Positions 1 through 20,213 of a stretch of 20,213 bases of DNA are shown here, piece after piece (the stretch's first letter is position 1; each line of letters begins with the position of its first letter). The stretch spans positions 1-20,213 of the IMG/VR virus record IMGVR_UViG_3300046028_002372. One strand, 5' to 3'. Made by a program: the position numbers and the translations under genes. The notes under the pieces are model-generated. The model was not told the origin of the DNA and ran no database searches. It was given only the letters and a program-made list of their open reading frames with translations. The DNA comes from a virus.

Positions 1-48
1 ATTCCACACCTAGTTTTGTTTCTTAATATTTTAGTATATAATGTTGCA

Positions 49-80
49 GATAAAACCACCTTCGGGTGGTTTTATCTTTT
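49..80 (+). terminator. Rho-independent terminator of the upstream gene
   Basis: A perfect 12-bp stem (49-60 with 65-76) closes a TTCG tetraloop and is followed by TTTT (77-80). It would end transcription entering from the left, just before the primase promoter. The 48 bases before it hold no gene I can identify. Confidence 0.9.
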
Positions 81-87
81 ATAAAAC

Positions 88-116
88 TTGCTTTGCAAGT
101 ATGTTTGGGGTATAAT
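88..116 (+). promoter_or_regulatory. sigma70-like promoter of the primase-nrd operon
   Basis: TTGCTT (88-93), a 17-nt spacer and TATAAT (111-116) predict a transcription start near 123. The -35 region lies inside a perfect inverted repeat, ACTTGC-TTT-GCAAGT (86-100), which could be an operator. The 12-mer TTGCTTTGCAAG (88-99) matches an extended -35 motif shared by four other promoters in this window. The location directly after a terminator and before the primase RBS supports a real promoter. Confidence 0.8.
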
Positions 117-137
117 TATACTCTATGTGGAGATATT

Positions 138-1169
138 ATGTTATACATTGATGCAAAGTATGCCCAAATACTGGGTAGTCGCTTGCGAAATTTCAAACAA
201 AAGAAAGACTATCTCTGGAACTACTCATGTCCAGTTTGTGGGGATAGCACATCCAATAAATTAAAGGCACGAGGTTACATCTATCGTGCAAAGGCAGATC
301 TATTTGTAAAGTGCCACAACTGTGGTTATGGTACAAACATCGGTAATCTAATCAAGTATGTTGACACAAAGTTGTATGATGAGTATGTGCTTGAACGATA
401 CAAGTCTGGCGCAACCAGATACAATGACCATAAAGACATTGCCGACACACAAGTAGTTATTGAGACAATACCAGAAGATCTTCTGGAAGATGATATTCTT
501 TCGTCTCTCACAAGACTAGATAAACTACCACTGACACATCCTGCTGTTCAGTATGTAGTTAAAAGAAAGATTCCAAAGGACAGATGGAGTCTCTTGTACT
601 TTGCTCCAAAGTTTAAGGCATACACTAACTCAGTGACTGCCAAATTCCAAGAGCCAATACAAGACGAACACCCGAGGATGATTATTCCATTCTTTACTAA
701 TGCTGGTAAGTGTTTTGCTTATCAGGCTAGAGCGTATGGAAATGAAGAGCCTAAGTATTATACTATCAAGGTAGATGAGACTCAGGAAAAGATTTATGGA
801 CTTGAAAGGATTAATTATGCTAAACGAATTATCGTTGTTGAAGGACCAATTGACTCGCTGTTTCTACCGAATGCAGTGGCTGTTTCAGGAGCAAGTTTTG
901 ATACCCCTACTATTCGGAGTATACTTGCTAATGCAACGATCGTAATGGACAATGAACCTAGAAATAAAGACATTGTCAAACAGTTAGAAAAGTATATTAA
1001 TCTAGGTTATTCTGTCTGTATGTTTCCAGAGCACATAGAACAGAAAGATGTGAATGAAATGATTTTACATGGCGGAATGACTGCCGATGAAATCTCAGAT
1101 GTCATAAATACAAACACCTACTTTGGTATGGAAGCAAAATTGAAATTCAGTACATGGAAGAAAATATGA
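138..1169 (+). CDS. 61: DNA primase, T4 gp61-like
   Basis: A 343-aa primase that would make RNA primers for lagging-strand synthesis together with the phage helicase; T4 gp61 is 342 aa. The N-terminal zinc-binding domain has C31-P-V-C34 and C59-H-N-C62, and the stretch CPVCGDS...KARG closely resembles T4 gp61. A TOPRIM-like catalytic region follows, with VVEGPID (E235) and a DNE motif around residue 271. I chose the ATG at 138 because GGAG lies at 129-132 and the predicted transcription start is near 123; an ATG at 66 in the same frame lies inside the terminator and upstream of the promoter. The stop overlaps the ThyX start as ATGA, so the two genes are probably translationally coupled. The family assignment is confident. 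Confidence 0.92.
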   Translation: MLYIDAKYAQILGSRLRNFKQKKDYLWNYSCPVCGDSTSNKLKARGYIYRAKADLFVKCHNCGYGTNIGNLIKYVDTKLYDEYVLERYKSGATRYNDHKDIADTQVVIETIPEDLLEDDILSSLTRLDKLPLTHPAVQYVVKRKIPKDRWSLLYFAPKFKAYTNSVTAKFQEPIQDEHPRMIIPFFTNAGKCFAYQARAYGNEEPKYYTIKVDETQEKIYGLERINYAKRIIVVEGPIDSLFLPNAVAVSGASFDTPTIRSILANATIVMDNEPRNKDIVKQLEKYINLGYSVCMFPEHIEQKDVNEMILHGGMTADEISDVINTNTYFGMEAKLKFSTWKKI

Positions 1170-1834
1170 ATGTTAGGATGGTAAGTTATAGTAAACCTTC
1201 GGATGAAATGTTTAAAGAGGGTTTAGTAGATGTGCAAGAGTTAGTTGCCTTTTGCGCACGAGTGAGCAATCCCAGCAACCAGTTCAACACAGATACATCA
1301 GAGAAGTTAATTAAGTATTTAATCAAACATCAACATTGGTCACCTCTAGAGATGGTCAGTGCTTGTTTAGAAATTGAAACAACTCGTGACATAGCAAGAC
1401 AAATCTTGCGTCATCGTTCTTTCTCATTCCAAGAATTTAGCCAGCGATATGCTGATCCAACAAAAGACTTATCTTTCGTTCTTAGGGAAGCCCGACTCCA
1501 AGATACGAAGAATCGTCAAAATAGTGTTGAGAATGAAAATCTAGCATTGGCGTCATTCTGGGAAGAAAGACAGAAGCGAGTTATTAACGAAGCGAAGAAT
1601 GCTTATGAGTGGGCAATCGAAAATGGTATTGCAAAAGAGCAAGCAAGAGCAGTACTCCCAGAAGGACTAACTGTTTCTCGTTTATACATGAATGGTACAT
1701 TGCGTAGCTGGATTCATTTTATCGAACTCCGATCTGCAAATGGTACACAAAAGGAACACCAAGAAGTCGCACGACAATGCGCAAAAGTAATTGCTGAGGT
1801 ATTTCCTCTGGCAAACGAATTAGTAAAACTATAA
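1166..1834 (+). CDS. thyX: Flavin-dependent thymidylate synthase ThyX
   Basis: Makes dTMP from dUMP using methylenetetrahydrofolate and FAD/NADPH, independent of the classical ThyA. The 222-aa protein carries the signature RHR(X7)S as R82-H-R84...S92, and the conserved C-terminal block with EQARAVLP and LYMNGTLRSWIHF. The length is normal for the family. The ATG at 1166 has GGAAG (1156-1160) ahead of it and overlaps the primase stop; an in-frame ATG at 1154 would lack a well-placed Shine-Dalgarno. T4 itself uses a ThyA-type enzyme (td), so ThyX is a feature shared with aquatic T4-like phages. It sits with nrdA/nrdB, a logical dNTP supply unit. Confidence 0.95.
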   Translation: MNVRMVSYSKPSDEMFKEGLVDVQELVAFCARVSNPSNQFNTDTSEKLIKYLIKHQHWSPLEMVSACLEIETTRDIARQILRHRSFSFQEFSQRYADPTKDLSFVLREARLQDTKNRQNSVENENLALASFWEERQKRVINEAKNAYEWAIENGIAKEQARAVLPEGLTVSRLYMNGTLRSWIHFIELRSANGTQKEHQEVARQCAKVIAEVFPLANELVKL

Positions 1835-1851
1835 TAATATTGGGGCAATAA

Positions 1852-3645
1852 ATGGAAATTGTGCATGGCATAACGGTAGACTATTCTCGTGATAATTTGT
1901 TTGACGAATTAGGTAAGTTGAGATTAAAAGAAAGTTATATGAAGGATGGTGAAGTGAGTCCGCAAGAACGATTCGCTTTTGTTTCTAGTACATTTGGAAG
2001 TAATCCAGAACATGCACAGAGATTATATGAATACAGCAGCAAACATTGGTTGTCTTATTCTACTCCCATTCTTTCTTTTGGTCGTAGTAAGCGTGGGCTT
2101 CCTATATCATGTTTCCTTAACTATATTGAAGATACAGCGGAGGGTTTAGTTGATAATCTTAGTGAAACTAATTGGCTTTCTATGCTTGGTGGCGGTGTTG
2201 GGATTGGTTTTGGTATTCGTTCTGCGGATGACAAGAGCACTGGTGTCATGCCTCACCTTAAAATGTACGATGCGTCAAGTCTGGCATATCGTCAAGGGCG
2301 CACTCGTCGTGGCAGTTATGCTGCTTATCTCGATGTCAGCCATCCAGATATTATTAATTTCTTAGAGATGCGCAAGCCCACAGGCGATCAAAACATGCGC
2401 ACTTTAAACATGCATCATGGAATTAACATTCCAGATGCGTTCATGGAAATCATTGAAAACTGCATGATTGATCCAGAGTTTGACGACTCTTGGGATCTAG
2501 TTGATCCAGCATCACATGAAGTTCGTGAAACTGTATCAGCAAAAGAACTGTGGCAACGAATTCTTGAGATGCGTATGATGACAGGTGAGCCATACTTACA
2601 TTTTATTGACGAATCAAATCGTAAAATGCCACAACACTTAAAAGATCTTGGTTTAAAGATACATCAATCGAATCTTTGTTCTGAAATTATTCTACCAACA
2701 AATGAAAAACGTACTGCTGTTTGTTGTTTATCATCACTAAACCTGGAGTACTACGATGAGTGGAAAAACGATAGCATATTTCTTCATGATATTGCTGAAA
2801 TGCTCGACAATGTACTTGAGTATTTTATTTCTAATGCTCCTGCCACCATTGAGCGTGCAAGGTATTCTGCCACACGTGAGCGCAGCATTGGTATCGGTGC
2901 TTTGGGTTGGCATGCTTATCTACAACGAAATAACCTACCATGGGAATCAAGTATCGCAGTAGGTAAAAACAAAAACATCTTCAAAAATATAAGAGAGAAA
3001 TTAGATGTCGCTAATAAAGAATTGGGATTGGAGAGAGGCGAAGCACCTGATGCAGTGGGTACTGGGAATAGGTTTAGTCATCTTATGGCTATTGCTCCCA
3101 ATGCTTCTTCTTCCATTCTCATGGGCAATACTAGTCCTTCTATTGAACCTTATCGTGCCAATGCTTATCGCCAAGACACTCTATCGGGTTCTCACTTAAA
3201 TAAAAATAAGTATCTTGATAAGGTCGTTACTGATTATGTTATATCAAACCCTAAAGCGGATGCGCAAGAAATATGGAGTTCGATTATTGCGAATGACGGA
3301 AGCGTTCAGCATCTTGATTGGATGGAAGAATGGACAAAAGATGTCTTCAAGACTTCTATGGAAATTGACCAGCGTTGGGTCATTCAACATGCTGCCGACA
3401 GGCAACCATGGATTGACCAAGCGCAATCGTTAAATGTATTCTTTAGACCAGACAGTCACATTAAGTATATTCATGCTGTTCACTTTCAAGCATGGAAGTC
3501 TGGATTGAAGACTATGTACTACTGTCGTAGTGATAAGATCGCTAAAGCAGATAAAGTATCAAAACGAATCGAACGAGAAATTATTAAAGAAATCAACCTT
3601 CATGATTTGGCAGAAGGTAATGAATGTTTAGCTTGCGAGGGATAA
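1852..3645 (+). CDS. nrdA: Class Ia ribonucleotide reductase, alpha subunit (lacks ATP-cone)
   Basis: Reduces ribonucleoside diphosphates to deoxyribonucleotides with NrdB. Catalytic features are visible: C87 (E. coli C225 equivalent, in LPISCFLN), N274-L-C276-S-E278 (the NLCxE site with the thiyl-radical cysteine), C291 (C462 equivalent), Y556-Y557 (radical-transfer pair, Y730/Y731 in E. coli), and C592/C595 as the C-terminal CxxC redox shuttle. At 597 aa it is about 160 residues shorter than E. coli or T4 NrdA. The first redox cysteine lies only 86 residues from the start, so the N-terminal ATP-cone that senses ATP/dATP is absent. GGGG (1842-1845) precedes the ATG. Followed after one base by nrdB. 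Confidence 0.97.
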   Translation: MEIVHGITVDYSRDNLFDELGKLRLKESYMKDGEVSPQERFAFVSSTFGSNPEHAQRLYEYSSKHWLSYSTPILSFGRSKRGLPISCFLNYIEDTAEGLVDNLSETNWLSMLGGGVGIGFGIRSADDKSTGVMPHLKMYDASSLAYRQGRTRRGSYAAYLDVSHPDIINFLEMRKPTGDQNMRTLNMHHGINIPDAFMEIIENCMIDPEFDDSWDLVDPASHEVRETVSAKELWQRILEMRMMTGEPYLHFIDESNRKMPQHLKDLGLKIHQSNLCSEIILPTNEKRTAVCCLSSLNLEYYDEWKNDSIFLHDIAEMLDNVLEYFISNAPATIERARYSATRERSIGIGALGWHAYLQRNNLPWESSIAVGKNKNIFKNIREKLDVANKELGLERGEAPDAVGTGNRFSHLMAIAPNASSSILMGNTSPSIEPYRANAYRQDTLSGSHLNKNKYLDKVVTDYVISNPKADAQEIWSSIIANDGSVQHLDWMEEWTKDVFKTSMEIDQRWVIQHAADRQPWIDQAQSLNVFFRPDSHIKYIHAVHFQAWKSGLKTMYYCRSDKIAKADKVSKRIEREIIKEINLHDLAEGNECLACEG

Positions 3646-3646
3646 A

Positions 3647-4639
3647 ATGCTAACAAAAACAAAAACAAGATTAACGGATACAAGAGATTCTTTTAAACCT
3701 TTCAACTATCCATGGGCATATGATGCTTGGTTGAAGCATGAACAAGCGCATTGGTTGCATTCAGAAGTACCAATGGCAGAGGATGTTAAAGACTGGAAGA
3801 AGAAACTTACACTCGAAGAAAAACAATTTCTGACAAACATCTTTCGTTTCTTTACACAGGGTGACATCGATGTGGCTGGTGGTTATGTTAAAAACTATCT
3901 ACCTTACTTTCCTCAACCTGAAGTGAGAATGATGTTGATGGGCTTTGCTGCTCGTGAAGCACTACATATCGCTGCATACTCTCATCTGATTGAAACATTG
4001 GGTTTACCAGAATCAACTTACAATCAATTCTTAGAGTATCAGGAGATGAAGGATAAGCATGACTATGTACTAGACCTTTCTAGTCGTAATGGTACTGTCG
4101 CCAGTACTGCTGAGCATATTGCTGTGTTCTCTGCTTTCACTGAAGGTATGCAGTTGTTCTCTTCATTTATTATGTTGCTTAACTTTCCTCGTCATGGCAT
4201 GATGAAAGGTATGGGTCAAATTGTTACATGGTCTATTGCCGATGAAACAATCCATGCTGAGTCAATGATTAAGTTATTCCGTGAGTATGTTAAAGAAAAT
4301 CCTGAGATCTGGAATGATGATTTAAAAGGTAAGATTTATACAATCGCTGAGAAGATGGTAGAGTTAGAAGATAAGTTTATTGATCTTTGCTATCATGCTG
4401 GAGATATGCGTGAACTATCTGCAGAAGATGTCAAGAAGTATATTCGTTACATTGCAGATCGTCGCTTGATTAGTCTCGGAATGAAGGGTATTTTCAAAGT
4501 TAAAAAGAATCCACTACCATGGGTCGAGGAAATGATCAATGCACCAGTACACGGAAATTTCTTTGAGAATCGTGTCACTGATTATGCAAAGGGTGCTTTG
4601 TCTGGCACATGGGGTGATGTTTGGGGTAAGGCAGCATGA
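3647..4639 (+). CDS. nrdB: Class Ia ribonucleotide reductase, beta subunit
   Basis: The 330-aa radical-generating partner of NrdA. All expected metal ligands and the radical tyrosine can be placed by spacing relative to E. coli NrdB: D73 (D84), E104 and H107 (E115, H118), Y111 (Y122), E166 (E204), E200 and H203 (E238, H241). The distances 31, 34 and ExxHxxxY are exactly conserved. A tyrosine at the radical position argues for a normal tyrosyl-radical subunit rather than a tyrosine-less subclass. Its ATG is one base after the nrdA stop, and its own stop overlaps the desaturase ATG as ATGA. Confidence 0.97.
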   Translation: MLTKTKTRLTDTRDSFKPFNYPWAYDAWLKHEQAHWLHSEVPMAEDVKDWKKKLTLEEKQFLTNIFRFFTQGDIDVAGGYVKNYLPYFPQPEVRMMLMGFAAREALHIAAYSHLIETLGLPESTYNQFLEYQEMKDKHDYVLDLSSRNGTVASTAEHIAVFSAFTEGMQLFSSFIMLLNFPRHGMMKGMGQIVTWSIADETIHAESMIKLFREYVKENPEIWNDDLKGKIYTIAEKMVELEDKFIDLCYHAGDMRELSAEDVKKYIRYIADRRLISLGMKGIFKVKKNPLPWVEEMINAPVHGNFFENRVTDYAKGALSGTWGDVWGKAA

Positions 4640-5340
4640 TAGAGTTAATCTATCTGTTGGTAATGACGCACATTACCATTGTGTGCGTCACTCTATATCT
4701 TCATAGAGGACAGACACACAGAGGAATAACTTTTCATCCAGCGGTCTCACACTTCATGCGTTTCTGGTTGTGGCTCACTACTGGTATGGTAACTAAACAG
4801 TGGGTAGCGATACATCGTAAGCACCATAGATTTATTGACACAGAAGGTGATCCACATAGTCCTAAATTAGTTGGTATTAAGAATATATTGTTTGGTGGTG
4901 TCTATTACTATTACCAAGCAGCAAAAGATGCAAGAATGGTAGTTGAGTATGGAGTAGGCACACCAAACGATTGGATTGAACGAAAAGTTTATACGAAACA
5001 TCATTTCTTGGGTGTGTTTTTATTATTGACGATAAATGTTCTACTGTTTGGTTGGATTGGAATACTACTCTGGATGATTCAAATTATTTGGATTCCATTT
5101 TGGGCTGCAGGAGTTATTAACGGATTAGGACATTGGTGGGGATATCGAAACACAGATACTGCCGATACCTCTAGAAACATCTGTAATTTTGCATTCTGGA
5201 TCGGTGGAGAAGAACTTCACAACAATCATCATGCTGAACCAGCAAATCCAAAATTAAGTAGAAAGTGGTGGGAATTTGATATTGGATGGATGTGGTTTAA
5301 AGTACTACAAAAACTAAAACTAGCAGAGACTAAACAATGA
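4636..5340 (+). CDS. Membrane fatty-acid desaturase (acyl-CoA/acyl-lipid delta-9 type)
   Basis: A 234-aa integral membrane di-iron enzyme that inserts a double bond into acyl chains. The three histidine boxes are present: H23-RGQT-H28 (HxxxxH), H60-RK-H63-H64 (HxxHH) and H195-NN-H198-H199 (HxxHH), plus the GHxxGYRN stretch (165-172) typical of delta-9 desaturases. Hydrophobic segments lie around residues 1-20, 38-52 and 125-160. The start overlaps the nrdB stop (ATGA), so the gene is embedded in the nucleotide operon. Such genes are auxiliary metabolic genes in aquatic phages. The substrate (acyl-CoA or membrane lipid) and the electron donor cannot be read from sequence. The family is confident; the role in the host membrane is inference. 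Confidence 0.93.
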   Translation: MIELIYLLVMTHITIVCVTLYLHRGQTHRGITFHPAVSHFMRFWLWLTTGMVTKQWVAIHRKHHRFIDTEGDPHSPKLVGIKNILFGGVYYYYQAAKDARMVVEYGVGTPNDWIERKVYTKHHFLGVFLLLTINVLLFGWIGILLWMIQIIWIPFWAAGVINGLGHWWGYRNTDTADTSRNICNFAFWIGGEELHNNHHAEPANPKLSRKWWEFDIGWMWFKVLQKLKLAETKQ

Positions 5341-5483
5341 CAACTAAGATTTTTGAATGTACTGAATGTCAGGCGAGAGGTAAGATTATCCTCAAGTCAG
5401 AGGAACGATTGGAAGATATCGTTTACTGTCCTGTATGTTCTGCTGACATCTACGAAGAAGACGATTACGAAGAGGAAGAATAA
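5337..5483 (+). CDS. 48-aa zinc-ribbon protein with acidic tail
   Basis: A very small protein with two CxxC knuckles, CTEC (residues 8-11) and CPVC (31-34), consistent with one zinc ribbon, followed by a tail made almost entirely of D, E and Y. The ATG overlaps the desaturase stop (ATGA), so it is likely cotranslated with the operon. Zinc ribbons of this size often bind nucleic acid or another protein; no specific function can be assigned. The conserved cysteine pairs and coupling make a real gene likely. Confidence 0.75.
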   Translation: MTTKIFECTECQARGKIILKSEERLEDIVYCPVCSADIYEEDDYEEEE

Positions 5484-5486
5484 ATA
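5479..5486 (+). promoter_or_regulatory. Possible T4-late-like promoter box (AATAAATA)
   Basis: AATAAATA differs by one base from the T4 late box TATAAATA and lies about 26 nt upstream of the ATG at 5512. A small inverted repeat AGTAGT-TTAC-ACTACT (5486-5501) overlaps its downstream side. Support comes only from motif and position. Confidence 0.35.
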
Positions 5487-5511
5487 GTAGTTTACACTAC
5501 TGATTATTCTA

Positions 5512-5937
5512 ATGTGGCTTTATAATAAAGAAATTATTGAGGAACTACCTGATGATTGTGTTGGCTTTGTTTATTTAATTACGAACAAAGCCAGTAGTCG
5601 TATGTATGTGGGTAAGAAGTTATCCAAGTTTGCCAAGACTACATACAAGATGGTGAAGCAGAAAAACGGAATCAAGAAACGAAAGAAAATTCGTAGCAAA
5701 ATAGACTCTGACTGGATGAAGTACTATGGTTCGAGTTTAGAACTAAATAAAGATGTAGAGTCTCTCGGAGAGGACAACTTCCTTCGTGAGATTCTTTTCT
5801 TTTGTAAATCCAAAGCTGAATGTTCTTACGTAGAAGCACGAGAACAGTTTGCACGAAAGGTGTTGGAGTCAGACGACTACTACAATGGACAGATATCTGT
5901 TCGAGTCCATGGCTCTCATATTAAAAACAAACTATGA
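5512..5937 (+). CDS. Putative GIY-YIG-like endonuclease
   Basis: A 141-aa basic protein. Residues 18-35 (GFVYLITNKASSRMYVGK) look like a GIY-YIG core, with VYL in place of GIY and MYVG in place of YIG. A lysine/arginine-rich segment (about 40-65) and a DWMKYYGSS motif follow, a pattern I associate with Seg-like or GIY-YIG nucleases of T4-type phages. It could be a homing endonuclease, a recombination or repair nuclease, or a host-DNA nuclease. There is no clear Shine-Dalgarno before the ATG. Its stop overlaps the next ATG (ATGA). The fold is likely; the biological role is unknown. Confidence 0.65.
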   Translation: MWLYNKEIIEELPDDCVGFVYLITNKASSRMYVGKKLSKFAKTTYKMVKQKNGIKKRKKIRSKIDSDWMKYYGSSLELNKDVESLGEDNFLREILFFCKSKAECSYVEAREQFARKVLESDDYYNGQISVRVHGSHIKNKL

Positions 5938-7142
5938 CATACTTACTTTTTGCAGTTGCATTATCGTTATCGGCTCTTGCTGCATATTACGCAGTGATGG
6001 GTCTTATCGCAATATTTGCTGCAGCTGTTGTACCGATTGCTCTTATGGGTTCGATGCTTGAAGCATCAAAACTTGTAGTTGCATCATGGCTCTATCAAAA
6101 CTGGAAAGAAATCCCAGCATTGATGAAGTCATACTTTGTGGGTGCTTTAATAGTGTTAATGATGTTAACATCTATGGGCATTTTCGGATTCTTATCAAAG
6201 GCACATTTGGATCAAGCAATTCCTACGGGAGATGTTCAGTCTAAGTTAGCATTGATTGATGAGAAAATTAAAACAGAAAAGGAAAACATCAATGCAAACC
6301 GTAAAGAACTTACTCAACTCGATGCTCAAGTGGATCAAACCATCGCAAGAACAGACGATACCAAAGGAACAGAGCGAGCCATTAGCGTCCGTAGAGCCCA
6401 GCAAAAAGACAGAGCCAGAATCCTCAACGAAATCGGTAGTGCGCAAACCAAGATCGCCAAATACAACGAAGAGCGTGCCCCAATCGCCAGTGAAGTCCGT
6501 AAAGTCGAAGCAGAAGTTGGACCAATAAAATACATCGCTGCATTGATATATGGTGACGAAAGCGCAACTGATGTCACCATGCTCGAGAAGGCAGTTCGCA
6601 TAGTCACCATACTTATTGTTATTGTATTTGATCCACTGGCAGTTCTTTTATTAATCGCAGCAAACTGGAATCTTAAACATACTGGTGAAAGAAAGTGGAA
6701 TGATTTCTTTGAAAAACCACCTGTTGAAGATTTTCCAGAACGAACAGAGACTAGACTTAATGAAGAAATACAAGTCGTTGAGCCATCCACAACTCCTGTG
6801 TTTGATCATATAAGAGAACATCTTTCAAAAGAACGATTAGAAACTACTAATGTTCCAGAGGAAATTAAAAAAGAAGTAAATGAGTTATTAGAGTCCGAAA
6901 TTCCAGAAATCGAAGTAGATGAACCCACTAAGGATTGGGAACCAGAACTCTATAAACGAGTACAGAAGAAGATCGAGTATGATTCAGCTGGAAGAAGAAT
7001 CACACCAACAACTGAAGAAGAACTAAACCCTCCAACAAAAACACAATCGTTCTTGGATAAAGTCCAGAGTGTGTTTTCATCACCTAGTGTAAAAACTATC
7101 GAAATAGAAGTAGACGAGTTGCAAGACAAAAAACCTAAATAG
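5934..7142 (+). CDS. Large multi-pass membrane protein with coiled coil
   Basis: A 402-aa protein I cannot assign to a function. Hydrophobic segments lie at about 2-24 and 25-45, 67-88 and 221-245. A charged, probably coiled-coil region (about 100-195) sits between the third and fourth segments, so topology probably places the coil on one side of the membrane. The last ~150 residues are hydrophilic and rich in E, P, T and V. Proteins of this layout occur in aquatic T4-like phages without known roles. It starts as ATGA on the nuclease stop and is the first of a run of membrane or exported proteins. It could be a virion, lysis or exclusion protein; that is speculation. Confidence 0.75.
   Translation: MTYLLFAVALSLSALAAYYAVMGLIAIFAAAVVPIALMGSMLEASKLVVASWLYQNWKEIPALMKSYFVGALIVLMMLTSMGIFGFLSKAHLDQAIPTGDVQSKLALIDEKIKTEKENINANRKELTQLDAQVDQTIARTDDTKGTERAISVRRAQQKDRARILNEIGSAQTKIAKYNEERAPIASEVRKVEAEVGPIKYIAALIYGDESATDVTMLEKAVRIVTILIVIVFDPLAVLLLIAANWNLKHTGERKWNDFFEKPPVEDFPERTETRLNEEIQVVEPSTTPVFDHIREHLSKERLETTNVPEEIKKEVNELLESEIPEIEVDEPTKDWEPELYKRVQKKIEYDSAGRRITPTTEEELNPPTKTQSFLDKVQSVFSSPSVKTIEIEVDELQDKKPK
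7135..7141 (+). promoter_or_regulatory. Possible late-like promoter box (CTAAATA)
   Basis: CTAAATA overlaps the end of the preceding gene and predicts a start near 7147, giving a short leader that contains AAAGG (7151-7155) and reaches the ATG at 7164. The same heptamer stands before the gene at 8506. Motif-based only. Confidence 0.4.
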
Positions 7143-7163
7143 AAGAACATAAAGGTAATCTAA

Positions 7164-7409
7164 ATGCACAAAAGAATCGCTTTGGCGGTGCTTTTTGTCA
7201 TGTCAATATTATGTCTAACTCAAATAAGTTCATCTTCACCATTATATGGAGGTGATAACCCTAGTGTAGCAAAAGAACTTCCTTCTAACGAAAGGGAAGT
7301 AAAACTCAATTACGGTATTGCTGAGTGTGTTAGAACTGCTTGGATCGGTGATATTAATAATAGAACATTAATTTGTGTTCAATACCGCTACAAAAAAGAA
7401 GTTAAGTAA
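7164..7409 (+). CDS. Small exported or membrane-anchored protein
   Basis: 81 aa, unrecognised. The N terminus has two basic residues (K3, R4) and a hydrophobic core (about 5-20), then a serine-rich stretch that could contain a signal-peptidase site. The remainder is hydrophilic with two cysteines (in AECVR and LICVQ) that could form a disulfide in the periplasm. AAAGG precedes the ATG by about 8 nt. The stop overlaps the next ATG (TAATG). Confidence 0.65.
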   Translation: MHKRIALAVLFVMSILCLTQISSSSPLYGGDNPSVAKELPSNEREVKLNYGIAECVRTAWIGDINNRTLICVQYRYKKEVK

Positions 7410-8179
7410 TGGATCCGTTAACGCTATTTGCTCTTGCCAATGGCGCAGTATCTGCGATCAAGGCTGGGTGTAAACTTTATAAAGACATCAAGGGTGCAGC
7501 TGGCGATGTTAAAGAAGTTCTCAAAGATCTAGATGAGCAGTTTCATGGTGCATATGCAGCAAAGGGAAAGACACCTCCACCTGCTGCAGTCAAACAACTG
7601 AATGAAGAAAAGGCGAGAGTAAAGGATTTAAACAAACAAGATTCAGGTGACATTTATTTCGAGTTGGGTCAACATCTTGGTGCTTTCTTTGACAATCAAG
7701 CAAAGTGTATAGCAGTATTTGAAGCAGAAGAAAAAAGATCATATGATTTATACACTGGTGATTCTTCTGTAGGTGCTCGTGCCCTACAAAGGGTATTGAT
7801 GAAAAAGAAACTCGAACAAATGGAAGTAGAGTTGCGTGAGGTAATGATATATCAAAGTCCACCAGAACTTGGTGCTCTATGGACAGAAGTGTTACAGCAG
7901 TCTAAGATACTAAATGCAAGACAGGCAATTGCGTTAAAGAAACAAATTGAAGCGCAACACAAACATGATGTTGAACATGCTAATTTTATGAAAAAGGTGT
8001 ATACAGCAACTTGGTGGGTATGTGGATTTATAGGAATATTATTACTAGCTCTTGTCATGATGGTATTCGTTGCTCAAGATAGAATGCAAAAGTATCCTCA
8101 GTTGGGTTATGAGTTATTTCCAAAAACTGAGAAACAAAGAAGACAGGAAGCCATGCCTAAAGAATATATTGGAAGATAA
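7409..8179 (+). CDS. Helical protein with one C-terminal transmembrane segment
   Basis: 256 aa, function unknown. Residues 1-190 look mainly helical and charged, with many K/E heptad-like stretches. One strong transmembrane segment lies at about 199-222, followed by a short basic tail. The coupling TAATG with the preceding gene and the 1-nt gap to the next argue for one transcription unit. The large helical soluble domain before a single anchor could be a membrane-attached structural or lysis-related protein. I resemble-matched it only loosely to hypothetical proteins of aquatic T4-like phages. Confidence 0.72.
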   Translation: MDPLTLFALANGAVSAIKAGCKLYKDIKGAAGDVKEVLKDLDEQFHGAYAAKGKTPPPAAVKQLNEEKARVKDLNKQDSGDIYFELGQHLGAFFDNQAKCIAVFEAEEKRSYDLYTGDSSVGARALQRVLMKKKLEQMEVELREVMIYQSPPELGALWTEVLQQSKILNARQAIALKKQIEAQHKHDVEHANFMKKVYTATWWVCGFIGILLLALVMMVFVAQDRMQKYPQLGYELFPKTEKQRRQEAMPKEYIGR

Positions 8180-8180
8180 T

Positions 8181-8462
8181 ATGAAAGCACTAGCATTATT
8201 ATTGTTTAGTTTTTCGCTATCTGCTCAGGCGCAGGTTCAAGCATTTACATACAACTATCAAGTGATTTGTGGTCCAACGATCCCAATAATAGAATTTCTT
8301 TCTAAAACACAAAAAGAAGAATTGACTTGGACAGGATCAGATATTTCAGATGGATCATCATATTCTTTATGGGAAGATAAAGACGGTAACTGGACACTAC
8401 TAAAAAAAGGTAGAGAAATTGCTTGTATTATAGGTTCTGGTATAAAACCAAAAATTATATAA
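8181..8462 (+). CDS. Small periplasmic protein with signal peptide
   Basis: 93 aa. A clear signal peptide MKALALLLFSFSLSAQAQ has a probable cleavage site around AQA (residues 15-21). The mature part has two cysteines (C30 in ICGP, C82 in ACIIGSG) and a W-x-L pattern (NWTLL). This resembles a family of small secreted bacterial proteins with a CG...WTL...ACxxxxG layout; I cannot name it. The ATG at 8181 is preferred over in-frame upstream starts because GGAAG lies at 8171-8175 and the signal peptide begins there. Confidence 0.72.
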   Translation: MKALALLLFSFSLSAQAQVQAFTYNYQVICGPTIPIIEFLSKTQKEELTWTGSDISDGSSYSLWEDKDGNWTLLKKGREIACIIGSGIKPKII

Positions 8463-8463
8463 G

Positions 8464-8470
8464 CTAAATA
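8464..8470 (+). promoter_or_regulatory. Possible late-like promoter box (CTAAATA)
   Basis: CTAAATA lies directly after the previous stop in a 43-nt gap and predicts a start near 8477, ahead of a Shine-Dalgarno AAAAAGGA and the ATG at 8506. Same heptamer as at 7135. Motif and position only. Confidence 0.45.
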
Positions 8471-8505
8471 AATTCGTTGAGATAATAATTATAAAAAGGA
8501 TCAAC

Positions 8506-8787
8506 ATGATGACAGATAAACACCTATTCAGTGCTTTAGGCATTCTGTTGCTCGTTCCAATTGCCTTTGCATTTTATAGCAAGGATTCTTTTAGATATCC
8601 TTGTCAAGATCCAGGAAATTGGGAAAAGCCGATTTGCCAAAAACCACTATGCGATGTAACCAGAACATGCATAGAACATGTATTTAAGGGACAGCGAGAT
8701 CCAAGACTTGGACCACCTCCAGAAGCCCAGAACATATTAGCACAGCAACAACTACAACAATCTACACCAGTGAAGGAATGCAAATAA
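8506..8787 (+). CDS. Cysteine-containing exported or anchored protein
   Basis: 93 aa, unrecognised. A hydrophobic segment (about 8-23) acts as signal anchor or signal peptide. The outer part has cysteines C33, C44, C49, C55 and C92, suggesting disulfides, then a glutamine-rich tail. AAGGA (8496-8500) precedes two adjacent ATGs (8506, 8509); either could be used. The stop overlaps the next gene's ATG (TAATG). Similar small proteins exist in aquatic T4-like phages without known function. Confidence 0.68.
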   Translation: MMTDKHLFSALGILLLVPIAFAFYSKDSFRYPCQDPGNWEKPICQKPLCDVTRTCIEHVFKGQRDPRLGPPPEAQNILAQQQLQQSTPVKECK

Positions 8788-9248
8788 TGGATAATTTTAT
8801 GTATACAGAAGAGCAGTTAATGGCTCGTCTAAAGTTTTTTATTGGTGTATGTTTATCATTCACCTTAGTTGGAATCGTATTCGTAGTGTTGTACTCACTA
8901 ATTTTTGTGACACAACCACTCAATGCTATTTCTCCGATCGATCAGAAATTCTTTGAATTAATTGTACCTATTGCTACATTCTTGACTGGTACTCTATCAG
9001 GTATCATGTTGGCAGGTAGTGATAAAGATGCACAGAAAGCTGCACTACAAGCAGCAAATTCAGGATGGAATAAACCGCCAGCACCTACACCATCAACACC
9101 TAGTCCATCTTCAGTAGGTGGAATGCCAAAACCAGCAATGGGTATGGGTATGGGTATGGCTCCAGCAGTATCACCACTAGCAAATGCAACTACAATGCCA
9201 GTGTATGAGTCTGGTGATCCAACTTTCAGAAATAGTAGAAACGACTAA
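8787..9248 (+). CDS. Two-TM membrane protein with proline/methionine-rich tail
   Basis: 153 aa from the ATG at 8787. An ATG at 8778 is in frame, but the Shine-Dalgarno GAAGGA (8772-8777) touches it, whereas its spacing to 8787 is ideal. Two hydrophobic segments lie at about 15-40 and 56-75. A low-complexity C-terminal tail follows, first proline/serine-rich (PPAPTPSTPSPSS) and then a GMGMGM run. The function is unknown. Together with the next gene it is a candidate for a holin-like or envelope function. Confidence 0.7.
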   Translation: MDNFMYTEEQLMARLKFFIGVCLSFTLVGIVFVVLYSLIFVTQPLNAISPIDQKFFELIVPIATFLTGTLSGIMLAGSDKDAQKAALQAANSGWNKPPAPTPSTPSPSSVGGMPKPAMGMGMGMAPAVSPLANATTMPVYESGDPTFRNSRND

Positions 9249-9251
9249 TCT

Positions 9252-9467
9252 ATGAACTGGTTAAGAAGCATGGTGTCTGATGGTATAAATGGAACTGTCA
9301 GCAGTAAACGAGTCATAACAATATTGGCATTTTTATTGTGTGGCTATGCGTTCGTTGCTGACATTAATGGTTACAAAGTTAGTCCAGCATTATTTGAATC
9401 TATGATTTATCTTGTGATCGCTGGACTAGGTTTCACGGCATCTGAAAAGTTCGCTAAAAAGGAATAA
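9252..9467 (+). CDS. Small holin-like two-TM protein
   Basis: 71 aa. The N-terminal pattern (NWLRSMVSDG...GTVSSKRV), two hydrophobic segments (about 20-36 and 48-63) and a C-terminal TASEKFAKKE resemble small phage holin-like proteins that begin with a W-rich segment and end with ASEKF. I cannot confirm lysis function and no endolysin is visible nearby. It directly precedes the thermonuclease gene, whose Shine-Dalgarno lies in its last codons. Confidence 0.6.
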   Translation: MNWLRSMVSDGINGTVSSKRVITILAFLLCGYAFVADINGYKVSPALFESMIYLVIAGLGFTASEKFAKKE

Positions 9468-9469
9468 TT

Positions 9470-9895
9470 ATGTATCAATATAAATGTAAGATTATTAAAG
9501 TTCTTGATGGCGACACAGTTGACATAGATTTAGACTTAGGTTTTAAAATTATCCTTGCAAATCAAAGAGTGCGTATGGCTGGAGTTGATACTCCAGAATC
9601 AAGAACTACTATTGCAGAAGAAAAGGTTCGTGGTCTACTCTCTAAAAAGAAATTAGCAGAGAAATTACCTATTGGATCATGGCAGATTATTGAAACGCAA
9701 AAACCTGACAGCAACGATGATAAGTTTGGTAGAATACTTGGAGTCTTTGTTCTTGAAGATGGGACTCGTGTCAATGACTGGTTAATCCAAAACAACTACG
9801 CTGTACCATACAAAGGTGAAAACAAAGACTTGACACAGGCAGAACATCAGGTTAATAAGAAGATTTTAATTGAGCGTGGTGAATTGAAAGCGTAA
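9470..9895 (+). CDS. Thermonuclease (staphylococcal nuclease-like)
   Basis: A 141-aa SNase-fold nuclease. The catalytic pattern is complete: DGDT (13-16), R35, D40-T-P-E43 and K85-F-G-R88, matching S. aureus nuclease D21, R35, D40, E43 and R87. No signal peptide is visible, so it probably acts in the cytoplasm, for example on host DNA or RNA or in phage DNA repair; that is inference. AAAAAGGA (9456-9463) precedes the ATG. Its stop overlaps the next ATG (TAATG), tying it to the lipid genes. Confidence 0.9.
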   Translation: MYQYKCKIIKVLDGDTVDIDLDLGFKIILANQRVRMAGVDTPESRTTIAEEKVRGLLSKKKLAEKLPIGSWQIIETQKPDSNDDKFGRILGVFVLEDGTRVNDWLIQNNYAVPYKGENKDLTQAEHQVNKKILIERGELKA

Positions 9896-10674
9896 TGAAA
9901 TATAAAACGATATTCATAAGTGATGTTCACTTAGGTACTCGTGATTGTCAAGCAAACAAATTAAACAACTTTCTAAAACATAACACCTGCGAGACTCTAT
10001 ATCTCGTGGGTGATATAATTGATGCTTGGAAGATCCAACAAAATAAGTGGAAATGGAAACAGACCCACACTAATGTTGTTCGCAGAATACTTGGTCATGC
10101 CAAGCGTGGAACGAAAGTTGTTTATGTTGCAGGTAATCATGATGAATTCTTAAGACCGATGATCCCCTACGGATTTTCTTTCGGTCTGATTGAAATAAAA
10201 AATCAAACAGAACATATCGGTGTAAATGGTAAACGATACCTAGTCACGCATGGTGACCTATTCGATGGTATCACTCGACTGGCACCATGGCTTGCATTTC
10301 TTGGTGATAAACTATACGATCTAGTTCTTGAGTGGAACTCTCGTTTCAATTGGGTTCGTCACAAACTAGGTTTCGGATACTGGTCACTGTCTAAATACTT
10401 AAAACATAGAGTTAAGAAAGCATCTGACTTTATATTTCAGTTCGAAAAGAATCTTGCAGCATACTGTAAGAAACGTGGCTTTGATGGAGTCATTTGTGGG
10501 CATATTCACCATGCTGAAATCAAAGAGATCGATGGTGTGACCTATATGAATGACGGAGACTGGGTTGAATCCTGCACTGCTTTGGTCGAGAATCATGACG
10601 GTACGTGGGAAATTATTACATGGACTAAAGAAAATGACAAAGAAGATATTGATAATAACAGACAACTTACCTGA
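9895..10674 (+). CDS. plcP: Metallophosphoesterase, PlcP-like phospholipase C (often labelled UDP-diacylglucosamine diphosphatase)
   Basis: 259-aa calcineurin-type phosphoesterase. Metal-binding motifs are D10-V-H12, G39-D40, G80-N-H82-D-E, H119-G and G202-H203-I-H205. The signature stretches SDVHLGTRDCQA, LYLVGDIIDAW and NDGDWVESCTALVE match the subgroup that includes rhizobial PlcP, the phospholipase C that removes phosphate headgroups from phospholipids under phosphate starvation to give diacylglycerol. Automated labels for this subgroup are usually LpxH-like, because the superfamily is shared. The next gene is an Agt-like glycosyltransferase, the usual partner of PlcP in bacteria, which favours the lipid-remodelling role. 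Substrate is inference; fold is certain. Confidence 0.85.
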   Translation: MKYKTIFISDVHLGTRDCQANKLNNFLKHNTCETLYLVGDIIDAWKIQQNKWKWKQTHTNVVRRILGHAKRGTKVVYVAGNHDEFLRPMIPYGFSFGLIEIKNQTEHIGVNGKRYLVTHGDLFDGITRLAPWLAFLGDKLYDLVLEWNSRFNWVRHKLGFGYWSLSKYLKHRVKKASDFIFQFEKNLAAYCKKRGFDGVICGHIHHAEIKEIDGVTYMNDGDWVESCTALVENHDGTWEIITWTKENDKEDIDNNRQLT

Positions 10675-11626
10675 TCAAATTAATGGTGTCGTTACCACTT
10701 ACAAAAATATTGAAGCGTGTGCGATTCGGGATGGTTATACTGTTGATTATATTGATCCCAGCAGGTTCCGCCATTTTGATTGCCCTCGCTACAACGAAGT
10801 CAAGATTACCATTCCATGGCAGGTGGGCAAGAAGATTGAGGAGATCAATCCAGATTATATCCATATCGCCACCGAAGGTACTTTGGGTTTGTGGGCTAGA
10901 GCATATCTTTCACAATGTGGTATTAGCCACAACACTGCTTATCATACTAAGTTTCCTGAAGGACTTAAAACCTTATTTGGCATTCCTGAGTGGATAACAT
11001 GGAGATTTGTTCGTTGGTTTCATAAGCATAGTGGTAAGGTTCTAACAACCACTGAGACAATGGTAAAAGATTTAAAGGCGCATGGGTTCGATGGAGAAGT
11101 TATACCTTGGACTCGTGGTGTTGATAGAGAAATTTTTAATCCATCTCACAGAAACGATAACATCAATGGGAAATATTTACTGTGTGTTTCTCGTGTTAGC
11201 AAAGAAAAGAATTTAGAAGAATTTTTTAAGTTAGACTATCCTGGATACTACAAGATTATGGTCGGTGATGGACCAATGCTTGAAACATACAAGAAACAAT
11301 ATCCTGAGGTAATCTTCACTGGATTCAAGACTGGTGTTGACCTAGCAAAATACTACGCAAACGCTGAAGTGTTTGTATTTCCTAGTCAATGGGAAACATT
11401 TGGCATCGTTATGATTGAAGCGATGGCTTGCGGTACTCCAGTTGCAGCATTCCCATGCGATGGACCACTAGATGTGATTGATCAGGCAGAGACTGGATTC
11501 ATGAACGATAATCTTAGAGATGCAATTGATAGTTGTTTACAGTTGGATAGAGATCGAGTCCTAAAGGGTAGCCAGCGATGGAGTTGGGAAAATGCTTGGA
11601 AAATCTTCAAAAATAACCTAACTTAG
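10634..11626 (+). CDS. agt: GT4 glycosyltransferase, Agt-like (diacylglycerol glycosyltransferase candidate)
   Basis: 330-aa GT-B glycosyltransferase. It has the N-terminal NGVV (17-20), an IHIATEG block (76-82), RGVD (161-164), VSRVSKEKN (185-193) and the C-terminal E254...E262 pair (E-x7-E) before GTPVAAF. These match the family 4 enzymes related to the processive or single-step glycolipid synthases encoded beside plcP in Alphaproteobacteria. The product would be a glycolipid from diacylglycerol and a nucleotide sugar (UDP-glucose, galactose or glucuronate). The start at 10634 overlaps plcP by 41 nt; upstream in-frame codons at 10550 would make an implausibly long overlap. A terminator lies just after the stop. 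Confidence 0.85.
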   Translation: MTKKILIITDNLPDQINGVVTTYKNIEACAIRDGYTVDYIDPSRFRHFDCPRYNEVKITIPWQVGKKIEEINPDYIHIATEGTLGLWARAYLSQCGISHNTAYHTKFPEGLKTLFGIPEWITWRFVRWFHKHSGKVLTTTETMVKDLKAHGFDGEVIPWTRGVDREIFNPSHRNDNINGKYLLCVSRVSKEKNLEEFFKLDYPGYYKIMVGDGPMLETYKKQYPEVIFTGFKTGVDLAKYYANAEVFVFPSQWETFGIVMIEAMACGTPVAAFPCDGPLDVIDQAETGFMNDNLRDAIDSCLQLDRDRVLKGSQRWSWENAWKIFKNNLT

Positions 11627-11627
11627 G

Positions 11628-11652
11628 ATAACCCCACGATCTGTAGGGTTAT
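11628..11652 (+). other. Hairpin after the glycosyltransferase stop
   Basis: ATAACCC (11628-11634) pairs with GGGTTAT (11646-11652) around an 11-nt loop. Its 3' arm can instead form AGGGT-TATT-ACCCT (11645-11658), so the two hairpins exclude each other. The GTAGGGTTATT piece recurs at the two other hairpin-promoter cassettes (14471 and 18261). Confidence 0.6.
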
Positions 11653-11661
11653 TACCCTCCT

Positions 11662-11688
11662 AAACCCCTGTAGATACAGGGGTTTTTT
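11662..11688 (+). terminator. Rho-independent terminator after agt
   Basis: An AAACCCCTGT / ACAGGGGTTT stem (11662-11671 with 11676-11685) with a 4-nt loop and a run of six T (11683-11688). It separates the plcP-agt operon from the next promoter. Confidence 0.93.
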
Positions 11689-11703
11689 ATTTGCAGAAAG
11701 TGC

Positions 11704-11732
11704 TTGTCTTTAATTGCATGTTGCTGTATAAT
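11704..11732 (+). promoter_or_regulatory. sigma70-like early promoter of the small-gene operon
   Basis: TTGTCT (11704-11709), a 17-nt spacer and TATAAT (11727-11732). It shares AGTGCTTG and TAATTGCAT with the promoter at 14503. An ATG begins at 11739, exactly at the predicted transcription start. Confidence 0.85.
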
Positions 11733-11738
11733 AGTTGT

Positions 11739-11765
11739 ATGAAAATTGAAAAGGAAGTGAAATGA
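11739..11765 (+). CDS. Possible 8-codon leader peptide
   Basis: ATG followed by seven codons and TGA encodes MKIEKEVK. The ATG is at the predicted +1 of the promoter at 11704, and the TGA overlaps the next gene's ATG (11762) as ATGA. The stretch also contains that gene's Shine-Dalgarno AAGGAAG. It could be a leaderless coupling peptide or a coincidence. Confidence 0.3.
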   Translation: MKIEKEVK

Positions 11766-12019
11766 AACAATTAAATGCCTACATCGCTAAGAAAAACGAA
11801 TGGAATGCTATCTTCAAAAGCACTCAATATTGTTTAGACACCCATGCTGATCGTCAGCGTTTGGCATCGTGCATTGACTCTGATTTGAGTCCTGAGAATT
11901 TGACATGTGATGGTGAACTTCCACGAAGTGTGGTGAATGCAAAATACAAAGAGTTAGTCTATGCTGCAAGTCAACTCAAGAAGTTGGATCCAGCAGTAAA
12001 ATTTTATGAATTTGAATAA
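11762..12019 (+). CDS. Small hypothetical protein (85 aa)
   Basis: No recognised domain. Hydrophilic and probably helical at both ends, with three cysteines. AAGGAAG (11751-11757) gives a strong Shine-Dalgarno, and the promoter just upstream makes it the first full gene of an operon of tiny proteins typical of early T4-type regions. Confidence 0.75.
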   Translation: MKQLNAYIAKKNEWNAIFKSTQYCLDTHADRQRLASCIDSDLSPENLTCDGELPRSVVNAKYKELVYAASQLKKLDPAVKFYEFE

Positions 12020-12028
12020 GGATTGATT

Positions 12029-12244
12029 ATGAAATATCGTGTGATTGTGAATGGTGTATCTTTTTATACGACTGGTGCAGCTATCAAGCGTGGTGTCGGT
12101 GATTTTGTTGGTGTCAATACAGTGGTTCGTCAGTTGTTTGGAGATATGCATAATGCAGTTGGGATCGGTTCAACGATGCATGTTTATGATCATAAGATGA
12201 ATCGTGTTTCTTATGATGTTCAAATTTCAAAGGTGGTAGTATGA
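12029..12244 (+). CDS. Small hypothetical protein (71 aa)
   Basis: No recognised domain; alternating polar and hydrophobic residues suggest beta strands (YRVIVNGVSFYT, DVQISKVVV). AAGGA (12018-12022) is 6 nt from the ATG. The end overlaps the next ATG (ATGA). Confidence 0.72.
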   Translation: MKYRVIVNGVSFYTTGAAIKRGVGDFVGVNTVVRQLFGDMHNAVGIGSTMHVYDHKMNRVSYDVQISKVVV

Positions 12245-12462
12245 GTAGAATGGCTGACTTAGATTTGGAAATCCATAACATGTTGGATGAGGGGTTGCTC
12301 CCTGCACGTATCGCAACTTTGCTGGATATCCCATTGCAAATGGTTTATGATGCAATCGAACCTGATTCATATGATGAATCTATGGATGGTGACCATGACT
12401 CCGCAATGGCGTCTGCTGGTTTCGGTACTGACGAAGATTATGGTTACTATGGAGATGAGTAA
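12241..12462 (+). CDS. Small HTH-like acidic protein (73 aa)
   Basis: Residues about 20-40 (LPARIATLLDIPLQMVYDAI) look like a small helix-turn-helix of the kind used to recognise DNA; the C-terminal half is very acidic with DDYGYYGDE-like composition. Start overlaps the preceding stop (ATGA). It could be a DNA-binding or DNA-mimic-type regulator; neither is proven. Confidence 0.68.
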   Translation: MSRMADLDLEIHNMLDEGLLPARIATLLDIPLQMVYDAIEPDSYDESMDGDHDSAMASAGFGTDEDYGYYGDE

Positions 12463-12463
12463 A

Positions 12464-12718
12464 ATGAATTTCATTATTGAAGAAAAGAATACAGTTGAGT
12501 ACAAAGGCGAGATATTTGATCGTACTCATGGCAGTCCTTTTGATCGTGGTGCAGCTGATAGTTACTATCATCGTCCACGTGAGCCACACTGGTATCCTGA
12601 TGGAACATACGAGTGTGATCGTGTAGAAGCAGCAGACATGCATGGTATTCAGTTGCGTGCATACGCTATGGGTTATGAATTCAATGAACGATTTGGTGAT
12701 AAGAAAGATTGGGATTAA
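12464..12718 (+). CDS. Small hypothetical protein (84 aa)
   Basis: No recognised domain; rich in D, E, H, R and aromatic residues. The ATG at 12464 has GGAG (12451-12454) at a spacing of 9; an in-frame ATG at 12455 directly after the GGAG would be too close. An earlier open reading frame extends over the preceding gene but has no suitable start. Confidence 0.68.
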   Translation: MNFIIEEKNTVEYKGEIFDRTHGSPFDRGAADSYYHRPREPHWYPDGTYECDRVEAADMHGIQLRAYAMGYEFNERFGDKKDWD

Positions 12719-12720
12719 TT

Positions 12721-12870
12721 ATGAATGATGAATTGAAAGCACTGGTATTGAAGGCTGGCGCACCAAAAGAAGTGATGAATGAATTTTGGTTTAATATTTT
12801 CTGCCAGCAATTTGCAAATGTGTTGTTAACTGAAGCAGAGAAAGAAGTTTTTGGAGAAACATGTGAATAA
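12721..12870 (+). CDS. Small hypothetical protein (49 aa)
   Basis: A 49-codon reading frame starting 2 nt after the previous stop. It is helical and mildly acidic with an aromatic stretch (NEFWFNIFCQQF). Tight packing between two genes and overlap with the GTG of the mazG-like gene support it. Confidence 0.6.
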   Translation: MNDELKALVLKAGAPKEVMNEFWFNIFCQQFANVLLTEAEKEVFGETCE

Positions 12871-13162
12871 ATTTGCAGTGAACAGAATGAAGACAGCACG
12901 ACAGGAAGAAATCATGCTTATATGTCAAGAAGAATGCGCTGAAGTTGCGCAAGCAATAAGTAAGGTGTTCCGATTTGGAATTGATGGTGAACATCTCGGT
13001 GTAACGAATCGTGAACGACTCGAAGAAGAAATTGGTGATTTACTTTGTATGATCGAGATGTTGACTGAAGAAGAAATCATCGATGCTGGCGCAGTTGCAA
13101 ATGCTGCACAAGCCAAAAGAGCAAAGTTAGCCAAGTGGTCTAACATTAAGGAAATGGTATGA
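12863..13162 (+). CDS. mazG: MazG-like nucleotide pyrophosphohydrolase
   Basis: 99 aa, starting at a GTG preceded by GGAG (12853-12856) at 6 nt. The all-alpha NTP pyrophosphohydrolase signature is present: E23-E24-x-x-E27 and E56-x-x-D59 (EExxE...ExxD). Phage MazG proteins hydrolyse (d)NTPs, and a role in modulating ppGpp has been proposed, with mixed evidence. In this position it would act with the nucleotide enzymes of the window. The next ATG overlaps its stop (ATGA). Confidence 0.85.
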   Translation: MNKFAVNRMKTARQEEIMLICQEECAEVAQAISKVFRFGIDGEHLGVTNRERLEEEIGDLLCMIEMLTEEEIIDAGAVANAAQAKRAKLAKWSNIKEMV

Positions 13163-13380
13163 TTCAAATAGAAAACCTAACCGAGTATCAGGTGGAGATG
13201 CTAGAGCACATGTGGTCTCTGGACTCAGTGGAAGAATACGAGGAATGGTATGCTCTATTAGATGAGGAAGACCAGCAACTTGCAGATAGTTTGCAACAAA
13301 TGATTATTCTTGCAGAAATGGATGATCTAATGGATGGCTGCAAAGATGCAAAGGAAGTATTAAAGAAATTTGCCCTGTAA
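13159..13380 (+). CDS. Small acidic conserved-looking protein (73 aa)
   Basis: Highly acidic and tyrosine/tryptophan-containing (LTEYQVEMLEHMWSLDSVEE). Similar small proteins recur in aquatic T4-like phages as I recall, with no function. Start overlaps the mazG-like stop; the 3' end carries the -35 of the next promoter. Confidence 0.72.
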   Translation: MIQIENLTEYQVEMLEHMWSLDSVEEYEEWYALLDEEDQQLADSLQQMIILAEMDDLMDGCKDAKEVLKKFAL

Positions 13381-13398
13381 GGAAAGATCGTGTATAAT
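13370..13398 (+). promoter_or_regulatory. sigma70-like promoter inside the gene end
   Basis: TTGCCC (13370-13375), a 17-nt spacer and TATAAT preceded by TG (13391-13398). The 12-mer TTGCCCTGTAAG fits the extended -35 motif TTGMYYTGYAAK. An ATG lies at the predicted start (13405). Confidence 0.75.
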
Positions 13399-13404
13399 AA
13401 GACA

Positions 13405-13527
13405 ATGAAACCTAGAAATCCAATAGCAAAGGATGTTCGCACTCCCAAGTACCGCATGCGTGTGGTTGAGAGTAAGGTTCAGTACATTCGTCAACCCAAA
13501 CACAGAAAGGCAACAGATGAACTATGA
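13405..13527 (+). CDS. Tiny basic conserved-looking protein (40 aa)
   Basis: 40 aa beginning MKPRNPIAKDVRTPKYRMRV, a composition (RNPxAK...TPKYRxRVV) typical of a short basic protein frequently found in phages. The ATG is at the predicted +1, with no Shine-Dalgarno near; the AAGGA-like purines at 13379-13386 are 18 nt away. The frame ends overlapping the next gene by 11 nt. The repeated composition in other phages, from memory, makes it probably real. Confidence 0.6.
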   Translation: MKPRNPIAKDVRTPKYRMRVVESKVQYIRQPKHRKATDEL

Positions 13528-13759
13528 GTATGAATTGGTTCGTAATGGTCTAACACGAGTAATTATCGTTAAGTCTCATTTATATAATTTAGTGGAGTTT
13601 ACAGTCAAACAAACTTCATATAAAGAAGATGGAAATATTCTAACAGATAATGGTCACACTACATTTTATGATACCAAAGAATTTGTAACATTTTTTGGTC
13701 CAATGATTGAAGATTTGAAAAGGGAAATTGATAATGCAAACAGTGTTCAAAACGGATAA
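13517..13759 (+). CDS. Small hypothetical protein (80 aa)
   Basis: No recognised domain; beta-rich at the N terminus (YEYELVRNGLTRVIIV). AAAGG lies about 7 nt before the ATG at 13517. Overlaps both neighbours by short stretches. Confidence 0.65.
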   Translation: MNYEYELVRNGLTRVIIVKSHLYNLVEFTVKQTSYKEDGNILTDNGHTTFYDTKEFVTFFGPMIEDLKREIDNANSVQNG

Positions 13760-14030
13760 AGAGTTTGACCAATTTAAAACATGGACTCTTGGAGTACTAC
13801 ACGATGAAAACATCAAAGATCTGTGCGTTACTTTTACCAAAAAAGATGGTACACTTAGAGATATGCGATGTACTCTTAGTGAAGGACGAATTCCGACAGA
13901 CAAGCATCCTAAAAGTGAAGGAACGAGTACCAAGGATTCTGGATCCGCAGTACGTGTCTTCGATACAGAAAAACAAGAATGGAGATCCTTCCGCTGGGAC
14001 TCTGTGACGAAAGTGAGTTTTGACCTATGA
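13734..14030 (+). CDS. DUF2693-like small phage protein
   Basis: 98 aa. The pattern VTFTKKDGTLRDMRCTL and RVFDTEKQEWRSFRWDSV matches a small phage family usually called DUF2693, which I recall as WYL/SH3-like barrels of unknown function. ATG 13734 follows an AGGGA element. The end overlaps the next ATG (ATGA). Confidence 0.72.
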   Translation: MQTVFKTDKEFDQFKTWTLGVLHDENIKDLCVTFTKKDGTLRDMRCTLSEGRIPTDKHPKSEGTSTKDSGSAVRVFDTEKQEWRSFRWDSVTKVSFDL

Positions 14031-14218
14031 AAATTTTATTTGTAGCAATAGTAATATTAGTACTGTTAGTTTTATTTCCAATAGCAACTATCTGGTCTTT
14101 GAATACATTATTCCCAGCACTGGCTATTCCATTTACACTTGACACATGGATGGCTACAGTCATTCTTGGTGGTGTAGTTGGTGGAACTAATGGTGTAACA
14201 TTTGGAGGTAAGAAATGA
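14027..14218 (+). CDS. Small two-TM membrane protein (63 aa)
   Basis: Two hydrophobic segments (about 2-26 and 40-57) joined by a short loop. Function unknown. Coupled to both neighbours by ATGA overlaps. Confidence 0.65.
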   Translation: MKILFVAIVILVLLVLFPIATIWSLNTLFPALAIPFTLDTWMATVILGGVVGGTNGVTFGGKK

Positions 14219-14469
14219 ATTATGCATTAACACCTGAACAGAAAAAAGATTTGCAAGGTGCTATTCAAGAGATTAGCAACTCAATGATTCGTACTGAGGC
14301 AGAACGAGATCTCATTCGTGAGATCGTCAAGGAACAATCTGATACATTGCAAATTCCAAAGAAAGTTATTTCCAAGATTGCAAAGACGTATCATAAACAG
14401 AATCTTGCACAGGAAGTTGCAGACCACGAGGACTTCGTGGAACTATACGAGAAAATCACATCTAAGTAA
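14215..14469 (+). CDS. dsbA: DsbA-like dsDNA-binding protein
   Basis: 84 aa; the C-terminal half YHKQN...DFVELYEKITSK aligns by eye with the T4 DsbA ending YHKDN...EVVELYDTVFSK (T4 DsbA is 89 aa). T4 DsbA binds double-stranded DNA near late promoters and can enhance late transcription; in T4 dsbA lies beside rnh. Here rnh is found one gene further downstream, which supports the assignment. ATG 14215 overlaps the preceding stop. A hairpin and promoter follow. Confidence 0.75.
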   Translation: MNYALTPEQKKDLQGAIQEISNSMIRTEAERDLIREIVKEQSDTLQIPKKVISKIAKTYHKQNLAQEVADHEDFVELYEKITSK

Positions 14470-14470
14470 T

Positions 14471-14487
14471 CCCTACAACTTGTAGGG
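14471..14487 (+). other. Hairpin preceding the promoter (possible weak terminator)
   Basis: CCCTACA-ACT-TGTAGGG, a perfect 7-bp stem. It has no T-run, so any termination would be weak. The GTAGGG(T)YATT part recurs at 11646 and 18280. Confidence 0.65.
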
Positions 14488-14502
14488 TCATTAAAATAGT
14501 GC

Positions 14503-14531
14503 TTGACAATAATTGCATATTGTGGTATAAT
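14503..14531 (+). promoter_or_regulatory. Perfect-consensus sigma70 promoter
   Basis: TTGACA (14503-14508), 17-nt spacer and TATAAT (14526-14531) are an exact consensus, the strongest promoter in the window. It drives the 371-aa gene, rnh and downstream genes. The AGTGCTTGAC upstream shoulder is shared with 11698 and 18295. Confidence 0.95.
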
Positions 14532-14545
14532 AGATATTATATTAT

Positions 14546-14560
14546 GGAGGTTACAAACCT
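14546..14560 (+). promoter_or_regulatory. Shine-Dalgarno in a small hairpin before the ATG
   Basis: GGAGG (14546-14550) is the Shine-Dalgarno. Its AGG and following TT (14548-14552) can pair with AACCT (14556-14560) around ACA, ending at the base just before the ATG at 14561. The 5-bp hairpin would partly hide the ribosome site. Confidence 0.5.
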
Positions 14561-15676
14561 ATGGCTGTGAATACTGCAAAGCGACGTGCAAAGAATCAAT
14601 CAATTCTATTGTCACAAAAGAAGTTCGAACCAACAATCGACCAGATTGACTTTACAGTTAGTCTGAGTCGTGCGTTGACATACTACTCTGTCAACACTGG
14701 ATCAAAAGAACAGAAGATGTTTGCGATTGAATTCTTCTCAAAGAAAGAACTCAAGATTGCTAAACAACTCAAGAAACTCCCCGACTACAAATTTGCGACA
14801 TTTGGATCGTTGTGTCGTCTCATGTCAAATGAACAGACAGACTTGAAACAGTTGTCTTCATACAGCCCATTCTTTACGAATAAGTTAAAAGATTTATTGG
14901 AAGACGCCAAGAAATATACCGAAGAAGTTGAGATTGTGAAAGCACCAACCAATGTCATTAGCATTCAAGAGCGAATGGAAGACAAAGCCAGAGAACATGC
15001 GGGTGAATTCGAAGGTGCAATTGATGAGTGGATTATTACACGAGGTAAGAGTAACTTCTCTGCCAAGAACTATCTACTGAAGAACGAAGTTGGTGCGCCA
15101 ATTGCTAAACGAATCGGTGAATTGTTCGTTGTGACAGCACAAGAATTACGAGAAGCACTTGATGGCGATGATGAACAACTCACTGAGGGTTACTCATACC
15201 TGACACGTAGAGAACTAAAGAAGTTTGCTGAATTTGTTGAGACTATCATTGCTGACTGTCAACAACAGGTGCAGACTGCTAAAGCGAATCGTGCACCACG
15301 TAAGCGTAAGCCACAACCAGCAAGCAAAGTGGTTGCCAAGATGAAGTATATGAAAGAGTTTGCTGAGTTGAATCTTAAGTCAATCAAACCAGAGACGATT
15401 GTTGGATCGTCTGAGGTATGGGTATACAATACTAAGTATCGCAAGGTAACTGTGTACAAAGCAATCAATGATGTGCTCACAGTCAAGGGTACTACAATTA
15501 TTGGATTCGATGTGAAAGAATCCAAGACACAGATGCTGCGTAAGCCAGATGTATTCTTTAAGGGATTAACATTGGGTAAGCGTCCATTGAATGGTGCAAT
15601 GAAGCCACTGACCACTACGGTAACTGTACCAAATGGTCGTGTCAATGAAGAATGTATTTTGCTGGGAGCATTTTAA
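14561..15676 (+). CDS. Conserved-looking hypothetical protein (371 aa)
   Basis: A large protein I do not recognise. The N terminus is basic (AKRRAKNQSILLSQKK). Residues about 150-245 are helical and charged, a lysine/arginine/proline hinge (RAPRKRKPQPASK) lies near 245-258, and the C-terminal part is beta-rich (VWVYNTKYRKVTVYKAIN...). The basic ends suggest nucleic-acid binding. It is driven by the consensus promoter at 14503 and sits between dsbA-like and rnh, where T4 has transcription and replication genes. It is not T4 gp33 or gp59 by length or sequence. Similar proteins occur in aquatic T4-like phages as I recall. Confidence 0.75.
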   Translation: MAVNTAKRRAKNQSILLSQKKFEPTIDQIDFTVSLSRALTYYSVNTGSKEQKMFAIEFFSKKELKIAKQLKKLPDYKFATFGSLCRLMSNEQTDLKQLSSYSPFFTNKLKDLLEDAKKYTEEVEIVKAPTNVISIQERMEDKAREHAGEFEGAIDEWIITRGKSNFSAKNYLLKNEVGAPIAKRIGELFVVTAQELREALDGDDEQLTEGYSYLTRRELKKFAEFVETIIADCQQQVQTAKANRAPRKRKPQPASKVVAKMKYMKEFAELNLKSIKPETIVGSSEVWVYNTKYRKVTVYKAINDVLTVKGTTIIGFDVKESKTQMLRKPDVFFKGLTLGKRPLNGAMKPLTTTVTVPNGRVNEECILLGAF

Positions 15677-15677
15677 T

Positions 15678-16571
15678 ATGATATTAGTTGATTATAGTCA
15701 GGTGGCACTTGCAGCCATCCTTACTTTCCAGCGTGAGTTGAAGGGTAGTGAAGCAGAGGTAAAGAATCTTATTCGTCATGTGACATTGTCCACTCTTAAA
15801 TCATACAAGAAGAAATATGGTAAAGATTACGGAGAGTTGGTCATCTGTTGCGATGGTCGTAAGTACTGGCGCAAAGAATTCTTCGAGTACTACAAAGGTA
15901 TGCGTAAAACTAATCGAGACAAATCAGATCTGGATTGGAAGTTGATCTTTGATACACTCTCAGAGATGCGTACTGATCTTGCCACTCACTTTCCTTATCG
16001 AGTAATCCATGTGGATCGTGCAGAAGCAGACGACATCATTGCTGTATTGACAGAGTGGGCACAGAACAATCAAATGATCCAACAGGGATTAGTTGAAGAG
16101 CCACAGAAGATTCTTATCCTTTCTTCTGATAAAGACTTTAAACAATTGCAATTATATCCCAATGTGAAACAGTGGTCTCCAATGCAGAAAAAATATATCA
16201 CTGCAACTCAACGAGAAATCATTGAGCATAAAATTGAGCATATCGTTAAGGGTGATACTGGTGATGGAGTTCCAAACATCCTGAGTAAAGACGATGTGTT
16301 CATGAAAGGTGAGAGACAGAAACCAATGAGTGCCAAGCGACTTCAAGAATTCTTTGAGAATGGATTCATTGCTTGTAAGAATGACGAAGAACGACGCAAC
16401 TGGCAACGCAATGCTACTTTGGTAGACTTCCAATTTATTCCAGATGGAGTTAAGTCAGATGTTATTGGCACATACCTAAGTAGTAATCCGAGTGGTGACA
16501 AGATGACTATCATGAATTATTTGATTGAGCATCGTTGCCGTTTACTATTAGACGAACTAGAGGATTTTTAA
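15678..16571 (+). CDS. rnh: T4-type RNase H (5' to 3' exonuclease / flap nuclease)
   Basis: 297 aa; T4 Rnh is 305 aa. Removes RNA primers and short DNA from Okazaki fragments. The acidic metal-binding residues of the FEN1/RAD2-like family are present: D5, D59, E116-A-D118-D119, D151 and D153, D193 and D196. Sequence landmarks shared with T4 Rnh are VDYSQVAL/IDFSQIAL, the YWR block, EADDxIAVL, ILSSDxDFxQL and PNVKQWSPM. The ATG at 15678 has GGGAG (15664-15668). Its stop overlaps the next ATG (TAATG). Confidence 0.93.
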   Translation: MILVDYSQVALAAILTFQRELKGSEAEVKNLIRHVTLSTLKSYKKKYGKDYGELVICCDGRKYWRKEFFEYYKGMRKTNRDKSDLDWKLIFDTLSEMRTDLATHFPYRVIHVDRAEADDIIAVLTEWAQNNQMIQQGLVEEPQKILILSSDKDFKQLQLYPNVKQWSPMQKKYITATQREIIEHKIEHIVKGDTGDGVPNILSKDDVFMKGERQKPMSAKRLQEFFENGFIACKNDEERRNWQRNATLVDFQFIPDGVKSDVIGTYLSSNPSGDKMTIMNYLIEHRCRLLLDELEDF

Positions 16572-17011
16572 TGAAACAATATGTGACAGAAATGCTTAAA
16601 GAGATCAACGATGATCCAAAGACAATCACAAAGCACAAAGATGAATTTCTATTAAAGGTATTGTTTGCTCACAACTTCTTACCATCACACAAGATGCTAT
16701 TACCTGAAGGTGAACCACCATTTAAACCTGCTGATCAACCAATTGGAATGACAGATACAAACCTATTCGTTGAAGCAAAGAAAATGTATGTGTTTATGCG
16801 TCAAGATCTAAAGCCAATTAAAAGAGAATCTCTGTTCATTGGTCTGTTGGAAGGTGTTCATCCTACTGAGGCTGCAATTCTTATTGCAGTTAAAGACCAG
16901 AAGTTGCAGAAGATGTATCCAAAGATTACGTGGAAACTTGTATCAGACGCAGGTATCATTCCTGCAAGTGCTCAGTGGAAAGAAAAGGTTGCCTTGCAAT
17001 CAAAAAAGTAG
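16571..17011 (+). CDS. DUF6433-like phage protein
   Basis: 146 aa. The core (PEGEPPFKPADQPIGM, FIGLLEGVHPTEAAILIAVKDQKLQKMYPKIT) matches a conserved T4-type phage family I recall as DUF6433, function unknown. Coupled to rnh by TAATG. Its last codons carry the -35 of the following promoter. Confidence 0.78.
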   Translation: MKQYVTEMLKEINDDPKTITKHKDEFLLKVLFAHNFLPSHKMLLPEGEPPFKPADQPIGMTDTNLFVEAKKMYVFMRQDLKPIKRESLFIGLLEGVHPTEAAILIAVKDQKLQKMYPKITWKLVSDAGIIPASAQWKEKVALQSKK

Positions 17012-17017
17012 TATAAT
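16989..17017 (+). promoter_or_regulatory. sigma70-like promoter
   Basis: TTGCCT (16989-16994), 17-nt spacer, TATAAT (17012-17017). The 12-mer TTGCCTTGCAAT fits TTGMYYTGYAAK. It precedes the DUF1281-like and dCMP deaminase genes. Confidence 0.78.
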
Positions 17018-17049
17018 AGATTAACCTAAAATTATGACTGGAGTGAATT

Positions 17050-17763
17050 ATGCCGAATTGGTGTTATAACAGTGCCACAGTGCACCATGATAGTAAAGAA
17101 GTGATTGATGGTCTTGAGCAAGAACTACTAAAAGAAAAAGCAGAACCATTCAACTATCTGCGACCAAACCCTGCTGGTGAGTGGGACTATGGTTGGTCAT
17201 GCGAGAACTGGGGTTGTAAGTGGGATGTTTCCATGATGGATTGGGAACGAGAAGATGACCACACAATTGTCATGCACTTTGACTCTGCTTGGTCTCCTCC
17301 AATTGCACTGTATGAATACCTAGAAACAGAAGGTGGTTGGTCTGTTCGTGCAATGTATCATGAACCTGGAATGGGATTTGCTGGTCGTTTCGAAGATGGT
17401 TTTAACGAAGACTTTGAGTTGGATTGGACAGATCGTGCTTCAATTGAAGAGTTACCTGAAGACATTCTTGACTTTACCAATGCTCTTGAAGATCTAGAAC
17501 GATACGAAGAAGAGCAGTTTGAAGAAGAATTGACTGACTTGGAACGAACAGAGTGGTTTGATGCATCAGTTAATCCTGCTCATGTTGGTCGCTACGAAGT
17601 AACTACTGTTGCTTGGGATTTTCCTCAGTATCAACAGTGGAATGGTAAGACATGGAGTCGCTGGGAAGGTGACGAATTAGAAGTTGTCAAGTGGCGAGGA
17701 CTTGCTGAAGAATACTGGGATGCTGCTGCAGCATTAGACAAGATTATTGAAGACTCTAAATGA
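17050..17763 (+). CDS. DUF1281-like (api92-like) phage protein
   Basis: 237 aa beginning MPNWCYNSATV, the signature of the DUF1281/api92-like family found in phages and plasmids, predicted as a ferredoxin-like fold; function unknown. The protein is acidic and unusually rich in tryptophan. GGAG (17040-17043) precedes the ATG by 6 nt. The stop overlaps the next gene's ATG (ATGA). N-terminal third fits the family best; the acidic middle (150-170) is likely a linker. Confidence 0.78.
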   Translation: MPNWCYNSATVHHDSKEVIDGLEQELLKEKAEPFNYLRPNPAGEWDYGWSCENWGCKWDVSMMDWEREDDHTIVMHFDSAWSPPIALYEYLETEGGWSVRAMYHEPGMGFAGRFEDGFNEDFELDWTDRASIEELPEDILDFTNALEDLERYEEEQFEEELTDLERTEWFDASVNPAHVGRYEVTTVAWDFPQYQQWNGKTWSRWEGDELEVVKWRGLAEEYWDAAAALDKIIEDSK

Positions 17764-18206
17764 AACAAAAGTGGGTTGATGCATTTATGGACACTGCGGA
17801 GAGATTCGCCCAGTTGTCCAGTGCAGTTAGATTACAGGTCGGTGCGGTAGTTGTTAAAGACAATCGTATCATCTCGATTGGCTATAATGGTATGCCTTCT
17901 GGATGGACAAACGAATGTGAAGAAGAAATTGGTCATGTACTAGATGAATCTGGTAACATCGTTGAGACCAGAACAAAAACAAAAGATGAGGTTATACATG
18001 CTGAAGCAAATGCTATTATCAAACTTGCACGTGATGGTGAATCAGGCAATGGCTCCAGTTTATTCTGTACTCATGCTCCTTGCATTCATTGCGCTAAGTT
18101 AATTCATGGTGCAGGAATAGAACATGTTTACTTTAGGGAATCATATCGAGATGAACTTGGTATTGATTTTCTAGAGAAATGCAAAATAAGAGTTGAAAAA
18201 GTATAA
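17760..18206 (+). CDS. cd: dCMP deaminase
   Basis: 148 aa. Converts dCMP to dUMP, the substrate for ThyX. Zinc and catalytic motifs are H80-A-E82 and P107-C108-I-H-C111 (PCxxC), the standard cytidine-deaminase core, with the N-terminal VGAVVVKDNRIISIGYNGMPSGW typical of the dCMP enzyme. T4 cd is 193 aa, so this is a compact form. ATG overlaps the previous stop. Confidence 0.94.
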   Translation: MKQKWVDAFMDTAERFAQLSSAVRLQVGAVVVKDNRIISIGYNGMPSGWTNECEEEIGHVLDESGNIVETRTKTKDEVIHAEANAIIKLARDGESGNGSSLFCTHAPCIHCAKLIHGAGIEHVYFRESYRDELGIDFLEKCKIRVEKV

Positions 18207-18209
18207 ATA
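18202..18209 (+). promoter_or_regulatory. T4 late promoter-like box (TATAAATA)
   Basis: An exact match to the T4 late -10 box, overlapping the dCMP deaminase stop; a CTAAATA copy lies at 18245-18251. They precede the hairpin and tRNA region, so they could drive late transcription of the array. Sequence match only. Confidence 0.45.
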
Positions 18210-18260
18210 TTTGACTTTAATTCAATAATGAAGTAAGATGGTGACTAAATAGATTACTGT

Positions 18261-18293
18261 CTGAAAAACCTTACATGTCGTAGGGTTATTCAG
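18261..18293 (+). other. Hairpin in front of the tRNA-region promoter
   Basis: AACCTTAC (18267-18274) pairs with GTAGGGTT (18280-18287), one G-T wobble, loop ATGTC; CTGAA and TTCAG (18261-18265, 18289-18293) extend the base. No T-run follows. Third copy of the hairpin-plus-promoter arrangement. Confidence 0.65.
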
Positions 18294-18300
18294 ATAGTGC

Positions 18301-18329
18301 TTGACAAATAATCAAAGGTGTAGTAGAAT
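18301..18329 (+). promoter_or_regulatory. sigma70-like promoter of the tRNA-array leader
   Basis: TTGACA (18301-18306), 17-nt spacer, TAGAAT (18324-18329). It follows ATAGTGC, as at 14503. Its predicted start is 18336, which is an ATG. Confidence 0.8.
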
Positions 18330-18335
18330 TCAATC

Positions 18336-18455
18336 ATGAACTTAAGAAATATATCCTCGCAGAAACATCTCCCGCTATTAAGTGGCTGGACATGCTCACG
18401 CACTGCAGTTGGATATAATGCGTTTGAGATTGATAGTGAGGGTTTTGGAAACTAG
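18336..18455 (+). CDS. Possible 39-aa leader peptide
   Basis: An open frame of 39 codons beginning at the predicted transcription start and ending at TAG (18453-18455), with no Shine-Dalgarno. Its last codons overlap the 5' arm (18438-18448) of a hairpin that competes with the terminator downstream, the usual position of a leader peptide in an attenuator. It has five leucines and several serines. It may instead be part of a non-coding RNA. Confidence 0.35.
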   Translation: MNLRNISSQKHLPLLSGWTCSRTAVGYNAFEIDSEGFGN

Positions 18456-18490
18456 ATTAGACAACAAACAGTCTACTTCCCAAAACCCTC
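18438..18490 (+). promoter_or_regulatory. Antiterminator-like hairpin
   Basis: GAGGGTTTTGG (18438-18448) is perfectly complementary over 11 bp to 18480-18490, with an inner TAGAC/GTCTA stem (18458-18462, 18471-18475). The 3' arm is also the 5' arm of the terminator at 18482, so the two cannot form together. It may be an attenuator or part of a folded small RNA. Confidence 0.6.
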
Positions 18491-18516
18491 TGAGATGAAA
18501 GTCCAGAGGGTTTTTT
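18482..18516 (+). terminator. Rho-independent terminator before the tRNA array
   Basis: AAAACCCTCTG (18482-18492) pairs with CAGAGGGTTTT (18504-18514) around an 11-nt loop, and the T-run reaches 18516. It lies 54 bases before the first tRNA. With the promoter at 18301 it bounds a ~180-nt transcript. Confidence 0.92.
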
Positions 18517-18569
18517 GTTTTATAGCCATCGTGCTAGTAATATTGTTCTTTTACAATTCAGGATTCTGT

Positions 18570-18643
18570 TGGGGGTTGGTGTAGTGGTAGCACACTTGAC
18601 TTTGACTCAAGTAGTACAAGTTCGATTCTTGTATCCCCTGCCA
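18570..18643 (+). tRNA. tRNA-Gln(TTG)
   Basis: 74 nt with encoded CCA. Anticodon stem CTTGA/TCAAG around CTTTGAC places TTG at 34-36. The acceptor stem TGGGGGT/ATCCCCT has a T1-T72 mismatch and a G-T pair. Discriminator G, as in bacterial Gln tRNAs. Confidence 0.92.
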
Positions 18644-18682
18644 AACAAATGCGCATTGCGTAGAGATAGTGCTCATCTGTTT

Positions 18683-18756
18683 GGGAGTATAACTTAATGG
18701 TAAAGTAGCTGGCTTTTAACCAGCAAATCAGAGTTCAATTCTCTGTGCTCCTACCA
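18683..18756 (+). tRNA. tRNA-Lys(TTT)
   Basis: 74 nt, encoded CCA, anticodon stem GCTGG/CCAGC with loop CTTTTAA. Acceptor GGGAGTA/TGCTCCT with wobble at 1-72 and 6-67. A 19-nt D-arm block is identical to that of tRNA-His. Confidence 0.94.
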
Positions 18757-18768
18757 GTGTTCTTTGGT

Positions 18769-18842
18769 GTGACTATAACTTAATGGTAAAGTCGTGGATT
18801 GTGATTCCGCTTATCTGGGTTCAATTCCCAGTAGTCACCCCA
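18769..18842 (+). tRNA. tRNA-His(GTG)
   Basis: 74 nt, encoded CCA. Perfect acceptor GTGACTA/TAGTCAC, discriminator C as expected for His. Loop TTGTGAT gives GTG. The base before G1 is T, so the G-1 of mature tRNA-His would need enzymatic addition. Confidence 0.92.
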
Positions 18843-18852
18843 AAGAATACTT

Positions 18853-18928
18853 GCTGCTTTAGCTGATGTGGTCATAGCAGGGGATTGAAGATCCTCGGAA
18901 AGTAGTTCGATTCTACTAGGCAGCACCA
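18853..18928 (+). tRNA. tRNA-Phe(GAA)
   Basis: 76 nt, encoded CCA, acceptor GCTGCTT/AGGCAGC, loop TTGAAGA with anticodon GAA, T-arm AGTAG/CTACT. Confidence 0.92.
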
Positions 18929-18935
18929 AGATTAT

Positions 18936-19010
18936 TCCCGATTAGCTCAGCGGTAGAGCACTCGCTTGATAAGCGATAGGTCAGTGATTCGAATTCACTA
19001 TTGGGAACCA
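18936..19010 (+). tRNA. tRNA-Ile(GAT)
   Basis: 75 nt, encoded CCA, acceptor TCCCGAT/ATTGGGA, loop TTGATAA with anticodon GAT. The outermost anticodon-stem pair is a C-T mismatch. Confidence 0.93.
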
Positions 19011-19017
19011 AAGTTAC

Positions 19018-19109
19018 GGAAGATAATGCAGCGGGGTTGGTCCTGCGACCAGCCTTGAAAACTGGGTTCTGAGAAATCGGATGGGGTTCGACTCCTCTGT
19101 CTTCCGCCA
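19018..19109 (+). tRNA. tRNA-Ser(TGA)
   Basis: 92 nt with a long variable arm typical of Ser. Acceptor GGAAGAT/GTCTTCC, discriminator G, loop CTTGAAA gives TGA; the innermost anticodon-stem pair is mismatched. Confidence 0.92.
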
Positions 19110-19117
19110 TATTATGT

Positions 19118-19192
19118 GCCTCGTTATTTCAGTGGTAGAATGTCTCCTTTACACGGAGAAGGTCGGCAGTTCGAATCTGTCACGAGGTACCA
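19118..19192 (+). tRNA. tRNA-Val(TAC)
   Basis: 75 nt, encoded CCA, acceptor GCCTCGT/ACGAGGT, anticodon stem TCTCC/GGAGA with loop TTTACAC. Confidence 0.94.
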
Positions 19193-19198
19193 AGTTTT

Positions 19199-19273
19199 GC
19201 GTCATTAGTTCAACGGATAGAATTAGAGTCTTCGAAACTCAGGATGGTGGTTCGATTCCATCATGGCGCACCA
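19199..19273 (+). tRNA. tRNA-Arg(TCG)
   Basis: 75 nt, encoded CCA, acceptor GCGTCAT/ATGGCGC, loop CTTCGAA gives TCG. The D-loop segment TTCAACGGATAG also occurs in the second Arg tRNA. Confidence 0.92.
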
Positions 19274-19278
19274 AGTTA

Positions 19279-19368
19279 GGAAGATGGGCAGGATGGTAAT
19301 GCAGCAGTTTGCTAAACTGTAGATCGTAGGAATATGGTCAGTGAGTTCGACTCTCACATCTTCCACCA
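19279..19368 (+). tRNA. tRNA-Ser(GCT)
   Basis: 90 nt with long variable arm, acceptor GGAAGAT/ATCTTCC identical at the 5' side to the other Ser tRNA, loop TTGCTAA gives GCT. Confidence 0.92.
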
Positions 19369-19373
19369 GTATT

Positions 19374-19448
19374 GGGCTGGTAGCTTAATGGTAAAGCAGT
19401 GAACTCATAATTCATTGAGTCTGTGTTCAATTCACAGTCAGCCCACCA
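19374..19448 (+). tRNA. tRNA with CAT anticodon (Met or Ile2)
   Basis: 75 nt, encoded CCA, acceptor GGGCTGG/TCAGCCC, loop CTCATAA gives CAT. Elongator Met or, if the C is lysidinylated, Ile(AUA) as for the T4 CAT tRNA; sequence alone does not settle this. It does not look like an initiator, as the first pair is G-C. Confidence 0.9.
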
Positions 19449-19477
19449 TTGACTTGCAAGATTGTTTGATGTATAAT
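19449..19477 (+). promoter_or_regulatory. Promoter inside the tRNA array, before tRNA-Leu
   Basis: TTGACT (19449-19454), 17-nt spacer, TATAAT (19472-19477). Immediately follows the CCA of the CAT tRNA. Nearly identical to the promoter at 19739 (TTGACTTGYAAGA, then TTTGATGTATAATAG). Confidence 0.85.
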
Positions 19478-19486
19478 AGAGTTATT

Positions 19487-19570
19487 GCGAGTGTGGTGGA
19501 ATGGTATACACATCAGACTTAAAATCTGACGCTTAATTGATTGAGGGTTCAAGTCCCTCCACTCGTACCA
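19487..19570 (+). tRNA. tRNA-Leu(TAA)
   Basis: 84 nt with long variable arm, acceptor GCGAGTG/CACTCGT, anticodon stem TCAGA/TCTGA with loop CTTAAAA. First gene after the internal promoter. Confidence 0.94.
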
Positions 19571-19572
19571 AT

Positions 19573-19647
19573 ACGGCATTCGTTCAACGGATAGGACATG
19601 GTTCTTCTAAAGCCAGAATGGTGGTTCGATTCCTCCATGCCGTGCCA
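19573..19647 (+). tRNA. tRNA-Arg(TCT)
   Basis: 75 nt, perfect acceptor ACGGCAT/ATGCCGT, discriminator G, loop CTTCTAA gives TCT. Confidence 0.93.
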
Positions 19648-19656
19648 GAGATAAAT

Positions 19657-19730
19657 GTAGGTGGAGCCAGTTGGACAGGCACTGGATTGCAAACCCATGG
19701 AAGTGAGTTCGATTCTCACCACCTACTCCA
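19657..19730 (+). tRNA. tRNA-Cys(GCA)
   Basis: 74 nt, perfect acceptor GTAGGTG/CACCTAC, discriminator T as in Cys tRNAs, loop TTGCAAA gives GCA. The anticodon stem has mismatches at both ends, leaving a 3-bp TGG/CCA core, so folding may be weak. Confidence 0.85.
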
Positions 19731-19738
19731 GATAGTTG

Positions 19739-19767
19739 TTGACTTGTAAGAAGTTTTGATGTATAAT
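19739..19767 (+). promoter_or_regulatory. Second promoter inside the tRNA array
   Basis: TTGACT (19739-19744), 17-nt spacer, TATAAT (19762-19767); predicted start 19774. Drives a structured non-tRNA element and tRNA-Glu. Confidence 0.85.
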
Positions 19768-19773
19768 AGTTGT

Positions 19774-19901
19774 TCTTCAAAAGTCCACTCTAAATCTGCG
19801 GTAAATACGCAGTGTGTGGCAGGGATGGCTTGATTGTTGCAACTCGCCTACAATCTCCCATGCAAGCAAGTTTGGTAGTTCTTGATAAAAACTACCACTA
19901 T
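19774..19901 (+). ncRNA. Structured non-tRNA element (three hairpins)
   Basis: From the predicted start come three hairpins in a row: CCAC/GTGG (19785-19788, 19816-19819) enclosing CTGCG/CGCAG (19796-19800, 19808-19812); GGGA+GATTGT with ACAATC+TCCC (19822-19837, 19850-19859), bulged on the 5' side; and TGGTAGTT/AACTACCA (19873-19880, 19890-19897). No tRNA, ORF or terminator is visible. T4 likewise carries stable non-tRNA RNAs (C and D) in its tRNA array, an analogy rather than a homology claim. Confidence 0.5.
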
Positions 19902-19976
19902 GCACTGTTCGTCTATCGGTTAGGACATGCGGTTTTCATCCGCATAAGAGGAGTTCGATTCTCCTATCGAGTACCA
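19902..19976 (+). tRNA. tRNA-Glu(TTC) with weak acceptor stem
   Basis: 75 nt, encoded CCA, anticodon stem TGCGG/CCGCA with loop TTTTCAT, T-arm AGGAG/CTCCT. The acceptor GCACTGT/ATCGAGT has two mismatches (3-70, 5-68) and two G-T pairs, so the gene may be decayed or its 5' end may be processed unusually. Confidence 0.8.
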
Positions 19977-20213
19977 GATTTAATTACATTGGTTACCAAG
20001 CCAGTAGGTAATTCAGATAGTGAGTAACCAGTTGACGGACTGGCACTTCTGAGTTACACGAAAGATGGAAATCAGCATAGGCTTCGATCAGTAGTCACGC
20101 TGGAACAACTTGGAATGTAATGTGTGCGACAGACAAGTCCATGGACGGCATGGTAGGGCAGGTTCAAAACTGTTTATTCTGTCAAACACCCAGTGTAATT
20201 AAATGTGGTATTA
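19977..20213 (+). other. Structured-looking region without a clear gene
   Basis: No tRNA or convincing ORF. Long-range pairing joins TTACATT+CCAAG (19984-19990, 19996-20000) to CTTGG+AATGTAA (20109-20120). Inside lie GCCAGT/ACTGGC (20000-20005, 20039-20044) and alternatives using GGTTAC, GTAACC and GGTAA, so several folds exclude each other. It may be a larger structured RNA continuing past the window edge. Confidence 0.35.

Follow-up and report, generated by a model that had tools for sequence, protein, structure and literature searches.

A putative PlcP–Agt-like gene pair for membrane-lipid remodelling in a T4-like phage

The window, that is, the whole stretch of DNA analysed here, is an IMG/VR record of 20,213 bases that covers part of the genome of an uncultured T4-like phage, in its replication region. 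The following features are relevant to this work:

66–1169: T4-type primase (PHROG 47).
4636–5340, + strand: DesA-family fatty-acid desaturase gene, overlapping the end of nrdB (383.6 bits against a cut-off of 400).
9895–10674, + strand: PlcP-type metallophosphoesterase (phospholipase C), 259 aa, assigned from Pfam, profiles, motif, tree and predicted structure.
10135–10140, + strand: codons for N81-H82 in the GNHD block, the second residue being Arg in true LpxH (alignment; PMC3087551, PMC5016852).
10634–10674, + strand: 41-nt overlap of the PlcP and GT4 genes, conserved in related phages and suggesting translational coupling.
10634–11626, + strand: Agt-like GT4 glycosyltransferase, 330 aa, a predicted diacylglycerol glycosyltransferase, assigned from Pfam, residues, tree and structure.
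11393–11395, + strand: codon for Glu254, at the position of the essential Asp256 of SAR11 Agt (alignment; PMC8231724).
11662–11685, + strand: terminator-like hairpin of the rho-independent type with 10 pairs and a T-tail, 3' of the pair.

Pfam, PHROG and profile matches also revealed nrdA, nrdB, a SegE-like endonuclease, a thermonuclease and RNase H, and two more genes were read as thyX and as a dCMP deaminase. The nearest cultured relatives of the primase were methylophage Melnitz and pelagiphage Mosig (44–46%), those of the RNase H were cyanophages (about 40–42%), and the T4 gp23 capsid gene was present on 13 of 23 long related records. Hydrophobic, membrane-like stretches were observed in the products of 5934–7142 (402 aa) and 7409–8179 (256 aa), for which no Pfam or PHROG match was obtained.

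An initial annotation of this DNA had described a phosphoesterase gene and a GT4 gene overlapping by 41 nt and ending at a terminator. The open reading frames, the Pfam matches and a hairpin scan confirmed this arrangement at exactly 9895–11626, with the hairpin downstream; four terminator-like sites were found against 2.2 expected in shuffled sequences, and the one behind the pair has by far the longest stem. The thermonuclease gene lies tightly upstream (TAA/ATG overlap at 9895). The GT4 reading frame contains an earlier ATG at 10550, but the start at 10634 was adopted because 22 of 80 PlcP-anchored loci share this overlap geometry. Among PHROGs, the pair matched only generic, distant families. 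Across phages, purifying selection acts on the two genes (median dN/dS of 0.062 for PlcP and 0.11 for GT4), which indicates that the pair is not a chance occurrence, and their G+C content (0.38–0.40) equals that of the flanking phage genes, so a recent insert of foreign composition can be discarded. Host DNA or an assembly error in a viral contig could be suspected from the existence of bacterial orthologues; however, phage genes of equal composition lie on both sides, the cassette also occurs on long records with gp23, and the phage GT4s constitute a clade of their own, so we assign this explanation a negligible probability. The recurrence of the cassette in hundreds of independent contigs excludes contamination in practice.

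The phosphoesterase scored 46.4 bits against Pfam Metallophos, above the cut-off, and contains the five-block metallophosphoesterase motif with GNHD, not GNRD. The seven metal ligands of PlcP (D10, H12, D40, N81, H119, H203 and H205) are all invariant, and H82 occupies the catalytic position. According to the literature, an Arg in place of the block-3 His is peculiar to LpxH (PMC3087551; PMC5016852). GNHD was present in 285 of 286 phage PlcPs and in 91 of 91 bacterial ones examined, and GNRD in the LpxH of betaproteobacteria having both plcP and lpxH. Two LpxH equivalog models gave only 41.1 bits (cut-off 190.35) and 51.8 bits (cut-off 134) on the window protein. In the maximum-likelihood phylogeny, by which the initial annotation had proposed to separate PlcP from LpxH, the phosphoesterase grouped with PlcP; LpxH was shut out at 100/100, and the phage proteins were nested inside proteobacterial PlcP. 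Their nearest bacteria in this tree were Pelagibacteraceae, Hyphomonadaceae and an Aliarcobacter MAG, with Pelagibacteraceae falling within the smallest starred sets holding phage PlcPs; the bacterial sequences had been selected for their resemblance to the window protein, short MAG contigs of possible phage origin contributed some of them, and the branch of S-SRM01 is very long.

The predicted structure (pLDDT 89.9) shows a phosphoesterase core with a helical insertion. Its best fold matches in the PDB were LpxH structures, at 19–21% identity, a TM of about 0.56 and with a diverged helical insertion; a distant match of this kind is expected of a sister family. A fold search against viral structures returned generic phosphoesterases only. 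These LpxH matches, and the public annotation of the Mosig and S-SRM01 proteins as UDP-2,3-diacylglucosamine hydrolase or diphosphatase, would agree with a true LpxH acting on UDP-2,3-diacylglucosamine in lipid A synthesis. Nevertheless, the low identity of the match, the GNHD motif, the sub-cut-off profile scores and the tree position all argue against it, and on the last three grounds we rejected this very improbable assignment. It also should be considered that P. aeruginosa LpxH2, a non-LpxH paralogue, cannot replace E. coli lpxH (PMC3087551). Few relatives of the window PlcP come from cultured phages (Mosig, 51%; S-SRM01, 38%), the other matching records being unannotated metagenomic ones. 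The PlcP-type genes of cultured phages named UDP-2,3-diacylglucosamine hydrolase/diphosphatase, at 5995–6732 of MT647606 (L082) and 5001–5705 of NC_070963 (L083), are probably mis-named, and the results suggest that part of the 'LpxH' annotations found in phage records is erroneous.

The downstream protein matched Pfam Glycos_transf_1 (85.6 bits) and Glyco_transf_4 (47.9 bits) and has a GT-B/GT4 fold, the closest solved folds being BshA and MshA, with PimA lower on the list. Over its full length it is 39–43% identical to the GT4 that immediately follows plcP in Pelagibacteraceae, Caulobacter and other bacteria, whereas the other GT4s of those genomes gave much weaker scores. The GT4 phylogeny, also proposed in the initial annotation, placed the phage proteins in a clade (98/95) sister to the bacterial plcP-linked Agt, and phages and Agt together stood apart from other paralogues (98/93). 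In the Agt of HTCC7211, 14 residues have been described whose mutation left little or no activity (PMC8231724). Our alignment showed 13 of these to be identical in the window GT4, comprising the donor- and DAG-site residues G16, G82, G85, H104, T162, R163, R190, K195, T257, F258, G259, E264 and W320; of these, G82, T257 and W320 are mostly absent from ordinary GT4 paralogues.

The exception is the catalytic Asp256, in whose place the window protein has Glu254; in HTCC7211 Agt, the D256E change caused the loss of more than 90% of the activity (PMC8231724). Glu occupies this position in 117 of 160 phage GT4s but in only 5 of 22 after dereplication, and Asp in 43 of 160 and 17 of 22, respectively. 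Given that Asp is retained in most of the dereplicated set, the change belongs to the subclade of the window. Glu is the usual GT4 residue at this position (Glu316 in MshA). Since the gene is under purifying selection, we take Glu254 to reflect a possible shift in donor or in rate and not a loss of function; it lowers the likelihood of an Agt of SAR11 specificity, while the predicted membership in the Agt clade is unaffected. Except for this residue, every sequence test that was run supported the PlcP-type and Agt-type identities originally put forward.

A scan with the window PlcP detected 549 places in IMG/VR that encode relatives of it, and the pair is found again on hundreds of phage fragments from aquatic sources. 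In the 80 PlcP-anchored viral loci kept for the linkage counts, near-copies included, a glycosyltransferase was always the next gene downstream on the same strand, 47 being GT4 and 33 an unrelated GT2. When a single PlcP was taken per 80%-identity cluster, a transferase was present in 24 of the 29 with room for it (17 GT4, 7 GT2). Conversely, among loci with room, PlcP was the gene immediately upstream of the transferase in 66 of 74 for GT4 and in 72 of 75 for GT2. Along the PlcP tree, the non-homologous partner was exchanged at least six times, and 98%-identical PlcPs carry different partners (GT4 in L005, GT2 in L007). We take this recurrent refilling of one slot by non-homologous enzymes that share a class as strong evidence that the PlcP product serves as acceptor for the transferase, or at least that both steps form part of one pathway. 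No transferase follows the PlcPs of Mosig, L100, L103 and L119. Eight GT4 loci lack PlcP directly upstream: five near-relatives have an overlapping desaturase there, one has nrdB, and in two PlcP is farther away. Among the phage records searched, no cultured phage was matched by both PlcP and the window GT4.

The GT2 proteins belong to a short family (236 aa; Glycos_transf_2 and Glyco_transf_21 matches; for instance L012:8864–9571) found at about 440 IMG/VR places. No close bacterial homologue was detected among 289 Alphaproteobacteria, and thus no bacterial source was found there. In L252, L253 and L254, where PlcP is absent, the GT2 gene is flanked by nrdB and a DJ-1/PfpI-like gene. In bacteria, a GT4 was the next gene after plcP on the same strand in 58 of the 80 nearest plcP loci, including 7 of 7 from Pelagibacteraceae, and the window has the same order, with the agt-like gene directly downstream on the same strand.

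The possibility that the transferase acts on LPS, capsule, a polyprenyl carrier or modified phage DNA, with PlcP acting on an unrelated phosphodiester and the adjacency having another cause, is compatible with the generic GT4 and GT2 folds, with the departure from characterised Agt at Asp256 and with the lack of close GT2 homologues in the Alphaproteobacteria mentioned above. We consider it unlikely, given the separation of the Agt clade from other paralogues, the Agt-specific residues, the shared gene order in bacteria and the desaturase neighbours. Glucosylation of hydroxymethyl-DNA was also deemed unlikely, as the thymidylate synthase/dCMP hydroxymethylase family was missing in 11 of 12 related records, some of which are fragments.

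The desaturase of the window had no relative among 50,697 phage records. A desaturase was found on 5–6 of 14 long PlcP-bearing viral records, and in 16 loci of relatives the desaturase gene is immediately adjacent to PlcP, GT4 or GT2; from this arrangement, the 4636–5340 gene appears to be functionally associated with the pair. The pstS gene is close to PlcP in few phages only, at a distance of 61–154 nt in L163, L128 and pelagiphage Mosig; it was found nearby in 5 of 7 Pelagibacteraceae plcP loci. Regarding regulation, the window contains one Pho-box match at three mismatches, against 3.1 expected, and upstream of phage PlcPs no Pho boxes were found beyond chance. Control by the phosphate status of the host is therefore not supported, and phage promoters may operate in place of the Pho box. 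Control through a Pho box and PhoB is usual for the bacterial plcP-agt operon, but it is not a strict criterion of membership.

With a probability of roughly 0.78, we interpret the pair as a phage-borne membrane-lipid remodelling pathway, of which we infer the substrates, products, timing and benefit. PlcP would be a cytoplasmic two-metal enzyme (probably Mn) with a helical cap domain that strips the phospho-alcohol head group from host glycerophospholipids to leave diacylglycerol. The GT4, presumably co-produced through the gene overlap, would use a UDP-sugar to glycosylate diacylglycerol with a hexose or a hexuronic acid, yielding a phosphorus-free glycolipid retained in the bilayer, so that the membrane would not be destabilised by free diacylglycerol. 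Host phosphatases would then recover the phosphorus of the released head group. A phospholipase C does not detach the phosphate from the alcohol of the head group; hence, the initial proposal that the pair releases phosphate from host membranes agrees with the predicted removal of head groups but not with a direct release of free phosphate, and any phosphorus gain needs a further phosphatase. These reactions are inferred from the bacterial pathway (PMC4796936, PMC9239053, PMC8231724), in which plcP-agt is required for GADG (PMC9239053) and, in E. coli, SAR11 agt suffices for the formation of MGDG and GADG (PMC4796936).

The likeliest benefit would be extra phosphorus for phage DNA in phosphorus-poor water, favoured by the pstS neighbours and by the role of the bacterial pathway. 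In order of magnitude, the million or more phospholipids of a small cell correspond to the phosphate of several 150-kb phage genomes (300,000 each). The main alternative, which shares the same chemistry and thus overlaps with our interpretation, differing in the benefit only, is that the lipid exchange, together with acyl-chain desaturation, alters the curvature, fluidity or surface of the infected cell for a superinfection block, lysis timing or transporter upkeep, phosphorus being incidental. We regard it as a serious possibility, though somewhat short of even odds. The DesA-type desaturases adjoining PlcP, GT4 or GT2 point to membrane properties, and these neighbours, together with the lack of a Pho box, bring this benefit almost level with phosphorus salvage. 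In addition, a different lipid change, the loss of aminolipids, cuts the adsorption of a Ruegeria phage about 4-fold (PMC9938194). Against it, pstS adjoins PlcP in the three phage loci named, the bacterial plcP-agt pathway is one of phosphorus stress (PMC4796936, PMC9239053), and a polar-lipid exchange taking place in the inner membrane does not necessarily extend to the outer surface.

Extending the remodelling interpretation, we tentatively propose, as an idea that may well prove wrong, that widespread aquatic T4-like phages rebuild the host membrane with a modular kit that channels membrane phosphorus into phage DNA. PlcP would strip head groups, GT4 or the phage-specific GT2 would add different sugars, and the desaturase would retune the chains. 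The outcome could be a phage-specific lipid signature, which might serve superinfection exclusion.

Photosynthesis, nucleotides, phosphate uptake and desaturation are known functions of phage auxiliary genes. To our knowledge, the earlier ones concerned with lipids or phosphate neither remove phospholipid head groups nor make glycolipids. A search of full-text open-access literature found no report of a phage PlcP–Agt pathway, which is a weak negative. The bacterial operon was already known, and the spread of the cassette in phages is new here; neither the association with the desaturase nor the interchangeable GT2 appears to have been described either. If the interpretation is correct, phages would possess a complete two-step pathway from phospholipid to glycolipid, making membrane lipid phosphorus a phage resource, and viral infection would be linked to the non-phosphorus lipids measured in phosphorus-poor waters, which are at present attributed solely to bacteria.

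The phage pair resembles the plcP-agt operon of SAR11 HTCC7211, Erythrobacter, Methylosinus trichosporium OB3b and other Proteobacteria in gene order, families, active-site residues and predicted reactions, with identities to the Pelagibacteraceae pair of about 51–53% for PlcP and 38–41% for GT4. Unlike that operon, it is carried by T4-like phages with a 41-nt overlap, has Glu for Asp256 in the subclade of the window, showed no Pho box, and its transferase slot can hold the unrelated GT2. With LpxH it shares the calcineurin-like phosphoesterase with a helical insertion domain and the best PDB fold match, but it differs in the block-3 His, in an identity of about 20%, in its separate clade and in its scores under the LpxH cut-offs. 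Phage lipid desaturases and phage pstS are likewise phage-borne genes that act on the lipid or phosphorus metabolism of the host, and both adjoin the cassette in relatives. Marine bacteria combine plcP with other glycosyltransferases (types 3 and 5; Sebastian et al., PMC4796936), alternatives reminiscent of the GT4/GT2 exchange, although the phage GT2 is distinguished by its 236 aa and by having no close homologue in the Alphaproteobacteria searched. Some bacterial plcP genes that lack agt adjoin reading frames resembling, by eye, diacylglycerol kinase (DgkA) or polyphosphate kinase (L324:1064–1474; L378:5885–7987; L381:5671–7881; L390:5793–7973), neighbours that fit diacylglycerol and phosphorus metabolism.

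Follow-up and report, generated by a model that had tools for sequence, protein, structure and literature searches.

The window, by which we mean the whole 20,213-base stretch of DNA that was analysed, is a phage fragment whose genes include ThyX, the large and small chains of ribonucleotide reductase, a T4-type RNase H and dCMP deaminase. The dCMP deaminase gene ends at 18206, a tRNA array starts at 18570, and a leader lies between them (Table 1). A T4-type gp23 major capsid protein was present in seven of the eight tested records sharing this leader, on contigs of ~160–170 kb, indicating that the leader-sharing group is T4-like. The closest cultured capsid proteins, at 64–69% identity, belong to Pelagibacter, Methylophilales, Stenotrophomonas and cyanobacterial phages. 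Scanning GTDB genomes with two leader patterns gave zero matches.

A gap in the array at 19018–19109 holds a gene that resembles tRNA-Ser(UGA), has a long variable arm and was missed by both ARAGORN and Rfam; tRNA-Ser(UGA) is called within the arrays of relatives such as L003 and L005.

Table 1. Features of the leader and the downstream array, in window coordinates.
Feature	Position	Strand	Description	Support
Promoter	18301–18329	+	TTGACA (18301–18306), 17-bp spacer, TAGAAT (18324–18329)	11/12 consensus matches
Leader ORF	18336–18455	+	leaderless, 39 codons, MNLRNISSQKHLPLLSGWTCSRTAVGYNAFEIDSEGFGN, all 20 amino acids	distinct indels 28/28 in frame
Hairpin A	18372–18385	+	short, within the ORF; CCGCT ATTA AGTGG	92.5% of cells paired; covariation 0/500 shuffles
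Hairpin B (candidate)	18395–18428	+	weaker; CTCACGC with GCG..TGAG	86% paired, weak covariation
Segment 2	18438–18458	+	antiterminator 5' arm, holds the stop codon	folding and covariation
Segment 3	18470–18490	+	antiterminator 3' arm, overlaps the terminator 5' arm	folding and covariation
Intrinsic terminator (segments 3:4)	18482–18516	+	T-tract 18511–18516	70/70 relatives; 64 double-change cells
boxA-like element	18544–18558	+	TGTTCTTTTACAATT, between the terminator and the first tRNA	family consensus TGTTCTTTAAAAATT; 69/72 leaders match at least 12/15
tRNA array	18570–19973	+	first gene tRNA-Gln(UUG)	ARAGORN 12 tRNAs; Rfam 13 tRNAs

The initial annotation had placed here a promoter and a 39-codon ORF with its ATG at the predicted +1 and its stop at 18453, and all of these details are correct in the window: the ATG (18336–18338) stands six bases past the -10 hexamer, and the stop codon is a TAG (18453–18455). 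The antiterminator is formed by GAGGGTTTTGG (18438–18448) and CCAAAACCCTC (18480–18490), with weaker pairs extending the helix through the stop codon, and folds at -20.9 kcal/mol; the terminator fold within 18480–18516 reaches -18.9 kcal/mol. Both structures need 18482–18490 and are thus mutually exclusive. The whole leader folds 3.0 standard deviations better than dinucleotide shuffles. A generic terminator scan of the window missed the leader terminator, which the fold and the comparative data show clearly. Rfam scans of the leader returned only tRNAs at the gathering score, with no match to the T-box covariance model, and an E-value search gave weak, unrelated matches; the leader peptide had no match in Pfam or PHROGs.

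Conservation of the hairpins and the reading frame

Relatives were sought in viral contigs using dCMP deaminase and a short DNA pattern drawn from the antiterminator arm, a query chosen because the leader peptide alignment was too variable. An nhmmer search recovered 103 loci with the leader (79 distinct, 74 full length). A tRNA comes next in all 69 loci where a downstream tRNA call could be checked, in line with the earlier placing of tRNAs directly 3' of the leader: tRNA-Gln(UUG) in 68 and tRNA-Arg in one (L084), with a gap from terminator to tRNA that is often 46–50 nt. Among 50,697 phage records, neither tblastn nor blastn revealed a convincing relative of the leader, the matches being tRNAs or chance.

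Structure tests were performed on an alignment of 70 distinct leaders, and both hairpins fold in all 70, with energies of about -19 kcal/mol or better for the antiterminator and about -15 kcal/mol or better for the terminator. In the antiterminator, 44 cells are changed on both sides, a number reached by none of 500 shuffles; the terminator has 64 such double-change cells (0/500). The antiterminator register is best at slide 0, and sliding it by a single column cuts the paired cells from 88% to 62%. Its arms also change length together by one base, as in GGGTTTGG with CCAAACCC in L003, and the third base of the stop codon covaries with its partner in the helix (A-U in 38 sequences, G-C in 26). 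RNAalifold alone picked the antiterminator as the consensus structure. The competing pairs of 18438–18490 and 18482–18514 put forward by the initial annotation, together with the covariation in homologous leaders by which it proposed to check them, are therefore borne out by the folds and the compensatory changes in both hairpins; conservation in 70 distinct relatives excludes chance.

Hairpin A, of 5 bp, likewise carries double changes, for example CCACT/AGTGG to CCGTT/AACGG (0/500 shuffles); its role is inferred, and it could possibly make RNA polymerase pause and so give the ribosome time to catch up. The covariation of hairpin B is weak, with 17 of 500 shuffles reaching it. A segment 1, that is, an upstream partner for segment 2, was sought in the leaders, where such pairing proved no better than in codon-shuffled leaders.

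The leader reading frame is conserved, as the earlier reading would have it. Every distinct gap run in the ORF (28/28) is a multiple of three, as against 3 of 12 in the loop after the stop, and the ORF is open in 70/70 relatives, from which translation is inferred. Of 72 relatives, 64 have a -10 hexamer ending 6–10 nt before the ATG, at a distance of 6 or 7 nt in 62, and from this spacing the ORF should start no more than a base or two from the first base of the transcript. Six other leaders have a Shine-Dalgarno-like AAGGA 5' of the ATG instead; that two different start routes both preserve translation argues that translation matters. Lineages with a longer 5' UTR (L043, L044, L027 and L035) carry a small hairpin, such as GATAAG...CTTATC, before the AAGGA and the leader ATG.

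The stop codon is held in place relative to segment 2, lying 13 nt from its GGG in 55 of 70 leaders and 16–19 nt in the others, with TAA, TAG and TGA all in use. The C-terminal FGK of the peptide is lost in eight sequences, mostly via frame changes, and the pairing is kept, suggesting that in these eight selection acts on the RNA and not on the end of the peptide.

Selection for a complete amino-acid set

The window peptide contains all 20 amino acids within 39 residues. All 69 distinct ORFs of the family (36–46 codons) hold 19 or 20 amino acids, with a mean of 19.70; 40-codon windows of phage genes, used as a control, have a mean of 16.1, and at this length the chance of 20 is ~0.006 and that of at least 19 is ~0.05. 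Shuffling residues within alignment columns lowered the mean from 19.68 to 18.36 ± 0.10 (0/2000), and for 20 representatives below 70% identity the observed 19.70 compared with 18.33 ± 0.18 in the column shuffle (0/5000). Since column shuffles lower the mean, one conserved peptide is not a simple explanation of the full set.

Individual residues show the same behaviour among 63 peptides: Gln and His occur in all of them (column expectation 48 and 55, respectively), Tyr also in 63 (expectation 45) and Cys in 59 (expectation 45), and where Cys is lost from the WTC position, a Cys turns up near the N-terminus. Val is missing in 15 of the 63. The last new residue to appear is Asp in 65 of 69 ORFs; in almost every ORF it is placed 7–8 nt 5' of the segment 2 GGG, and no further amino acid is added later.

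When Leu, Ser, Arg and Ile were split by codon family, the leaders contained 23.46 of 24 classes, compared with 22.13 ± 0.09 in synonymous draws from the window codon usage, and ATA was present in 63 of 69 leaders against 22 expected. In the representatives this isoacceptor signal was not significant when codons were shuffled within the same amino acid and column. Selection for a complete set is a firm claim for amino acids and a weaker one for isoacceptors. The use of rare codons was weighed as the sole signal and rejected (P about 0.01 for the window), as the complete amino-acid set accounts for more.

Scanning for the boxA-like sequence that lies 3' of the leader led to further contigs with tRNA arrays, where unrelated short ORFs with all 20 amino acids are followed by a terminator, for example MTNFKHISFTLQPEYRTINCGDSSWAPTGFCVKREN (L210), MLSLSFKSQHEYRTISSPNCADMPWLVDRGFV (L241, 32 residues) and MLLISKPLHCESNYIGRQPVEAFARTNSWDEFTEGRDS (L186). 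Most of the cases inspected again show a competing hairpin where the ORF ends. Under a rule blind to composition, which takes the longest ATG ORF of 30–46 codons, 87 of the 92 ORFs before an array and terminator reached at least 19 amino acids, and 61 of them had the full 20; among 6,433 other short ORFs, these proportions were 2.5% and 0.4%. The positive ORFs form nine clusters at 38% identity. Their peptides cannot be aligned by eye, and the clusters may share remote ancestry, a possibility raised by several of them ending in GGGTTTTG arms.

Among terminators that follow a short ORF, the ORF had at least 19 amino acids for 119 of 128 located less than 350 nt before a tRNA array, versus 1 of 97 located away from tRNAs; at loci without homology to the window leader, the figure was 36 of 44. 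Our shuffle tests ignore phylogeny, and common descent alone is an unlikely cause of these patterns, given the diversity between clusters and the matched terminator control. A related-looking attenuator in L012 (4697–4846) precedes an array of tRNA-Met, Leu and Ser; only 16 amino acids occur in its 30-residue peptide, and it may be a degenerate or specialised form. No short ORF with at least 19 amino acids plus a terminator was found in the stretches around the tRNA genes of T4 and of a Vibrio phage, in the tRNA-rich region of Stenotrophomonas phage DLP6, or in the KVP40 stretch around its tRNA genes, which stopped short of the array start; a partial stretch of S-CRM01, without annotated tRNAs, was uninformative.

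Proposed attenuation and its alternatives

We consider it likely, in the absence of expression data, that the leader is a cis-acting, ribosome-mediated transcription attenuator through which the phage tRNA array responds to a shortage of any aminoacyl-tRNA. RNA polymerase would start at about 18336, and a ribosome would load on the leaderless ATG. With all tRNAs available, the ribosome would reach the stop at 18453 and cover segment 2, leaving segments 3 and 4 to pair and to terminate transcription before the tRNAs. If any aminoacyl-tRNA were missing, a stall upstream would let segments 2 and 3 pair, blocking the terminator, and the polymerase reading through would meet the boxA-like site and then transcribe the array. 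Both the co-transcriptional kinetics and the polarity of this response are inferred, as is regulation by leader translation itself. With all amino acids present, and with Leu, Ser, Arg and Ile often represented by both of their codon families, the leader would sense the loss of almost any tRNA, for instance through cleavage by a host anticodon nuclease; the signal acting during infection is an inference as well.

In a masking model, the RNA ahead of the ribosome was folded up to just before the 3' arm of the terminator. With the front edge of the ribosome at or before 18440, the antiterminator formed in 70/70 leaders, and with the edge at or beyond 18442, segment 3 was free in 70/70. On this model, a ribosome at the stop permits the terminator and a stall anywhere within roughly the first 31 codons allows read-through, in agreement with the proposal of the initial annotation that a ribosome stopping at 18453 covers the antiterminator arm; the nearly fixed position of the stop in relatives points the same way. 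By a static footprint, the Asp codon is 3–4 nt too far downstream for sensing and 17–19 amino acids fall in the strict sensing zone; the real ribosome edge may differ from this footprint by a few bases. The further suggestion of the initial annotation, that a lack of tRNAs might raise their expression, gains strength from the ORF with all 20 amino acids, with no experimental data on regulation.

Alternatively, the leader could be a small transcription unit that is separate from the array and has no part in its regulation, giving either a ~180-nt small RNA or an mRNA that ends at its own terminator. It does have its own promoter and strong terminator, and a second promoter is predicted between the terminator and the tRNAs in 28 of 71 relatives, where an attenuator can only add to a basal level. 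Yet neither a conserved frame nor a stop codon held in place within a competing helix is required of a free RNA, which also has no need of a complete amino-acid set, and the unit stands directly before a tRNA at every checkable locus, so that we regard this explanation as very unlikely.

The leader might also sense translation initiation or ribosome supply, with few active ribosomes leaving it untranslated and the antiterminator forming by default. The leaderless start in 64 of 72 relatives is compatible with such a sensor, and without a conserved segment 1 to sequester segment 2, an untranslated leader should indeed read through. This would, however, leave the need for every amino acid in the ORF unexplained, and as the sole function we give it little credence; initiation sensing may act in addition to amino-acid sensing.

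We attach slightly less weight still to an attenuator with a single signal, be it a particular amino acid or tRNA (Trp, Arg or Pro, for instance) or a small molecule acting via nascent-peptide arrest. Within the window family, the TGG, CGC and CCN codons hardly vary, but there is no run of a single codon, unrelated leaders lack the TGG/CGC/CCN core, and the complete set is maintained as residues change position. That the 36–46-residue peptide is itself the product, for example an anti-host factor whose mRNA the hairpins merely end, is scarcely credible: its middle is conserved, with invariant Met, Pro, Trp and Arg, but the unrelated peptides of other lineages share with it only their place and the complete amino-acid set, its C-terminus is altered by frameshift in the sequences described above with the pairing kept, and neither Pfam nor PHROGs offers a match.

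Beyond the window, we judge it probable that attenuators of the preferred, aminoacyl-tRNA-sensing kind form a broader class of "roll-call" attenuators: phage leader peptides of at least nine dissimilar clusters, selected to include each of the amino acids along with most tRNA classes, in which loss of any tRNA, such as by host tRNase attack in infection, switches the array on.

Two strong promoter-like sites (19449–19477 and 19739–19767, 11/12 matches each) lie inside the tRNA array of the window, and distal tRNAs may escape the attenuator through them.

Known systems and further elements of the window

The leader shares with enterobacterial trp- and his-type attenuators a short leader ORF whose stop codon falls at a competing segment, a choice between antiterminator and terminator structures, and the logic of a stalled versus a terminating ribosome. 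The trp-type geometry assigned by the initial annotation is thus retained for the competing hairpins and the stop within the antiterminator; it does not extend to the rest, because the phage leader has no run of a single codon, no conserved segment 1 and a leaderless ORF, and a tRNA array lies downstream instead of a biosynthetic operon. The thr (Thr/Ile) and ilvGMEDA (Leu/Val/Ile) leaders also answer several amino acids with a single leader, but they sense two or three, whereas the phage leader covers 19–20, usually with few codons for each. In T-box riboswitches, tRNA charging likewise controls transcription termination; these bind one uncharged tRNA directly and without a ribosome, in contrast to sensing via an ORF and a ribosome as proposed here.

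In rRNA operons, boxA recruits NusB/S10 against Rho. The element in the phage leader, which we take to resemble the rrn boxA in the absence of NusB/S10 binding data, similarly precedes an untranslated stable-RNA operon; unlike in rRNA operons, it follows the terminator of an attenuator and precedes tRNAs, and its function is inferred.

Ribosome-mediated attenuation is well known, and we found no precedent in Rfam, Pfam, PHROGs or the searchable literature, which barely covers subscription journals, for a leader with all amino acids, a leaderless three-segment layout or a phage tRNA array under attenuator control. The reason for tRNA arrays in phages and the timing of their expression have been debated for decades, and the arrays have been proposed as a counter-defence against tRNA-cleaving host systems (PMC10264068). 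That proposal would explain why a phage needs tRNAs when those of the host are depleted, and it fits the attenuator reading; the work addresses tRNA sequences, and its abstract presents no regulatory switch for the array (PMC10264068).

If the attenuator reading is true, phage tRNAs would be an induced emergency supply and not a constant codon supplement, and the tRNA-defence hypothesis would gain a direct test. Ribosome-mediated attenuation, known for one to three amino acids, would be extended to almost the full twenty. Such switches could be sought elsewhere by a simple sequence signature, a terminator preceded by a short ORF in which all 20 amino acids occur, and the leader would provide a ready-made reporter for tRNA shortage.

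Two further elements of the window were observed. A short hairpin of the GTAGGGT type joined to a TTGACA promoter occurs both before the leader (18266–18312) and before the ORF at 14561 (14468–14513), the two copies sharing 81% identity; similar modules are also located 3' of the terminator in some relatives, and the combination may be a recurrent terminator-plus-promoter cassette. A protein with a fatty acid desaturase domain (Pfam PF00487), encoded at 4636–5340, adjoins the phage ribonucleotide reductase.
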